64,000 nucleotides of DNA, from NCBI GenBank assembly GCA_902515985.1, contig CABXWY010000003.1, positions 85,735 through 149,734 of the forward strand, in the 5' to 3' direction. This DNA is from an uncultured Pelagibacteraceae bacterium (GTDB lineage Bacteria; Pseudomonadota; Alphaproteobacteria; Pelagibacterales; Pelagibacteraceae). A program made the translations under genes and the position numbers. The notes under the pieces were generated by a model that was given only the letters and a program-made list of their open reading frames with translations, made no database searches and was not told the DNA's origin. Positions within the stretch are counted from its first letter, which is position 1. Each line of letters opens with the position of its first letter. This document shows, piece by piece, positions 1 through 64,000 of this stretch.

Positions 1-639
1 TTCAGTGTTTATTCTTTGCAGAATATTTTTATTGAATTTTGCAGTTATACCTTTTTTATCATCATAAGCAGAAATTAAAGTTGGAATATCTTTAACTAAA
101 TCGACACCAATGATAATTTTTTTTGCTTTAAATTTTGATTTAAGTATTTTTAAAAATTTAATAGCATCCTTTTTTTCAAAATTCCCAAGGGTTGATCCAG
201 GGAAAAAAATAATTACATTTTCTGATGAATTAACTCTAAAAGGTAGTTTATTATTTTTTGAAAAATCATATCCTTTTGGAATAATAGATAATTTTGGAAA
301 TTTTTTTTTAAAACCTTGTGATAATTTGGTTATATAATCTTTAGAAATATCTAAGGGTATATATTTTTTTGGCTTATCTAAGCTGTTGAGAAAAATAGCT
401 ATTTTTTTGATGTCTCCAGCGCCAGGTTCGATTAAAACTGCGCTCTTACCTATTTTATTAGCAATTTCAGTTTTATTATCTTTTAAAATTTTTCTTTCTG
501 TTCTTGTTGGGTAATATTCTTCTAACCTAGTAATTTGTTCAAAAAGCTTTGATCCATAAAAGTCATAAAACCATTTAGAACTTAGTTTCTTGTTTTTCTT
601 GCTTAATCCAAGACTTACTTCTTGTAAAAATGATTTCAT
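1..639 (-). CDS. EgtD-like L-histidine N-alpha-methyltransferase, 3' part cut off by the window edge
   Basis: Not in the ORF track because the stop lies outside the window. Reading the minus strand from the ATG at 637-639 gives an open frame of 213 codons to the edge. Near residues 23-50 it has the block WFYDFYGSKLFEQI followed by EEYYPTRTE, the hallmark of the EgtD/DUF2260 SAM-dependent methyltransferases, then a nucleotide-binding stretch EPGAGDIKK and the family motif FPGSTLGNFE. EgtD trimethylates histidine to hercynine, the first step of ergothioneine synthesis; relatives may act on other amines, so the substrate is uncertain. The start overlaps the stop of the upstream methyltransferase (ATGA), implying translational coupling. 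Unlike the two genes before it, it is lysine-rich and AT-rich like the rest of the genome. Whether an EgtB-type partner follows cannot be seen. Confidence 0.8.
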   Translation of the reverse strand, partial: MKSFLQEVSLGLSKKNKKLSSKWFYDFYGSKLFEQITRLEEYYPTRTERKILKDNKTEIANKIGKSAVLIEPGAGDIKKIAIFLNSLDKPKKYIPLDISKDYITKLSQGFKKKFPKLSIIPKGYDFSKNNKLPFRVNSSENVIIFFPGSTLGNFEKKDAIKFLKILKSKFKAKKIIIGVDLVKDIPTLISAYDDKKGITAKFNKNILQRINTE

Positions 640-1556
640 TTTATATCAGGCATTACTAAAAGACGACTAATTGGCATTGAAAATCGTCCATGTCTTTCAG
701 CATGATTGCTCCCATTAGATATTACTAGTATGTTAGATAGACTTGTAATCATTGATTTTCTTTTCTCTGGCTTTAAGACAAATGCAGCATAAAAAAATCC
801 TGATGCGATTTCAGCCACCTGAGTAACAGGTCCCTCCATAGATACAACATTTGTCTCGATAGTCACTTTTGCTTCTGGGAAAGCCTTACGTGCAAGATTA
901 CGTAGGCTTTCAGATCCTCTTATCCTTGGATCACCTAAATCAATCTTTCCATAACTAGGCATTTCTTCTTGCACATAACTGTAAATTAAATCGTGTACCT
1001 CTTTATAGTTTGGTGCTGAATTGATTGGTCCATCCACTAATGCTGCAAAACAACCCTTAGAAGTTAAAACTCGTCTGACTTCATCTAAAACAGGAACTAT
1101 TGGGTCCATCAATGTTAAAGCCCAATGACATAACACTATATCGACAGAGTTATCATTGATTGCTGTCAAATCTTGTGCTTTTGATTCAATGAGATCAACT
1201 CCACTGTTTAAAAGAAGAGTTTTAGCTAATCCTAGTTCTTCAGGACACATGTCTATACCTTTTAAATTTAAATTTTTATTGCGATCAAATAAAATTTTCA
1301 ATAACGGCCCTGATCCGCAGGCAAGATCTAATACGTTTAGACCTTTACTATCAGGCACAATTTCAGCTAGCCATTCATAACTATTGCGACCAACTTCATC
1401 ACGACAAGTACTTGCGCACGCTTCAGTAAACCCAGTATGTTCTTGATGGACAGTTCTTAAATGATCAACTAAGGCATCACTATCAGGATGTAGATTACGA
1501 GCAAGACTTTCAGTCCAGACCGAATTTAATCCCATCTGATTATTTATGTCTTTCAT
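636..1556 (-). CDS. Class I SAM-dependent methyltransferase, substrate unknown
   Basis: A 306-residue protein with a Rossmann-type SAM-binding core: motif I LNVLDLACGSGPL near residue 73, an acidic residue after the second strand (KGIDMCPEE), and the motif IV region DIVLCHWALTLMDP typical of the Methyltransf_11/UbiE-like group. About 70 residues precede the core and a C-terminal region of about 100 residues probably shapes the substrate pocket. It overlaps the dioxygenase gene upstream and the EgtD-like gene downstream by four bases each, so the three look like one translationally coupled unit. Arginine codons CGT and CGA are frequent here, whereas the neighbouring TCA genes mostly use AGA, and GC is visibly higher, suggesting a different origin. 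The substrate is not predictable from sequence. Confidence 0.75.
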   Translation of the reverse strand: MKDINNQMGLNSVWTESLARNLHPDSDALVDHLRTVHQEHTGFTEACASTCRDEVGRNSYEWLAEIVPDSKGLNVLDLACGSGPLLKILFDRNKNLNLKGIDMCPEELGLAKTLLLNSGVDLIESKAQDLTAINDNSVDIVLCHWALTLMDPIVPVLDEVRRVLTSKGCFAALVDGPINSAPNYKEVHDLIYSYVQEEMPSYGKIDLGDPRIRGSESLRNLARKAFPEAKVTIETNVVSMEGPVTQVAEIASGFFYAAFVLKPEKRKSMITSLSNILVISNGSNHAERHGRFSMPISRLLVMPDIK

Positions 1557-2551
1557 GAATTATCTTTAACTGGCCAGCAAATTGGATTTAATGGACTAGC
1601 AGCTACGTCTCCTGGTTTAACATTTGGCATAAATTTCTGCCAGTCACCAGATACCATCGTAGGTGCATTAACTACTCTCGCTCCATCTCGGTAATAAGTA
1701 TTGGCAAGAGCCACTCGGCTACGATTAGTACGGTTGCGTGATGCGGTATGAAAATTTAAATTATGATGAAAGCTAACTTCGCCAAGTTCAAATGGGGTTT
1801 CATTTACACTAACATTATTTTTTGAAAAAACCTCCGAGACTCCACGGTCATATCCTGTACCACTTTTTTCAAACGTAACAGCGTTAACTAATTCGTGGAC
1901 ATCGAGTGGATAGGCGAAAGAGAGTGGTCCCATCTCAAGAGGGATTGGTTGCGCTGGTGCCCAAGCAGTAACTACATCATTAGTGTCTAGTGGAAAATGA
2001 TGATCATCAAAGTGCCATGGAGTACGACCACATCCAGCTTGTTTAGCTAGTACATTGTCATGGTAAAGTCTAACAGCCGGTACTTCAAGAAGATCTGCTG
2101 AAATTTGCCCTAAACGTGGTGATAATACATAAGCACGAAGAAGTGCATTATCAGGCCAAATCATTTCAAGACTAAGGAAACGGTCATGTGCTCCTTTATC
2201 TGGATCAACTTTAAACTCTTCTTTTAATAGATTAATTAACTCACCTCGAAGTTTTAGCACAGCCCCTGGTGAGAAAACTTTCTTAAGTTTTATAAAGCCA
2301 TTTTTTTTAAAAAAATTAATTTGATCATTAGTTAAATGGTAGGGCTTAGCTAATTCTGAGATAACTTCATGATCGCTGGGTATTGCAATATCTGGTAAGG
2401 GATCAGCATTAATGATTTCATATTCTTTAACATCATTGTCTGCAAGACTAACATACCAGTCCCACCAAGCCTGATTATCCTTATCCCATGGTTTACTAAT
2501 ATCAGTAGCATCTGATGTCTTGGAATTAAAGGTGTCATTAGGATTTACCAT
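1553..2551 (-). CDS. Phytanoyl-CoA dioxygenase (PhyH) family Fe(II)/2-oxoglutarate oxygenase
   Basis: A 332-residue protein of the PhyH family, non-heme iron enzymes that hydroxylate or otherwise oxidise small molecules using 2-oxoglutarate and O2. The iron-binding HxD is visible in TPWHFDDHHF (about residue 178) and the distal histidine and 2-oxoglutarate arginine in FHTASRNRTNRSR. A FFKKNGFIKLKKVFS segment matches the usual N-terminal part of the family. It is the first gene of a three-gene coupled set with a class I methyltransferase and an EgtD-like methyltransferase, lies 58 bases after lpd, and shares the higher-GC, CGN-arginine codon use of the methyltransferase. The set suggests oxidation and methylation of a shared small molecule such as a betaine; this is inference. 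Confidence 0.8.
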   Translation of the reverse strand: MVNPNDTFNSKTSDATDISKPWDKDNQAWWDWYVSLADNDVKEYEIINADPLPDIAIPSDHEVISELAKPYHLTNDQINFFKKNGFIKLKKVFSPGAVLKLRGELINLLKEEFKVDPDKGAHDRFLSLEMIWPDNALLRAYVLSPRLGQISADLLEVPAVRLYHDNVLAKQAGCGRTPWHFDDHHFPLDTNDVVTAWAPAQPIPLEMGPLSFAYPLDVHELVNAVTFEKSGTGYDRGVSEVFSKNNVSVNETPFELGEVSFHHNLNFHTASRNRTNRSRVALANTYYRDGARVVNAPTMVSGDWQKFMPNVKPGDVAASPLNPICWPVKDNS

Positions 2552-2609
2552 TTGAGATACTCTTATAGTTTTATTTTATATTAGTAAGAGCGCGTTTTGA
2601 CATAGGATT

Positions 2610-4010
2610 TTAAGAGTGTATTGCTCTTTTTTCAACAGATAGCGCCGCTTCTTTAATTGCCTCTGAAAATGTAGGGTGAGCATGGCAAGTCCTAGCTATA
2701 TCTTCTGAACTTGCGCCAAATTCCATAGCTACTGCCATCTCTGCAATCATTTCACCAACATGTGATCCAATCATATGAACTCCTAATACCTTATCTGTTT
2801 TTTTATCTGCTAATATTTTTACAAAACCTTCAGGGTCATTAACAGTTTTGGCTCGTGAATTTGCCATAAATGGAAATTTGCCAACTTTGTATTTTATATT
2901 GCTTTCTGTTAACTGCTCTTCAGTTTTTCCAATAACTGCAACTTCAGGTGAAGTATAAATTACACCGGGTATTAAATCATAGTTTACATGTCCAGATTGT
3001 CCCGCTATCAATTCAGCTACTGCTACACCTTCTTCTTCAGCTTTATGTGCTAGCATTGGACCAGAAATTACATCACCAATTGCAAATATATTTTTGATAC
3101 TTGTCTTAAATTCTTTATTAACCTTAATTTTTTTTTTATTATCAAGTATTACACCTACTTTGTCCAAATTAAGATTTTTTGTATTTGCTCTTCTACCAAC
3201 ACTGATCAAAACAACATCTGCTGTTAATTCATTATTTTTACCTGATTTATCTTCGATTAAAACCTTTGCGAAAGTTTTTTCATTTTTTATATCTTGTACT
3301 TTAGTCTCAAGATGAAAATTAATTCCTTGTTTCTTTAAAATTTTTAAAAATTCATTGGAAATTTCTTTATCCATGCCTGGTGTAATGTGATTTAAAGCTT
3401 CCACTATATGGACCTCGGCACCCAGTCTAGACCAGACTGAACCCATTTCGAGGCCAATATAACCACCTCCAACTATAATCATTTTTTTTGGTACACTTTT
3501 AAGATCAAGCGCACCGGATGATGATAAAATAACTTTTTCATCAAATTTCATTCCAGGTAACTCAACTGGCACTGATCCAGTAGAAATAATTATATTATCA
3601 GTTTTCAAAGAAATTTTTTTATTTTCCTTAGTAGTTACTGAAACTTCGTTAGGTGAATTTATTGAGCCAGTTCCATTAAAATGAGAAATTTTGTTTTTTT
3701 TAAATAAAAATTCTATGCCTTTTGTGAGTATAGACACAGATTTTTCTTTATTTTTCATCATTTTTTCTAAGTTCAATCTTACCTCTCCAACTTCAATGCC
3801 GAGGTTTTGAAATTTTTTTGCTTTTTGGAAATTTTCTGACAAGTTCAATAAGCTTTTTGAAGGTATACATCCAACATTAAGACAGGTTCCACCTAAAGTA
3901 TCACGAGATTCAACACAAGCTGTTTTAAAACCTAATTGTGAAAGCCTTATCGCGCATACATAGCCTCCTGGACCACCACCAATTACCACAGCTTGAAATT
4001 TTTCAGACAT
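2610..4010 (-). CDS. lpdA: Dihydrolipoyl dehydrogenase (E3 component)
   Basis: Flavoprotein disulfide reductase of 466 residues that reoxidises the dihydrolipoyl group of the 2-oxoglutarate dehydrogenase complex using NAD+. The FAD site VIGGGPGGYVCAIR is at the N-terminus, the redox disulfide is in GGTCLNVGCIPSKS, a second GGGYIGLEMG marks the NAD site, and the dimer-interface motif HAHPTFSEA holds the catalytic histidine. I start it at the ATG at 4008-4010, which overlaps the sucB stop as TGATG; the ORF track begins one codon earlier at a TTG. It is the last gene of the sucA-sucB-lpd module, and pyruvate dehydrogenase might share this E3. Confidence 0.95.
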   Translation of the reverse strand: MSEKFQAVVIGGGPGGYVCAIRLSQLGFKTACVESRDTLGGTCLNVGCIPSKSLLNLSENFQKAKKFQNLGIEVGEVRLNLEKMMKNKEKSVSILTKGIEFLFKKNKISHFNGTGSINSPNEVSVTTKENKKISLKTDNIIISTGSVPVELPGMKFDEKVILSSSGALDLKSVPKKMIIVGGGYIGLEMGSVWSRLGAEVHIVEALNHITPGMDKEISNEFLKILKKQGINFHLETKVQDIKNEKTFAKVLIEDKSGKNNELTADVVLISVGRRANTKNLNLDKVGVILDNKKKIKVNKEFKTSIKNIFAIGDVISGPMLAHKAEEEGVAVAELIAGQSGHVNYDLIPGVIYTSPEVAVIGKTEEQLTESNIKYKVGKFPFMANSRAKTVNDPEGFVKILADKKTDKVLGVHMIGSHVGEMIAEMAVAMEFGASSEDIARTCHAHPTFSEAIKEAALSVEKRAIHS

Positions 4011-5317
4011 CAAATTTCTAAAAATAATTTTTCTGGATTTTCTAATTTTTCTTTTATCAATTTTAAAAATGATACTGAGTCTTTACCATCAATTATTCTA
4101 TGATCATATGAAAGAGCTAAATACATTATAGGTCTAATTTTTATCCCACCATCTACTGCCACAGGTCTATCAACAATATTATGCATTCCTAATACCCCTG
4201 ACTGAGGTAAATTTAGTATTGGAGTTGAAAGCATAGAACCATACACTCCACCATTGCTTATTGTAAATGTACCCCCTTGAAGATCTTCAATACTTAACTT
4301 TCCGTCTCTTGCTTTTTCGGAAATACTTTTAATTTGATTTTCAATTTCTGCAAAAGACATTTCATCTGCATTTTTTAAAACTGGAACTACTAATCCTTTG
4401 TCTGTGGCTACGGCAAAGCTAATATTGTAATAATTTTTATAAACTATATCTTCACCATCTATTTCAGCATTAACTGCGGGAAATATTTTTAAAGCTTCAA
4501 TGCTGGCCTTTACAAAAAAAGACATAAACCCTAATTTCACACTATATTTTTTTACAAAGTCATCTTGATATTCTTTTCTCATCTTACTAATATTTGACAT
4601 ATCCACTTCATTAAACGTAGTAAGTAAAGCTGCATTTTCTTGAGCTTGCTTTAGTCTTTTAGCAATTGTTTGTCTTAGTCTACTCATTTTAATTCTTTCT
4701 TCTTGACCAAATTTAATTTTTCTTTCAGAAGGTTTTGGAGATTTTGACATTAAATTTAATAAATCACCTTTTAAAACTTGGCCATCTTTTCCTGATCCCT
4801 TAATTGATTTTAAATCTATTTTATTTTCTGCAACAATTTTTCTGACTGAAGGAGAAAGTGTATTTGATAAATTATTTTTTCTAAAACCATTGCTAGGTAT
4901 TTCCTCTGTAAGAACCAAAGGCTCTTCATCTGAAGATGTTTCATCTTCTATTTCCTCTTCTAATTCTAAAGGTTTGACTTCTTCCACAATCTTTTCAACT
5001 TCTTTTTTTGGTGGGTCCTTAACCTCTTCAGTTTTAACATCTGGTTCTATTTTTTTGATTTCTTGGACTGTCTCTTTACCATTAGTTTGGATTGACCCTA
5101 AAATAGCCCCAACTTCAACTACTTCACCATCTTTGTGTTTGATGTCACCAATTTTTCCACTAACAGGAGATGGTACCTCTAAATTTACTTTATCTGTCTC
5201 TAGTTCTACTATAGGTTCATCAACTTCAACTGTATCACCAACGCTTTTTAACCACTTGGCAATTGTGGCCTCGGTTACACTTTCACCTAATGCAGGGACT
5301 ACTATTTTTTCACTCAT
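4010..5317 (-). CDS. sucB: Dihydrolipoyllysine succinyltransferase, E2 of 2-oxoglutarate dehydrogenase
   Basis: 435 residues with the standard E2 layout: an N-terminal lipoyl domain whose lipoylated lysine is in [11 protein letters not shown] (about residue 43), a long acidic linker rich in Glu, Lys and Pro (roughly 80-145), a peripheral subunit-binding domain [16 protein letters not shown], and a catalytic acyltransferase domain ending with the active-site DHRIIDG. It forms the core that passes the succinyl group from SucA to CoA. The gene starts one base after the sucA stop and overlaps lpd. Length is slightly above the usual 400-410 because of the linker. Confidence 0.95.
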
Positions 5318-8191
5318 TTATTTAAATACATTTTCTAAAATTTCTTTCTGTTGAGCAACATGTCTTTTAGCGTAACCGGTAGCCGGTGAAGCAGCAGGTG
5401 CTCTTCCAATATAAGAAACTTTTTTATTATTAGCTTTTATAAAGTCTAATGTCCATTGTATATAATCCCTCACATGTGACCATGCACCCATATTTTTTGG
5501 CTCTTCCTGACACCAAATAAATTCAGCATTTTCTGCATATGGTTTTATAGATTTTACTAACGATTTAGCCGGAAAAGGATATAGCTGCTCAATTCTTAAT
5601 AGAACAATATCATTTCCCTCAAATTTCTCTCGGGCTTCTAGTAAATCAAAATATATTTTTCCTGAACATATTATTACTTTTCTTATTTTTTTTGATTTTT
5701 TCAATTCCAAAAAACCATTTTTTTTATCGAAGGCATGGTCTTCTAGAATTCTATGAAAAGAGTTTTTTTTGCTGAAATCTTCTAAATTAGAAATACAAAT
5801 CTTATGCCTCAATAAAGACTTAGGAGTCATTATAACAAGTGGTTTTCTAAAATCTCTATGTATTTGTCTCCTTAAAGCGTGAAAATAATTTGCAGGTGTT
5901 GTACAATTCATCACTTGAAGATTTTCCTGACCACAAAGTTGTAAAAATCTTTCTAGTCTAGCAGATGAATGTTCTGGACCTTGGCCCTCATATCCATGTG
6001 GTAAAAGTAAAACGAGCCCAGATGCACGAGACCATTTTCTTTCTCCTGAGGAAATAAACTGATCAATTATTATTTGTGCTCCATTGGCAAAGTCACCAAA
6101 TTGTGCTTCCCATATTGTTAAAGTTTCAGGCTCAACCAAACTATATCCGTATTCAAAACCTAAAACTGCTAATTCAGATAATAAACTATCTACTACTTCA
6201 AAGTTTTTTTGACTTTTTGAAATATTATTTAGTGGAATGAATCTGCTATTATTTTCTTGATTTCTTAACACAGAATGTCTTTGACTAAATGTACCTCTGC
6301 CAGAATCTTGTCCTACTAATCTTACTGGATAACCTTCATCCAGAAGTGTTGCAAAAGCTAAACTTTCAGCATTCGACCAATCAATATTTTTTTTATCTAA
6401 TATACATTTTTGTCTGTTATTTAATATTTTTTGAATTGTTTTATGTAGATTAAATTTTCCATCAACCTTATTAATTTTTTCTGAAATTTTAAATATTTTA
6501 TCCAGTTCAACACCAGTTTGTCCTCGTCTATCTTTACCTTTTTTAGGTTGGTATCTAGACCATGTCCCTTCAAACCAATCAAGCTTGGGCTTAATATCAT
6601 TTGCAGTCTTAAATTGTTCGTCTAATAATGACCTAAACATATGAATTTGATTATCAAAATCACTTTTATTTATAGTTCCATCACTAATTAATTTTTCACC
6701 ATATATTTTTAAAGTAGTAGGGTGTGATCTAATCTTTTTATACATTGAAGGTTGAGTAAAAGATGGTTCATCTCCTTCGTTGTGACCAAATCTCCTATAA
6801 CATATTATATCTATCACTACGTCTTTAGAAAATTTCTGCCTAAACTCTATTGCAATTTTTGCGCAATGAACAACTGACTCTGGATCATCGCCGTTGCAAT
6901 GTAAAATAGGAGCATCTACTATTTTTCCTAAGTCAGATGGATACGGACTAGAACGTGCAAATCTTGGACTTGTAGTAAATCCAATCTGATTATTAACAAT
7001 AATATGAATTGTTCCACCAGTGTTATGTCCTTTTAGTCCAGACATAGCAAAACACTCGGCAACAATACCTTGTCCTGCAAATGCTGCATCTCCATGAATC
7101 AGCATTGGAATTACCTTTTTTCTTTTTGTATCTTTGTGAAAAAATTGTTTAGCTCTTGTCTGTCCTAAAACTATTGGATTAACAGCTTCCAAATGCGAAG
7201 GGTTATCTGTTAAACTGACATGTACAGAATTTCCATCAAACACTCTGTCTGAAGAGGCCCCTAAATGATATTTGACATCTCCTGTAGAGTCTTCCTTTCT
7301 AAGATTAGAAACCTCTCCAGCAAATTCATTAAATATTCTTTTGTAGGATTTTTGTAGAACATTAGCCAAAACATTCAATCTTCCCCTGTGAGGCATTCCT
7401 ATTTTTATTTCTTTAGCACCAAGTTGGCCACCTCGTTTAATTATTTGCTCTAAAGCAGGAATTAATGACTCTGCTCCGTCAAGACCAAATCTTTTAGTTC
7501 CAACAAATTTCTTTGCAAGAAATTTTTCAAAACCTTCGGCTTGTACAATTTTATTTAATATTGCTTTCTTTCCATTTGTCGTAAATTTGATTTGATTTTC
7601 TTTTTTTTCCATTCTTTCTCTAAACCAAACTTTTTCTACTGGGTCAGAGATATGCATATATTCTACTCCTATATTCGAGCAATAAACTTTTCTTAATTTT
7701 TTTAAAATCTGATTAATAGATGTAGAGTTTGTATCTAAGTAAGATCCTATAAAAATTTTTTTATCATAATCTTCTTTTTTAAAACCGTGATCTTCTGGAT
7801 GAAGTTCGTGAATATATTTTCTCTCCATCATTCCCAGTGGATCAAGACTTGCTATTAGATGTCCTCTAATTCTATATGCTCTAATTAAAGCAATAGCTTT
7901 TATGGATTGTATTATAGAGTTTTGTGAAGTGTTAAAACTTTGAGTTTGATCTAATGTTTGATCTGCAAACTTGCCGACATTAATCTTTTTTCTTTTAGCC
8001 CATGATGGTCCCTCTACTTCTTTAATTACAGATTGAATATCATCGTCTAGATCACTAAAATAATTTTTCCAGCTTTCTGGCAAATTTGGATCTTTTTCAA
8101 TAAATTTTACATACATTTCCTCAATAAATACACTGTTTGATTTATTCAAAAAGGAAGTTTTTTTAAATTCTATGTTTTTGTTAGACGTCAT
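5318..8191 (-). CDS. sucA: 2-oxoglutarate dehydrogenase E1 component
   Basis: 957 residues, the normal size for SucA. It decarboxylates 2-oxoglutarate with thiamine diphosphate and transfers the succinyl unit to the SucB lipoyl arm. Recognisable blocks include IGMPHRGRLNVLAN, the HGDAAFAGQG thiamine-diphosphate region, FGHNEGDEPSFTQP, and near the C-terminus LLPHGYEGQGPEHSSAR. It sits between sucD (35-base gap) and sucB (adjacent), the classic alphaproteobacterial order. No frameshift or missing block is evident. Confidence 0.96.
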   Translation of the reverse strand: MTSNKNIEFKKTSFLNKSNSVFIEEMYVKFIEKDPNLPESWKNYFSDLDDDIQSVIKEVEGPSWAKRKKINVGKFADQTLDQTQSFNTSQNSIIQSIKAIALIRAYRIRGHLIASLDPLGMMERKYIHELHPEDHGFKKEDYDKKIFIGSYLDTNSTSINQILKKLRKVYCSNIGVEYMHISDPVEKVWFRERMEKKENQIKFTTNGKKAILNKIVQAEGFEKFLAKKFVGTKRFGLDGAESLIPALEQIIKRGGQLGAKEIKIGMPHRGRLNVLANVLQKSYKRIFNEFAGEVSNLRKEDSTGDVKYHLGASSDRVFDGNSVHVSLTDNPSHLEAVNPIVLGQTRAKQFFHKDTKRKKVIPMLIHGDAAFAGQGIVAECFAMSGLKGHNTGGTIHIIVNNQIGFTTSPRFARSSPYPSDLGKIVDAPILHCNGDDPESVVHCAKIAIEFRQKFSKDVVIDIICYRRFGHNEGDEPSFTQPSMYKKIRSHPTTLKIYGEKLISDGTINKSDFDNQIHMFRSLLDEQFKTANDIKPKLDWFEGTWSRYQPKKGKDRRGQTGVELDKIFKISEKINKVDGKFNLHKTIQKILNNRQKCILDKKNIDWSNAESLAFATLLDEGYPVRLVGQDSGRGTFSQRHSVLRNQENNSRFIPLNNISKSQKNFEVVDSLLSELAVLGFEYGYSLVEPETLTIWEAQFGDFANGAQIIIDQFISSGERKWSRASGLVLLLPHGYEGQGPEHSSARLERFLQLCGQENLQVMNCTTPANYFHALRRQIHRDFRKPLVIMTPKSLLRHKICISNLEDFSKKNSFHRILEDHAFDKKNGFLELKKSKKIRKVIICSGKIYFDLLEAREKFEGNDIVLLRIEQLYPFPAKSLVKSIKPYAENAEFIWCQEEPKNMGAWSHVRDYIQWTLDFIKANNKKVSYIGRAPAASPATGYAKRHVAQQKEILENVFK

Positions 8192-8226
8192 TATTATTGA
8201 ATCATTATAATGTTTAACTGTAAATT

Positions 8227-9102
8227 TTAAAGTGACAATTTATTTAGTAGAATTTTTCCAATATCTGCAGGGGACTCGGTTATAGTAATACCAGCTTTTT
8301 GTAAAATTTTTATCTTTTCTTCTGCACCACCTTTTCCACCTGAAATAATTGCTCCAGCATGTCCCATTCTCTTACCTTTAGGAGCAGTAAGACCAGCTAT
8401 GAAACCTACCATAGGTTTTTTTATTTCATGTTTGGAGATAAATTCAGCCGCTTCCTCCTCTGCACTTCCGCCGATTTCACCAATCATAACTATGGATTTT
8501 GTATTTTCATCTTTTAAAAATAAGTCTAAACAATCTATAAAATTTGTTCCATTTATTGGATCGCCTCCAATTCCTATACATGTAGATTGCCCTAAACCAT
8601 TAGCAGTTGTTTGGGCAACTGCCTCATAGGTAAGTGTTCCAGATCTCGATACTATTCCAACTGATCCTTTTTTATGAATGTTGGCTGGCATAATACCAAT
8701 TTTACACTCATCGGGAGTAATGATACCAGGACAGTTAGGTCCAATTAACCTTGAATGAGACTTTGATAAATATTTTTTTACTCTTAACATATCAATAATT
8801 GGTATTCCCTCAGTAACACAAATTATAATTTCAATAGATGCTTGAATTGCCTCTATTATCGCGCTTGCTGCAAATTTTGCTGGTACATAAATCATAGAAG
8901 CATTTGCACCTGTTTTTTCCCTAGCTTCTTTAACTGTATCAAAAACTGGTTTACCAAGATGTGTTTGTCCACCTTTTCTTGGGGTAACACCCCCAACTAA
9001 ATTAGTTCCATATAAAATAGATTGTTCAGAATGAAATGTTCCGTGAGATCCAGTAAAACCTTGGCATATAAGTTTCGTATTTTTATTAACTAAAATAGAC
9101 AT
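8227..9102 (-). CDS. sucD: Succinyl-CoA synthetase alpha subunit
   Basis: 291 residues, matching the family. With SucC it converts succinyl-CoA to succinate with nucleoside triphosphate formation. The N-terminal CoA-binding part shows [13 protein letters not shown] and the phosphorylated histidine lies in [12 protein letters not shown] (about residue 247). The [11 protein letters not shown] loop is also typical. It begins one base after sucC ends and precedes sucA. Confidence 0.96.
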
Positions 9103-9103
9103 T

Positions 9104-10264
9104 TTATTTTGTAACCTCTACTACCTTTTTTGCTGCTTCAGATAAATCAGATGCTGAAATAATTTTTAATTTCGATTCATCTAAAATTTTTTTTCCTTTG
9201 TCGTAATTTGTACCAGCTAATCTTACTACAATTGGTATATCTATTTCCATTTCTTTTGCAGCTTCAACAACACCTAACGCTAACACATCACACTTCATGA
9301 TCCCTCCAAATATATTTATTAAAATACTTTTTACATTTTTATCACTTAGAATCATTTTAAATGCAGCTGATACTTTATCTTTTGATGCTCCACCACCAAC
9401 ATCTAAAAAATTCGCAGGACTTCCTCCAAAAAGTTTAATTATATCCATTGTTGCCATTGCTAAGCCTGCCCCATTGACCATACATCCAATGTTTCCATCT
9501 AGTTTAATATAGGACAATTCTTTTTTTTTTGCTTCAATTTCAATTGGATCCTCCTCATTTAAATCACGCAGTTCACTAATATCTGGATGTCTAAAAATAG
9601 CATTATCATCAAAATTAATTTTTGCATCCAAACAAAGAATATTATTTTCTTTAGTCAAAACTAATGGATTTATCTCGATCAAACTTGCATCCTTCTCTAT
9701 AAAAATCTTATAAATAGATTTTATTAAATCAATAGCCTGATCTTTTGCATCATACTCCAGTTTAAAAACTTCTATAATTTTTTCACAATCTAAATCGGAA
9801 ATTTCTTTTTCTACATCTATTCTAGTTGTGATGATTTTTTCAGGTTTTTTTATTGCTATTTCTTCTATGTCCATTCCACCCTCCAAACATGAAATGAATG
9901 CAATTTTAGATTTTGCTCTATCTACTAAGCAAGATAAATAAAATTCCTTATCTATTGTTGATGTTTCTTCAACATAGAGCTTTTTTACTTTTTTACCTTC
10001 TGGTCCTGTCTGTTTGGTAACTAAAGTTTTGCCCAAAATTTGGTCCGCTGCTTGCCTTAGTTCGTCTAAGGAGTTAGTAATTTTGATTCCTCCAGCTTTT
10101 CCTCTGCCGCCAGAATGTATTTGAGCTTTAAGAACGTATTTTTCTGTATTTAATAATTTTGTTTTATTTAGTATTTCTTCAGTAGTAGAGCCATGTACTC
10201 CATTTGGAACCGGAGCACCAAATTTTTTTAATAATTTTTTTGCCTGATATTCATGAATGTTCAT
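9104..10264 (-). CDS. sucC: Succinyl-CoA synthetase beta subunit (ADP-forming type)
   Basis: 386 residues, typical for SucC. The ATP-grasp domain starts with [16 protein letters not shown] and holds the [14 protein letters not shown] nucleotide-binding loop; the C-terminal domain has [15 protein letters not shown] and [10 protein letters not shown]. It partners SucD. Its start codon overlaps the mdh stop by one base, and sucD follows after one base, so mdh-sucC-sucD are probably co-translated. Confidence 0.96.
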
Positions 10265-11229
10265 TAATTGCTTAATTCAGGGTCAATTTTTACAGCCGCT
10301 TCCCAAAGTTTTTCAACAGAGTTTACTGAATTTAAAAATTCTTTTTTTTCTTTTTCATCTAGCTCAATTTCATCGATTTTTTCTACACCTTTATTTCCAA
10401 TAAAAACTGGAACCCCAGCATAAATATTTTTTACACCGTATTCTCCATTTAAATAAGCTGCGCAAGGCAAAATTTTTTTTTCATCATTTAGAAAAGATAT
10501 AGCCATTTCAACTCCCGACGCGGCAGGTGCATAATAAGCAGATCCCTTTTCTAAAAGCTTAACTATTTCTGCGCCTCCGTCTCTTGTCCTTTGATTAATA
10601 CTTTCAACTTTATCTTCGGAAATCTTTCCTTCTTTAATTAAATCTTTTAAATTTTTACCATTTACTTTTGTAAATCTAGGAAGAGGAACCATAGTATCTC
10701 CATGACCTCCCATAACCATTGCGTCTATTTGTTTAACTGGAATTCCTAACTCTAAAGATAAAAAAAGCTTAAACCTGGAGCTATCAAGAATTCCTGCCAT
10801 TCCAACCACTTTATTTGTTGGCAATTTTGAATATTTTTGAAATGCCATTACCATTACATCCAAGGGATTAGTGATACAAATTACAAATGCATCAGGACAG
10901 TTAGTTTTAACACCAGAAGCAACTTGCTTCATAATTTTTAAATTTATACCCAATAAGTCATCTCTACTCATTCCAGGTTTTCTAGGAACTCCTGCTGTGA
11001 TTATTATTACATCAGAATCTTTTATATCCTCATACTTATCTGTCCCTTTAAATTTTACGTCAAAACCGTCAACTGAAGATGACTGTGCAATATCTAATGC
11101 TTTTCCTTTTGCGATGCCAGGAGCAACATCAAATAACATTACTTCGGAGGCAATTTCTTTAAGACCAATTAAATGTGCCAATGTTCCGCCTATTTGACCA
11201 GCTCCAATTAATGATATTTTTTTTTTCAT
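10264..11229 (-). CDS. mdh: Malate dehydrogenase (NAD, lactate-dehydrogenase-like type)
   Basis: 321 residues. N-terminal NAD site [14 protein letters not shown], aspartate for NAD selectivity in MLFDVAP, substrate arginine in [21 protein letters not shown], and the catalytic histidine in [12 protein letters not shown]. This is the tetrameric LDH-like MDH of alphaproteobacteria, oxidising malate to oxaloacetate. The gene lies between mmsA (one-base gap) and sucC (one-base overlap) in the TCA gene run. Confidence 0.96.
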
Positions 11230-11230
11230 A

Positions 11231-12724
11231 TTATTTCGTTGTTGGCATTACAAACTCAGGGTTTGATCTTATACCAGATGGCCATCTTGAAGTGACTGTT
11301 TTAAGTTTAGTATAAAACCTTACTCCCTCAGGTCCATGCATGTGTTGGTCTCCAAAAAGAGATCTTTTCCATCCGCCAAAGCTATGAAAAGCCATAGGTA
11401 CAGGTATTGGAATATTTATACCAACCATTCCAACTTTTATTTTACTTGAAAAAGTTCTTGCAGCATCTCCATCTCTTGTAAAGATACTTACTCCATTTCC
11501 AAACTCATGATCATTTACAAGCTGTGTTGCTTCAGAAAAGTCTTTTGCTCTTACAACTGACAAAACTGGTCCAAATATTTCTTCATTATAGATTCTCATA
11601 TTTTTTTTTACATCATCAAATAAACATCCACCTATAAAAAAACCTTTTTCATATCCTTGTAATTTTAAGTCTCTTCCATCAACAACTAATTTTGCTCCTT
11701 CTCTCACACCAAGATCTACATATCCTCTAACTTTATCTAAATGTTCTTTAGTAACTAAAGGTCCCATTTCCGAATGTTTATCCATTCCAGGACCAACTTT
11801 GAGAGCTTCAACTTTTTTTGATAACCTTTCAACAAGTTTGTCTCCTATACCACCAACAGCTACTGCAACAGATTGGGCCATACATCTCTCACCAGCAGAT
11901 CCATAAGCTGCTCCCATTAATCCATTTACAGCTTGATCCAAATCACAATCAGGCATAACAACACAATGATTTTTTGCTCCTCCTAAAGCTTGAACCCTTT
12001 TTTCATTTTTAGCTGCATTTTCATAAATATATTTTGCAATTGGAGTAGAGCCAACAAAACTTACTGCTTGAATATCTTTATTAAGTAAAATTGCGTCTAC
12101 AACTTCTTTGTCTCCATTAACAACATTAAATACCCCATCTGGCAAACCAGCTTCTTTAAAAAGTTCTGCTAGTTTTATCGAACATGAAGGGTCTTTTTCA
12201 GAAGGTTTTAATATAAATGTATTTCCACAAGCAATTGCCATTGGAAACATCCACATTGGAACCATTGCTGGAAAATTAAAAGGAGTGATTCCAGCACAAA
12301 CTCCTAATGGTTGTCTAATAGACCAGCTATCAACATCTGAGCCTACATTCTCCGTAAACTCTCCTTTAAGCATTTGAGGTATTCCACATGCAAATTCAAC
12401 AACTTCTAAACCTCTTGTTAAAGAACCTTTTGCATCCTCATAAACTTTCCCATGTTCTGAAACTATCATTTTTGCAATTTGGTCTGAGTTTTTTTCAATT
12501 AATTCTTTAAATTTAAACATTACCCTAGCTCTTAGTAATGGAGGTTTTAAAGACCAGTCCTCAAAAGCTTTTTTTGCAACTATTACTGTATTATCTAAAT
12601 CTTTTTGAGTACCAAGCATCACCTCAGAAGATTGATCTCCAGTCGAAGGATCAAAAACTTTTCCTTTTCTTTTTGACTCGCCAGAAATAGATTTTCCATC
12701 CACAAAGTGCTGAATTAAATTCAT
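11231..12724 (-). CDS. mmsA: CoA-acylating (methyl)malonate-semialdehyde dehydrogenase
   Basis: 497-residue aldehyde dehydrogenase of the MmsA branch. The N-terminal HFVDGKSI, the [21 protein letters not shown] stretch and the catalytic cysteine in [11 protein letters not shown] (near residue 285) fit the CoA-dependent subfamily rather than ordinary ALDHs, as does [14 protein letters not shown] at the end. Family members convert malonate semialdehyde to acetyl-CoA or methylmalonate semialdehyde to propionyl-CoA. Its place between sdhB and mdh is unusual for a TCA operon. It could feed acetyl-CoA from beta-alanine, 3-hydroxypropionate/acrylate or valine breakdown; that role is inference. Confidence 0.92.
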
Positions 12725-12747
12725 TGAAAAATTGTTTAAATAACTAA

Positions 12748-13521
12748 TTAACTTGTTGCAAGCATTTTCTTAATCGATGCAATCGCTTTTGCTGGATTTA
12801 ATCCTTTAGGACATGCATTTGTACAATTCATGATGGTATGGCATCTATACAATTTAAGCTCATCAGCAACTTTTTTTAATCTCGCTTTTCTATCCTCATC
12901 CCTGCTATCAATTATCCATCTGTAAGCCTGCAGCAAGACTGCTGGTCCTAAATATTTTTCCCCATTCCACCAATAACTAGGACATGAAGTTGAACAGCAG
13001 GCGCACATTATACATTCATATAAACCATCTAATTTGGCTCTATCTTCCTTGGACTGCAGGTTTTCTCTTTCAGAAATATTTTTTGAATTTTTAAGCCAAG
13101 GTTCAACTGACTCATACTGTTTATATAAAGTACTTAAATCCCCTATAAGATCTTTTAAAACTTTTAAATGTGGTAGTGGATAGATATTTATATCACCTTT
13201 AATTTCTGAATGCGATTTGGTACATGCAAGTCCATTTTTTCCATCCATATTCATAGCACAAGATCCACAAACTCCATGAGCACAAGATCTTCTGTAAGCA
13301 ATTGAGGGATCAATTTCATTTTTAATCTTATTTAAAATATCTAAAACTTTAGATGGACAGTTGTTCATATCTACTTCATAAGTATCTATTCTCGGATTCT
13401 CTTCTGTAGAGGGATCCCACCTATACACATTAACTTTTCTTAAATTTTTTGAACCAGTTTTATCCTTATAATAATTACCTTTTTTAACTTTTGATTTTTC
13501 AGGTAATCTTATTTGGACCAT
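12748..13521 (-). CDS. sdhB: Succinate dehydrogenase iron-sulfur subunit
   Basis: 257 residues. The [2Fe-2S] ligands appear in [16 protein letters not shown], and the [4Fe-4S]/[3Fe-4S] ligands in [17 protein letters not shown] and [17 protein letters not shown]. The tryptophans after CPSY and the His in CHT correspond to quinone-site residues (E. coli W164, H207), so ubiquinone binding looks intact. Its ATG overlaps the sdhA stop by one base. It carries electrons from the SdhA flavin to the SdhCD membrane anchor. Confidence 0.96.
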
Positions 13522-15296
13522 TAATATACTCTTTCTTGAGGTGGAAAATATTGTACTTCATTTGTAAGTGTTGAAATATTCACAGGCCTATAGTTTATCT
13601 TGGTTTTTGAGCCATCGCACCATGATAAAGTATGTTTCATAAAAGATTTATCATCTCTTTTTGGAAAATCTTCCCTAGCATGTGCACCTCTACTCTCTTT
13701 TCTATTATAAGCAGAGTCCATTGTTGTAATTGCTTGTCTAATCAAATTATCAAATTCAAGTGTTTCGACCAAGTCGGTGTTAAAAATCAATGAATTATCT
13801 TTTACTGAAATATCATCCATTCCGTAAAAAGACTTCCTTATTTCCTCTACACCCTCTTTTAAAGTTTTTTCTGTTCTAAAAACTGCACATTTTGATTGCA
13901 TTGTTTTTTGCATAGCTAATCTAAGATCAGCAGTTGGACTTGAACCTTTTGAGTTTCTCAATTTATCAAATCTATCTAAGCATTTATCTGTTTCACTTTG
14001 AGAAATCTCCTCATGCTTCATGCCGGGTTTAATTAATTCAGATGCTCTTTTTGCTGCGGCTCTTCCAAATACAACTAGATCTATTAAGGAATTTGATCCT
14101 AATCTGTTTGCTCCATGTACAGAGACACAAGCCGCTTCTCCTATGGCCATAAGTCCAGGTACTGTTTTAGTAGACCCATTCATTGTAATTACCTCTGCTT
14201 TATAATTAGTTGGTATCCCACCCATATTATAATGAACAGTTGGGACAACTGGAATTGGCTCCTTAGTGACATCAACATTTGCAAATAATTTTGAAGCCTC
14301 AGAAATTCCTGGCAACCTGTCCTCAATTACTTTTTTATCTAAATGATTTAAGTGTAAATGAACATGGTCTTTATCCTTTCCTATTCCTCGACCTTCATTA
14401 ATTTCAACTGCAATTGATCTACTTACAACATCTCTTGACGCAAGATCTTTTGCTTTTGGTGCATATTTTTCCATAAACCTATCGCCTTTAGAGTTTACTA
14501 AATATCCTCCTTCTCCTCTTACACCTTCAGAAATTAGAGTTCCATGTCCATATATTCCTGTAGGATGAAACTGTACAAATTCCATATCTTGAAGCGGCAA
14601 ACCTGCTCTCAAAACCATTGCGTTACCATCTCCAGTACATGTGTGGGCAGATGTAGCTGAATAGTAAACTTTTCCATAACCTCCTGTTGCAATTATTGTA
14701 ATGTGGGATCTAAATCTATGAATTGTCCCATCATTTAAATTCCAGGCAATTAAACCTTTGCACTCTCCATTTTTCATTAACAAATCTAGTGCGAAATATT
14801 CTATAAAAAATTCAGTATTATGTTTAAGAGCCTGACCATAAAGAGTATGTAAAATTGCATGTCCAGTTCTATCTGCTGCAGCGCAAGTTCTTTGAACTGT
14901 CTCATTTCCGTAATTTTTCGTCATTCCACCAAATGGTCTCTGATAAATTTTTCCATCTTCTGTTCTGCTAAATGGAACGCCATACTTTTCTAATTCTAAA
15001 ACTGCTCTTGGTGCTTCCTTGCAAAGATATTCAATACAATCTTGATCTCCCAACCAATCTGCTCCTTTTACAGTATCATACATGTGCCATCTCCAATCAT
15101 CTTCGCCCATATTTCCAAGAGCTGCTGAGATACCTCCTTGCGCAGCAGATGTATGACTTCTAGTTGGGAACACTTTAGATATGCAAGCAGTCTTTAATCC
15201 AGCTTCACTTAACCCTACTGCAGCTCTAAGTCCAGATCCTCCAGCACCTAAAACAACAACGTCGTATTCGTGATCTATAATTTTATAACTGCTCAT
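13521..15296 (-). CDS. sdhA: Succinate dehydrogenase flavoprotein subunit
   Basis: 591 residues, standard length. The FAD site [13 protein letters not shown] is N-terminal, the covalent-flavin histidine lies in [12 protein letters not shown], and the active-site region includes [25 protein letters not shown] and [18 protein letters not shown]. It oxidises succinate to fumarate on the cytoplasmic face of the membrane. Its start overlaps the end of sdhD by four bases (ATGA-type), in the order sdhC-sdhD-sdhA-sdhB. Confidence 0.96.
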
Positions 15297-15622
15297 AAGC
15301 TTAGTTTGTATAATATAAATATTGTAAAAATTGGCATTATAATAGCAAATAAATACAGGGTTTTGTTTGCGACATTTTTTATTTTTTGATCAACTATATA
15401 ATCCTCAAATACCTCACTTATGCTTAATGATGAGTAAAAATAGAGAAATATGACAAATAAAGAGAACATAAATTTGTTGGGTTGGTCAGTAAAAAAGGTG
15501 CTTACTTCTTCAAAGTCTAAATTATATATAGATACAAGTTTAAATAAGAACCAGAGCATTAATGGCAGCATAACCACAACACTTAATTTTAAAAAAATCC
15601 ACTTTTTTGTAGCACTAATCAT
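15293..15622 (-). CDS. sdhD: Succinate dehydrogenase membrane anchor SdhD, heme-ligand histidine apparently replaced
   Basis: 109 residues with three hydrophobic segments (about 10-32, 50-66, 84-107), between sdhC and sdhA, so assigned by position and topology. The conserved DY before the third helix, whose tyrosine lines the quinone site, is present in VFEDYIVD (D74, Y75). In E. coli and Rickettsia SdhD the heme b histidine lies 11 residues before that aspartate; here the position is Tyr63, and the helix reads [11 protein letters not shown] with no histidine. The whole protein contains no histidine. Together with the change in SdhC this suggests a complex II without normally ligated heme. 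Confidence 0.85.
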
Positions 15623-15623
15623 A

Positions 15624-16004
15624 TTAAAAAAGATTTCCCACTAGGTAAATTAATACTGTTAGTATAAAAGAACCAAATATAACAATTAGTCCAGTTATAT
15701 TTGCAACTTTAAGATCAAATCCTATACCGTAATCCCAAAATAAGTGTCGTATTTCACTCAATATCTGGAACGAAAAAGACCAAACTATTCCTAATATTAA
15801 AAATTTTCCAAAAAAAGAATTTAAAAAAATATATATTATTTGATAATTTTCATCACCCAAAAGTAGATAAGCAACCCAAAAACATATTAATGTTACGGCT
15901 GTTAAATTAATAATACCAGCTATTCGATGAGAAATTGAAACTAAAGAGGATATATGCCAATTATAAATTTGAATATGAGGTGATAAAGGATTTTCATTTT
16001 TCAT
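15624..16004 (-). CDS. sdhC: Succinate dehydrogenase cytochrome b556-type subunit SdhC, heme-ligand position changed
   Basis: 126 residues, three predicted membrane helices. The family signatures PLSPHIQIY and SISHRIAGI are present; serine and arginine of the latter are quinone-site residues. The third signature is EIRHLFWDYGIGF. In E. coli SdhC the heme b ligand His84 lies seven residues before the histidine of IRH; here that position is Gln80 (sequence FSFQILSEIRH, codon CAG). So the signature histidine remains but the axial ligand does not. sdhC is first of the sdh genes and overlaps the stop of asd by four bases. Confidence 0.92.
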   Translation of the reverse strand: MKNENPLSPHIQIYNWHISSLVSISHRIAGIINLTAVTLICFWVAYLLLGDENYQIIYIFLNSFFGKFLILGIVWSFSFQILSEIRHLFWDYGIGFDLKVANITGLIVIFGSFILTVLIYLVGNLF

Positions 16005-16999
16005 TTATTCATCCTAAGATATGTTTCAGCAATTTCCACAGCATTAAGAGCCGCACCTCTTAATAAATTATCTGAAACGATCCATAAATTTAAAGAATTT
16101 GTTTTTGACTTGTCTTCTCTAATTCTAGATATAAATGTTTCATTTTTACCTTCAGCATCGATTGGGGTTATATATCCAGCATCACTTCTTTTATCAAAAA
16201 CTTTACAACCATCTGAACTATTTAATACCTCGTGTATTTTTTCTAAAGTGAAAGGTTTTTCAAACTCTATATTAACTGACTCTGCGTGAGAAACTCTTAC
16301 GGGAATTCTCACACAAGTAGCTGTTAATTTAATTTTGTTATCTAAAATTTTTTTAGTTTCATTTATCATTTTTAATTCTTCTTTTGTGTAACCATCTTCA
16401 GAGAAGCTATCTATATGAGGAATTGCATTGAATGCAATCTGCTTAGTAAAGTTCTTAGAGGTAATTTTTTCATTATTTATAGCTGCTTGTGTTTGCTCAA
16501 TCATCTCATCCATAGGAGCTTTTCCAGCTCCTGAGGTCGATTGATAAGTTGAAGCAATGACTCTTTTTATTTTAAATAAGTCGTGTAGAGGTTTAAGAAC
16601 TATTACTAGCTGTGCAGTAGAACAATTTGGGTTTGCAATGATATTTTTAGGTACTTTTTCCATGTGATTAGAGTTTACTTGGGGAACAATTAATGGAACC
16701 TCTGGATCCATTCTAAAAAAACTAGAATTATCAATTACTAAAGAATTTTTGGCAGCTTTTGCTGCAAATTTTTCTGAGATTTTTCCCCCTGCTGAAAAAA
16801 AAGATAAATTTACTTTTGAAAAATCAAAATTATCAAGTGACTCAACTTTAATTTCTCTACCATTAAATTTTAAATTTGACCCTTGGCTTTTTTGAGATGC
16901 TAATAAATATAAGTTCTCCACCTCAAAATTTTTTTTTTCTAAAACTTCAAGGATTATTCTTCCTACATTTCCAGTTGCTCCTACAATTGCTATATTCAT
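16001..16999 (-). CDS. asd: Aspartate-semialdehyde dehydrogenase
   Basis: 332 residues. N-terminal NADP site IVGATGNVGRIILEVLE, catalytic cysteine in NPNCSTAQLV (about residue 126), STYQSTSGAGK loop, and the active-site arginine/histidine region RIPVRVSHAESV. It reduces aspartyl phosphate to aspartate semialdehyde, the entry to methionine, threonine, lysine and diaminopimelate. It starts 20 bases after dmdA and overlaps sdhC, linking the DMSP and TCA gene groups. Start ATG at 16997-16999. Confidence 0.95.
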   Translation of the reverse strand: MNIAIVGATGNVGRIILEVLEKKNFEVENLYLLASQKSQGSNLKFNGREIKVESLDNFDFSKVNLSFFSAGGKISEKFAAKAAKNSLVIDNSSFFRMDPEVPLIVPQVNSNHMEKVPKNIIANPNCSTAQLVIVLKPLHDLFKIKRVIASTYQSTSGAGKAPMDEMIEQTQAAINNEKITSKNFTKQIAFNAIPHIDSFSEDGYTKEELKMINETKKILDNKIKLTATCVRIPVRVSHAESVNIEFEKPFTLEKIHEVLNSSDGCKVFDKRSDAGYITPIDAEGKNETFISRIREDKSKTNSLNLWIVSDNLLRGAALNAVEIAETYLRMNK

Positions 17000-17019
17000 T
17001 ACTAGTCTGTGAATTTATA

Positions 17020-18132
17020 CTAAATGAAAGGTAAATCGCAAACTTTTCCAGAGCAATTTTTACCATCTATAGATACCGAAAATTCCTGAGAAGCTTTAAA
17101 ATATGGTTTATTTACCATAGCTATGCCAATTACTTGTTTAAACATTGGATTATACGATCCTGATCTCAACTCACCAATTAAATTTTTATCTTTATCAAAC
17201 ATATTAATAGACCCTGTTACACTTATTTCTTTAGCATTTATTTTAACTCCCATTAACTTTTTCTTAATACCTTCAGATTTAATTTTTTTAAGCTCTTCTT
17301 TTCCTAAAAAATTAATGTCGTTATCTAAATTCACATACTTGTCAAAACCGCATTCTAACGGATTGTCGCCTATATCCATATCATTGCCATAAGATAATAA
17401 AGAACTTTCCAATCTCTCAATTAAATTAGGGCATCCTGGTTTTAAATTAAATTCATCCCCAATTTCAAATAATTTATCATACAAAGCCAAACCGGCTTCA
17501 GTATGCTGCATATAAACCTCAAAACCACCTTGCTTTGACCACCCTGATCTAGCTATTAAATGCTTTGCTCCACCAAATTCATAGTAATCGAAACCGAAAA
17601 ATTTAAGATCTTTTATTTTTGGACCCAAAACTTTTGCCATTAAGTCATTAGACTTTGGACCTTGAACAGAAAATATATCAACTTTTGCCTCAAATATATT
17701 TACATCAAAATTATTTCCTATCGCTAAACCCTTTGCAAATAACTCTACATCTGAGTCCGATAGTGATATCCACCATCTATCTTCGGCTAACTTTAAAATT
17801 ACAGGATCATTTATTAATTTTGCTTTATCATCTATAATTGGTGCATAATAACATCTTCCAATTTTTGCTTTGGATAAATCTCTACATGTCATTAATTGAA
17901 CTAATTTATAAGAATCTTTACCATTAATTTCTGTTTGTCTTTGTACTGCAGCATCCCAAACTTGAACATGATCTTTTAAATGCTGATAGAGTTCCTCTAA
18001 TGGTCCACCAAACCTAGTTGGTAAAATCATATGGTTATAAACTGTATAAGCAGAGGCTCCTTGTTTTTCTATTCTAGATGTATAAGGAGTTCCTCTAAGT
18101 CTTCTTGATTTAGATAAAAAAAAGTTTTTCAT
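17020..18132 (-). CDS. dmdA: Dimethylsulfoniopropionate demethylase
   Basis: 370 residues of the GcvT/aminomethyltransferase fold. The start ([29 protein letters not shown]) and conserved blocks such as [25 protein letters not shown] and [14 protein letters not shown] match SAR11-type DmdA better than GcvT. DmdA moves one methyl of DMSP to tetrahydrofolate, giving 3-methylmercaptopropionate and 5-methyl-THF. The following step enzymes (acyl-CoA synthetase, acyl-CoA dehydrogenase) lie immediately upstream, supporting the assignment. It overlaps the alpha/beta hydrolase gene by four bases. An aminomethyltransferase of other substrate is the alternative but unlikely in this context. Confidence 0.93.
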
Positions 18133-18905
18133 TTATTTAAAAATTCTATTACAGATTTTCTCATTTCAAAAGCGCTTTCAAAAATTATCATGTGTCCACA
18201 ATTATTGATAATTTTTACTTCTGAGTCTGAAATTTTTTCTGCCATTTTTTTTCCTATTTCTAGTGGAACCATTTTATCAAGATCACCTAAAATACATAAA
18301 GTAGAGCACTTTATTTTTTCAAGAGAATCTTTCCCGGACTTATAATTGTTACAGGCATTTAAGTCTACATACAAAATTTCTCTAATTTCTCTTGTTGAAT
18401 TAATAATTTTTTTTACAGGATTTCCTCCTATAAATGCCTTCGAACCTTCGTAACCCCATTTCATCATTAGGTGTATAGATTTCTCATCCCCATTAAATGC
18501 TAGATCTAAAAGATCTTGATTAACAGGAAGTTTATAAGAGCCAGAAACGAGAACCAGTTTATCAACTAAATTTGGGTATTTAGATGCAAAATCAATTCCT
18601 ACAAGACAACCTTGTGAATGCCCAATAAAAGTGGCCTTTTCTATTTCAAGTTTTTTGATTAAATCAGCTACCCAATCTGATATTCCTTCGATTGTTTCTA
18701 TTGCAGGACCATCAGAATTACCATGACCGGGTAAATCTATTGAGAAAACATTAAATCCTTTAGAGGCATAAAATTGTTCATGAAGCGACCAAACAATATG
18801 AGTTAATCCACTTCCATGCATTAAAATTATTGAAGGTTTAGATTTATCAATATCCATACCTCCAGTGGATATAAACACGCTTTTATTATTTACCTCTAAA
18901 TTCAG
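18129..18905 (-). CDS. Alpha/beta hydrolase inside the DMSP demethylation cluster
   Basis: The core shows the oxyanion region [12 protein letters not shown], nucleophile elbow GHSQG, acid in LGDLDKMVP and histidine in NNCGHM, a complete catalytic triad. The ORF track starts at a GTG (18876-18878), but the same frame stays open upstream and encodes [10 protein letters not shown] before FISTGG, the usual N-terminus of this hydrolase group. A CTG at 18903-18905 is preceded by AAGGAG with a five-base spacer and overlaps the dmdB stop (CTGA), so I start there; GTG is the fallback. The gene lies between dmdB and dmdA. Family members include thioesterases, C-C hydrolases and esterases. A role in processing methylthio-acyl-CoA or a related ester is inference. 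Confidence 0.85.
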
Positions 18906-20530
18906 TTTGGCTCCTTGGCCTTTTTTCTTAATTCGAACTTTTGAATTTTTCCAGTTGAAGTTTTAGGCAATTCACAAAACTCTATTTTTTTTGGAACTTT
19001 AAAACTTGCAAGTGTTTCTTTACAAAAATCAATTAATTCTTTCTCTGTAGTTGGCTTATCTTTTACTGTTTCAATAAAAGCACATGGCACTTCTCCCCAT
19101 TTTTCATCTGGTTTAGCTACAACAGCTGCAATTGATACTGATGGGTGTTTCGCTAAGGTATTCTCTATTTCAATAGATGAAATATTTTCTCCTCCTGAAA
19201 TAATAATATCTTTTGATCTATCTTGTATTTTTACATAACCATCGGGGTGCATTACTGCCAAATCTCCAGAATGAAACCATCCATCTTTCATTGCTTTATC
19301 AGTTGCATTTTTATCTTTAAAATATCCTTTCATAACAACGTTTCCTCGAATCATAATTTCACCAATAGTTTTTCCATCTCTTGGGACCTCTTTCATTGTT
19401 TCAGGATCCATTATTGTTACACCTTCAGTATTAGGGTATCTTACTCCTTGTCTTGCTTTAATTTCATTTTGTTTTTCTTCTTCAAATTCATTCCATTCAT
19501 CATTCCAAGCGCATTGTGTTACATGACCATAAGTTTCTGTTAAGCCATAAACATGCATCACTTCAAAACCTAAGCTTTTCATTTTTTTAAAAATTATACT
19601 TGGTGGAGGTGCGCCAGCAGTAAGAACATAAACTTTATTTTTTAACTTTTTTCTGTCTGATTCAGGGGCTCCTGTAATCATATTTAATACTATCGGTGCT
19701 CCACCAAAATGAGTTACATTATATTTATCAATTAACTCAAATATTTTTTTAACATCAATATTTCTTAAGCAAATCGTTCTTCCATTTAACATCGGTACAG
19801 TCCATGGATAGCACCAACCATTGCAATGAAACATTGGAACGATAGTTAGAAAGTTTAATCTATTCGGCATATTCCATGCAGTAGCACTTCCAGTAGACAT
19901 TAAATACGAGCCTCTGTGATGATAAACAACCCCTTTTGGATTTCCAGTTGTTCCCGAAGTATAACTTAAGGTAATTGCCTCCCATTCATCATCTGGCATT
20001 TTCCATTTGTAATTTTCATTACCAGAATTGAGGAAGTCCTCATATTCTAGATCACCTATTTTTTCTAATTTAGATTGATCAGCAAATTTATCATGAATAT
20101 CAATTACAATAATTTTTTTATTTATACTTGCTAAAGCTTTTTTAACCTCTGTATGCAATTGTCTATCAACCACTAATACTTTAGCTTCACTGTGCTCTAG
20201 AATATATGTAATTGTTTTTGCATCTAATCGAATATTAATTGTATTGAGAATTGCACCAGTCATAGGAACTGAATAATGTGCCTCGAATATCTCTGGAGTA
20301 TTAAAAGCTAAAAATGAAACTGTATCTCCCTTTTTAATACCAATTTTTTCTAATGCACTCGCAAACTTAAGACATCTCTTGTAAACTTCATTCCAAGTAT
20401 ATTTTCTATCTTCATAAACAATGGCCTCATAATTTGGATAAATATCTTTTGCTCTCTCTAAAAAAGATAGAGGTGTCAAAGGTACATAATTAGCTTTGTT
20501 TTTATCAAGATTTGTTTCGTAATGGCTCAT
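18902..20530 (-). CDS. dmdB: Acyl-CoA synthetase, probable 3-methylmercaptopropionyl-CoA ligase (DmdB)
   Basis: 542-residue AMP-forming ligase. AMP-binding motif LSYTSGTTGNPKGVVYHH, the A5 region HVYGLTETYGH, GWFHSGDLAVMHPDGY, and the C-terminal lysine in TSTGKIQKFELRKKAK are intact. Its position between a DmdC-like acyl-CoA dehydrogenase and dmdA makes activation of 3-methylmercaptopropionate to its CoA thioester the likely job. Paralogues in this superfamily use other medium or short acids, so the assignment rests on context. Four bases separate it from dmdC. Confidence 0.85.
   Translation of the reverse strand: MSHYETNLDKNKANYVPLTPLSFLERAKDIYPNYEAIVYEDRKYTWNEVYKRCLKFASALEKIGIKKGDTVSFLAFNTPEIFEAHYSVPMTGAILNTINIRLDAKTITYILEHSEAKVLVVDRQLHTEVKKALASINKKIIVIDIHDKFADQSKLEKIGDLEYEDFLNSGNENYKWKMPDDEWEAITLSYTSGTTGNPKGVVYHHRGSYLMSTGSATAWNMPNRLNFLTIVPMFHCNGWCYPWTVPMLNGRTICLRNIDVKKIFELIDKYNVTHFGGAPIVLNMITGAPESDRKKLKNKVYVLTAGAPPPSIIFKKMKSLGFEVMHVYGLTETYGHVTQCAWNDEWNEFEEEKQNEIKARQGVRYPNTEGVTIMDPETMKEVPRDGKTIGEIMIRGNVVMKGYFKDKNATDKAMKDGWFHSGDLAVMHPDGYVKIQDRSKDIIISGGENISSIEIENTLAKHPSVSIAAVVAKPDEKWGEVPCAFIETVKDKPTTEKELIDFCKETLASFKVPKKIEFCELPKTSTGKIQKFELRKKAKEPN
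18903..18916 (-). promoter_or_regulatory. Shine-Dalgarno AAGGAG with CTG start codon of the alpha/beta hydrolase
   Basis: On the minus strand AAGGAG (18916-18911), five bases, then CTG (18905-18903) overlapping the TGA stop of the dmdB-like gene. No such strong site precedes the downstream GTG or ATG candidates. The site lies within the last codons of the upstream gene, consistent with translational coupling. It supports a rare CTG start. Confidence 0.5.
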
Positions 20531-20533
20531 TTA

Positions 20534-22300
20534 CTAATTAAATTTATAATCCATTATGTAACCGCTTCCAGAAATTGCACTAGAGTAGTGACTTTCCACC
20601 CTTGGCAGCACTCTATGAAAATAAAACTTTGCAGTCTGTATTTTGTCTTCGTAAAATTTTTTGTTACTAGACATTTCTTTAAAACTAACTTCTAACACTT
20701 TTAACCATGAATGGCCTAAGGCGACATAACCAAGAACTTTTAAATAATCATTAGATGCAGCATTTGCATCATCTTTTGAGACATTAACTTTTTCTTTTAT
20801 CCACTTTGAAAATTCAACAAGTTTTTCTAGATAAATTTTAAGCTTATCTTGGTAGGGTTTTAACTCTTCGCTTTCTATTTTTAAATCTTTTCTCAATATG
20901 TTGATATAATTTTCAACAATATCACCATTTTTAGTTACCAACTTTCTAAAAACTAAATCGATAGCCTGAACTGAATTAGTACCTTCATATATTGGCGTTA
21001 TTCTGTTATCTCTATATAATTGTTCTATGCCTTGATCTTTCGTATAACCATATCCTCCATGAATTTGCATGGCTTCACTTGTTATTTCCATTCCTAAGTC
21101 TGAAAATAGCGATTTCACTACTGGCGTCATTAAAGAAACTAAATCTGAAGCTTCTTGTTTTATTTTTGGCTCGTTATGATTTAAGCTAACCTCGGTTTGC
21201 TGTGACAACCAAAAACACAAGGCTCTTTCTCCCTCTATAATTGACTTCATATTCAACAGGGACTTTCTTATGTCTGCATGTTCTATGATTAAATCCGCAC
21301 TCCCATTTTGAGACTTGTTGTTGTTGCTTTTGCCTTGCTTTCTTTCTTTCGCGTAGTTTAATGAATTTTGATAAGCGATTTCCGATAGTCCCAAGCCTTG
21401 GATTCCAACAATTATTCTTTCTAAATTCATCATTGTAAACATTGAATTTAGACCTTTATTTTTTGGTCCTACCATATATCCAGTCGCATCATCAAAATTT
21501 AATACGCAAGTCGCAGATCCTTTAATACCCATTTTATTTTCTATTGATCCAGTAGAAATACCATTCCTCTGCCCAACTGATCCATCTTCCTTTACAATAA
21601 ATTTTGGAACTAAAAATAAACTTATACCTTTAGTGCCTGATGGTGAATCCAAGGCTCTTGCCAAAACTAAATGTATAATATTTTCAGTTAAGTCATGATC
21701 ACCAGAAGTAATAAATATTTTCTGTCCTGAAATTTTATATGTACCATCCTTTTGCTCATTTGCTTTTGTTTTTAGAAGTCCAAGATCAGTTCCACATACT
21801 GGTTCTGTTAAGCACATTGTTCCGCTCCATTTACCCTCAACCATTTTTGGTAAATACATATTTTTGATATCCTCGGATGCATGACAACGAATACAATTGT
21901 AAGCGCCTAACGTAAGTTCTGTATAAAGTTTAAAAGCTAAACTTGCAGAAGATATCATTTCGTCAAAAAAAGCACTTACTGTTTTGGGCATTCCTTGACC
22001 ACCATATTTTGGATCACAAGATAAAGACATCCATCCATCTTCAATAAATTTGTTGTAAGCCTCTTTATATCCTGGAGGTGTTCTTACAACACCGTTTTCA
22101 AGCACTGCAGGACTTTCGTCCCCTGCTTTTGCTAACGGTAAAATAATGTTTTGATTTATTTTAGCTGCTTCATCCAATATATCTTTGACTAGATCTGGGG
22201 TTATTTCTTTATACTTTTCAATCTCATTATAATTCTTATTATTTCTCAGTTTTTCATAGAGAAACATCATATCTTCTAATGGAGCTGTGTAAGTGGTCAT
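20534..22300 (-). CDS. dmdC: Acyl-CoA dehydrogenase, probable 3-methylmercaptopropionyl-CoA dehydrogenase (DmdC)
   Basis: 588 residues, the long acyl-CoA dehydrogenase type seen in DmdC and clearly above the roughly 390 of ordinary family members. N-terminal TAPLEDMMFLYEKL, FAD/substrate blocks MCLTEPVCGTDLGLLKT and KIFITSGDHDL, the IQGLGLSEIAYQNSLNYAKER region, and HGGYGYTKDQGIEQLYRDNRITPIYEG near the active-site glutamate. It would make methylthioacryloyl-CoA. It is the first gene of the dmdC-dmdB-hydrolase-dmdA order, 33 bases after leuB. No DmdD (crotonase) gene is present in the window. Confidence 0.87.
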   Translation of the reverse strand: MTTYTAPLEDMMFLYEKLRNNKNYNEIEKYKEITPDLVKDILDEAAKINQNIILPLAKAGDESPAVLENGVVRTPPGYKEAYNKFIEDGWMSLSCDPKYGGQGMPKTVSAFFDEMISSASLAFKLYTELTLGAYNCIRCHASEDIKNMYLPKMVEGKWSGTMCLTEPVCGTDLGLLKTKANEQKDGTYKISGQKIFITSGDHDLTENIIHLVLARALDSPSGTKGISLFLVPKFIVKEDGSVGQRNGISTGSIENKMGIKGSATCVLNFDDATGYMVGPKNKGLNSMFTMMNLERIIVGIQGLGLSEIAYQNSLNYAKERKQGKSNNNKSQNGSADLIIEHADIRKSLLNMKSIIEGERALCFWLSQQTEVSLNHNEPKIKQEASDLVSLMTPVVKSLFSDLGMEITSEAMQIHGGYGYTKDQGIEQLYRDNRITPIYEGTNSVQAIDLVFRKLVTKNGDIVENYINILRKDLKIESEELKPYQDKLKIYLEKLVEFSKWIKEKVNVSKDDANAASNDYLKVLGYVALGHSWLKVLEVSFKEMSSNKKFYEDKIQTAKFYFHRVLPRVESHYSSAISGSGYIMDYKFN

Positions 22301-22333
22301 AATTTTTATAATCTATAAAATATGTGAAATTAT

Positions 22334-23443
22334 TTAATTTTGCAATTGCGCAATAATTGCATCTCCCATCGTGTTCGTTGAAACTTCCTTATTTCCCTTA
22401 GAAAATATATCTTTTGTACGAAGTCCCATATCAAGAACATTTTGAACTGCTTTATCAAGCTCATCAGCTTCTTTTACTAAATCAAGCGAGTATCTCAATG
22501 CCATAGAAAAACTTAAAATTGTTGCAATAGGATTAGCTAAGCCTTTACCAGCAATATCAGGAGCTGAACCATGGACTGGTTCATACATGGATCTCATTTT
22601 TCCATTTTTATCTTTTGCACCTAATGAAGCAGACGGCAAAAGACCTAAAGATCCAGTCAACATTGCTGCTTCATCTGAAAGTATGTCTCCAAATAAATTA
22701 TCGGTTACAATTACATCAAATTGTTTTGGGTTCCTTAGCAACTGCATAGCGCAATTATCAGCTAGCATATGCTCAAGTTTTACTTCTTTAAACTCATTCT
22801 TATGAATTTCCTCAACTTCTTCTCTCCATAACTGTCCTGCTTCCATCACATTTGACTTTTCACACGATGTAACTTTATTATTTCTTTTCTTTGCTAAATC
22901 AAAAGCAACTCTTGCAACTCTTGCTATTTCGCTAGAGGTATACGTATGGGTGTTAACACCTTTTCTTTCACCATTATCAATAGGTTTGATTCCCCTAGGT
23001 TCTCCAAAATATATTCCACCGGTAAGCTCTCTCACTATCATAATATCTAGTCCAGAAACAATTTCTGGCTTTAAACTCGATGCATCAACAAGTTGCTTAA
23101 AACAAATTGCTGGTCTTAGATTGGCAAATAATTTTAATTCTTTTCTTAGTTTTAATAATGCTCTCTCAGGTTTTTTTGAAAAATCTAAATTATCCCATTT
23201 TGGTCCACCAACTGCACCTAGAATCACAGCTTCGCTTTCTAAGGCTTTGTAGAAAACTTCGTCTGTTATTGGGGTACCATGTTCGTCATATGCTGCTCCA
23301 CCAACCAGGTCTTCATCTGTCTCAAAATCTAGAGATCTTTTGCTATTAAACCAATTAATTATTTTTTTAACTTCTGATACAACTTCAGGGCCAATTCCAT
23401 CACCTGGTAATAATAAAATTTTTCTGTTTTTAACCTTAATCAT
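22334..23443 (-). CDS. leuB: 3-isopropylmalate dehydrogenase
   Basis: 369 residues. [11 protein letters not shown] at the start, [14 protein letters not shown] substrate region, [13 protein letters not shown], and the [28 protein letters not shown] metal/NAD region identify LeuB rather than isocitrate dehydrogenase. It oxidises and decarboxylates 3-isopropylmalate in leucine synthesis. Its start overlaps leuD by eight bases. The leuC-leuD-leuB order follows rplS directly. Confidence 0.96.
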
Positions 23444-24041
23444 TTAAGATCCATGGTTTATTTGCAACTAATTTCTTTTCAAATTCTGAAATTTTAGGGT
23501 TTTTTTCTAATGAAAGAGCAATGTCGTCTAATCCTTCTAATAAGCATTTTTTTTTAAACTGATCAATTTCGAAAGTTGTTTCATTATTTCCATAGGTTAT
23601 TTTTTGTTCCTCAAGATTTACTGTTATTTCTTCTTTTCGTTTGGAATAATCTGATAATTCTTTTATTTTTGTATCTGGAAGAATAATTGGTAAAATTCCA
23701 TTTTTAAAACAATTATTATAGAAAATATCTGCATAACTCGAACTGATAACGCATGTTATTCCAAAATCAAGTAAAGCCCAAGGAGCATGTTCCCTTGAAG
23801 ACCCACATCCAAAATTTTTTCCTGCAATTAAGATTTTTGACTTATTGAATGGTTTAGTATTTAAAATGAAATCTTCTATAGGATTACCTTTTTCATTATA
23901 TCTCATTTCATAAAATAAATTTTTTCCTAATCCAGTTCTTTTAATTGTTTTTAAAAATTGCTTTGGAATTATCATATCTGTATCAATATTAACTATTGAA
24001 AGGTAAGCTGGGATACTTTTTATTGTTTTAAATTTTTGCAT
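23436..24041 (-). CDS. leuD: 3-isopropylmalate dehydratase small subunit
   Basis: 201 residues. [13 protein letters not shown] and the swivel-domain signature [17 protein letters not shown] are diagnostic of LeuD. It combines with LeuC to isomerise 2- to 3-isopropylmalate. It begins directly after the leuC stop with no spacer and overlaps leuB. Confidence 0.96.
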
Positions 24042-25445
24042 TTAACTTTGATATTTTCTTACATCATCCAAAGATCCAGAAATTGCTGCAGCTGCAGCCA
24101 TCCCAGGACTAACAAGATGTGTTCTTCCACCTCTTCCTTGTCTGCCCTCAAAATTTCTATTTGAAGTAGATGCGCATCTTTCTTCCGGTTTTAATTTGTC
24201 AGAATTCATGGCTAAACACATTGAACATCCTGGTTCTCTCCAGTCAAAACCTGATTCTTTGAATACCTTATCTAATCCTTCTTGCTCTGCTTGTTGTTTT
24301 ACTAAACCGGAGCCAGGTACTACCATCGCATAAACATGTTGTGCTACTTTTTTATTTCTAATTATTTTTGCGGCATCTCTTAGATCTTCAATTCTACCGT
24401 TTGTACAACTGCCAATAAAAACTTTATCTATTTTTACATCTTTAATAGCTGTTCCTGGTTTTAAGCCCATGTATTTAAGTGATCTTTCAATTGAATTTTT
24501 TCTATCTTCATCAGTTTCACTTTCAGGGTTTGGAATTTTTTCGTCAATAGATATAACATCTTGTGGTGAGGTTCCCCAGGTAACCATTGGCATAATATCT
24601 TTTCCTTCTAATGTGATTTCTTTATCAAATTTAGCTTCATTATCAGACTTTAGTTTGCTCCAGTAATCTAAAGCTTTATTCCAATCATCTTTTTTTGGAG
24701 ACATTGGTCTATCTTTTAAATAATCAAATATTTTTTGGTCAGGCTCAATTAATCCTGCTCTTGCTCCACCTTCGATTGTCATGTTGCAAATAGTCATTCT
24801 TTGTTCAACGCTTAGCGATGAAATAAGGCTGCCAGCATATTCAATTACATAGCCAGTTCCACCTGCAGTACCAATTTTTCCAATAATTTGTAAAATTACA
24901 TCTTTAGACGTTACTCCAATAGATAACTCTCCATCGACTTTAATACGAAAATTTTTTGATTTTTTTTGAACTAACGTTTGTGTAGCTAATACGTGTTCAA
25001 CCTCCGAAGTTCCTATTCCAAATGCCAAGGAGCCAAAAGCTCCATGTGTAGCTGTATGGCTATCTCCACAGACTATAATACTACCTGGTTGTGTAAATCC
25101 TTGCTCAGGTCCAATAATGTGGACAATGCCTTGTCTTTTATCATTCATTCCAAAAAGTTTAATACCAAATTCTTTACAATTTTTTTCTAAAGTTTCTACT
25201 TGCAGTTTTGACTCTACATCTGCAATTCCCTTAGATCTATCTGATGTTGGTACATTATGATCAGCTACAGCTAAAGTTAAATTTGGTTGTCTTACTTGCC
25301 TTTTAGAGTTTCTTAATCCTTCAAATGCTTGAGGGCTAGTTACTTCATGAACTAAATGTCTGTCTACATAAAGTAAAGAAGTGCCATCATCTTGCTCATG
25401 TACAAGATGTTCATCCCAAATTTTATCATATAAGGTCTTAGACAT
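24042..25445 (-). CDS. leuC: 3-isopropylmalate dehydratase large subunit
   Basis: 467 residues, usual length. The [4Fe-4S] cysteines occur in FIGSCTNGR and in [22 protein letters not shown] is another aconitase-family block. It works with LeuD. It lies ten bases after rplS, so leucine synthesis appears to be read through from the ribosomal/SRP genes. Confidence 0.96.
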
Positions 25446-25455
25446 TAAAGAAAAA

Positions 25456-26013
25456 TTATTTTTGATCTTTTAAATTTTCCTGCGAACCCTCAGCTTTTTG
25501 GGTGACAGTTTTTTTTTCATCTTTTTTGGTTTCCTCTGGTGAGGTTATATCTTTATCAACTGATTTTTCATCTTTAGAAACTATTACATTTTCCTCATTA
25601 ACGGTTTCAGGTTTTGTCTCAATTTCAACTCCTATTTTCTTTCTAATTTTTTCGGCTATTCTTGCAGATTTACCCGTTCTATCTCTTAGGTAGTATAGCT
25701 TAGCTCTTCTCACTTTTCCTGATCTCACGACTTTTATCGAGTCAACTATTGGACTGTATAATGCAAAAGTTCTTTCTACTCCTTCTCCAAAAGAGATCTT
25801 TCTAACTGTAAATGAGGAGTTTATGTCTCTATTTTTTTTTGCTATACAAACACCTTCAAAATACTGAATTCTATCTCTTTTTCCCTCGGTAATTTTAACT
25901 CCTACTTTTACTATATCTCCTGGGAAAAAATCAGGAAGTTTTTTTTCAGCAGCAATTTTCTTAACATTTGCTTGGTTTATTTCCTCAATATTTTTCATTT
26001 TTAAGTTAATCAA
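25456..26013 (-). CDS. rplS: Ribosomal protein L19 with long charged C-terminal extension
   Basis: The first 115-120 residues are L19 ([66 protein letters not shown]). The family is about 115-130 residues; this one is 185, with a Glu/Lys/Thr-rich low-complexity tail of about 55 residues (for example [13 protein letters not shown]). L19 sits at the 30S/50S interface. It follows trmD by one base. The start could be ATG at 25996-25998 (MKNIEE) instead of the listed one, which would remove five residues. Confidence 0.94.
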
Positions 26014-26014
26014 T

Positions 26015-26704
26015 TTAATTTTTATTATTATATTTTTGCCATAAATCTGGTCTACGGTCGCGAGTTATAGCCTTTGATTGAGTTAAACGCCAGTCTTTAA
26101 TTTTCGCATGATCGCCTGATAAAAGCACATTTGGAACGCTTTTTTCCTCCCAAATTTGAGGCTTTGTATATTGTGGATACTCTAACAAACCATTTTCAAA
26201 ACTTTCCTCATTTTTAGACTGCTCGTTGCCAATAACACCTGGGATTAATCTCAATATAGCATCTAAAAAAACATAAGAAGCAGTTTCGCCGCCCGATAAA
26301 ACAAAGTCGCCGATACTTAATTCATCAATTTCTCTGTTATCCAAAACTCTTTGATCAACACCTTCAAAATGCCCACAAATTAAATTTACTTTTTTTTCTT
26401 TAGAGATTTCCCTAGCTATACTCTGATTTAATATTTTTCCCCGGGGAGACAAATAGAAAATTTTTTCTCCTTTTTTAGTATTTGCATCTATAGATTTTGC
26501 AACAACATCTGGTTTAAGAAGCATTCCAGATCCACCTCCATATGGTGTATCATCAACTGTTTTATGTTTATCTGAAGCATATTCTCTAATATCTATAGTT
26601 TTTAAATCCCAGATTTTTTTTTCCATAGCCTTTCCGTAAAGTCCTTTATTAAGTGGCCCAGGAAAATAATCAGGATAAAGTGTAAATATTTGAGCAATAA
26701 ACAT
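26015..26704 (-). CDS. trmD: tRNA (guanine-37-N1)-methyltransferase
   Basis: 229 residues of the SPOUT family. Start [45 protein letters not shown] and the knot motif [27 protein letters not shown] are diagnostic. It methylates G37 of tRNAs reading CNN codons to prevent frameshifting. It lies between rpsP (two-base gap) and rplS. The rimM gene that usually separates rpsP from trmD is absent here. Confidence 0.96.
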
Positions 26705-26706
26705 TT

Positions 26707-27210
26707 TTATTTTTTTTCTTCTTGTTTAGGTTCTTCTTTAGGAGCGTCAGCTTTTTTTTCTTCTTGTTTAGGTTCTTCTTTAGGAGCGTCAGCTTTTTTT
26801 TCTTCTTGTTTAGGTTCTTCTTTAGGAGCGTCAGCTTTTTTTTCTTCTTGTTTAGGAGCCTCGGCTTTTTTTTCACCTTCCTTACCAGTTTTCTCCTCAG
26901 TATCTTTTTTTCTATCTTTTTTGGGAACAGCTTTTAAAGGATTATTACCTTTAGCGGGCATTTCCATCAGCTGATTTTCTCCAAGAAGTCGAGCTACACG
27001 CATTGTTGGTTTAGCTCCTTGGCTTAACCAATATTTAATTCGATCTGATTGTAAGCCAATTCTTTCTTTCTTTTCCTTAGGTAACAGAGGATTAAAAAAA
27101 CCTAGTTTCTCAATAAATCTTCCATCTCTAGGAAATTTACTATCTGCAACAACAATTTTGTAGACTGGTCTCTTTTTTGTTCCTCCCATTGATAATCTTA
27201 ACTTTAACAT
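26707..27210 (-). CDS. rpsP: Ribosomal protein S16 with repeat-built charged C-terminal tail
   Basis: Residues 1 to about 82 are S16 (LKLRLSMGGTKKRPVYKIVVADSK, DGRFIEKLGFFNP, RIKYWLSQGAKPT). The family is usually 75-100 residues; this protein has 167. After a basic linker come AEAPKQEEKK and three exact copies of the 14-residue unit ADAPKEEPKQEEKK, ending at the stop. The tail is predicted disordered and highly charged. A clear Shine-Dalgarno AAGGAG precedes the ATG by six bases. The gene lies ten bases after ffh. Confidence 0.94.
   Translation of the reverse strand: MLKLRLSMGGTKKRPVYKIVVADSKFPRDGRFIEKLGFFNPLLPKEKKERIGLQSDRIKYWLSQGAKPTMRVARLLGENQLMEMPAKGNNPLKAVPKKDRKKDTEEKTGKEGEKKAEAPKQEEKKADAPKEEPKQEEKKADAPKEEPKQEEKKADAPKEEPKQEEKK
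26710..26850 (-). repeat. Three tandem copies of a 42-base unit in the 3' end of rpsP
   Basis: The stretch contains the same 42-base sequence three times with no visible differences; the marker GGAGCGTCAGC recurs at 42-base steps (about 26741, 26783, 26825). Because 42 is a multiple of three the frame is kept and the repeat encodes ADAPKEEPKQEEKK. A diverged partial copy (AEAPKQEEKK) precedes them. Identity at the DNA level suggests recent slippage or recombination, so copy number may vary between strains. Confidence 0.93.
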
Positions 27211-27220
27211 TTTTCTCCTT

Positions 27221-28579
27221 TTATTTTAGTTGATTAAATAGTTCTGGCGGAATTCCTTTATCAGCCAAAGCTTTCGTGTTTCCTTTAGACATCTTCTTCA
27301 TCATTTCAGACATCATTTTAAATTGTTTTAACAATTTATTGATAGCGGCAATGTCAGTTCCAGAGCCATTAGCAATTCTTTTTTTTCTTGAACCATCTAT
27401 AATTTTTGGATTAGTCCTTTCCTTTTTTGTCATAGATAAAATTACAGCTTCATTTTTACTAACAATTTTTTCGTCAACACCTGCTTGATCCATTTGTGAT
27501 TTTATTTTAGATACTCCAGGTAAAAATGACATAATGCCCTCTATGCCTCCCATTTTTTTCATTTGTCTTAATTGAGATAGATAATCGTCTAATGAAAATT
27601 GACCTTTCTTTAATTTTTCCTCAGTTTTTTTTAGGTTCTCTTCATCTAAATCTTGCGTAGCCTTTTCAACTAAGGAAACTATGTCTCCCATACCAAGAAT
27701 TCTATTTGCAATTCTGTCAGGATAAAATTCCTCTAAATTATCTATTTTTTCACCAACACCTAAAAATTTAATTGGAACTTGAGATACATACTTCATACTT
27801 AAAGCTGCACCACCTCTTCCATCACCGTCAGATCTTGTAAGAACTATTCCAGTTAAATTTACTGTACTTTTAAACTCTTTTGCAACATTTGCAGCTACTT
27901 GACCAGTAAGAGAGTCAGCAACAAGTAAGGTTTCAGATGGATTAATTGTTTGCTCAATTTGTTTAATTTCACTCATCATTTGAAGATCTATTTGTGTTCT
28001 ACCTGCGGTATCGAATATTATTACTTCTGCTCCATTTAAATTTGCTGCACTTAGTGCACGTCTACAAATATCCAAAGGTTGTTGTCCCTCAACTATAGGT
28101 AGGGTTAAAATATTATTTTGTTCCCCTAACAATTTTAATTGTTCTTGGGCAGCTGGTCGATAAACGTCTAAGCTTACCATCATAATTTTTTTTTTGTTTG
28201 CTCTCTCGATATACTTAGCAATTTTTGCAGTTGAGGTAGTTTTTCCTGACCCTTGCAAACCTACTAACATCATTGAAACAGGTGGGACAGCGTTAAGATT
28301 TATTTTTTCAGATTTACTTCCTAGTAAATTGACTAATTCATCATAGACAATTTTAACAACCATTTGCCCAGGTGAGGTTGATCTCACAATTTCTTCGCCT
28401 AATGCCTTGGGCTTAACATTTTCTATAAACTGCTTTGCAACATCTAAAGATACATCGGCCTCTAAAAGAGCTAACCTTACTGATCTTAATCCTTCATCCA
28501 CTTGTTTTTCGTCAAGTGAGGGTGCTTTTTTTAAAGAGGAAAAAATTTCCTCAAATTTATTTGTCAAACTTTCAAACAT
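27221..28579 (-). CDS. ffh: Signal recognition particle GTPase Ffh
   Basis: 452 residues: N domain (FESLTNKFEEIFSSL), GTPase G domain with P-loop GLQGSGKTTSTAK, DTAGRTQID, and TRSDGDGRGG, then a methionine-rich M domain (QLRQMKKMGGIEGIMSFLPG, FKMMSEMMKKMSKGN). It binds signal sequences and 4.5S RNA and docks on FtsY, whose gene lies just across the divergent intergenic region. A structured RNA element occupies its 5' leader. It heads the rpsP-trmD-rplS group. Confidence 0.97.
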   Translation of the reverse strand: MFESLTNKFEEIFSSLKKAPSLDEKQVDEGLRSVRLALLEADVSLDVAKQFIENVKPKALGEEIVRSTSPGQMVVKIVYDELVNLLGSKSEKINLNAVPPVSMMLVGLQGSGKTTSTAKIAKYIERANKKKIMMVSLDVYRPAAQEQLKLLGEQNNILTLPIVEGQQPLDICRRALSAANLNGAEVIIFDTAGRTQIDLQMMSEIKQIEQTINPSETLLVADSLTGQVAANVAKEFKSTVNLTGIVLTRSDGDGRGGAALSMKYVSQVPIKFLGVGEKIDNLEEFYPDRIANRILGMGDIVSLVEKATQDLDEENLKKTEEKLKKGQFSLDDYLSQLRQMKKMGGIEGIMSFLPGVSKIKSQMDQAGVDEKIVSKNEAVILSMTKKERTNPKIIDGSRKKRIANGSGTDIAAINKLLKQFKMMSEMMKKMSKGNTKALADKGIPPELFNQLK

Positions 28580-28593
28580 AATTTTACACAGCA

Positions 28594-28689
28594 GTTATCG
28601 CACCAGTGGGCGAACCCTCGCTGACTGGTGTCGATCTCTTTGTTTCCAAAGACACCGCAAATTGCTGATTTTGCGGAAGTGGCGATAAA
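28594..28689 (-). promoter_or_regulatory. Structured RNA leader of ffh (candidate cis-regulatory ffh motif)
   Basis: This segment has roughly balanced base composition in a very AT-rich genome and folds into a closed multi-arm structure. The base is a perfect 7-bp helix, TTATCGC (28595-28601) with GCGATAA (28682-28688). Inside are CCGCAAA/TTTGCGG (28655-28661/28670-28676), TCTTTG/CAAAGA with a GAAA tetraloop on the minus strand (28637-28642/28647-28652), and ACCAGT/ACTGGT (28602-28607/28624-28629). GGTGTC (28627-28632) can instead pair with GACACC (28651-28656), excluding the last helix. It ends 14 bases before the ffh start. I recall a candidate structured RNA upstream of ffh being reported from Pelagibacter comparative genomics; mechanism and ligand are unknown. 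It is not an SRP RNA: the conserved GGAA-loop/AGCAG core is lacking. Confidence 0.8.
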
Positions 28690-28736
28690 CTATAATAGAG
28701 GTTCAAAAAGTCAATAAATAAGTTAAGTATAAATAT

Positions 28737-29552
28737 ATGGAATTTAAAGCTTACAAAATGGATGGTTTAGGGAATGATTTTATCATCATCGACAGAAGAG
28801 AAAATCCAATTAATTTGACTAAAGAAAAAATTATTGAATTGGGAAATAGATCTAATGTTGGATTTGATCAAATTATCTTTATTGATAAAGAAAAAGAAAG
28901 TTCTTTTCCTATACAAATTTTTAATTCTGATGGAGGTGAAGTAAGCGCCTGTGGAAATGGATCAAGATGCGTAGCTTATCTTTTAAGTAAAAATTTAAAT
29001 ACTAAGGAAATTAAATTAAAAACTAATAATCGATTTCTTAATGCAAAGATAGTTGGCAATTTACAAGTTGAACTTGAAATGGGAAAACCTTTATTTAGCT
29101 TTGAAGATATTCCATTATCAAAAACAGTAAATCCTGCCGACGTATCTTTAAAAATAAATAATAAAATATTTTCTAATGGATTTTGCGTCAATATCGGGAA
29201 CCCACATATAATTTTTTTTGTTAAAAATTGTTTTGATTACGATTTAAAAATAATAGGACCTAAAATTGAAAACCACGAACTATTTCCTGAAAAGATAAAC
29301 GTAACATTTGCTCAGGTCACAGATAGAAACAATATGAATGTGAATGTCTGGGAAAGGGGTGCTGGACTAACTAAAGCCTGTGGAACAGCAGCATGTGCAT
29401 CTGTTATAGCAGGATTCAAAAAATATTTAGTTAATGATACGGTTAATATTAAATTTAGTGAAGGAGTTTTAAAAATTCAAATAGATAAAAATGAAAATGT
29501 TTTTATGACTGGACCTGTGTCGGAAGTTAAAGATATTAATTTAAGATTATAA
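28737..29552 (+). CDS. dapF: Diaminopimelate epimerase
   Basis: 271 residues. KMDGLGNDFIIID at the start and the two catalytic cysteines in SACGNGSRCVAY and KACGTAACAS. It converts LL- to meso-diaminopimelate for lysine and peptidoglycan. It is divergent from ffh across the leader region and followed by ftsY after one base. The region between -10 and -40 of this gene is pure AT-rich sequence in which I cannot fix a promoter. Confidence 0.96.
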   Translation: MEFKAYKMDGLGNDFIIIDRRENPINLTKEKIIELGNRSNVGFDQIIFIDKEKESSFPIQIFNSDGGEVSACGNGSRCVAYLLSKNLNTKEIKLKTNNRFLNAKIVGNLQVELEMGKPLFSFEDIPLSKTVNPADVSLKINNKIFSNGFCVNIGNPHIIFFVKNCFDYDLKIIGPKIENHELFPEKINVTFAQVTDRNNMNVNVWERGAGLTKACGTAACASVIAGFKKYLVNDTVNIKFSEGVLKIQIDKNENVFMTGPVSEVKDINLRL

Positions 29553-29553
29553 A

Positions 29554-30471
29554 ATGGGTATTTTTGAAAAATTTAAATTAGGTTTACAAAAAACTGCATC
29601 AAGTTTTTCCTCTGGACTTAAGGAAATAATTGTAAAAAAAGAAATTGACGACAAAACGTTAGATGAAATAGAGGAATTTTTAATACAATCAGATGTAGGT
29701 ATCACAGCATCAGAAGAAATTAAAAAAATAATTGCAGAAAAAAAAATTGATCCCAATAAAAATAAATTAGACGAAATTAATTTAATCCTCAAAGAATATA
29801 TAATTAGTTTAATGTCACCACTTGAAAAAAATAATTTTTTTTCAAAAAAAAATGATTTAAATGCTGTGCTTGTTTCTGGGGTTAACGGAGTAGGTAAGAC
29901 CACGACGATAGGTAAAATTGGTAAAATTTTGAAGACAAATGGCAATAGAATTATTTTTTCAGCTTCAGATACTTTTAGAGCTGCCGCAATCGAACAATTA
30001 GAAAATTGGGCAAAAAAAATTGACGTTGAAGTAGTTAAATCCGTACAAGGCTCTGACCCTGCATCTGTTGCCTATAAGGCTGTAGAAGACGCTATAAAGA
30101 GAAATTTTACTCATGTTTTAATAGATACTGCAGGAAGGTTACAAAATAAAAAAAATTTAATGGAGGAATATAAAAAGATTGCAAATGTAACTAAAAAAAT
30201 TGATCCAAACGCTCCCCATGAGGTATTGTTAATTTTGGACGCTACCTCTGGCCAAAATGTATTAAATCAAGTCGAGGAATTTGATAAAATTATTCCAATT
30301 ACAGGATTAATTATGACTAAACTTGATGGAACTGCAAAAGGTGGAATCTTAGTAGCTTTAGCAAAAAAATATAAACTACCAATAATCGCACTAGGTCTGG
30401 GCGAGAAAGAAGATGATCTACAGATTTTTGAAGCTGAAAAATTTGCCAATTCTTTTATAAATATTAATTAA
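29554..30471 (+). CDS. ftsY: Signal recognition particle receptor FtsY
   Basis: 305 residues, NG domains only, without the long acidic A domain of E. coli FtsY, as is common in alphaproteobacteria. P-loop VNGVGKTTTIGKIG, DTFRAAAIEQLENW, DTAGRLQNKKNLMEE, TKLDGTAKGG and LGLGEKEDDL. The N-terminal FEKFKLGLQKTASSF is the amphipathic membrane-targeting helix. It lies directly after dapF and its 3' end overlaps the convergent hydrolase gene by eight bases. Confidence 0.97.
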   Translation: MGIFEKFKLGLQKTASSFSSGLKEIIVKKEIDDKTLDEIEEFLIQSDVGITASEEIKKIIAEKKIDPNKNKLDEINLILKEYIISLMSPLEKNNFFSKKNDLNAVLVSGVNGVGKTTTIGKIGKILKTNGNRIIFSASDTFRAAAIEQLENWAKKIDVEVVKSVQGSDPASVAYKAVEDAIKRNFTHVLIDTAGRLQNKKNLMEEYKKIANVTKKIDPNAPHEVLLILDATSGQNVLNQVEEFDKIIPITGLIMTKLDGTAKGGILVALAKKYKLPIIALGLGEKEDDLQIFEAEKFANSFININ

Positions 30472-31270
30472 CTTGGTCTAAAAAATTTTTAATAGAGGCT
30501 AACAACTCCTCATTATATTCCATCATATGATCATCTTTATCATTAAAATAGCTATACTTTAGGGTTGATAAAGTTTCAAACATTTGCTCCCCCATATAAA
30601 AAGGAACAATTTTATCTTTCTTTCCATGCATTACCAGTACTGGAGATTTAATATCGTTAACTTTATTTCTACTTTCGTACTTATCTTTAAGAATTAGTTT
30701 AACTGGAAATATAGGATAATATTTTTGTGCAAGCTCTAACATTGATGTGAAGGGAGACTCTAAAATAATTCCTGAAAACTTGAACCTACTTCCTAAATCT
30801 ACTGCAACTGCTGTTCCAAGAGATTCTCCATAAACAATAATATCTTCATCTTTGACTCCATTTTTATTTAACCAAATTTTTGCGAAATTTGCGTCCTCAT
30901 ATAAACCACTTTCGGTTGGTTTACCTGTATTTCCACTAAATCCTCTATATGCAACTATTAAATAATTTAAATCAAGTTTTGATAATTCGTTAAGTTTATA
31001 AACTCTATTATCAAGCTTACCTGCGTTTCCATGAAAAAATAATATAGTTTTGAATTTCGAATTTTTTTTAAAATACCAGGAAACTAGTTTATCGTTTGAT
31101 TGAATATATTTTTTTTCTATTTTATGATTTAGTTGTGTTTCATCCAAATAATTATTTTCACTTGGATGATAGAGTAATTTTCTTTGATAAAAAAATAAAA
31201 AAACAACAACAGAAATATAAATAATCAATAAAATTAAAAAGGAATTTAATACGATACTTCCGATTTTCAT
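30464..31270 (-). CDS. Membrane-anchored alpha/beta hydrolase (ABHD13/ABHD17, Bem46-like)
   Basis: 268 residues. One N-terminal transmembrane segment (about 7-28, LILLIIYISVVVFLFF) then a hydrolase domain: FFHGNAG oxyanion loop, nucleophile elbow YGESLG, ESPFTSM, acid in HGKKDKIVP and histidine in DDHMM. Family members are serine hydrolases, some acting as depalmitoylases; the bacterial role is unknown. It lies downstream of the small membrane protein and amidase in the same direction, possibly the end of the TRAP transporter unit. Confidence 0.85.
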   Translation of the reverse strand: MKIGSIVLNSFLILLIIYISVVVFLFFYQRKLLYHPSENNYLDETQLNHKIEKKYIQSNDKLVSWYFKKNSKFKTILFFHGNAGKLDNRVYKLNELSKLDLNYLIVAYRGFSGNTGKPTESGLYEDANFAKIWLNKNGVKDEDIIVYGESLGTAVAVDLGSRFKFSGIILESPFTSMLELAQKYYPIFPVKLILKDKYESRNKVNDIKSPVLVMHGKKDKIVPFYMGEQMFETLSTLKYSYFNDKDDHMMEYNEELLASIKNFLDQVN

Positions 31271-31284
31271 TAATTAGAAATTTC

Positions 31285-31461
31285 CTATTTTTTTTCGAAG
31301 AAAGCTTCGTATATCATCATTGCAATTGCAATACCCATTAAAATATAAACTGGTAATACATCAAAAAAACTTATCATGGATGATCTTGTTAGTGTAGCTG
31401 CAAGACCAACTAAGAAAGCAATGGCAAATAGTGAACCTAAAAATGTTGTAAGCTTTTGCAT
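31285..31461 (-). CDS. 58-residue two-helix membrane protein, unknown function
   Basis: Below the ORF-track cutoff. The minus-strand frame from ATG at 31459-31461 to TAG at 31285-31287 reads MQKLTTFLGSLFAIAFLVGL and continues through a second hydrophobic stretch LPVYILMGIAIAMMIYEAFF to a charged end EKK. Two membrane helices are predicted, with a short polar loop TRSSMISFFD. It starts one base after the amidase stop, in the same direction, so it is likely co-translated with the amidase and TRAP genes. The codon use is ordinary for this genome. I do not recognise a family. Confidence 0.7.
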   Translation of the reverse strand: MQKLTTFLGSLFAIAFLVGLAATLTRSSMISFFDVLPVYILMGIAIAMMIYEAFFEKK

Positions 31462-31462
31462 T

Positions 31463-32788
31463 TTAATTATTACATTCCTTTTCTAACCAATTAGCAACCC
31501 CTAAAAATCTATGATCATCATAACGATCTCCTATGAGTTGAACTCCTAACGGTAAATTATTTTCACCTTCAAGCAATGGAAGAGAAATACAGGGTGTTCC
31601 CAAATAAGACCAAACTTTATTAAATTCTGCAGTTCCAGTACTCTTCAATCCTTTCGGTGCTACACCAGGACTAGAAGGTGATAGAACACCATGATAATCC
31701 TCAAAAACTTCTTGGTAGGACTCATAACTTCTTTTTTTAAAATCGATTGCTTCTGCATATTCTTTTGCTGAATACTTATTACCCTTAGCTATAGCGGTTT
31801 GCATATATTTTGATAATTTCGCCTTGTACTTTTTATAATACATTGAAAAATTATTAGCCAAATCTGTTTCATGAATAATTTTATGATATTTATGAATATC
31901 TTTAAAATATGATGGAGTGTCAAATACCTCAATATTTTTAAATGACTTTATAAAATATTCAAAGGACTCTCTAGATTTTTTATCAATTATCTTCCAATAA
32001 TCTGACTTATAAAAAATGAACTTAGGTTCATATGCTGGACCTTTTTTTGTTTCCTCTAAAATATTTTCAGTAGAGTAATAAACAGTTGCTGGGTCATGAT
32101 GATCTTTTTTGATTAAAACCTTTGCTAATAATGCTACGTCTTCAACAGTTCTTCCAAATATCCCCATATGATCTAAGGTATACGAAGTTTTCAAAACACC
32201 ATTTCTAGAAATTAGACCATAGGTTGGTTTATATCCTACAACGCCACAATAAGAAGCGGGTCTTACAACTGATCCACCTGTTTGTGATCCAATTGAAAGA
32301 GGCGCCATAAGAGATGCCACACAAGCAGCTGAACCACTAGAAGAACCTCCGGGTGTTCTTGAATAATCATGAGGATTAGTTGTTTTTGGTGGACCAAGAT
32401 ATGCTAACTCTGATGTAGCAGTTTTACCCATTACAATTGCTCCTGCAGAATGTAAAAGTTCAACTATCTCAGCATTTTGTGAATAAGATTTACCTTTTCT
32501 TATAGGTGTTCCACATTCGGTTGGCATATCTAACGTACCAATTATATCTTTTATAGCAACTGGAACACCATGCAATGGACCAACTGGTTTTCCAGATTTT
32601 CTATGTTCATCTGAATCTTCTGCCTTCTCTAATAAAATTTTTTTATCAAAGTGGGCCCAAGCTTTTACATCTTTTTCAAATTTATTTATTCTTTCTAAAT
32701 ATTTTTTACAAATCTCAAGAGAGGTTAATTGGCCTTCTTTAATCTTTGTGACCATCTCCTCTACTTTCAGCGAAAATATATCAATCAT
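31463..32788 (-). CDS. Amidase signature family hydrolase
   Basis: 441 residues. The Ser-cisSer-Lys triad is visible: lysine in VPVAIKDIIGT (about residue 78) and the glycine/serine-rich signature TPGGSSSGSAACVAS with SIGSQTGGSVVRPAS. GatA-like N-terminus; the C-terminal PLGVQLIGDRYDDHRFLGVA is typical. GatA itself is usually longer and found with gatB/gatC, so this is more likely a catabolic amidase. It sits five bases after the dctM gene, suggesting that an amide is imported or processed along with the transporter substrate. Confidence 0.9.
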   Translation of the reverse strand: MIDIFSLKVEEMVTKIKEGQLTSLEICKKYLERINKFEKDVKAWAHFDKKILLEKAEDSDEHRKSGKPVGPLHGVPVAIKDIIGTLDMPTECGTPIRKGKSYSQNAEIVELLHSAGAIVMGKTATSELAYLGPPKTTNPHDYSRTPGGSSSGSAACVASLMAPLSIGSQTGGSVVRPASYCGVVGYKPTYGLISRNGVLKTSYTLDHMGIFGRTVEDVALLAKVLIKKDHHDPATVYYSTENILEETKKGPAYEPKFIFYKSDYWKIIDKKSRESFEYFIKSFKNIEVFDTPSYFKDIHKYHKIIHETDLANNFSMYYKKYKAKLSKYMQTAIAKGNKYSAKEYAEAIDFKKRSYESYQEVFEDYHGVLSPSSPGVAPKGLKSTGTAEFNKVWSYLGTPCISLPLLEGENNLPLGVQLIGDRYDDHRFLGVANWLEKECNN

Positions 32789-32793
32789 TTTTT

Positions 32794-34155
32794 TTAATCA
32801 GCAAACAATACGTCTGGTAACCATAAAGCAATTCCAGGAAACATATACATTAAAAACATTCCAAAAATAACTATGCCTAAGAATGGCATAATCCCTTTAA
32901 ATATTTCCAATAATTCAACATTAGTTTTTTGAACTCCTTTTAAGTAATAAGCTGACATTGCCATTGGAGGTGTTAAAAATGATGTTTGTAAATTCAAAGC
33001 AATTAACATTGCAAAAAAATATGGATTGACATTAAATACTTCTAATAAAGGTAAAAATATTGGAACAAATATAATCAAAATTTCTGTCCATTCTAAAGGC
33101 CATCCTAAAAGAAATATTATTATTTGAGTTATTACTAAAAATTGCCAGGTAGTAATATTGATTGATGTAAAGAAATGTTCAAATACCTCATGTCCACCTA
33201 AATAAGAAAAAACAGAAGAAAAAGTCCATGAACCAATAAACAACCACATAATCATTGCTGTTGTTTTTGCAGTTAAAAAAACTGACTCTTTAAAATTCTG
33301 CCATTTTAATGTTTTATAAAACCAAGATAAAAGAATTGCACCAAATGCTCCTGCTGCCGCAGCTTCTGCAGGGGTGGCAATCCCAGCTAGAATTGTTCCT
33401 AAAACTAACATTATTAATCCAAATAGAGGCACAAAAGAAACTAATACCTCTTTTAAAATTTCTGCTCTTGGTGGAATGTCTTCAACAGGCGGTCTAGGTG
33501 CTAACGATGGATTTAGCCAAGCTCTTGTTACAGCATATGCAATATATAAGCCTGCTAACATTAATCCTGGGAAAATAGCTGCAGCAAATAATCTTAATGG
33601 TGATAACTGAGCTATTACTGAATAAACAATTAACATGATACTTGGCGGAATTAAAATTCCCAAACACCCGCCAGCACAAATTATCCCAGACGCAAATTTT
33701 TTATCATAACCTGCTTTAACCATAGCTGGCCAAGCAAGTAAGCCCATCAAAGTTACCACTGCTCCTATAATTCCAGTTGCTGTAGAGAACAGAGTACAAG
33801 TTATTAATGCAGCTACTGCCATTGATGCTGGCAATCTATGAGCTGCAAGTCTGATAGCAAAAAATAATTTAGCAACAATTCCAGCTCTCTCAACTAAATA
33901 TCCCATGAATAAAAAAAGGGGAACTGCAGTAAGCACATTATTGTCCATTACTGTGTAAGTGTTTTTTACAAATAAAGAAAATATTCTATTATCAAAAAGA
34001 TGATCCATTAAAACTGGATCATAATAAGCATAATAACCGAAACCTATTCCCATCGCCATTAAAGTAAACGCAATTGGAAAACCAAGTAGCACTGAAAATA
34101 AAAATACTCCCATCATTAAGATTGCTACTTCAGGATTTGTAAGGCTAAACAGCAT
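32794..34155 (-). CDS. dctM: TRAP transporter large permease subunit (DctM)
   Basis: 453 residues with about a dozen hydrophobic helices. ILMMGVFLFSVLLGFPIAFTLMAMG, the PLFLFMGYLVERAG block and GCLGILIPPSIMLIVYSVIA are characteristic of DctM. It forms the sodium-coupled channel with DctQ. Its start overlaps the end of dctQ by 11 bases. A C-terminal PPMAMSAYYLKGV motif is also typical of the family. Confidence 0.95.
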   Translation of the reverse strand: MLFSLTNPEVAILMMGVFLFSVLLGFPIAFTLMAMGIGFGYYAYYDPVLMDHLFDNRIFSLFVKNTYTVMDNNVLTAVPLFLFMGYLVERAGIVAKLFFAIRLAAHRLPASMAVAALITCTLFSTATGIIGAVVTLMGLLAWPAMVKAGYDKKFASGIICAGGCLGILIPPSIMLIVYSVIAQLSPLRLFAAAIFPGLMLAGLYIAYAVTRAWLNPSLAPRPPVEDIPPRAEILKEVLVSFVPLFGLIMLVLGTILAGIATPAEAAAAGAFGAILLSWFYKTLKWQNFKESVFLTAKTTAMIMWLFIGSWTFSSVFSYLGGHEVFEHFFTSINITTWQFLVITQIIIFLLGWPLEWTEILIIFVPIFLPLLEVFNVNPYFFAMLIALNLQTSFLTPPMAMSAYYLKGVQKTNVELLEIFKGIMPFLGIVIFGMFLMYMFPGIALWLPDVLFAD

Positions 34156-34732
34156 TTTCTTTATTTTCTTCTTGTGAAGTTCTCATTAATATTTTTTCAG
34201 TTTCCTCTGCCACAACCATTCTTGCTGGCCAGTGACCTGATTTAATACATAATATTGATCTAAATACTTCACTTATTCCTTGAATAATTAACATGATACC
34301 TGCAGCTGGGATCATAGACTTTACCATATAAATTTGAATTTGTGCGGGACTACTCCAACTAGTTTCTTTTATTTTCCAAGCTTGTGCAGCATATTCATAT
34401 CCGTAAAACGCTAAAGCTATTACTCCCGGAAAAAAGAAAATAAAATAAAGTACTAAATCTATCCAAGCCTGAGTTCTTTGATTAAATAATCTATAAATAA
34501 CATCACCTCGAACATGAGCTTCCGTAGCTAAACAATACGCCCCCGACATCATTAATATTGCTCCATACATCTGCATACTAAAATCAAAATTCCATAATGT
34601 TGGTGCATTAAATGCGTATGCCATAATTACTTCGTAACAAGTTCCTCCCATTAAAATAACAATACACCAAGAAAAAGCTTTTCCCATTGCCGTACTAAGA
34701 GTGTCTGCAAATTTTATGTAAGAAGCCATCAT
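34145..34732 (-). CDS. dctQ: TRAP transporter small permease subunit (DctQ)
   Basis: 195 residues, four hydrophobic helices. The segment EAHVRGDVIYRLFNQRTQAWIDLV is the conserved cytoplasmic DctQ motif, and the TSWSSPAQIQIYMVKSMIPAAG stretch places it in the subgroup that pairs with Tat-exported TakP-like binding proteins. It is separated from dctP by 80 bases containing a terminator hairpin and overlaps dctM. Confidence 0.92.
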   Translation of the reverse strand: MMASYIKFADTLSTAMGKAFSWCIVILMGGTCYEVIMAYAFNAPTLWNFDFSMQMYGAILMMSGAYCLATEAHVRGDVIYRLFNQRTQAWIDLVLYFIFFFPGVIALAFYGYEYAAQAWKIKETSWSSPAQIQIYMVKSMIPAAGIMLIIQGISEVFRSILCIKSGHWPARMVVAEETEKILMRTSQEENKENAV

Positions 34733-34760
34733 AAATTTAAAAGTATAGTAATTTTAAGTA

Positions 34761-34794
34761 AAAAAAAAGGGGGTTTTTCAACCCCCTTTTTTTA
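34761..34794 (-). terminator. Hairpin terminator between dctP and dctQ
   Basis: GGGGGTT (34769-34775) and AACCCCC (34780-34786) form a perfect 7-bp stem with a four-base loop; flanking A8 and T7 tracts can extend the stem and give a U-run on either strand. On the minus strand it lies 18 bases after the dctP stop. As dctQ and dctM follow in the same direction, partial termination here would give far more binding protein than permease. Confidence 0.85.
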
Positions 34795-34812
34795 AATATA
34801 TTAAAAAGTTAA

Positions 34813-35970
34813 TTAAATTTTAACTTTTCCGATTGGACCAAACTCATTTTCATAAGCTAACTTGTAGTTCGGTTGATTCATCAACAGATACTTCATTGTT
34901 CTTTTAGCGTATGCTTTTTGAGAGTCGATGATTTTCTTGAAGAAAGGATCTTTTCCAGAAAACTCACCAACTATTTTATCCCAACCTTTTAACTGTTCAG
35001 CTAAAATAGCATCAGATGTTTGGTAAACATTAACTTTATGCTCATTCATTAACTTAGCTAAGTCAGCAGAATATCTAACTAAAGCTTTAAAGTAGTTATC
35101 TGAGTTTGCAGCATAAGCGGCATTTTTCAAGATAGCTTGATGAGCAGGTGAAAGGCTGTTGTATCTTTTCTTGTTCACCGGTATCTCAAACATTTCTTGA
35201 GACTGGTGGAAACTACCTAAATGATAGTGTTTAGATACATCTTGCATTCCAAACTGTGAATCTGATGTTGGGTTGTTAAATTCAGCAGCATCAATCAAAC
35301 CAGTTTTCATCGCTGGTTGAATTTCACCACCTGGTAATTGTCTTACGACCATTCCCATAGCAGTTAAAACGTTAGTCGCTAAACCAACCGTTCTATACTT
35401 CATTCCTTTAACATCAGATACTTTTGTTACGTTCTTTTTGAACCAACCAAATGGCTGCGCAGGCATAGGCATATGAAAGAATCCAATATAATCATATCCA
35501 ACTTTCGCAAGTGTTTCATCATATAGTTTTCTTCCTCCACCATATTCCATCCATCCCATAACTTCTTGAGATGACATTCCGTATGACGGACCAGTTCCAA
35601 AAAGTGAAGCCGCAGGATTTTTACCATACCAATACGCTGTCACCCAGTGACCCATATCAAGGTTTCCATCACTTACAGCTGCTCCAATCTCTGAAGTTTT
35701 TACAACTGCACCAACTGGTTGAAGGTCAATCTTAAGTGAACCTCCAGACATTTCTTTAACCATGTTACAGTAGTCACCAGCCATTTCAAAAAAGATGTTA
35801 GCGCCTGAAGGCCAAGCCGCTTGCATCTTTAAAGTTACATGACCGTCTGCTCTTGCAATGTTTGGCATTGCGACTGTAGCTGCAGCAACTGCTCCAGCTT
35901 TAGCAGCAGTTTTAAAGAACTTACGTCTTGAAGGCGTTTTTCCCTTCAATGATTTTTTTTCTTTAATCAT
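34813..35970 (-). CDS. dctP: TRAP transporter solute-binding protein (DctP, TakP-like, Tat-exported)
   Basis: 385 residues. The N-terminus has a twin-arginine signal, SRRKFFKTAAKAGAVAAATV, with likely cleavage after IARADG. The mature part is a DctP-family binding protein; MKYRTVGLATNVLTAMG and the helix region EIQPAMKTGLIDAAEFNNP include the arginine and loop used in TRAP ligand binding. Similarity to TakP-type proteins points to 2-oxoacids or other organic acids. A strong Shine-Dalgarno, GAGGAG, precedes the ATG by six bases, fitting high expression. The gene is followed by a terminator and then the two permease genes. Confidence 0.93.
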   Translation of the reverse strand: MIKEKKSLKGKTPSRRKFFKTAAKAGAVAAATVAMPNIARADGHVTLKMQAAWPSGANIFFEMAGDYCNMVKEMSGGSLKIDLQPVGAVVKTSEIGAAVSDGNLDMGHWVTAYWYGKNPAASLFGTGPSYGMSSQEVMGWMEYGGGRKLYDETLAKVGYDYIGFFHMPMPAQPFGWFKKNVTKVSDVKGMKYRTVGLATNVLTAMGMVVRQLPGGEIQPAMKTGLIDAAEFNNPTSDSQFGMQDVSKHYHLGSFHQSQEMFEIPVNKKRYNSLSPAHQAILKNAAYAANSDNYFKALVRYSADLAKLMNEHKVNVYQTSDAILAEQLKGWDKIVGEFSGKDPFFKKIIDSQKAYAKRTMKYLLMNQPNYKLAYENEFGPIGKVKI

Positions 35971-36018
35971 TATTTCTCCTCTTTAGTTAATTAACTTGAG
36001 ATAATTTAAGCACAAATG

Positions 36019-36066
36019 GTTGTAAGAGTCTTTTGCTAAATAGACTTATTCAAAATTATTTACAAC
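36019..36066 (-). repeat. Nested inverted repeat in the dctP upstream region
   Basis: GTTGTAA (36019-36025) is complementary to TTACAAC (36060-36066), and inside it AGTCT (36027-36031) to AGACT (36042-36046). The element lies between the stop of the hydroxyacid dehydrogenase gene and the dctP start. It could be an RNA structure in the dctP leader or an operator; no U-tract marks it as a terminator. Weak in an AT-rich genome. Confidence 0.3.
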
Positions 36067-36087
36067 TTTGGGTAGAATTTTATACTT

Positions 36088-37041
36088 TTAGTTAACCTTA
36101 TTTTTACAGCTGCCCAATTTAAAGAATTCATTTAAATTATCTATTGCTAGATTGGCCATTGCAGTTCTTGTCTCTTTCGTAGCGCTTCCTAAATGTGGAA
36201 GAATAAATGCAGTTTTGTGCTTTAAATATCCAAGATTTAAATTTGGTTCTCCTTTATAAACATCTAAACCAACAGCATAAACTTTTCTTCTATCTAATGC
36301 ATCAATAAGAGCCTCATCATCTACTATATCACCTCTAGCAACATTAGTTACTACAGCTCCTTTAGGCAAATACTCTAAAGTCTCTTTATTTATCAAGTTA
36401 ATTGTTTCCTTAGAAGCAGGACAACATACAGAAAGAACATCTGATACTTCCATTAAACTTTTAAGGTTATCATGGTAAATAGATCCTTGTTCTTTTTCTG
36501 AACTTAATTTTGAACGATTATGATAGTGCACGACCATTCCTAAAGATTTTGCTATGTTTGCAATTTTCTGTCCAATTCTACCCATACCTAAAATTCCAAG
36601 TCTTGCTCCAGTTAATTGCTTTCCAATTAAATAATCAGCTGACCATTTCCAATCTGCATCTTTAGCACCTTGAATTCCCTCAGATGCTCTTCTACATGCT
36701 CCAAGTATTAAAAGAATTCCTATCTCTGCTGTCGCATCAGTTAAAACTTCTGGAGTATTTGTAACAATTATATTTCTTCTCTTTGCTGCTTCTAAATCTA
36801 TATTTCCGAAACCAACAGCGAAGTTGGATAAAATTTTAACACTATCAGGTAGTTTATTTATTGTTTTTTCATCTAGTTTATCTGTTAATGCCGATAAAAC
36901 TCCATCACACCCATGACTCAACTCAATAAGTTTTTCTTGAGAATAAAGTTCATCATTTAAATTTAAATTTGCATCGAAAAGTTCTTTTGCCCTATCTTCA
37001 TTAGATCTAAGAAGTCTTCTTGTAATTAAGATTTTTTTCAT
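36088..37041 (-). CDS. D-isomer-specific 2-hydroxyacid dehydrogenase, probable glyoxylate/hydroxypyruvate reductase
   Basis: 317 residues. NAD(P)-binding GARLGILGMGRIGQKIA, the arginine after the nucleotide strand (YHNRSK) suggesting NADPH preference, catalytic arginine in NVARGDIVDDEAL, glutamate in DVYKGEPNLN and histidine in LPHLGSATKETR. Such enzymes reduce glyoxylate or hydroxypyruvate, or act on other 2-oxoacids. It ends 117 bases before dctP and starts three bases after the FAD dehydrogenase, in the same unit. Confidence 0.9.
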   Translation of the reverse strand: MKKILITRRLLRSNEDRAKELFDANLNLNDELYSQEKLIELSHGCDGVLSALTDKLDEKTINKLPDSVKILSNFAVGFGNIDLEAAKRRNIIVTNTPEVLTDATAEIGILLILGACRRASEGIQGAKDADWKWSADYLIGKQLTGARLGILGMGRIGQKIANIAKSLGMVVHYHNRSKLSSEKEQGSIYHDNLKSLMEVSDVLSVCCPASKETINLINKETLEYLPKGAVVTNVARGDIVDDEALIDALDRRKVYAVGLDVYKGEPNLNLGYLKHKTAFILPHLGSATKETRTAMANLAIDNLNEFFKLGSCKNKVN

Positions 37042-37044
37042 ATT

Positions 37045-38424
37045 CTAGTTTATATCGAATATTTTTCCAGGGTTCATTATATTATTGGGATCAAGACTGC
37101 GTTTAATTATTTTCATTATAGGCACATTGTCTGGATGTTCTTTTAACAAATAACTTTTTTTATGAAGTCCTACTCCGTGTTCACCCGTAATGGTTCCATC
37201 AAGTTCTAATGTTTTATCGATTAAAAGATCACTAAATTCCCTTATTTTTTGGTAAACAGTTTTGTCATTTGGATCGTAAGGAAATAAAACATGAAAATTT
37301 CCATCTCCTAAATGGCCCACCATTGGTGCCCTAAGTCCAAATTTCTTAACTTCTTCTTCTGCAAATTTCACACATTCAGTTATTTTTGATATTGGAACAC
37401 AAACATCTGTGGAATAAACCCTTCCATTGTTCACTAATGCTTTTACGGAATAATAAACATCCCATCTTGCTCTCCAAAGATGATTTCTTTCCTCTAAAGT
37501 ATCAGCCCACTTAAAAGCACTGCCATTATTATTTTTAGATATATCCTCTACTATTTTAACAGACTCTTTATTGGAAATCTCTGTTCCATGGAATTCAAAA
37601 AATAATGTTGGCAAAGTTTTAACATCATTAAGTTTTGAATAATTAATACTAATATCCATTTGATCCTTATTAAGCATTTCGATTCTTGCAATTGGAATAC
37701 CATACTGAATTGTTTCTTGTGCTGTTTGCACTGCTTCTTCAAGTGTATTAAAATGACATATGGCACTCATCATGCTTTCTGGTATTGGTGATAATCTTAA
37801 TTGAATCTCGGTTATAATTCCAAGAGTTCCCTCTGATCCAATAAATAGATTTGTAAGATTATACCCAGCGGAAGTTTTTTTTGTTCTACTTCCTGTTTTA
37901 ATTATTTCTCCGTTTGAGAGTACTACCGTTAAACCAGTTATAACAGTTTTCATAGTACCGTACTTTACTGCCATAGTTCCTGATGCAGAAGTTGATGCCA
38001 TTCCTCCTATTGCTGCATTTGCCCCAGGATCTATAGGAAAAAATACTCCATCCTCTCTTAAATGTTCGTTTAGCTGTTCTCTTGTAACATTAGCTTGCAC
38101 TCTACAATCAAAATCTGAAGCATTTACCTCTAAAATTTTATTCATTTTTTCTAAAGAGATAGTAATTCCTTTATCATTACCGACAACATTTCCCTCTAGC
38201 GAAGTTCCAGTTCCAAATGGAACTACCGGTACTTTATGATCGTTACATAATTTTAGTATACCTGATACTTCTTCATTAGTTTCTGGAAATACCACCGCCT
38301 GAGATAAAACAGGATCATAGGTATCTTCACCTCTTGCGTAATTTGCTCTGGTTGATTGTGATACAGAAAACCTGCTACTTAATAGACTTGTAAGTTCTTG
38401 CATCAAAGAAGAGTTGTTCATCAA
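37045..38424 (-). CDS. FAD-linked D-2-hydroxyacid dehydrogenase (D-lactate/glycolate dehydrogenase type)
   Basis: 459 residues. PCMH-type FAD-binding domain with PVVPFGTGTSLEGNVVG and GGMASTSASGTMAVKYG, then the C-terminal FAD-oxidase domain with GHLGDGNFHVLFPYDPND and the GEHGVGLHKK motif. This pattern is the LDHD/GlcD group that oxidises D-lactate, glycolate or related D-2-hydroxyacids and passes electrons to a carrier. Context with further 2-hydroxyacid enzymes supports this. The exact substrate is open. If MMN at the start is trimmed by one codon nothing changes. Confidence 0.9.
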   Translation of the reverse strand: MMNNSSLMQELTSLLSSRFSVSQSTRANYARGEDTYDPVLSQAVVFPETNEEVSGILKLCNDHKVPVVPFGTGTSLEGNVVGNDKGITISLEKMNKILEVNASDFDCRVQANVTREQLNEHLREDGVFFPIDPGANAAIGGMASTSASGTMAVKYGTMKTVITGLTVVLSNGEIIKTGSRTKKTSAGYNLTNLFIGSEGTLGIITEIQLRLSPIPESMMSAICHFNTLEEAVQTAQETIQYGIPIARIEMLNKDQMDISINYSKLNDVKTLPTLFFEFHGTEISNKESVKIVEDISKNNNGSAFKWADTLEERNHLWRARWDVYYSVKALVNNGRVYSTDVCVPISKITECVKFAEEEVKKFGLRAPMVGHLGDGNFHVLFPYDPNDKTVYQKIREFSDLLIDKTLELDGTITGEHGVGLHKKSYLLKEHPDNVPIMKIIKRSLDPNNIMNPGKIFDIN

Positions 38425-38456
38425 TTCAGTATAACAAGCTTAATTAAAAAAGATAC

Positions 38457-39620
38457 TTATCCTAACATTTTTTTTACATTATCAAGAGCTTGAGAAATAT
38501 TATCTCTTGATGCCGCAAAACTAAATCTTACATAATCATTACAACTTTTACCAAAAGCTGTTCCAGGAACTATGGCAACTCCTGCTTCGTGCATAGCTTT
38601 TTTACAAAATTCAGCACCACTCATCCCTGTTCCAGTTACTTTAGGAAAGGCATAAAAAGCACCTCCTGGCAAACTACACTCTACACCAGGCAAACTATTT
38701 AAGCCCTCATGAATTAGTTTTCTTCTCGCTGTAAATTTTTCCATCATTTCGTGTATAGAGTCGTCAGGGCCATCAAGTGCAGCTATACCTGCAAATTGGG
38801 CAGCTGCATTTACACATGAAACACTATTAATTAATAGTTTATTAACATGCTCAACAAGATGTTCAGGCCAAAAACTCCATCCCAGTCTCCAGCCAGTCAT
38901 TGAATAAGCTTTGCTCCAACCCTCCAAAACTATAAGTCTATCTCTTAATTCTGGATAATGAAAAAACGATGGCATTTCTTTGCCATCGAATATTTGTCTA
39001 CTATAAATCTCATCACTTAAAATGGTCACATGAGGAAATTTTTTTAATCCTTCAGCCAATTTATCTATTTCTGGTTTTTCTACAAAACTTCCTGTTGGAT
39101 TATTTGGATTAATTAATATTAACAATCTTGTTTTATCATTAATCAAAGAGAGAATTTTATCTGCATTGAATTTTAAATCTTTATCTTCAGTTAAGTCATA
39201 CTTTACTGATGTTGAGCCTGTATAATTAATCATCGACTCATAAATTGGAAAAGCAGGAGTTGGGTGAATAATTTCTGCTCCTGGCTCACCAAAACATTGA
39301 ATGGCATAAGTCATAGTAGGCTTTCCACCAGGCATAATTAATATTCTCTCTGAACTTACATCTGTATTGTAACGTTTTTTAATCCATCTTGTTACAGCTT
39401 GCCTACACTCAGGAATACCATTTGACATTACATATCCATGATGTCCATCATCTAAAGCTTTCTTTGCAGCATCAACTACATGCTTTGGAGTTTTAAAATC
39501 TGGCTGGCCTAGCCCTAAATGAATCATAGGTTTTCCTTGTGCTTCAAGTTTTTTTGCTTCTGCTAACACGCTAAAAGCAGTTTCAGTTCCTAATCTTTCT
39601 AAACTTTTTGCTAACTTCAT
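38457..39620 (-). CDS. Class I/II pyridoxal-phosphate aminotransferase
   Basis: 387 residues. LGLGQPDFKTPKHVVDAA at the start, INPNNPTGSF, LSDEIYSRQIFDG, the PLP lysine in EGWSKAYSMTGWRLGW and the arginine of YVRFSFAASRDN. It resembles aspartate or alanine-type aminotransferases of the AspC/PatA fold. Between two FMN dehydrogenases and an FAD dehydrogenase that yield 2-oxoacids, it may convert those to amino acids (for example glyoxylate to glycine). The partner substrate is inference. Confidence 0.9.
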   Translation of the reverse strand: MKLAKSLERLGTETAFSVLAEAKKLEAQGKPMIHLGLGQPDFKTPKHVVDAAKKALDDGHHGYVMSNGIPECRQAVTRWIKKRYNTDVSSERILIMPGGKPTMTYAIQCFGEPGAEIIHPTPAFPIYESMINYTGSTSVKYDLTEDKDLKFNADKILSLINDKTRLLILINPNNPTGSFVEKPEIDKLAEGLKKFPHVTILSDEIYSRQIFDGKEMPSFFHYPELRDRLIVLEGWSKAYSMTGWRLGWSFWPEHLVEHVNKLLINSVSCVNAAAQFAGIAALDGPDDSIHEMMEKFTARRKLIHEGLNSLPGVECSLPGGAFYAFPKVTGTGMSGAEFCKKAMHEAGVAIVPGTAFGKSCNDYVRFSFAASRDNISQALDNVKKMLG

Positions 39621-39636
39621 TGTATGTCTCCAATCT

Positions 39637-40785
39637 TTATCTATAAATTAGTTTTGTGTTGTTAAGTTCTTTTAAATTTTTACAGCCCATCAATACCATA
39701 TTTCTTTTAATTTCGTTATGCATTATTTTTAATAAATGTTCAACGCCTTGTTGGCCCCCTGCGCTCAAAGAAAACAGGAACATTTTACCGAAACTGCACG
39801 CTTTTGCCCCAGCAGCAATAGCTTTTAATACATGACTGCCTCTTCTAACTCCACCATCAAGAATAATTTCCAGTTTATCACCTATAGCATCTGAGATAGC
39901 TTTTATTTGATCAAAAGGAGACCTTGATCCATCTAGTTGCCTTCCGCCGTGGTTAGACACCATAATAGCAGTACATCCTATATCAATTGCCCTTTTAGCA
40001 TCTTCAACAGACATCACTCCTTTTAAAGCAAAGGGTCCACCCCATTTCTTTGCACAATATTCTGCATCTTTCCATCCCATTGCAGGATCATACTGTTCAT
40101 TTATATATTCAATAACTGATTTAGCTATATTTGTTCCTTTGTCAGTTTTTTTTTTTACATTTGATAGTTCAAATTTTTCGCCAGTTAAATAATTAAATAC
40201 CCATCGAGGACGCATTGCAAAACTCATTAAACTTTGTAGAGTTAGTTTTGGTGGAGTAGTAAATCCTGTTCTGTGGTCTTTTTCTCTATTGCCTGCTACC
40301 AATGTATCGACTGTTAAACACATTGCATCAAAACCAGATCTTCGAGATCTATCAATTAAATCGTCAGAAATTGAGCGATCTTTATGAACATAAAGTTGAA
40401 ATAGTTTTGGGCCACTTGAAATATTTGATATTTCTTCAATACTATTATTTCCCATAGATGACATACTATAAAAAGTTCCAAATTTTTCAGCTGCTTTTGC
40501 TGATGCTTTATCTCCATCAGGATGGTAAAGTCTTTGCATTGCTGCAGGGGAAAGAAAAATTGGCATATCAATTTTTCTTCCAAATAAAGTTGTAGATAAA
40601 TCAGGCTCTCCTACACTTGCCAGTATATTTGGAACTAAATCACAATCATCAAAAGCTGATGTATTTCTATTTAGAGTAACTTCATCGTCTGCACCACCAT
40701 CTATATAATGAAAAATTGGAGAGGGTAATTTTTTTTTTGCTAATTTTCTAAAATCTTCAAAGTTATAACAATTTGATAAACCCAC
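39637..40785 (-). CDS. FMN-dependent alpha-hydroxyacid dehydrogenase (copy 1)
   Basis: 382 residues of the lactate dehydrogenase/glycolate oxidase TIM-barrel family. IFHYIDGGADDEVTLNRNTSAFDD, FLSPAAMQRLYHPDGD, catalytic histidine in VSNHGGRQLDG, and the FMN phosphate segment ILDGGVRRGSHVLKAIAAGAKA. It oxidises an L-2-hydroxyacid to the 2-oxoacid. It shares its order, length and many exact blocks with the gene directly upstream, so the pair arose by tandem duplication. Sixteen bases separate it from the aminotransferase gene. Confidence 0.9.
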   Translation of the reverse strand: MGLSNCYNFEDFRKLAKKKLPSPIFHYIDGGADDEVTLNRNTSAFDDCDLVPNILASVGEPDLSTTLFGRKIDMPIFLSPAAMQRLYHPDGDKASAKAAEKFGTFYSMSSMGNNSIEEISNISSGPKLFQLYVHKDRSISDDLIDRSRRSGFDAMCLTVDTLVAGNREKDHRTGFTTPPKLTLQSLMSFAMRPRWVFNYLTGEKFELSNVKKKTDKGTNIAKSVIEYINEQYDPAMGWKDAEYCAKKWGGPFALKGVMSVEDAKRAIDIGCTAIMVSNHGGRQLDGSRSPFDQIKAISDAIGDKLEIILDGGVRRGSHVLKAIAAGAKACSFGKMFLFSLSAGGQQGVEHLLKIMHNEIKRNMVLMGCKNLKELNNTKLIYR

Positions 40786-41936
40786 TATCTTCTAAATCTT
40801 AAATTATTTCTATTAAGATCGCTTATTTTTGTGCAGCCCATAAGCTTCATATCTCTCACTAACTCAGCCTTATATTTTTCTAAGGCTCTTTCAACACCGG
40901 CTTGTCCAGCTGCAGCTAACGCATAAAGATATAGTCTTCCGCCTGAGCAAGCTTTAGCACCTAGTGATAAAGCTTTAAGCATATGCGTGCCTCTATGAAT
41001 ACCTCCTTCACAAATTACATCAAGTTTATCACCTACTGCATCAACAATTTCCGCCAACTGGTCAAATGGAGACCTTGATCCATCTAGTTGCCTTCCTCCA
41101 TGATTTGAAACCATTATACCTGTACACCCAATATCAACCGCTCTTTTAGCGTCTTCAACGCTCATTATACCTTTTAAAGCAAAATGGCCGCCCCATTGAG
41201 AACAAAGTTTTTCAGCATCTTTCCAATTCATTGACTGATCCAACATAGTAGAAAAATAATTTCCAATTGAAGTATTGGTACTTGTTCCCTCTTTTACATA
41301 ATCTTGAAGATGGGGTAATTCAAACTTACCTTTTGTTAAATAGTTTATTCCCCACATTGGTTTTGTAGCAAAACTAAATAAACTTGATAATGTTAGTTTT
41401 GGTGGAGATGTAAAACCTGTTCTTAAATCTCTTTCACGATTTCCACCAGTTATCGTATCTACAGTTAAAGCCATAACATCAAACTTAGCTGCTTTAGCTC
41501 TTTCTAAACAAGAATCATTTAATCCTCTGTCTTTATGAAAATAAAACTGAAACATTTTAGGCGTATCAATCATTGAAGATATTTCTTCTACACTTACAGT
41601 TGATAAAGCTGAAACACCAAACATTGTATTAAATTTTTTTGCAGCTTTACCTACCGCTCTTTCGCCATCATAATGAAAAAGTCTTTGAAGTGCTGTAGGT
41701 GATAAATAAAAAGGTAAATCTAATTTTTTTCCAAATATTGTTGTTGAAAGGTCAACATTTTCAACTCCTCTCAAAACATTTGGGACTAAGTCAACATCAT
41801 CAAAGGCACTTGTGTTTCTAGAATAAGTAATTTCGTCATCAGCTGCACCATCAATATAATGGAATATCGGGCTAGGTAGTTTTTTTTCAGCTAATTTTCT
41901 AAAGTCTTGAAAGTTGTGACAATTTTGTAAACTCAT
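40785..41936 (-). CDS. FMN-dependent alpha-hydroxyacid dehydrogenase (copy 2)
   Basis: 383 residues, the tandem paralogue of the following gene, whose start overlaps its stop by one base. IFHYIDGAADDEITYSRNTSAFDD, SPTALQRLFHYDGE, VSNHGGRQLDGSRSPFDQ with the catalytic histidine. The FMN-phosphate segment reads ICEGGIHRGTH instead of the common DGGVRRG of copy 1, an Asp to Glu and Arg to His change that may alter cofactor or substrate handling. It is first in the run of 2-hydroxyacid genes, 11 bases after the PagL-like gene. Confidence 0.9.
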   Translation of the reverse strand: MSLQNCHNFQDFRKLAEKKLPSPIFHYIDGAADDEITYSRNTSAFDDVDLVPNVLRGVENVDLSTTIFGKKLDLPFYLSPTALQRLFHYDGERAVGKAAKKFNTMFGVSALSTVSVEEISSMIDTPKMFQFYFHKDRGLNDSCLERAKAAKFDVMALTVDTITGGNRERDLRTGFTSPPKLTLSSLFSFATKPMWGINYLTKGKFELPHLQDYVKEGTSTNTSIGNYFSTMLDQSMNWKDAEKLCSQWGGHFALKGIMSVEDAKRAVDIGCTGIMVSNHGGRQLDGSRSPFDQLAEIVDAVGDKLDVICEGGIHRGTHMLKALSLGAKACSGGRLYLYALAAAGQAGVERALEKYKAELVRDMKLMGCTKISDLNRNNLRFRR

Positions 41937-41947
41937 GATTTAAGAGA

Positions 41948-42469
41948 TTAAAATTTTTTCATGAAATTAAACATATAACTATTTGCCCCAGGATTTTTTT
42001 CCCCAAGACTAGCATTAGAAATATGATTATATGAAAAACCTAATTCTGAGTCGTTAAATAAGTCAAATGATAGTTGTAATTCGCTCTTAAACTCCACAAG
42101 ATGTCCCAAATCTTTTCCATCTCCCTGACCATATAATCCAGGTGTAAAACTTGGTGTCAGATTTATTTTACCTAGGTTGTATTCTGCTTGAACCCCTGTG
42201 TATAAATATGTAGCGGTATCTGAAGTTACTAAAAAACCTGTTACAGGTGAAAGTGTTCCCAAAAAAGTATCTCTATACAAATTTTCATTTTGATGCTGCA
42301 TACCTACAAGAGTAGATTTTTTTCCATCATCACTAAAATCAAACATACCACTAAAAAAATTATATTCATGTGGATCTATCAATTTTTTTACATCATCACT
42401 TTTGAGAGATGTTGTAACAAAAGTACTAATCAAAACGAAACAAACAAATTTTAAATACTTATTTTTCAT
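41948..42469 (-). CDS. PagL-like outer-membrane lipid A 3-O-deacylase / acyloxyacyl hydrolase family protein
   Basis: 173 residues with an N-terminal signal peptide (KFVCFVLISTFVTTSLKS). The C-terminal GFSYNHISNASLGEKNPGANSYMF matches the PagL active-site region, in which His and Ser of HxS and a downstream acidic residue form the triad; here HIS and the glutamate of GEKNPG are present. The rest alternates polar and hydrophobic residues as in a beta-barrel. It would trim an acyl chain from lipid A. It lies between ccmH and the FMN dehydrogenase pair. Distant homology makes the function probable, not certain. Confidence 0.65.
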   Translation of the reverse strand: MKNKYLKFVCFVLISTFVTTSLKSDDVKKLIDPHEYNFFSGMFDFSDDGKKSTLVGMQHQNENLYRDTFLGTLSPVTGFLVTSDTATYLYTGVQAEYNLGKINLTPSFTPGLYGQGDGKDLGHLVEFKSELQLSFDLFNDSELGFSYNHISNASLGEKNPGANSYMFNFMKKF

Positions 42470-42492
42470 AATTTTATTCTTAATATAACTTA

Positions 42493-42864
42493 TTATCTTT
42501 TCTTTGAAACTCCAAATTTAACTATAATTATTATACCACCAGCTAAAAATATAAGTATTGGAAGCAGCCAAAGAGCGAAATTTTTACTATTAAATTGTGG
42601 ATCATACAAAATCCATTCTCCATATTGTAATTTAAAAAAAGAATAAATATCTTCTTCACCCATTCCAGCTTCAATCTTTTGCCTAACTACTAATTTCATA
42701 CTTTCAGCAAAATCAGATTGGGAGTCATAAATAGATTGACCTTGACAAATTAAGCATCTTAAATTTTTATTAATTTTATTTTCTAATGTTGTGTCATTTG
42801 AATAAGAAGACTTAAAGAAGGTAATTAATACAAAAAATACCAATAATATTATTTTAATTTTCAT
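42493..42864 (-). CDS. ccmH: Cytochrome c maturation protein CcmH (CycL)
   Basis: 123 residues: signal peptide/anchor at the N-terminus, the redox motif LRCLICQGQSIYDSQSDFAESM (LRCxxCQ), PQFNSKNFALWLLPILIFLAGG with a C-terminal membrane helix. It handles apocytochrome thiols before heme attachment in the periplasm. It overlaps ccmG by 11 bases. No CcmI-type TPR extension is present. Confidence 0.95.
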   Translation of the reverse strand: MKIKIILLVFFVLITFFKSSYSNDTTLENKINKNLRCLICQGQSIYDSQSDFAESMKLVVRQKIEAGMGEEDIYSFFKLQYGEWILYDPQFNSKNFALWLLPILIFLAGGIIIIVKFGVSKKR

Positions 42865-43384
42865 TTTTAATAATTTTTAAAACTTTTTTAAATTTTTTTT
42901 GATCTATTGGTCCAATTATTTTTTTTACAATTTCCTTTTGTTTATTCAAAATAAAACTTTCGGGAACTCCATATGCCCCAATTTCTATAGATGCTGTTCC
43001 ATCCTTATCATTTAAAATATATGCATATGGATTTCCAAATTCATCAAGAAATTTTACTGCATTATTTTTTTTATCTTTATAATTAATCCCAATTATTTTT
43101 ACTGAAGAACTTTTTTTTATTTCCTTTAAATATATATGTTCATCTCTACATGGCAGGCACCATGATGACCAAATATTTACAAGATAATAATTGCTATCGA
43201 TTAAAATGTCTTCGAATGATGTTTTTTTATTTGTAAAAAAATCATGAAGTATTAAATTTGGAAATTTTTGTATGCCTGAATTTTCAGTTGTATATAAATG
43301 TTTTTGTTTTAATCCATAATAAAAAATAAAAAATGAAAATACAAAAAAAATTATTATAAAAATTTTTAAATACTTATTTTTCAT
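42854..43384 (-). CDS. ccmG: Cytochrome c maturation thioredoxin CcmG (DsbE)
   Basis: 176 residues. N-terminal membrane anchor (about 6-24), then a periplasmic thioredoxin fold with active-site WSSWCLPCRDEHIYL and the cis-proline region YGVPESFIL. It reduces apocytochrome c cysteines. It overlaps ccmF by 11 bases and ccmH by 11, so it is translated within the ccm set. Confidence 0.94.
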   Translation of the reverse strand: MKNKYLKIFIIIFFVFSFFIFYYGLKQKHLYTTENSGIQKFPNLILHDFFTNKKTSFEDILIDSNYYLVNIWSSWCLPCRDEHIYLKEIKKSSSVKIIGINYKDKKNNAVKFLDEFGNPYAYILNDKDGTASIEIGAYGVPESFILNKQKEIVKKIIGPIDQKKFKKVLKIIKNEN

Positions 43385-45257
43385 TCTTTTTTAAAATATT
43401 AATAATGCCACCTAAAGATATAAGAATAGCTGAAATCCATATCCAAATCATAAATGGCTTTTCTTGATATCTTACATTTAAATAGTCATTTTCTTTAACC
43501 AAATTAACAACCAAGAATCTATCTCTAAAAATATCTGTCTTTATAGCTGCCTCACTTGTAATAGTTTCTGGTTTGTCATAAATTCGGATTTCTGGCTTAA
43601 GTAATAATTCTATTTTATCTTTATCTTCAATTTTAAAATGTGCAATTAACTTGAGAAAATTTGCCTCTTTAGTGTTTTCAAGTCTTTGTAATTTTATACT
43701 TTTATCAAAAAATTTAATTTCATCTCCGACTCTCATATTTGAAGTAACTTCATTAGAAAAAATACTGTTCAAAAGTATACTTAAAACTAACAAACTAAAC
43801 CCAAAGTGTGAAATCATTTGAGAATAATTTTTGTAATTTCTTTTCGCAAAATCTTTAATGGTTATAAAAAAAAGATAAAAACTAACAGCTAATAATATTG
43901 TTATGTTTAGAGTAACATTGCTATAAAACTTGAATACAAAAATTGCAATCACAATACTTAAAATAAATAAGAATATTAAATTCAATTTATTAGATAATTT
44001 ATTATTTTTTATCCATTTAAGATTTGGACCAATTGACATAAAAATTAAAAAGGGGATCAAAAAAGGAATGATAAGCTTATTAAAAAAAGGCGGACCTACG
44101 GAAATTTTTTCATTAGACAGTACCTCTAGAAAAATTGGATAGATTGTACCAATTAAAATTACAGATAAAAAATACATTACAAACCAATTGTTCAAAATAA
44201 TTGAAAAATCTTTAGAGTAAAAATTTAAATTTTTATTATTTGTTTCAAATTTGTCCTCGTAAATAAAAAAAATTAATATTGATAAAAAAATCAAGAAAAA
44301 TAAAAAGAATAGTATATACAATCCTCTTTCTGGATCATTGGCAAAAGTATGTATTGAGTTTAATATTCCAGATCGTACTAAAAAAGTTCCACAAATACCT
44401 AGTGTAAAGGTTATAATAGAAAGAATTACAGTCCAAGAATGTAAAATTGATCTTTTTTCTAAAACTAAAATACAATGAACAAGTGCTGTCAGACTAAGCC
44501 AAGGCATTAATGAAATATTTTCAACTGGATCCCAAAACCAAAAGCCACCCCAGCCCAATTCATAGTAAGCCCAAATAGATCCCAGTAAAATACCTAAAGT
44601 GAGGAAAGTCCATGATATATAAACCCAACTCTTAATATCTTTAGCCCACAAATTATTTATATTACCTTTCATCAAAGCTGCCAAAGATGAGGAAAAAACA
44701 ATAGAAGTACTTACATATCCCAAATAAAGGATAGGTGGATGAATTGCTAATAAAGGATCTTGTAAAATTGGATTTAAGCCCATCCCTTCATCTGGAACAG
44801 GAAAAATTATATTGAAAGGATTAGAGGCTTTTAATAAAAAAAATAGAAAACCCATAATTATAAGTTCCTGAAAAATTATTGTTAATAATCTTTCATCTGA
44901 TGGTCTATTTTTAGATTTTAAAAAATAGAAAAAAGCACAAAATGTTAAAATTAAAAGCCATAGCAACAAACTTCCTTCATGATTTCCCCATGTTCCAGAT
45001 ATTTTATAAAATAAGGGTTTTGAAATATGGGAATTATTTAAAACAGTTTCATTACTAAACTCAGAATTAATAAACAAAATTACAAGACTAAAAAAACTTA
45101 ATAGGGTGAAAAAAAATTTAAAAAATAATAATTCATTTAAATTCCTTTTAAAAAAAGAATTTTTATTATTTAAAACTAATATAGAAGTGAAAAATATTAT
45201 TGATGATAGGATTAAACAAAAAAAAAGAGCAAAGTTACCAATATAATTTAAAATCAA
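43374..45257 (-). CDS. ccmF: Heme lyase CcmF
   Basis: 627 residues and many membrane helices. GTWGNHEGSLLLWLLIL, the heme-handling WWD domain GWGGFWFWDPVENISLMPWL, HSWTVILSIITFTLGICGTFLVRSGIL-type helices and IHPPILYLGY with a heme-ligand histidine are diagnostic. It joins heme from CcmE to apocytochrome. It lies one base after ccmE. Confidence 0.96.
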   Translation of the reverse strand: MILNYIGNFALFFCLILSSIIFFTSILVLNNKNSFFKRNLNELLFFKFFFTLLSFFSLVILFINSEFSNETVLNNSHISKPLFYKISGTWGNHEGSLLLWLLILTFCAFFYFLKSKNRPSDERLLTIIFQELIIMGFLFFLLKASNPFNIIFPVPDEGMGLNPILQDPLLAIHPPILYLGYVSTSIVFSSSLAALMKGNINNLWAKDIKSWVYISWTFLTLGILLGSIWAYYELGWGGFWFWDPVENISLMPWLSLTALVHCILVLEKRSILHSWTVILSIITFTLGICGTFLVRSGILNSIHTFANDPERGLYILFFLFFLIFLSILIFFIYEDKFETNNKNLNFYSKDFSIILNNWFVMYFLSVILIGTIYPIFLEVLSNEKISVGPPFFNKLIIPFLIPFLIFMSIGPNLKWIKNNKLSNKLNLIFLFILSIVIAIFVFKFYSNVTLNITILLAVSFYLFFITIKDFAKRNYKNYSQMISHFGFSLLVLSILLNSIFSNEVTSNMRVGDEIKFFDKSIKLQRLENTKEANFLKLIAHFKIEDKDKIELLLKPEIRIYDKPETITSEAAIKTDIFRDRFLVVNLVKENDYLNVRYQEKPFMIWIWISAILISLGGIINILKKNEK

Positions 45258-45258
45258 T

Positions 45259-45684
45259 TTAGTTTTCTCCTAAACTAGCTTTTACCTCTGGAGGCATATA
45301 ATTCTCATCATGTTTTGCTAATATTTTTTCTGCTTCAAAAAAACTTTTATCTTTTAAAACACCTTCGGCTACAACACCTTTATTTTCTTGAAAAAGATTT
45401 GGAATTATTCCAGAGTAAACAACATTAATTTCGTTTTTAAAATCAGTAATAATAAAATTTATTTTATCAGAATTTATTTTTATAGATTGATCTTTAACCA
45501 TTCCTCCAACTCTTATTTTTTCTGCAGTTGCTTCATTTAAATTTTTAATATCTGTTGGAGAGAGAAAGTAAACTACATTCTCTTCCAATGATTTTAAAAC
45601 TAAAAATATGATTAATATTGCTGATAAGATTGATAAAAATAAAAATAGCGCTCTTAACTTAACTTTTTTATTATACATGTTCAA
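45259..45684 (-). CDS. ccmE: Heme chaperone CcmE
   Basis: 141 residues: N-terminal membrane anchor, OB-fold region ([34 protein letters not shown]) and the covalent heme histidine followed by tyrosine in [11 protein letters not shown]. It carries heme from CcmC to CcmF. The start may be the ATG two codons on (MYNKK). It follows ccmD by three bases. Confidence 0.95.
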
Positions 45685-45687
45685 AAG

Positions 45688-45921
45688 TTAAATCTTAGAA
45701 AATGTCTCTGTTGCTATAATTTCTTTGTAGATTTTTTGTTTTTTAGCTTCTTGTATTTGATCAGAGTTTAATTCACCGAATTTAACGTAAAATTTATTTT
45801 GCTCTCTTATAAGCTGAGCTTTTGTTACTAAGTACAATCCTGCAAAACAAATGAGTGTAAATAAAAATGAAGATAAGACATATACGCCATACCCATTCAT
45901 ATAAATAAAATTTAAAGTCAT
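45688..45921 (-). CDS. ccmD: Probable heme exporter protein CcmD
   Basis: 77 residues with one membrane helix (MNGYGVYVLSSFLFTLICFAGLYLVT) preceded by the tryptophan/tyrosine-type N-terminal stretch and followed by a charged cytoplasmic tail. CcmD proteins are 50-70 residues, single-pass, and located between ccmC and ccmE, exactly this position. It helps release holo-CcmE. Assignment rests mainly on context and topology. Confidence 0.8.
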   Translation of the reverse strand: MTLNFIYMNGYGVYVLSSFLFTLICFAGLYLVTKAQLIREQNKFYVKFGELNSDQIQEAKKQKIYKEIIATETFSKI

Positions 45922-46619
45922 AATCTATCTAAGCCTTTATTTTTAATTTTTATCAATTCTGTATTATATTTCATTAAAAAAATAAGCAATGAAAATAGGG
46001 CAAATGCCGCAGTCATAATCACTAGAGGAATAAGCATCGACGAATGGATTGTGGTTTTTGCCAGTATATTTACCGATGATGGTTGATGCAATGTGGACCA
46101 CCAGTCAACTGAAAATTTTATAATTGGAATATTTATAACTCCTAAAATTGCAATTATAGATGTAACTTTATAAACATAATCTTTGTTTTCAAAAATTCTC
46201 CATGCGATTAAATACATTAAATAGAAAATACAAAGAATTAACATAGATGTAATCCTCGCATCCCAAGCCCACCATGTTCCCCATGTAGGTTTGCCCCAGA
46301 TAGATCCAGTGACCAAAGCAATTAAACTAAATACAAATCCAGACGGTGCTAAACTCTTTGCAATTAAAAAGAAAAATTTATTCTTAAAAATAAATACCAT
46401 AACTGAAAGTAAAGCCATCAATGAAAAAATTCCTAACGATATCCATGCAGACGGTACATGAACATACATAATTCTTACAGAGTCACCTTGTAAATAATCT
46501 TCAGGAGATAGTACAAGAGCCTCTAATAATCCAAGAATTAAAATAATTAAAAATAAAAATAAAACTATTCTTTGGCTTTTTTGGACAAAGCTAAATTCAT
46601 ATTTTTTAATAAAATTCAT
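45918..46619 (-). CDS. ccmC: Heme exporter/transfer protein CcmC
   Basis: 233 residues, six predicted helices. The histidine in MYVHVPSAWIS and the WWD motif GKPTWGTWWAWDARITSML identify CcmC, which loads heme onto CcmE. It is the first of the ccmCDEFGH run; ccmA and ccmB, the ABC exporter genes often upstream, are not in this window. A structured segment precedes it. Confidence 0.95.
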   Translation of the reverse strand: MNFIKKYEFSFVQKSQRIVLFLFLIILILGLLEALVLSPEDYLQGDSVRIMYVHVPSAWISLGIFSLMALLSVMVFIFKNKFFFLIAKSLAPSGFVFSLIALVTGSIWGKPTWGTWWAWDARITSMLILCIFYLMYLIAWRIFENKDYVYKVTSIIAILGVINIPIIKFSVDWWSTLHQPSSVNILAKTTIHSSMLIPLVIMTAAFALFSLLIFLMKYNTELIKIKNKGLDRL

Positions 46620-46667
46620 AGGAATATTTATATTTAAATAAAAGGTTTTTTAAAGTGAGATAAACGG

Positions 46668-46757
46668 TCTTGATCTGATCAAGAATGTGAGGGAGATAAT
46701 CTTAAGGGAAACGTTTACACTCTTGATCAGAATATATATGCTAAAAATACATATTCT
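46668..46757 (-). promoter_or_regulatory. Palindromic structured segment upstream of ccmC (candidate leader RNA)
   Basis: The octamer TCTTGATC occurs at 46668-46675 and 46721-46728 with its complement GATCAAGA at 46677-46684 between them. The middle copy can pair with the left copy (8 bp, one-base loop) or with the right one; the latter extends to 12 bp (46677-46688 with 46717-46728). The single non-Watson-Crick pair in that stem is A-C read as plus-strand RNA but G-U read as minus-strand RNA, favouring transcription towards ccmC. A further 7-bp hairpin, AGAATAT/ATATTCT, is at 46729-46757. No family recognised; a palindromic protein-binding site is an alternative. Confidence 0.45.
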
Positions 46758-46799
46758 ATGTGACCAACATTTGTGCCAATTGTGTTAGAAAAAAGATGT

Positions 46800-47120
46800 T
46801 TAATTAGACTGTTTAAAGTAACCTGATCCCTTTTTACCTGAAAAAATCTCGTTAATTAGAGGATGCTTTATTGGCTCCTCAGAATCATCAAATAATAAAT
46901 TTTGTTCAGATACATAAGCCTCGTAAGTTAAATCCTCATTTTCTGCAAGAAGGTGATAAAAAGGTTGATCTTTTCTAGGTCTAACATTTTTAGGAATGGA
47001 CTGATACCATTCTTCAGAATTATTAAATTTAAAATCTACATCGTAGATAACACCTCTAAAATCAAAGTGTTTATGTTTAACAACGTCCCCAATTGAAAAT
47101 TTAGCTTTTTGGATTGTCAT
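46800..47120 (-). CDS. hspQ: Heat shock protein HspQ / YccV-like hemimethylated DNA-binding domain protein
   Basis: 106 residues. KFSIGDVVKHKHFDFRGVIYDVD, the EEWYQSIPKNVRPRKDQPFYHLLAE stretch and YVSEQNLLFDDSEEPIKHP are the standard YccV/HspQ domain. E. coli HspQ binds hemimethylated DNA and acts as a Lon specificity factor. It is divergent from yciB and separated from ccmC by about 180 bases. Confidence 0.93.
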   Translation of the reverse strand: MTIQKAKFSIGDVVKHKHFDFRGVIYDVDFKFNNSEEWYQSIPKNVRPRKDQPFYHLLAENEDLTYEAYVSEQNLLFDDSEEPIKHPLINEIFSGKKGSGYFKQSN

Positions 47121-47198
47121 AAATATAAATATGAAGATTTAAATTAAAAAATCAATAAAAAAAATATTATTAATTTTTAAATCTGTTAATATCTTTAT

Positions 47199-47750
47199 GT
47201 GAATAAATCTTTCTACAAATTTGTCACAGATTTTGGACCATTATTAGTATTCTTTACTTTTTATTACAAAAATGAAAAAAATTTAGAGATTGCAATTCCC
47301 CCATTTATATTAGCAACATTGATAGCATTAATAATTGTTTGGAAAATAGAGAAAAAAATTCCTATGGTTCCTTTGTTAGGAGGAATTTTAATTACTTTAT
47401 TTGGGGGGTTAACGATTTATTTTAAAAATCCCATTTTTATTTATATAAAACCTACAATTATTAATATTTTATTTGCTCTGGGCTTAATATTTGGAAGATT
47501 CTTTACAGAGGAACCAGTCTTAAAAAAACTTTTAGGAAACGCATTAAAACTTCAAGATGAGGGTTGGAAAATTTTAAATAAAAGATGGGCTTTATTTTTT
47601 TTTGGTTTGGCAATTTTAAATGAGATTATTTGGAGAACTCAGTCAGAGGAATTTTGGGTAAATTTTAAAGTATGGGGTATGCTACCAATAACTTTTATTT
47701 TCACAGCATTTCAGTTTAATATTATAAATAAATATAAAATAGATGAATAG
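47199..47750 (+). CDS. yciB: YciB/IspZ family intracellular septation membrane protein
   Basis: 183 residues, five to six hydrophobic helices. FVTDFGPLLVFFTFYY, PMVPLLGGILITLFGGLTIYF, KPTIINILFALGLIFGRFF and ALFFFGLAILNEIIWRTQSEEFWVNFKVWG follow the YciB pattern. The start is a GTG at 47199-47201. It overlaps the DUF2794 gene by eight bases. Role in envelope synthesis or septation is known only loosely for the family. Confidence 0.92.
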   Translation: MNKSFYKFVTDFGPLLVFFTFYYKNEKNLEIAIPPFILATLIALIIVWKIEKKIPMVPLLGGILITLFGGLTIYFKNPIFIYIKPTIINILFALGLIFGRFFTEEPVLKKLLGNALKLQDEGWKILNKRWALFFFGLAILNEIIWRTQSEEFWVNFKVWGMLPITFIFTAFQFNIINKYKIDE

Positions 47751-48081
47751 AAATTTAAAATTAATTATCAACAATACTATTAAAAAAGATAAGAATTATT
47801 TTTTTGAAAAAAATGAACTGAAATCGATTTTAAACTTATATGCTAAGATGGTTTCAAACGGGTCTTGGAAAGATTACGGTCTATCAATTTCAAGTAAACA
47901 AGTTATATTTAGTGTTTTTAAAAATGCTGCGGAAAATGCAGTGTATAATATTTGTAAGAAATTTAAGCCTCTAAGTCAAAACTTAAAATATTCAATTACG
48001 GACTCGAATGGTAAAATCTTAAATAACTCATCAAATTTGGAAAACCTGATTTTGAAAACAAATTGGAAAAAAATTAAATAA
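47743..48081 (+). CDS. DUF2794 family protein
   Basis: 112 residues. The pattern NELKSILNLYAKMVSNGSWKDYGLSI, VIFSVFKNAAENAVYNICK and GKILNNSSNLENLIL matches the alphaproteobacterial DUF2794 family. Function unknown. It overlaps the end of yciB and its 3' end is five bases from the convergent Bax inhibitor-like gene. Confidence 0.8.
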   Translation: MNRNLKLIINNTIKKDKNYFFEKNELKSILNLYAKMVSNGSWKDYGLSISSKQVIFSVFKNAAENAVYNICKKFKPLSQNLKYSITDSNGKILNNSSNLENLILKTNWKKIK

Positions 48082-48086
48082 GGAAC

Positions 48087-48842
48087 TTATCTTCTTTGTC
48101 CAAATAGTCTTAGAAGCATTATAAACAAATTTATAAAGTCTAGATATAAAGTTAGTGCACCCATCACAGCTTTTTTACCTATAACTTCACCACTATCTGA
48201 TGCTGCATACATATTTTTTATTTTTTGAGTGTCATATGCAGTTAAGCCTACAAAAATTAAAACTCCTAATATAGATACTATAAAGTACATCATTGCAGAT
48301 TTAAGGAATATATTCACAAGTGAAGCGATTATTATCCCTATTAAACCCATCATTAAAAATGAGCCAAGCTTAGTTAAATCTCTTTTTGTTGTATATCCAT
48401 AAATGCTCATTGCTCCAAATGTTGCAGAAGTAATAAAGAAAACCCTAGCAACACTTACTCCAGTATAAACTAATAATATCCAGGATAACGATAACCCCAT
48501 TAAAGCTGCAAAGATCCAAAATACTGTTTGTGCTTTAGCGGCACTCATTTTATTTATCCCAAAACTCATATAGAAAACAACTCCTAAAGGAGCCAACATA
48601 ACAACCCATTTAAGTCCTGAAAAAAATAGTGCATTTCCAATGTTGGTAAACCCAGTAATGGCACCATTGGGATCAGTAACTACTGAAGCTTTAAATGATA
48701 ATAATGCAATTATGCCAGTCAATAATACTCCAGTTGCCATGTAGTTGTAAATTTTTAGCATGTAGGATCTTAATCCCTCATCCCAAACTACTGTTTTTTT
48801 TGTAGCTGTTGCTTGAAAAATGTTTTGTTTATTAAAAACCAT
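48087..48842 (-). CDS. Bax inhibitor-1/YbhL family membrane protein
   Basis: 251 residues with seven predicted helices. The N-terminus contains DEGLRSYMLKIYNYMATGVLLTGI; GATFGAMSIYG-type and ILIFVGLTAYDTQKIKNMY blocks, the latter with the conserved aspartate, match the BI-1/TMBIM family, pH-sensitive calcium leak channels in better-studied members. It is divergent from the aldo/keto reductase gene. Confidence 0.93.
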   Translation of the reverse strand: MVFNKQNIFQATATKKTVVWDEGLRSYMLKIYNYMATGVLLTGIIALLSFKASVVTDPNGAITGFTNIGNALFFSGLKWVVMLAPLGVVFYMSFGINKMSAAKAQTVFWIFAALMGLSLSWILLVYTGVSVARVFFITSATFGAMSIYGYTTKRDLTKLGSFLMMGLIGIIIASLVNIFLKSAMMYFIVSILGVLIFVGLTAYDTQKIKNMYAASDSGEVIGKKAVMGALTLYLDFINLFIMLLRLFGQRR

Positions 48843-48904
48843 ATAAGTATATATAGTAATTTTTTAAAATAATTTCAAGAAGTCATAATAAATGTAAACT
48901 TTTT

Positions 48905-49942
48905 ATGAATTACAAAAAGCTAGGAAATACTGACTTAAAAGTTAGCACAATATGTCTCGGTACGATGACTTGGGGTGAACAAAATTCTCAAGATGAGGGT
49001 TTTCAACAAATGGACTATGCAATTGACCAAGGAGTAAATTTTTGGGATACAGCAGAATTATATTCAATTCCCCCAAAAGCTAAAACTTTTGGACATACTG
49101 AGATTATTATAGGAAACTGGTTTAAAAATACCAAGAAAAGAAATGAGGTAATTTTAGCTACTAAAGTTTGTGGTCCGATGAGATCCTATGTGAGAGGTGG
49201 TGGAAACCAATATGGCAAAAAAAATTTGACAGAAGCTCTTGATGGAAGTTTAAAAAGACTTCAGACAGATTACATTGATTTATATCAATTACACTGGCCT
49301 GAAAGAAATACTAATATGTTTGGTAGACTTGGTTATGAACATTCAACTGATGAGCATTGGAATAAATTTGAGGATATATTAGAAAATTTAAACAGTTTTA
49401 TTAAATCTGGAAAAATTAGATATATTGGACTTTCAAATGAAACTCCATGGGGTGTTAGAAAATTTCTTGAAATATCAAAAGAAAAAAAACTACCTAGAAT
49501 GATGTCAGTACAAAACCCATATAATCTGCTTAATAGATCGTATGAAGTTGGGTTGGCTGAAATTTCTGTTAGGGACAAAATAGGCCTTCTAGCTTACTCC
49601 CCTTTAGCAATTGGTCATTTAACAGGAAAATATAGAAATAAAAAAACACCTAAAAAATCTCGTTTAGATCATGACGAGAATTTTTGGACAAGATATAACA
49701 AGCCTAATAGAGAAAATGCTGTTGATGCTTATTATCAAATCTCAAAGGATTATAATTTGGATATGGCTCAAATGTCACTTAAATTTTGTGAGATACAGCC
49801 ATTTGTGACAAGTGTTATAATTGGAGCTACAACTATGCAGCAGTTGAAAACTAATATAGAAAGTGTAAATGTTAAATTTAGTAAGGAAATTATAAAAAGT
49901 ATAAATGAGATTCAAAAAATATATCCAAACCCATGTCCATAA
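48905..49942 (+). CDS. Aldo/keto reductase, Tas-like
   Basis: 345 residues. MNYKKLGNTDLKVSTICLGTMTWGEQN at the start, the catalytic aspartate/tyrosine in NFWDTAELYSIPP, lysine in VILATKVCG and histidine in YQLHWPERN; IGLSNETPWGVRKFL follows. This is the Tas/YajO-type NADPH-dependent AKR branch. Its natural carbonyl substrate is unknown. It overlaps the IalB-like gene by ten bases. Confidence 0.93.
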   Translation: MNYKKLGNTDLKVSTICLGTMTWGEQNSQDEGFQQMDYAIDQGVNFWDTAELYSIPPKAKTFGHTEIIIGNWFKNTKKRNEVILATKVCGPMRSYVRGGGNQYGKKNLTEALDGSLKRLQTDYIDLYQLHWPERNTNMFGRLGYEHSTDEHWNKFEDILENLNSFIKSGKIRYIGLSNETPWGVRKFLEISKEKKLPRMMSVQNPYNLLNRSYEVGLAEISVRDKIGLLAYSPLAIGHLTGKYRNKKTPKKSRLDHDENFWTRYNKPNRENAVDAYYQISKDYNLDMAQMSLKFCEIQPFVTSVIIGATTMQQLKTNIESVNVKFSKEIIKSINEIQKIYPNPCP

Positions 49943-50439
49943 TTAACAGGTTTTTCATTATTCTAATCTTAATATTATTTCCGTTTAGTTTAATTGCTGA
50001 AGAGGTTAAAAAAATTGGCAAATTTAAAGATTGGGAGACTATGGTTTTGACTAAATCTGATGGTATTGTGTGTTTTGCTCAGTCAAAACCTGTACTTCAG
50101 TCACCAAAAACTAATAAAAGAGAATCTAGATTATTTGTATCTTTCAGGCCAAACGAAAAGATTAAAGATGAAATTAGCACTACTGCGGGATATGAGTTTA
50201 ATAAACAAAATTCAATTACAGCAAAATCAGGAAAATTCAGATACAAATTTGATATTTCTCAACAAAATTTTGCTTGGATTGCTGATAATAAAGTTGAAGG
50301 AAAAATGATTAAAACTATGAAAAAAGGGTCAAGATTAATGATTTCTGGATATAACTCGTCTGGTTCACAAACAATTGATCATTATTCGTTACTGGGTTTT
50401 ACAAAAGCTTATAATGAAGCAAAAAAAAGTTGTAGCTAA
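49933..50439 (+). CDS. IalB-like secreted protein (invasion-associated locus B family)
   Basis: 168 residues: signal peptide (RFFIILILILFPFSLIAEE) then the family core with GKFKDWETMVL, CFAQSKPVLQSP, RLFVSFRPNE, and a final ACSISKAY-type end (FTKAYNEAKKSCS). Two cysteines (about residues 56 and 167) are placed as in the family. In free-living alphaproteobacteria the role is unknown and not linked to invasion. Overlaps the start of argG. Confidence 0.82.
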   Translation: MSIINRFFIILILILFPFSLIAEEVKKIGKFKDWETMVLTKSDGIVCFAQSKPVLQSPKTNKRESRLFVSFRPNEKIKDEISTTAGYEFNKQNSITAKSGKFRYKFDISQQNFAWIADNKVEGKMIKTMKKGSRLMISGYNSSGSQTIDHYSLLGFTKAYNEAKKSCS

Positions 50440-51622
50440 AAAAAAAGAAAATAAAAAAATTGTGCTAGCCTATTCTGGTGGCCTTGATACATCAATAATT
50501 TTAAAATGGCTTCAGGAAAATTATAATGCAGAAATAATAGCTTATACTGCAGATATAGGGCAAAAAATAAATAAATTGAAAATAATCAAGAATGCAAAAA
50601 AACTTGGTGTAAAAAAAATAATAATTAATGACCTCAAAGATACATTTGTGAAAGATTATGTTTATCCAATGATAAGAGGGCACGCTTTATACGAGGGTTC
50701 TTATTTACTTGGTACCTCAATTGCACGACCTTTAATCGCCAAAGATCAAATAAAAATTGCAAAAAAATTTAATGCTTATGCAGTTTCACATGGATCAACT
50801 GGAAAAGGAAATGATCAAGTGAGATTTGAATTGGGTTACTATTATTTTGATCCAAGAATTAAAATCATTGCTCCTTGGAGAATTTGGAATTTAAAATCAA
50901 GAACAGATTTAATTAAATATGCAAAGAAGCATAATATACCTATTCCAAAAGATAAAAAAGGCGCCCCACCATTTTCTGTTGATGATAATTTATTTCATAC
51001 ATCAACTGAGGGAAAGGTTTTAGAAAATCCTAAAAATCCAGCTCCTGAATTTATTTTTCAAAGAACAGTTTCGCCAGAAAAATCCCCTAATAAACCTACT
51101 TTTATAACAATAGGATTTAAAAATAGTGATCCAGTAAGTGTTAATGGTAAAAAATTATCACCTTCAAAACTTTTGGAAAAACTAAATTCATTTGCTGGAA
51201 AAAATGGGATTGGAAGAATCGATTTAGTTGAAAATAGATTTATTGGGATAAAATCGAGAGGTGTTTATGAAACACCAGGTGGTACATTGCTTATCAACGC
51301 TCATAGAGCTATTGAGTCAGTAACTTTAGACAAAGAGACAATGCACAGAAAAGATGAAATAGTGTCAAAATATGCAGAATTAATATACAATGGTTACTGG
51401 TATTCAAAGGCAAGATTTAAACTTCAAAAAATTATTGATGCAAACAGAAAAAAAGTAAATGGGTCAATTAAATTAAAACTTTACAAAGGAAATATAATTT
51501 TACAATCAAGACAAACAAAAAATAAGTCTTATTCAATGGAAAAAGTTTCATTCGAAGAAAATAGATTTTTTAATAAATCTAGAGTAGAAAGATTTATTAA
51601 GTTTCACAAGAAAAAGCTTTAA
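50414..51622 (+). CDS. argG: Argininosuccinate synthase
   Basis: The ORF track starts at 50375, but the recognisable protein begins MKQKKVVAKKKENKKIVLAYSG, so I use the ATG at 50414-50416 (402 residues, standard length). ATP site LAYSGGLDTSIILKWL, STGKGNDQVRFELGYYYF, APWRIW, and SVDDNLFHTSTEGKVLENP are diagnostic. It joins citrulline and aspartate in arginine synthesis. It overlaps the end of the IalB-like gene by 26 bases. Convergent with the 2OG oxygenase gene with a one-base gap. Confidence 0.95.
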   Translation: MKQKKVVAKKKENKKIVLAYSGGLDTSIILKWLQENYNAEIIAYTADIGQKINKLKIIKNAKKLGVKKIIINDLKDTFVKDYVYPMIRGHALYEGSYLLGTSIARPLIAKDQIKIAKKFNAYAVSHGSTGKGNDQVRFELGYYYFDPRIKIIAPWRIWNLKSRTDLIKYAKKHNIPIPKDKKGAPPFSVDDNLFHTSTEGKVLENPKNPAPEFIFQRTVSPEKSPNKPTFITIGFKNSDPVSVNGKKLSPSKLLEKLNSFAGKNGIGRIDLVENRFIGIKSRGVYETPGGTLLINAHRAIESVTLDKETMHRKDEIVSKYAELIYNGYWYSKARFKLQKIIDANRKKVNGSIKLKLYKGNIILQSRQTKNKSYSMEKVSFEENRFFNKSRVERFIKFHKKKL

Positions 51623-51623
51623 T

Positions 51624-52448
51624 TTAATTTTTAATTTTTATTTTATAATAAAATTTACCAAAAATTCTTTTATATATTGGCATACTATTTGAAACTTCTC
51701 CCTGATTATTCTTTCGATTTTTCCACATAGTAGTTCTAAATTGATTGTCAAAATCTTCGTGAATTTCCTCTTTGGGTCTTCCATTAGAATAATAATATAA
51801 AGCAAGTGACTTTCTACTTTTGCTTTCTGGACAATTTAAGGGATTTGGATGTCCATGGTAGCTAAAATAAGTAGTATTAAAAATAACCATCCTATTAAAT
51901 ATTGGAAGAATTTTAACCTCACAATTTTGCATTTTTCTATCCCATAGTTCTAAATGACCTCCATAACTCTCATGCCATTCTTTATTAAGGTAAATTAAAG
52001 CATTTATTCGCCTAGATAGTTTGAATTTAGGATGATAATTAAAATCTGCATGTACTTTTAAAAAGCCTCCTCTTTTAATCTCATGAACACCACCACCAAT
52101 AAAATAGGGATCGGGTACTAAGCTTTCATTTATTCCTGTAATATTTTGAACAAAATTTACAAATCTAAAAGAATTTAAAAAGTTAAGAAATTCATTAAGC
52201 GAAGGTATCGTGTCTAATGCAAGCGGAGAAGAAGTAGAAATTTTTTTTTCATTTTTACCGTCTTCGCTATAAAACTTATTTTTATCTTTAGTATTTGGCC
52301 AATCTGAAAGAATATTATTTAAAATTTCTTCATTAAAAAAATTATCAAAATAAATATGTGGAAAAGGTTTGGCATTAATATACTTCTTTCTACTAGATTC
52401 TGCCAAAGAATTTAAATCTTGATATTCATCTTTTAAAAGATGTTTCAT
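51624..52448 (-). CDS. 2-oxoglutarate/Fe(II)-dependent oxygenase, prolyl 4-hydroxylase-like
   Basis: 274 residues. FPHIYFDNFFNEEILNNIL is the usual N-terminal block; the iron ligands are in LKVHADFNYH (HxD, about residue 135) and in YFSYHGHPNPL, with the 2-oxoglutarate lysine/arginine in SRKSLALYYYS. NALIYLNKEWHESYGGHLELWD is the core strand. Related proteins hydroxylate prolines of ribosomal proteins or sugars/lipids; substrate unknown. It is the last gene of the hemC-hemD-mscS-yggT-folD run. Confidence 0.87.
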   Translation of the reverse strand: MKHLLKDEYQDLNSLAESSRKKYINAKPFPHIYFDNFFNEEILNNILSDWPNTKDKNKFYSEDGKNEKKISTSSPLALDTIPSLNEFLNFLNSFRFVNFVQNITGINESLVPDPYFIGGGVHEIKRGGFLKVHADFNYHPKFKLSRRINALIYLNKEWHESYGGHLELWDRKMQNCEVKILPIFNRMVIFNTTYFSYHGHPNPLNCPESKSRKSLALYYYSNGRPKEEIHEDFDNQFRTTMWKNRKNNQGEVSNSMPIYKRIFGKFYYKIKIKN

Positions 52449-52461
52449 ATTTTAATTTATA

Positions 52462-53304
52462 TTAAATAGATTTTTTAAAACACTCAACAGTATTTTTTAA
52501 CAAGCAGGCTATTGTCATAGGTCCTACTCCACCGGGTACAGGAGTTAAAGCTTTAGCATGTTTCGAGACTTCTCTAAAATCTACATCTCCCACAATTCCT
52601 TTTTCTGTTTTATTTATTCCTACATCAATAACTATTGCATCTTTTTTAACCCAATCCCCTTTTATTAACTCTGGTATCCCGACCGCGGCAACGATAATGT
52701 CGCCCTTTACGCACTCATTTTTAAGATCTTTTGTTTTTGAATGCGTTATTGTAACTGTGCAATTTTCTTTTAAAAGTAATTGAGTCATTGGTTTACCATT
52801 TAAATTTGATCTTCCTACCAAAACAGCCTTTTTTCCATTTAGGTTTGGTTCTATTTTTTTAATTAAAAGATAGCATCCCAATGGTGTACAAGGAACCGAG
52901 CTATCGTATCCAGATGAGAGGTTTCCAACATTTACTGGGTGAAAACCATCAACATCTTTTTGAGGAAGTATAGCTTCTATAACTTTTTTTTTATTTATGT
53001 GCTTTGGTAAAGGTAACTGAACCAAAATTCCAGATACTGTATCATCTTGATTTAGCTCATGGATTTTATTTAATATAGTTATCTCTTCGACACTGTCAGG
53101 GTATTTAATTACTTCAGAGTTTAATCCAACTTCTTTTGCTGATTTTTCTTTATTTCTTACATAAATTTGGCTTGGGGTAAGATCTCCAATTAAAATTACT
53201 GTAAGTCCTGGAACCTTATTGTATTTAGCTTTAAGTTCAGAGACTTCTTTTTTTAATTCTTCTCTCAAACTTGCAGCTTCTTTTTTTCCGTCTATTAAAA
53301 TCAT
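52462..53304 (-). CDS. folD: Methylenetetrahydrofolate dehydrogenase/cyclohydrolase FolD
   Basis: 280 residues. Catalytic lysine in YVRNKEKSAKEVG, VSGILVQLPLPKHI, PQKDVDGFHPVNVG, and the C-terminal LTPVPGGVGPMTIACLL are diagnostic. It interconverts methylene-, methenyl- and formyl-tetrahydrofolate, the one-carbon flow to which DmdA also contributes methyl-THF. Six bases separate it from yggT. Confidence 0.96.
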   Translation of the reverse strand: MILIDGKKEAASLREELKKEVSELKAKYNKVPGLTVILIGDLTPSQIYVRNKEKSAKEVGLNSEVIKYPDSVEEITILNKIHELNQDDTVSGILVQLPLPKHINKKKVIEAILPQKDVDGFHPVNVGNLSSGYDSSVPCTPLGCYLLIKKIEPNLNGKKAVLVGRSNLNGKPMTQLLLKENCTVTITHSKTKDLKNECVKGDIIVAAVGIPELIKGDWVKKDAIVIDVGINKTEKGIVGDVDFREVSKHAKALTPVPGGVGPMTIACLLKNTVECFKKSI

Positions 53305-53310
53305 AATTAG

Positions 53311-53601
53311 TTAAAATAAAATTGGTGCTAGATAAAGTTTCATACACACTTCTACAAACCATATCAACAAAAGAAGAATAATGGGAGATATGTCGAAAGC
53401 ACCAAGATTAGGCAAAAAGCGCCTGATCCGCCACAATAAAGGCTCGGTTAATCTATAAGTGAAATCCAAAACTAAGTATACAAATCTATTTGATGTATTT
53501 AAAACGTTAAAAGCTACAAGCCAGCTAACTATTACGTTAGCTACAACCACATAGGTGTAAAGTTTTAAAATTTGAAGCACTAAATAAAATAATGCAATCA
53601 T
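53311..53601 (-). CDS. yggT: YggT family membrane protein
   Basis: 96 residues, two hydrophobic segments. VVANVIVSWLVAFNVLNTSNRFVYLV and YRLTEPLLWRIRRFLPNLGAFDISPIILLLLI are the YggT (CCB3-like) signature. Function is uncertain; family members affect cell division or osmotic behaviour. It overlaps mscS by four bases and precedes folD. Confidence 0.93.
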   Translation of the reverse strand: MIALFYLVLQILKLYTYVVVANVIVSWLVAFNVLNTSNRFVYLVLDFTYRLTEPLLWRIRRFLPNLGAFDISPIILLLLIWFVEVCMKLYLAPILF

Positions 53602-54683
53602 TTTTTTTCTACATAAATTGATTGGCTTGGAAATGCAAAGGATGCGTCATTATTTTCAACAATTTGTTTAATCTGTATTGCCAATCTTTCCTTTACAGAA
53701 AGCCACTTTTCCCATTCATCAGTTTTAGTAAAACAACGAACATACATATCAATCGAGCTTTCAGCAAATTTATCTATTCTAACTGCATAACCAATCTCTG
53801 TATTAAAGTCTTCGTTTTCCTTTATATAACCTTCAATTTCATTCCTTATTTTTTTAAGCTGATCTACTGTAGTGTCATATTGAAGATTTATAATCCAACT
53901 TATAATCCAATTTGTTGTCTGACTAACATTAATTACAGCATTTTCAGCAAACTGAAAATTTGGAATTATTGCTAATGACTTGTCAAACTTTCTTATAGTG
54001 GTTGATCTAAAGCCAATTTTCTCAACTATACCTTCTATAATTCCCTCAACTAAAATCCAATCTCCCATTTTAAAACGTTTTTCTACTAATACTAAAATTC
54101 CTGAAATTAAATTTTTAAACAAATCTTGTGCCCCTAGCGCTACCGCTACACCAAACAGGCCAAGTCCAGCTATTATTGGACCTATTTTAATACCCCATAA
54201 TTCTAGAACTGCAGCAGATCCTAAAATAAAAATTAATACTTTTAAAGACTTTATTATCCATCCAATTAACTCTCTTGTAAGAATTTTACCCAATCCACTT
54301 AATATATAAGAAATCGGCTCAATGATTTGATGAATAATCCAAAAAAGCAAAATTGTTATCAAAGTTCTATTAATATTTTCCACAAATGATCTAGTGTCAT
54401 CTGAAAACGACATATAATAGCTCGCAATAAAAAATCCTAAAACTAAAGGTAAAAATCTTGCTGGTCCCTCCATTGCTTTTACAAAGGTATCATCCAATTT
54501 ATTATTAGTTTTTTGTGATATAATTTCTAACTTTTTAATTATTAATTTACTTATCAAACCTCTAAAAATTAAAAAAATTAGAAAAATCCCTAGTCCTATT
54601 AAAATCTCAAATATATCAACGCCTAAAATTCCTCTATTCCAAACAGATAAAAATAAGTTTTTAAAGTTATTAAATATTTCCAT
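53598..54683 (-). CDS. MscS-family mechanosensitive ion channel
   Basis: 361 residues. Several N-terminal helices, the pore/beta-domain block GLGLFGVAVALGAQDLFKNLISGILVLVEKRFKMGDWILVEG, then RSTTIRKFDKSLAIIPNFQFAENAVIN and a C-terminal domain. It releases solutes on osmotic downshock. It lies two bases after hemD and overlaps yggT. Confidence 0.93.
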   Translation of the reverse strand: MEIFNNFKNLFLSVWNRGILGVDIFEILIGLGIFLIFLIFRGLISKLIIKKLEIISQKTNNKLDDTFVKAMEGPARFLPLVLGFFIASYYMSFSDDTRSFVENINRTLITILLFWIIHQIIEPISYILSGLGKILTRELIGWIIKSLKVLIFILGSAAVLELWGIKIGPIIAGLGLFGVAVALGAQDLFKNLISGILVLVEKRFKMGDWILVEGIIEGIVEKIGFRSTTIRKFDKSLAIIPNFQFAENAVINVSQTTNWIISWIINLQYDTTVDQLKKIRNEIEGYIKENEDFNTEIGYAVRIDKFAESSIDMYVRCFTKTDEWEKWLSVKERLAIQIKQIVENNDASFAFPSQSIYVEKK

Positions 54684-54685
54684 AA

Positions 54686-55384
54686 TTAAATTTTATACAG
54701 TAAAAATTCTTCTTCTCCAGGATTAAAAAGAAATATTTTTTTCCACTTAATTTCATTTAAAACTGAAGAGGTTTTTTCACTTATACACATTAAATTAGTG
54801 TTCATCCAAAAACTATGCAAATCATAATTTTTTATCATTTTAAGAAAACTATCAGCACTATTTTGAGAATAAATATACACAATATCAGGCATCTTATCTT
54901 TTAATTTGTCTATCTCCTCAAGCTTAAATTTCTCTTGCTGAGTGACTGTATAATTAATTATTCTTTTAAGATTATAACCTTCTGAAATTAGTTTTTTATC
55001 AAGATCTGAAGAAATAGTTTCACCAGTCACATAAATTAATTTACCTAAAGATATTTTAAAATTTTGTAAAATTATCTCTTTAAGATTTTCAACATTTCCA
55101 CTTGCTACATATATGTTTTGGAAACCTCTTGTCTTAGCCATTTTTTCAGTGGCACTTCCTACACAGAAGCAATAAATTTTTTTATCGATTTTTTGCGTAT
55201 CTAAAAATTTAATTGCATTTGCACTTGTGAATATTATTCCTTTAAAAATAGAAAAATCTAAGTTTTCATATCTTATTTGTTCAATATTTATAATTGGTAA
55301 ATGAGAAACAATATGCCCTAAAGATTTAAACCTTAACATAAGTTCGTAACAATCATCCAATGGTCTAGTAAACAAGATATGCAT
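54686..55384 (-). CDS. hemD: Uroporphyrinogen-III synthase
   Basis: 232 residues. Low overall conservation is normal for HemD; ILFTRPLDDCYELMLRFKSLGH, IIFTSANAIKFL, CVGSATEKMAKTRGF and VYIYSQNSADSFLK fit. It closes hydroxymethylbilane to uroporphyrinogen III. The position directly after hemC supports the call. Confidence 0.9.
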   Translation of the reverse strand: MHILFTRPLDDCYELMLRFKSLGHIVSHLPIINIEQIRYENLDFSIFKGIIFTSANAIKFLDTQKIDKKIYCFCVGSATEKMAKTRGFQNIYVASGNVENLKEIILQNFKISLGKLIYVTGETISSDLDKKLISEGYNLKRIINYTVTQQEKFKLEEIDKLKDKMPDIVYIYSQNSADSFLKMIKNYDLHSFWMNTNLMCISEKTSSVLNEIKWKKIFLFNPGEEEFLLYKI

Positions 55385-55386
55385 TC

Positions 55387-56310
55387 TTATCTTTTTTTAT
55401 AAAGATTCTTAGATCTTTTTTTAATTTTTTCACCAAGTTCTTTTCCAATTAAATCTGCTGAATTTTCTTTTTTTGTGGATTTAAGATAAAATCTTTTCTT
55501 TCCATCCAGAGAGAATAATTCTGTTTCTAAAGTTAATTTTTTATTTTTTATTTTTGCACTTACACCGACTGGTGTTTCACAATCACCATCTAAAACTTTA
55601 AGGACATCTCTCTCAGCATTCACACATTTCTTTGTTGGTAGATGGTTTATCTCCTTTAATAATTTAATTATTATATTATCATTTTTTCTACACTGTAAAG
55701 CAATTACACCTTGTCCTGCGCTTGGTATAATTTCTGATAAAGAAAATACCTGAGAAATATTATTTACCATTTTTAAACTCTTCAAACCTGCATAAGATAA
55801 GATTATTCCATCATAAAGTTTATTTTTTAATTTTTTTATTCTTGTATCTACATTTCCTCTTATCAATTTATATTTAAGATCATTTCTTATTCTCTTTAAT
55901 TGGAACTCTCTTCTAAAAGACGAAGTGCCTATAACTGAATTTTTGGGTAAGTTTTGAAATTTCTGTTTATTTCTACTTATAAAAACATCTCTAGGATCAT
56001 TTCTTTTTAAAAAACAATTTACTGATAATTTTTTAGATTCACTTGAAGGTATATCTTTCAAAGCATGAACTGCAATGTCAATTTTTTTACTCAACAGTTC
56101 ATGCTCAATTTTTTTTGTGAACAAACCTTTTCCACCGATATCTGATAGTCTTCGATTTTGAACTAAATCTCCCTTAGTAGTTATTTTTTTAATTTGTATA
56201 GATTTAGTTCCAAACTTTAATCCAATTTTTTGAATTTTTTTCTTTGCTATTTTAGCATAAATAACAGCTAATTTGCTTTTTCGTGTTCCTATTATAATTT
56301 TTTTTTTCAT
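55387..56310 (-). CDS. hemC: Hydroxymethylbilane synthase (porphobilinogen deaminase)
   Basis: 307 residues. IIIGTRKSKLAVIYAK, KKIDIAVHALKDIPS, IGTSSFRREFQLK, RGNVDTRIKKL, PSAGQGVIALQCR and the dipyrromethane-cofactor cysteine in LDGDCETPVGVSA. It polymerises four porphobilinogens. It is first of its run, divergent from tsaD with a 59-base spacer, the arrangement common in alphaproteobacteria. Confidence 0.96.
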   Translation of the reverse strand: MKKKIIIGTRKSKLAVIYAKIAKKKIQKIGLKFGTKSIQIKKITTKGDLVQNRRLSDIGGKGLFTKKIEHELLSKKIDIAVHALKDIPSSESKKLSVNCFLKRNDPRDVFISRNKQKFQNLPKNSVIGTSSFRREFQLKRIRNDLKYKLIRGNVDTRIKKLKNKLYDGIILSYAGLKSLKMVNNISQVFSLSEIIPSAGQGVIALQCRKNDNIIIKLLKEINHLPTKKCVNAERDVLKVLDGDCETPVGVSAKIKNKKLTLETELFSLDGKKRFYLKSTKKENSADLIGKELGEKIKKRSKNLYKKR

Positions 56311-56369
56311 AAAATTAATCTATAAGTAATTTTTATATTAGAATTGTATAATTTATAAAAACAAAGTTA

Positions 56370-57443
56370 ATGAAAAAAAATGCCATAATCCTTGGAATAG
56401 AGACGAGTTGTGATGAAACTGCAGCTGCAATATTAGAAGAAAATAACAAAGGCAAACCAAATCTACTGTCAAATATTGTTTCAAGTCAAGAAGAAGTTCA
56501 CAAAAAGTTTGGCGGGGTTGTGCCAGAGTTGGCAGCAAGATCACATATAAATAAAATTGATATAATTGTTAATAAGGCAATTAAAGAAAGTGGTAAAAAA
56601 TTAGAGGATATAGACGCTATAGCGGTAACAGCTGGTCCTGGTCTGATTGTTTGTTTATCAGTAGGTTTAAATTTTGCAAAAGCTTTAGCAATGTCTCTAA
56701 AAAAACCATTTATAGCTGTTAACCATCTAGAAGGTCATGCATTGAGTCCAAAAATAATAACTGATTTAAAATATCCATATTTACTATTATTAATCTCTGG
56801 AGGTCATACTCAATATCTTTTAGTAAAAAATTTGGGAAAATATATAAGACTTGGAACAACGATAGACGATGCATTGGGTGAAGCTTTCGATAAGACTGCA
56901 AAGTTATTAGGTATAAAATTTCCAGGTGGTCCTTTTATTGAGAAATATGCAATCAAAGGGAACCCAAATAGATTTATTTTACCAAAACCAATAATTAATA
57001 GGGGGGGGTGTAATTTGTCTTTCGCAGGTTTAAAAACTGCAGTTCTAAAAATTTCAAAAACACTTAGAAACAAAAAAGATAAGTATGACCTTGCTGCGTC
57101 TTTTCAAAAAACAATAGATGAAATTTTATATAATAAGACCAAAATTGCTTTTAATGAATTTAAAAAAATTTCCTCGAAAAAAAATAGCCCATTTGTTATA
57201 GCTGGAGGAGTTGCTGCAAATAAAAATATTAGAGATCTTTTAGAAAGATTAAGTTTAAAAGAAAATTTTAAACCGATTTTTCCACCTCAAAACTTGTGTG
57301 GCGATAACGCAGCGATGATAGCAATGGTAGGGTTAGAAAGATTTAAATTAAAAAAATTTAGTAAATTACATCATCCAGCTAAACCGAGATGGCCACTTGA
57401 CGAAAAAGCTGTTTTTTTAAAAGGTGCAGGTGTGAAATTATAA
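56370..57443 (+). CDS. tsaD: tRNA threonylcarbamoyladenosine transferase TsaD
   Basis: 357 residues of the Kae1/Gcp family. ILGIETSCDETAAA, metal-binding histidines in NHLEGHALSP, LLISGGHTQYLLV, GGPFIEKYA and VIAGGVAANKNIR. It completes t6A37 synthesis on ANN-decoding tRNAs. A seven-G run at about 57001-57007 encodes part of RGGCNL; the frame is intact. Confidence 0.96.
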   Translation: MKKNAIILGIETSCDETAAAILEENNKGKPNLLSNIVSSQEEVHKKFGGVVPELAARSHINKIDIIVNKAIKESGKKLEDIDAIAVTAGPGLIVCLSVGLNFAKALAMSLKKPFIAVNHLEGHALSPKIITDLKYPYLLLLISGGHTQYLLVKNLGKYIRLGTTIDDALGEAFDKTAKLLGIKFPGGPFIEKYAIKGNPNRFILPKPIINRGGCNLSFAGLKTAVLKISKTLRNKKDKYDLAASFQKTIDEILYNKTKIAFNEFKKISSKKNSPFVIAGGVAANKNIRDLLERLSLKENFKPIFPPQNLCGDNAAMIAMVGLERFKLKKFSKLHHPAKPRWPLDEKAVFLKGAGVKL

Positions 57444-57559
57444 TTAATTTTACAAGCAAATATTTTTCTTTAATTAGTTTTACAATTTTTACTAAATTTG
57501 TATTCATCTTAATAAATAATATACTTTTTTAAATTATTATATATATTTTAAAAAATCTT

Positions 57560-57979
57560 ATGAACTATTGGTTATTAAAATCTGAACCTGATGTATGGTC
57601 TTTAAATCAACAAAAAAAAGCTGGAAAAAAAGGTGTTATATGGGACGGTGTTCGAAATTATCAGGCAGCAAACAATTTAAAAAAAATGAAAAAAGGTGAT
57701 TTATGTTTTTTTTACCACTCAAATATTGGTAAAGAAATAGTAGGAATTGTTGAAGTATATAAAGAATCATTTATTGATCCAACAGACAAAAAGAAATATT
57801 TTGTTGCAGTGAATGTGAGATACAAAAAAACTTTAAAAAATCCTATATCATTAGAGTTGATTAAAAAACATGCTCAGTTAAAAGAACTTTCGCTAGTAAA
57901 ACAAAGCAGATTATCTGTAATGCCAATAGATACTAAAAGCTGGAAAATTATAAATAAGATGAGTAATATAAATATATAA
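57560..57979 (+). CDS. EVE domain-containing protein
   Basis: 139 residues. MNYWLLKSEPDVWSLNQQ, VIWDGVRNYQAANNLKKMKKGDLCFFYHSN and LVKQSRLSVMPIDTKSW follow the EVE fold (PUA-like, thymocyte nuclear protein 1 group) that binds modified nucleobases. Its biological substrate in bacteria is unresolved. It is separated from tsaD by 116 AT-rich bases with no visible signal and from acs by 12 bases. Confidence 0.93.
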   Translation: MNYWLLKSEPDVWSLNQQKKAGKKGVIWDGVRNYQAANNLKKMKKGDLCFFYHSNIGKEIVGIVEVYKESFIDPTDKKKYFVAVNVRYKKTLKNPISLELIKKHAQLKELSLVKQSRLSVMPIDTKSWKIINKMSNINI

Positions 57980-57991
57980 ATAGCATTTATT

Positions 57992-60037
57992 ATGAAAAAA
58001 AAAGCTAAGAAAAAAAAGAAAAGAGCTAAAAAGGTAAATAGAAGAAGAAAAAAAGTTACTGGTAAGAATAAAAATTCCAACCAACTAAAAGATCAATTAA
58101 AAGATAGCACTCTAATTAAAACTAAATCTGACTGGCAAAAGAAAGCCCTTGTAAATAAAAAACAATACGAAAAAAAATATAATGATTCTATTAAACATAA
58201 TGATGAGTTTTGGAAAAAAGAAGGAAAGAGAATTAATTGGATTAAACCATACACAAAAATTAAAGATGTAAAATATAGCAAAACAGATGTAAGCATAAGA
58301 TGGTACTACGATGGCACTCTTAATGCATCTGCTAACTGTATAGACAGACATTTAAAAAAAAATAAAGATAAGACTGCAATAATTTGGGTAGGTGATGATC
58401 CTAAAGTACAAAAAAAAATTACTTACAAACAACTCCATCATGAAGTTTCTAAAACTGCAAATGCTTTAAAAGATTTAGGAATTAAAAAAGGTGATAGAGT
58501 TACTATTTACCTTACAATGATACCTGAATTAGCTTATACTATGTTGGCTTGTGCACGAATTGGGGCTATACACTCAATTATTTTTGGTGGTTTTTCTCCT
58601 GACAGTATTGCTGGAAGAATAAATGATTGTAAATCTGATTATGTCATTACGGCAGACGAAGGTCTAAGAGGTGGAAAAACTATACACTTGAAATCTATTA
58701 CTGATGAAGCATTAATACATTGTCCAAAAGTTAAGAAATGTATTGTTATAAAAAGGACTGGCAATAGAATAAATTGGGATAATAGTAGAGATGTTTGGTA
58801 TCATGATATCACTAAAAAAGCTTCGTCTGTTTGTGAACCTGAAGAAATGAACGCTGAGGATCCATTATTTATTTTGTATACTTCAGGATCAACTGGAAAA
58901 CCGAAAGGGGTCCTTCATACTACCGGTGGGTATATGGTTTATGCATCAATGACTCATCAATATATTTTTAATTATAAGCCTAAAGACATTTATTGGTGTA
59001 CAGCTGATATAGGTTGGATAACAGGTCATAGCTATATAATTTATGGACCACTTGCCAATGGAGCAACTACAATTATGTTTGAAGGTATTCCAACTTATCC
59101 TGACATGTCTCGATGGTGGCAGATAGTTGATAAATATAAAGTTAATATATTTTATACTGCGCCAACAGCTATTAGAGCATTAATGAGAGAAGGTGATGGC
59201 CCGGTAAAAAGAACATCAAGAAAATCACTAAAATTACTTGGTTCTGTTGGTGAACCAATAAATCCTGAAGCATGGCAATGGTATTATAAAACAGTTGGAG
59301 AATCTAAATGCCCAATAGTTGATACTTGGTGGCAAACAGAAACTGGCGGAATACTTATAAGCCCACAAACCGGAGCGATGGATTTGAAACCAGGCTCAGC
59401 AACAAAACCATTTTATGGTATTAAACCTGTGATAGTAGATCAAGAAGGTAAAGCAATGAAAGGTGAAGCACAGGGAAGACTGTGTATATCACAATCTTGG
59501 CCTGGACAAATGAGGACCGTCTATGGAGATCATAAAAGATTTATTGATACATACTTTTCACAATTTGATGGAAAATATTTCACAGGCGATGGATGTAAAA
59601 GAGATAAAGATGGGTATTATTGGATTACAGGTAGAGTGGATGATGTAATTATAGTCTCTGGTCATAACTTAGGAACGGCAGAAATAGAAAGTGCTTTTGT
59701 TGCCCATCCAAAAGTTGCAGAAGCTGCGGTTGTTGGTTATCCACACGATATAAAAGGTAATGGTTTATATTGTTATGTTACTTTAAATGTAGGCGAGAAA
59801 CCCTCAGGTGAGCTTGAAAGAGATTTGAAACTTTGGGTTAGAAAACAAATTGGTCCATTGGCTACACCAGATCTTATACATTTTTCACCAGGACTACCCA
59901 AAACAAGATCTGGAAAAATAATGAGAAGAATTTTAAGAAAAATTGCAGCCAATGAACATGATCAACTTGGTGATACAACTACTTTAGCAGATCCGAGTGT
60001 TGTTAAAAGTTTAGTTGACGAAAGAAAAAACGTCTAA
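57992..60037 (+). CDS. acs: Acetyl-CoA synthetase with polybasic N-terminal extension
   Basis: 681 residues versus about 650 usually. AMP-binding motif [70 protein letters not shown] and the acetylatable lysine in [14 protein letters not shown] are intact. The first 28 residues are almost all lysine and arginine ([20 protein letters not shown]). No alternative ATG lies before the conserved region, though an internal TTG is possible. It makes acetyl-CoA from acetate and fits the nearby ActP-like symporter. Its stop overlaps the convergent unknown gene by four bases. Confidence 0.94.
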
Positions 60038-60660
60038 ATATTAATTAGTTTTTTAAATTCGTCTTTTATATTATCCCATTTTAATATCATAGAATTTAAA
60101 ACTATTTTTCGATCTAAAGTTTTTAATTCATCCGATATAGGCGCCCATTTATAAAGTGCTAAAGCACTTGAATTAAAAGGAAGTGAGCTACAATATTTGT
60201 TCCAATCTATGTTGCTTAGTCTCTCATCAAAAGTTTTATTAGCCTCATCAAAAACTTCTTTAGGCATTCCATTTTTTTTTTCATTTTGCAAAATAGAATA
60301 AAAAATTTCCTTTGCTTTTCCGGTATCTTGAAAATTTAAAAATGTTTTTAAGTAAGAAAAGCTATAGAATGTTAAATCTTGAAGAGCTACAGAATAAATA
60401 TTCCATTTTGCTTTATTAATAGACTTTAAAAGAACCTCATTATCAAAATGTAGAACGTATTTGGTTCCCATTCTTGTTTTAAGATAACTATATAAAGTTA
60501 CCTGTGATACCCAAGCTGATTTTTTTTGAATAAAATCCTCAAGATCATCAAAATTCTTAATTTTTTTTTTTGGAACTATTGCCTTAAATAATGCCAATAA
60601 ATAAACTTTAAAATCCTGTAACGTTATATCTTTTAGATTGAATTTGTATTTTAAAGCCAT
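60034..60660 (-). CDS. Conserved alphaproteobacterial protein of unknown function
   Basis: 208 residues, soluble, no signal peptide. The segments [46 protein letters not shown] and [25 protein letters not shown] resemble a conserved protein I have seen in many alphaproteobacteria without a firm function. It is read opposite to acs and divergent from the symporter genes. I considered COQ9 and did not find convincing support. No catalytic motif is evident. Confidence 0.65.
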
Positions 60661-60778
60661 TTATATACTTTAAGTTGTAATATATTATAAATATTACCAT
60701 ATTTCGACAATTTTAGGGGTTCCAATCTTTATCATTATGAGTAATCTTTCCACTTTTAACCTATAGGGAGGGAAAAAA

Positions 60779-61042
60779 ATGTCAAAACAACAACAACATT
60801 GGGAAAAAACTAGAGGATTGCTTTTTATAACATTAGCAATTTGGTTTGTATTCTCAATTGGCATCTTTTTCTTCGGTGCTGAAATGGAGTCATCTTCAAT
60901 TAGACCTTTTGGATATCCATTATCATATTACATGACATGTCAAGGTTCTTTAGGAATCTTTGTAATATTGATATTTTGGTTTGCTGGAAGACAAGAGAAG
61001 ATTGATGAAGAGTTCGGCTTTACTGAAAGAGAGGATAGCTAA
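60779..61042 (+). CDS. Sodium:solute symporter small subunit (DUF4212)
   Basis: 87 residues with two membrane helices (TLAIWFVFSIGIFFFGAE and GSLGIFVILIFWFAG). HWEKTRGLLFITLAIW and SIRPFGYPLSYYMTCQGS are the DUF4212 pattern of small subunits encoded before VC_2705-type symporters. A strong Shine-Dalgarno, AGGGAGG (60765-60771), precedes the ATG. Its stop overlaps the symporter start by one base. Confidence 0.92.
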   Translation: MSKQQQHWEKTRGLLFITLAIWFVFSIGIFFFGAEMESSSIRPFGYPLSYYMTCQGSLGIFVILIFWFAGRQEKIDEEFGFTEREDS

Positions 61043-62862
61043 TGATTAAAGGTAAATTTATAGACAATCTGCCTAAAGTTTATGGAATATACACTGGAGG
61101 TTTCCTTGTATTTATAATCTTAATGGCAATAGCTGAGCAAGCTGGGATGTCTGCGAAATTGATTGGTATCTGTTTCGTTGCTTTCACAGTTGCGATATAT
61201 GCTATAATTGGTTACCTATCACGAACAGTTCAAGTAGATGCTTATTACGTAGCTGGAAGACAAGTTCCAACTGTATTTAATGGAATGGCAACAGCAGCCG
61301 ACTGGATGTCTGGTGCTTCATTCGTTGCAATGGCAGGTGGTATATACTTTAAAGGCTATGGCTATATGGCGCTTCTAGTTGGATGGACAGGTGGATATGT
61401 ATTAGTGGCATCACTACTTGCACCATACTTAAGAAAGTTTGGTTGCTACACGGTTCCAGATTTTATCGGAACAAGATACGGGGGAAATGTTGCTAGATTA
61501 TCTGCGGTATTAGTTTTAACAGTCGCTTCATTTACATATGTAACTGCACAAATTAATGCAACAGGAACAATTGCTTCTGTAGCATTAGATATTCCATTTG
61601 GAATAGCTGTGTATGTTGGTTTAGCAAGTATATTACTTTGTTCTATGCTTGGTGGAATGAGAGCAGTTACTTGGACACAGGTTGCGCAATACATAGTATT
61701 AATTATTGCATACTTACTTCCTGTTTTCTGGATCAGTAACAAAATGGGTGCGGGTGTATTCCCTCATCTAATGTTAGCAGATGAAGTTGCTAGAATTGCA
61801 GAATTAGAATCGCAATTCGGTTTAGGAACAGTTAAAAACTCTGCAGCTGATTTGGCTACAGTTCCAAAAGGCTTAGCTGGTATAACTAAAGCTCACTCAG
61901 AAGTGAACACAACGCCTTGGAAATTTATTTCATTAGCAGTATGTATGATGGCTGGTACAGCCTCATTGCCTCATGTTATGATGAGATATTTTACTACTCC
62001 AAGTGTGAAAGCAGCTAGAAGATCAGTAGGTTGGTCATTATTCTTTATCTTCTTACTTTATTCTTCTGCACCAATGTTAGCTACATTATCTAAACTATCA
62101 TTAATGGATCCAAACTTAGCGACTGGAATTATTGGTAAATCAATTGCTGATGTTCAGGCATTAGACTGGTACCAAAACTGGAACCAAGCAAATCTAATGT
62201 TTGTTAGCGACTTTAACGGAAATGGAACTCTAGAATTAAATGAGTTTTTCATGGGTGGTAAAGCCGTAGTATTAGCAACACCAGAAATAGCTGGATTACC
62301 ATATGTAATATCAGGACTAGTTGCTGCTGGAGGTATGGCTGCTGCCATGTCTACTGCTGATGGATTAGTTTTAGCAATTGCAAATGCTTTATCTCATGAC
62401 TTGTACTACAAGATTATCGATCCTAAAGCAGAAACTGCGAAGAGATTGATTGTTGCAAGGGTATTACTTGTAATAATTGGTTTTGCAGGAGCAACAATTG
62501 CAGCTCTTGAAATTCAAGGTATCTTAGGTTCGGTTATCTGGGCTTTTGACTTTGCGATGTCAGGATTGTTCTTCCCACTTGTACTTGGTGTATGGTGGAA
62601 GAGAGCTAATGCACAGGGTGCGGTTGCAGGAATGCTTCTAGGTCTAGCTTCAGGAACAGCATATCTAGTTTGGGTACGAACTGGAGGAGCAGGATTCTGG
62701 GGTGTTACTCAATTGACATTCGGTATTGTTGGATCATTAGTTAGCTTAGTGTCTATGATTGTGGTTAGTTTAATTACTAAAGCACCAGATGCAGCTACGC
62801 AAAAAATGGTTGATGAAGTACGAGTACCTAGTGGTAAAACTGTACTTGGTAAACAACACTAA
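61042..62862 (+). CDS. Sodium:solute symporter, ActP/VC_2705-like (probable acetate or short-acid uptake)
   Basis: 606 residues and about 13 helices of the SSS family. TAADWMSGASFVAMAGGIYFKGYGYMALLVGW, GCYTVPDFIGTRYG, ASLPHVMMRYFTT and STADGLVLAIANALSHDLYYKI match the VC_2705/ActP group. A hydrophilic loop at residues about 375-410 contains DFNGNGTLELNEF, a full EF-hand-like calcium loop (D390 to E401). With the DUF4212 subunit and acs next door, acetate is a good substrate guess. GC is higher than in neighbours, as is usual for highly expressed membrane proteins here. A terminator follows. Confidence 0.93.
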   Translation: MIKGKFIDNLPKVYGIYTGGFLVFIILMAIAEQAGMSAKLIGICFVAFTVAIYAIIGYLSRTVQVDAYYVAGRQVPTVFNGMATAADWMSGASFVAMAGGIYFKGYGYMALLVGWTGGYVLVASLLAPYLRKFGCYTVPDFIGTRYGGNVARLSAVLVLTVASFTYVTAQINATGTIASVALDIPFGIAVYVGLASILLCSMLGGMRAVTWTQVAQYIVLIIAYLLPVFWISNKMGAGVFPHLMLADEVARIAELESQFGLGTVKNSAADLATVPKGLAGITKAHSEVNTTPWKFISLAVCMMAGTASLPHVMMRYFTTPSVKAARRSVGWSLFFIFLLYSSAPMLATLSKLSLMDPNLATGIIGKSIADVQALDWYQNWNQANLMFVSDFNGNGTLELNEFFMGGKAVVLATPEIAGLPYVISGLVAAGGMAAAMSTADGLVLAIANALSHDLYYKIIDPKAETAKRLIVARVLLVIIGFAGATIAALEIQGILGSVIWAFDFAMSGLFFPLVLGVWWKRANAQGAVAGMLLGLASGTAYLVWVRTGGAGFWGVTQLTFGIVGSLVSLVSMIVVSLITKAPDAATQKMVDEVRVPSGKTVLGKQH

Positions 62863-62874
62863 ATAATTTAAATT

Positions 62875-62902
62875 TAAGGGGCGATTTATTCGCCCCTTTT
62901 AA
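62875..62902 (+). terminator. Rho-independent terminator after the symporter gene
   Basis: GGGGCGA (62878-62884) and TCGCCCC (62890-62896) form a 7-bp stem with a five-base loop, followed by TTTTAATTCTT, 16 bases after the symporter stop. The clear GC-rich hairpin in AT-rich surroundings and the U-run support termination of the DUF4212-symporter unit. Confidence 0.9.
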
Positions 62903-62915
62903 TTCTTAAGAAAAG

Positions 62916-63266
62916 ATGTCAGCAAACTTTCATCCTTTAGTTTATTTAATTGATTACATAATGGGTATGATTATGTGGACTCTTATAGGTAGAGTGGCAA
63001 TGAATATTTTTCAAAAAGAAGACTCTAATTTCTTTTTTATGAGAATTTTTGTCAAATTTACTGATCCATTAATCAATTGTTTCCGAATTATAACTCCATC
63101 TTTTATAATTAAACCACTGGTTCCGCTTTATGTTGCATGGTTTTTCTATATGTTTAGATTTTACTTAATGCCTTATCTACTGGGCTATTCTGTCATGGGT
63201 ATGCTATCATTTCCATTGGAAAGTGAGATAGCAATACAAATTTATCAAATTTTTGGTAAAAACTAA
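62916..63266 (+). CDS. YggT-like integral membrane protein
   Basis: 116 residues with two to three hydrophobic segments. LIDYIMGMIMWTLIGRVAMNIF and FTDPLINCFRIITPSFI recall the YggT layout (helix, then TDPL motif, then helix), though it is diverged from the yggT gene elsewhere in the window. Function unknown. It lies after the terminator and before rpe, so it has its own or a weakly read-through promoter. Confidence 0.7.
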   Translation: MSANFHPLVYLIDYIMGMIMWTLIGRVAMNIFQKEDSNFFFMRIFVKFTDPLINCFRIITPSFIIKPLVPLYVAWFFYMFRFYLMPYLLGYSVMGMLSFPLESEIAIQIYQIFGKN

Positions 63267-63309
63267 TTCAAATTAAAAAATTTTATTGATACTAGTAATA
63301 TATCTATCA

Positions 63310-63966
63310 ATGAAAAAAATATTAATTTCACCTTCTATTCTGGCTGGAGATTTCAGTCAACTTGGTAAAGATATACAAAAGTTAGAAAACGCTGGGGCAG
63401 ATATGATACATGTTGATGTAATGGATGGGCATTTTGTTCCCAATATAACGATCGGTCCTCCAGTAATTAAATCTCTACGCAAATATACAAATCTTCCATT
63501 TGACGTACATTTGATGATATCTCCAGTACACAAATATATAGAAGATTTTTCAAAAGCAGGTTCTGATATTATTACAATTCACCCTGAAGCTACTGAAAGT
63601 ATAAAAGATTCAATTGATCTCATTAAAAGTTTAGGGAAAAAAGTTGGATTATCACTTAATCCAGATACCTCTATTAATGTTATAGAGAAATACTTGGATC
63701 AGATAAATTTAGTACTAGTAATGACAGTGTATCCTGGCTTTGGTGGTCAGAAATTTATATCTGAAATATTAAATAAAATAAAAAATTTAAAAAAAATGAA
63801 AAACGATATGAATCTCAAGTTTGATATAGAAGTTGATGGCGGAGTAAATTTTGAAAATAATAAACTTGTTATTGAAGCTGGAGCTAACATCTTAGTTTCG
63901 GGAACGACTATTTTTAAAGATAATAATGGAGATATTAAAAAAAATATAGATTTGTTAAGATCCTAA
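63310..63966 (+). CDS. rpe: Ribulose-phosphate 3-epimerase
   Basis: The ORF track starts at 63286, but homologues begin at MKKILISPSILAGDFSQLG, so I use the ATG at 63310-63312 (218 residues). MIHVDVMDGHFVPNITIGP and DVHLMI carry metal ligands; VMTVYPGFGGQKF and DIEVDGGVN complete the TIM-barrel site. It interconverts ribulose 5-phosphate and xylulose 5-phosphate in the pentose phosphate pathway. Confidence 0.95.
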   Translation: MKKILISPSILAGDFSQLGKDIQKLENAGADMIHVDVMDGHFVPNITIGPPVIKSLRKYTNLPFDVHLMISPVHKYIEDFSKAGSDIITIHPEATESIKDSIDLIKSLGKKVGLSLNPDTSINVIEKYLDQINLVLVMTVYPGFGGQKFISEILNKIKNLKKMKNDMNLKFDIEVDGGVNFENNKLVIEAGANILVSGTTIFKDNNGDIKKNIDLLRS

Positions 63967-63972
63967 TAAAAA

Positions 63973-64000
63973 ATGATATTAAAAAACTCATTAAGCTATA
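63973..64000 (+). CDS. Start of a further plus-strand gene, cut by the window edge
   Basis: Nine codons from an ATG six bases after the rpe stop read MILKNSLSY and stay open to the edge. The close spacing is typical of this genome. Too short to identify. Confidence 0.35.

What the first reader, a model, noticed from the sequence alone, without database searches (positions are those of the whole stretch)
15434..15767. Succinate dehydrogenase appears to have lost both heme b axial ligands
Aligned on the IRH motif, the SdhC heme-ligand position (E. coli His84) is Gln80 (codon CAG at 15765-15767). Aligned on the DY motif, the SdhD ligand position (E. coli His71, YHAMLGMRVVIEDY in Rickettsia) is Tyr63 (TAC at 15434-15436), and SdhD contains no histidine at all. 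Residues lining the quinone site (SdhC Ser/Arg in SISHR, SdhD Tyr75, SdhB Trp and His) are kept. Losing both ligands together while keeping the Q site argues for selection for a heme-free or differently ligated complex II, perhaps saving iron in an iron-poor ocean. That physiological reading is inference.
Basis: partly seen in the sequence, partly recalled or inferred. Interest (0 to 1): 0.72.

Follow-up and report, generated by a model that had tools for sequence, protein, structure and literature searches.

The report
Heme-free succinate dehydrogenase in SAR11 bacteria
The most abundant ocean bacteria (SAR11, Pelagibacter) appear to run a core respiratory enzyme, complex II, without the heme that its relatives carry: both iron-holding histidines and the residues that cradle the heme have been replaced, and related lineages lost them separately.

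Summary
SdhC Gln80 and SdhD Tyr63 sit exactly at the two heme b ligand positions (E. coli SdhC His84, SdhD His71), and this SdhD has no histidine. It is not an oddity of one genome. All 106 SdhC/SdhD pairs surveyed from the window's genus and two sister genera lack the SdhD ligand, and 85 lack both.

The glycine four residues after each ligand is replaced (SdhC Glu84, SdhD Ser67), and the propionate-binding SdhD Arg20 is now Lys12. Of 21 strongly conserved SdhC/D columns, exactly these five changed; the quinone site is untouched.

Yeast complex II, shown by cryo-EM to be heme-free, has the same kind of replacements: Tyr for His, and Glu for the ligand+4 Gly. SAR11 shows the mirror image in SdhC.

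Loss was stepwise, SdhD ligand first, and recurred: separately in a second SAR11 family, in one clade III genome, and in several other small-genome alphaproteobacteria.

Best reading: a functional, natively heme-free type C succinate:ubiquinone oxidoreductase. Iron saving is plausible but untested. Spectroscopy is lacking, and a heme held by SdhC His26 is not excluded.

The parts
15624..16004 (-). sdhC, cytochrome b556 subunit (126 aa)
   Evidence: TIGR02970 108.5 bits against cut-off 52.3; Pfam Sdh_cyt 3.2e-25
15765..15767 (-). SdhC Gln80, at the heme ligand position (E. coli His84)
15753..15755 (-). SdhC Glu84, replaces the ligand+4 Gly (E. coli Gly88); 106 of 106 in the clade
15927..15929 (-). 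SdhC His26 (E. coli His30, packs on the heme); possible alternative ligand; Thr in 3 of 106 relatives
15924..15926 (-). SdhC Arg27 (E. coli Arg31), Q site and proximal propionate; invariant
15744..15746 (-). SdhC His87 (E. coli His91), distal propionate network; kept
15293..15622 (-). sdhD, hydrophobic membrane anchor (109 aa, no histidine)
   Evidence: TIGR02968 49.8 bits against cut-off 41.8; AlphaFold model pLDDT 91.7 matches E. coli SdhD at TM 0.83-0.85, rmsd 1.9
15434..15436 (-). SdhD Tyr63, at the heme ligand position (E. coli His71); Phe in most relatives
15422..15424 (-). SdhD Ser67, replaces the ligand+4 Gly (E. coli Gly75)
15587..15589 (-). SdhD Lys12, replaces propionate-binding Arg20
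15398..15403 (-). SdhD Asp74-Tyr75, quinone-site DY motif (E. coli Asp82-Tyr83); kept
13521..15296 (-). sdhA, flavoprotein
   Evidence: TIGR01816 945 bits against cut-off 727; single copy in the genome
12748..13521 (-). sdhB, iron-sulfur protein with Q-site CHTIMNC (E. coli His207) and SYWW kept

Best explanation
This is a functional succinate:ubiquinone oxidoreductase descended from the ordinary type C (one heme, bis-His) enzyme, which has lost heme b. Electrons go from succinate through FAD and three Fe-S clusters straight to ubiquinone at the conserved Q site; the heme lies off that path. The space and charges of the heme are replaced by protein. SdhC Gln80 faces SdhD Tyr63 (or Phe) where His-Fe-His was. 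SdhC Glu84 stands in for the distal propionate and is expected to pair with SdhD Lys12. This is the mirror image of yeast, where Sdh4 Glu112 pairs with Sdh3 Arg97. Shown: the residues, their conservation, the stepwise order and the recurrence. Inferred: absence of heme, the Glu84-Lys12 bridge, and normal activity.
For: Both ligand positions are substituted and fixed in the genus. The five changed conserved columns are exactly the heme ligands, the ligand+4 glycines and the propionate Arg; S27, R31, H91, D82 and Y83 are unchanged. Acid at SdhC 88 occurs with Lys or Arg at SdhD 20 in 108 of 109 pairs. SdhA is single copy and the genome has one SdhC/SdhD pair. Yeast complex II with Tyr108 and Glu112 at the matching SdhD positions is heme-free by cryo-EM and spectroscopy (PMC13066397). 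An E. coli heme-free variant is active and grows on succinate (PMC3290573). Ligand loss and change of a ligand+4 Gly go together in unrelated alphaproteobacteria: 5 of 5 against 1 of 54, p=1.2e-6. Losses recur on the SdhA tree.
Against: There is no spectrum or structure of any SAR11 complex II. E. coli ligand-to-Met mutants were crystallised as intact enzyme (titles), and a reference title reports heme retention in axial ligand mutants, so ligand loss alone does not prove heme loss. SdhC His26 and His87 remain near the pocket. Some sister lineages keep SdhC His84 (21 of 106). The Glu84-Lys12 contact was not modelled, because only single subunits could be folded.
Confidence: 0.8

Rival explanations
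1. The enzyme still binds heme b, with one or two other residues as ligands (SdhC His26, SdhC His87 or SdhD Met22) or with an open site.
For: SdhC His26 is kept in 103 of 106 and His87 in 106 of 106. SdhD Met22 is a new residue conserved in 104 of 106. E. coli ligand mutants can keep heme (reference title; His84Met and His71Met structures named).
Against: His26 is Thr in 3 of 106. His87 is the propionate-level residue, two helix turns from the iron. Met22 lies ten residues (about three helix turns) from the Arg20/Lys12 level. An added Glu next to the propionates and loss of both packing glycines work against a porphyrin. Yeast with the same kind of changes has no heme.
Confidence: 0.13
2. Relaxed constraint: heme became unimportant and the pocket is drifting, with no compensating design.
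For: SdhD position 71 varies (F, Y, N) and position 75 varies (S, T, N). E. coli tolerates heme loss.
Against: SdhC Gln (within the genus), Glu84 and Lys12 are fixed at 98-100% although SdhC and SdhD are only about 54-59% identical between members at the median. Acid and base are nearly always paired.
Confidence: 0.05
3. The complex is degenerate or replaced by another succinate dehydrogenase.
For: Both SdhC and SdhD are divergent in sequence from E. coli.
Against: All four genes are intact with the Q site and Fe-S motifs kept, and no second SdhA or SdhC/D is present.
Confidence: 0.02

Closest known systems
S. cerevisiae complex II (heme-less type C; PDB 9QDL/9QDM, PMC13066397)
   Same: Tyr at the SdhD ligand position; Glu replaces a ligand+4 Gly; Q site kept; type C anchor fold; descended from a heme-containing form.
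   Different: Yeast keeps the SdhC His and has its Glu in SdhD, bridging SdhC Arg (E. coli R31). SAR11 has lost the SdhC His too (Gln) and has its Glu in SdhC opposite SdhD Lys (E. coli R20).
E. coli succinate dehydrogenase (type C, bis-His heme b; 1NEK)
   Same: Gene order sdhCDAB, fold, Q-site residues, Fe-S protein.
   Different: No heme ligands; SdhC G88E, SdhD G75S and R20K.
E. coli fumarate reductase (type D, heme-less)
   Same: Two small anchor subunits without heme.
   Different: SdhA scores as a forward succinate dehydrogenase, not a fumarate reductase; clearly derived from type C within SAR11.
Tetrahymena and Perkinsus complex II (heme-less)
   Same: No heme in a wild-type succinate dehydrogenase.
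   Different: Tetrahymena's membrane anchor is heavily remodelled and cardiolipin takes the heme place (PMC10227065). Here the ordinary fold is kept.

Membership tests
Type C succinate:quinone oxidoreductase | Two anchor subunits with the SdhC/SdhD fold | tested here: met
   TIGR02970 and TIGR02968 above cut-off; SdhD model matches 1NEK/2WDQ chain D at TM 0.78-0.85
Type C succinate:quinone oxidoreductase | One heme b held by one His from each anchor subunit | tested here: not met
   Gln80 and Tyr63 at the ligand positions; SdhD has no His
Type C succinate:quinone oxidoreductase | Q-site residues SdhC Ser27/Arg31, SdhD Asp82/Tyr83, SdhB His207 | tested here: met
   Invariant in 106 of 106 for SdhC/D; SdhB CHTIMNC
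Heme-less type C (yeast-like) | Axial His replaced in at least one anchor subunit | tested here: met
   Both replaced
Heme-less type C (yeast-like) | Acidic residue at a ligand+4 Gly replacing a heme propionate | tested here: met
   SdhC Glu84, in SdhC rather than SdhD as in yeast; that it replaces the propionate is inferred
Heme-less type C (yeast-like) | No heme in spectrum or structure | not testable with these tools
   Needs purified enzyme
Type D quinol:fumarate reductase | FrdA-type flavoprotein | tested here: not met
   TIGR01816 (forward SdhA) 945 bits, above its cut-off; TIGR01176 (fumarate reductase) 533 bits against cut-off 932.7

The most novel reading that the evidence does not exclude
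Heme loss from type C complex II is a repeated, predictable path in streamlined bacteria. Either ligand may go first, a ligand+4 Gly turns acidic or bulkier to replace heme packing or a propionate, and in SAR11 the result is an ocean-dominant heme-free complex II. The ligand+4 residue together with the ligand positions would then be a sequence test for heme content across complex II.
Probability: 0.6. Interest if true: 0.8.

Novelty: new variant of a known kind. Interest (0 to 1): 0.72.

Why it matters
The role of heme b in complex II is a long-standing open question (PMC3290573). A natural series from bis-His, through single-His, to no-His enzymes inside one bacterial order, with a fixed compensation, lets the role be tested in a native setting rather than in damaged mutants. 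It also bears on iron and heme budgets of very abundant ocean heterotrophs, and warns against annotating these genes as 'cytochrome b556'.

Tried and rejected
Second sdh copy: none in the genome.

G434 as a heme-less control organism: it lacks ferrochelatase, heme-copper oxidase and bc1 cytochrome b, but has cytochrome bd. It is a probable heme auxotroph, not heme-free, so it is only suggestive.

Phylogenetic sign test of ligand loss against Gly88 change inside SAR11: only 3 independent pairs, all concordant; too few for significance.

Association with small genomes: the sample was chosen for small genomes, so not claimed.

Primary E. coli heme-mutant papers: not held. Phe enrichment in the core, as in yeast: not clear-cut in the position table. 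SdhC/SdhD co-folding: not possible with a single-chain folding tool.

Full report
1. The observation. The window holds an intact sdhCDAB operon on the minus strand: sdhC 15624-16004, sdhD 15293-15622, sdhA 13521-15296, sdhB 12748-13521, all above curated family cut-offs. SdhC codon 80 is CAG (15767-15765) and SdhD codon 63 is TAC (15436-15434). SdhC Gln80 lies opposite the ligand His of solved SdhC chains in a gap-free stretch. A profile from 25 SdhD sequences aligns end to end without gaps to E. coli SdhD, putting Tyr63 opposite His71. The AlphaFold SdhD model (pLDDT 91.7) has Tyr63 in the middle of helix 47-75 and its best match is an E. coli SdhD chain (TM 0.83-0.85, rmsd 1.9). The genome has one SdhA and one SdhC/SdhD pair.

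2. How widespread. I collected sdhCD next to sdhA from the window's own order and outgroups and aligned SdhC and SdhD. Genus of the window (g1): SdhC Gln 50/50 and SdhD Phe 36, Tyr 14. Sister genera g8 and g9: SdhD Phe 24/24 and SdhC His 17, Gln 7. g10: both His kept. g5-g7 and named strain HIMB114 (SAR11 clade III, by my knowledge of the strain): both His kept. A second family of the order (f2): SdhD His kept, but SdhC is Tyr (g2, g4), Asn (g11) or His (g3). MAG MED817, inside the clade III branch, has SdhC Tyr and SdhD Asn. All 43 non-SAR11 Proteobacteria keep both His. Group codes are unnamed; calling g1 Pelagibacter is inference from the named loci that fall among it in the tree.

3. Among 108 heme-type pairs, 21 SdhC/D columns are at least 90% conserved. 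The class-sample part of this set was chosen for having both His; the other part was not. In the 106 pairs of the window's clade, five of these columns fall below 50%: E. coli SdhC 84 and 88 and SdhD 20, 71 and 75. These are the two ligands, the Gly four residues after each ligand, and the Arg that holds the distal propionate (PMC3290573). With eight of the 21 columns counted as heme ligand, ligand+4 Gly or propionate/heme-packing residues (my listing), five of five changes inside that set has probability 56/20349 = 0.003 (hand calculation). SdhC Glu84 is fixed (106/106), SdhD Lys12 is 104/106, and Q-site SdhC S27/R31 and SdhD D82/Y83 are 106/106. SdhC and SdhD are otherwise only about 59% and 54% identical between clade members at the median, so this is constraint and not recent drift.

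4. A solved precedent. Yeast complex II has Tyr108 at the SdhD ligand position and Glu112 at the ligand+4 Gly. Cryo-EM and spectra show no heme, and Glu112 takes over the propionate's contact with Sdh3 Arg97, the equivalent of E. coli SdhC Arg31 (PMC13066397). SdhC Arg31 and SdhD Arg20 are related by the pseudo-twofold axis of the heme (PMC3290573). SAR11 has the Glu at ligand+4 of SdhC and a base at SdhD 20, which is the mirror solution. Acid at SdhC 88 meets Lys or Arg at SdhD 20 in 108 of 109 pairs. The yeast authors already ask for a heme-less subdivision of type C.

5. Order and recurrence. On an SdhA tree the clade with SdhD Phe/Tyr has g10 (both His, SdhD Gly75 to Ser) joined at its base in an unresolved fork. 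The states SdhC Glu88, SdhD Lys20 and SdhD Phe71 are shared by g1, g8 and g9. SdhC His84 to Gln varies inside g8 and g9 and needs several changes, so it came later and more than once, or was reversed. So the two ligands were not lost together. Fewest changes for 'any ligand lost' in this tree: 4. Outside SAR11, five of 59 sampled alphaproteobacterial pairs lack a ligand (L225, L229, L236, L242, L245) and all five also changed a ligand+4 Gly, in four cases to Glu in SdhD as in yeast; 1 of 54 bis-His pairs did (Fisher p = 1.2e-6). The SdhD of L225 and L236 was too divergent for the profile and was aligned by hand on the DY motif. A sixth case, L273, has SdhD Tyr71 with SdhC Cys88.

6. Mechanism. 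Heme b lies off the FAD to Fe-S to quinone path, and an E. coli heme-free variant supports growth on succinate (PMC3290573). Its main suggested role is stabilising the SdhC/SdhD bundle. The best explanation is therefore a working enzyme in which side chains replace heme packing and charge. Not shown: absence of heme, the Glu84-Lys12 contact, activity.

7. Alternative ligation. SdhC His26 (E. coli His30, packed on the heme) and His87 are kept, and SdhD Met22 is new and conserved. His26 is Thr in L018, L050 and L164, so it cannot be a required ligand across the clade. His87 and Met22 are at the wrong height by helix counting. This rival stays at about 13%.

8. Why it happened. SAR11 genomes have no siderophore or heme uptake systems in one survey (PMC4771312), which fits frugal iron use. 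The window's genome still has ferrochelatase, heme-copper oxidase and cytochrome b, so at most one heme per complex is saved. A small-genome alphaproteobacterium without ferrochelatase, heme-copper oxidase or bc1 but with cytochrome bd (G434) has SdhC Tyr84/Glu88, in line with heme economy as a driver. Iron saving remains inference.

9. Novelty. Heme-less wild-type complex II is known in yeast, Tetrahymena and Perkinsus. I found no paper in the held library on heme loss in SAR11 complex II, but most subscription papers are not held. I rate it a new variant of a known kind: a bacterial, double-ligand-loss, mirror-image form, with intermediates preserved.

Noticed in passing
G434 (L236), alphaproteobacterium, 1.4 Mb single contig: No ferrochelatase, heme-copper oxidase or bc1 cytochrome b, but cytochrome bd present: a probable heme auxotroph whose SDH has SdhC Tyr84/Glu88 and SdhD Glu75.
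   Followed up: partly
L273 (G580), 1.5 Mb genome of family f149: SdhD Tyr at the ligand position with SdhC His kept, like yeast; SdhC Gly88 is Cys.
   Followed up: no
L220 (G370): Both heme ligands kept but both ligand+4 glycines are Asp; unexplained.
   Followed up: no
L066 (MED817): A clade III SAR11 MAG that separately lost both ligands (SdhC Tyr, SdhD Asn) while its SdhD Gly75 is kept.
   Followed up: partly
window 17020-20530 (-): DMSP demethylase DmdA (NF009133, 515 bits against cut-off 410), an alpha/beta hydrolase and an acyl-CoA synthetase sit beside asd and sdhCDAB.
   Followed up: partly
window SdhD residue 22 (15557-15559): A Met conserved in 104 of 106 of the clade and absent from the outgroup sequences in the alignment; role unknown.
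   Followed up: no
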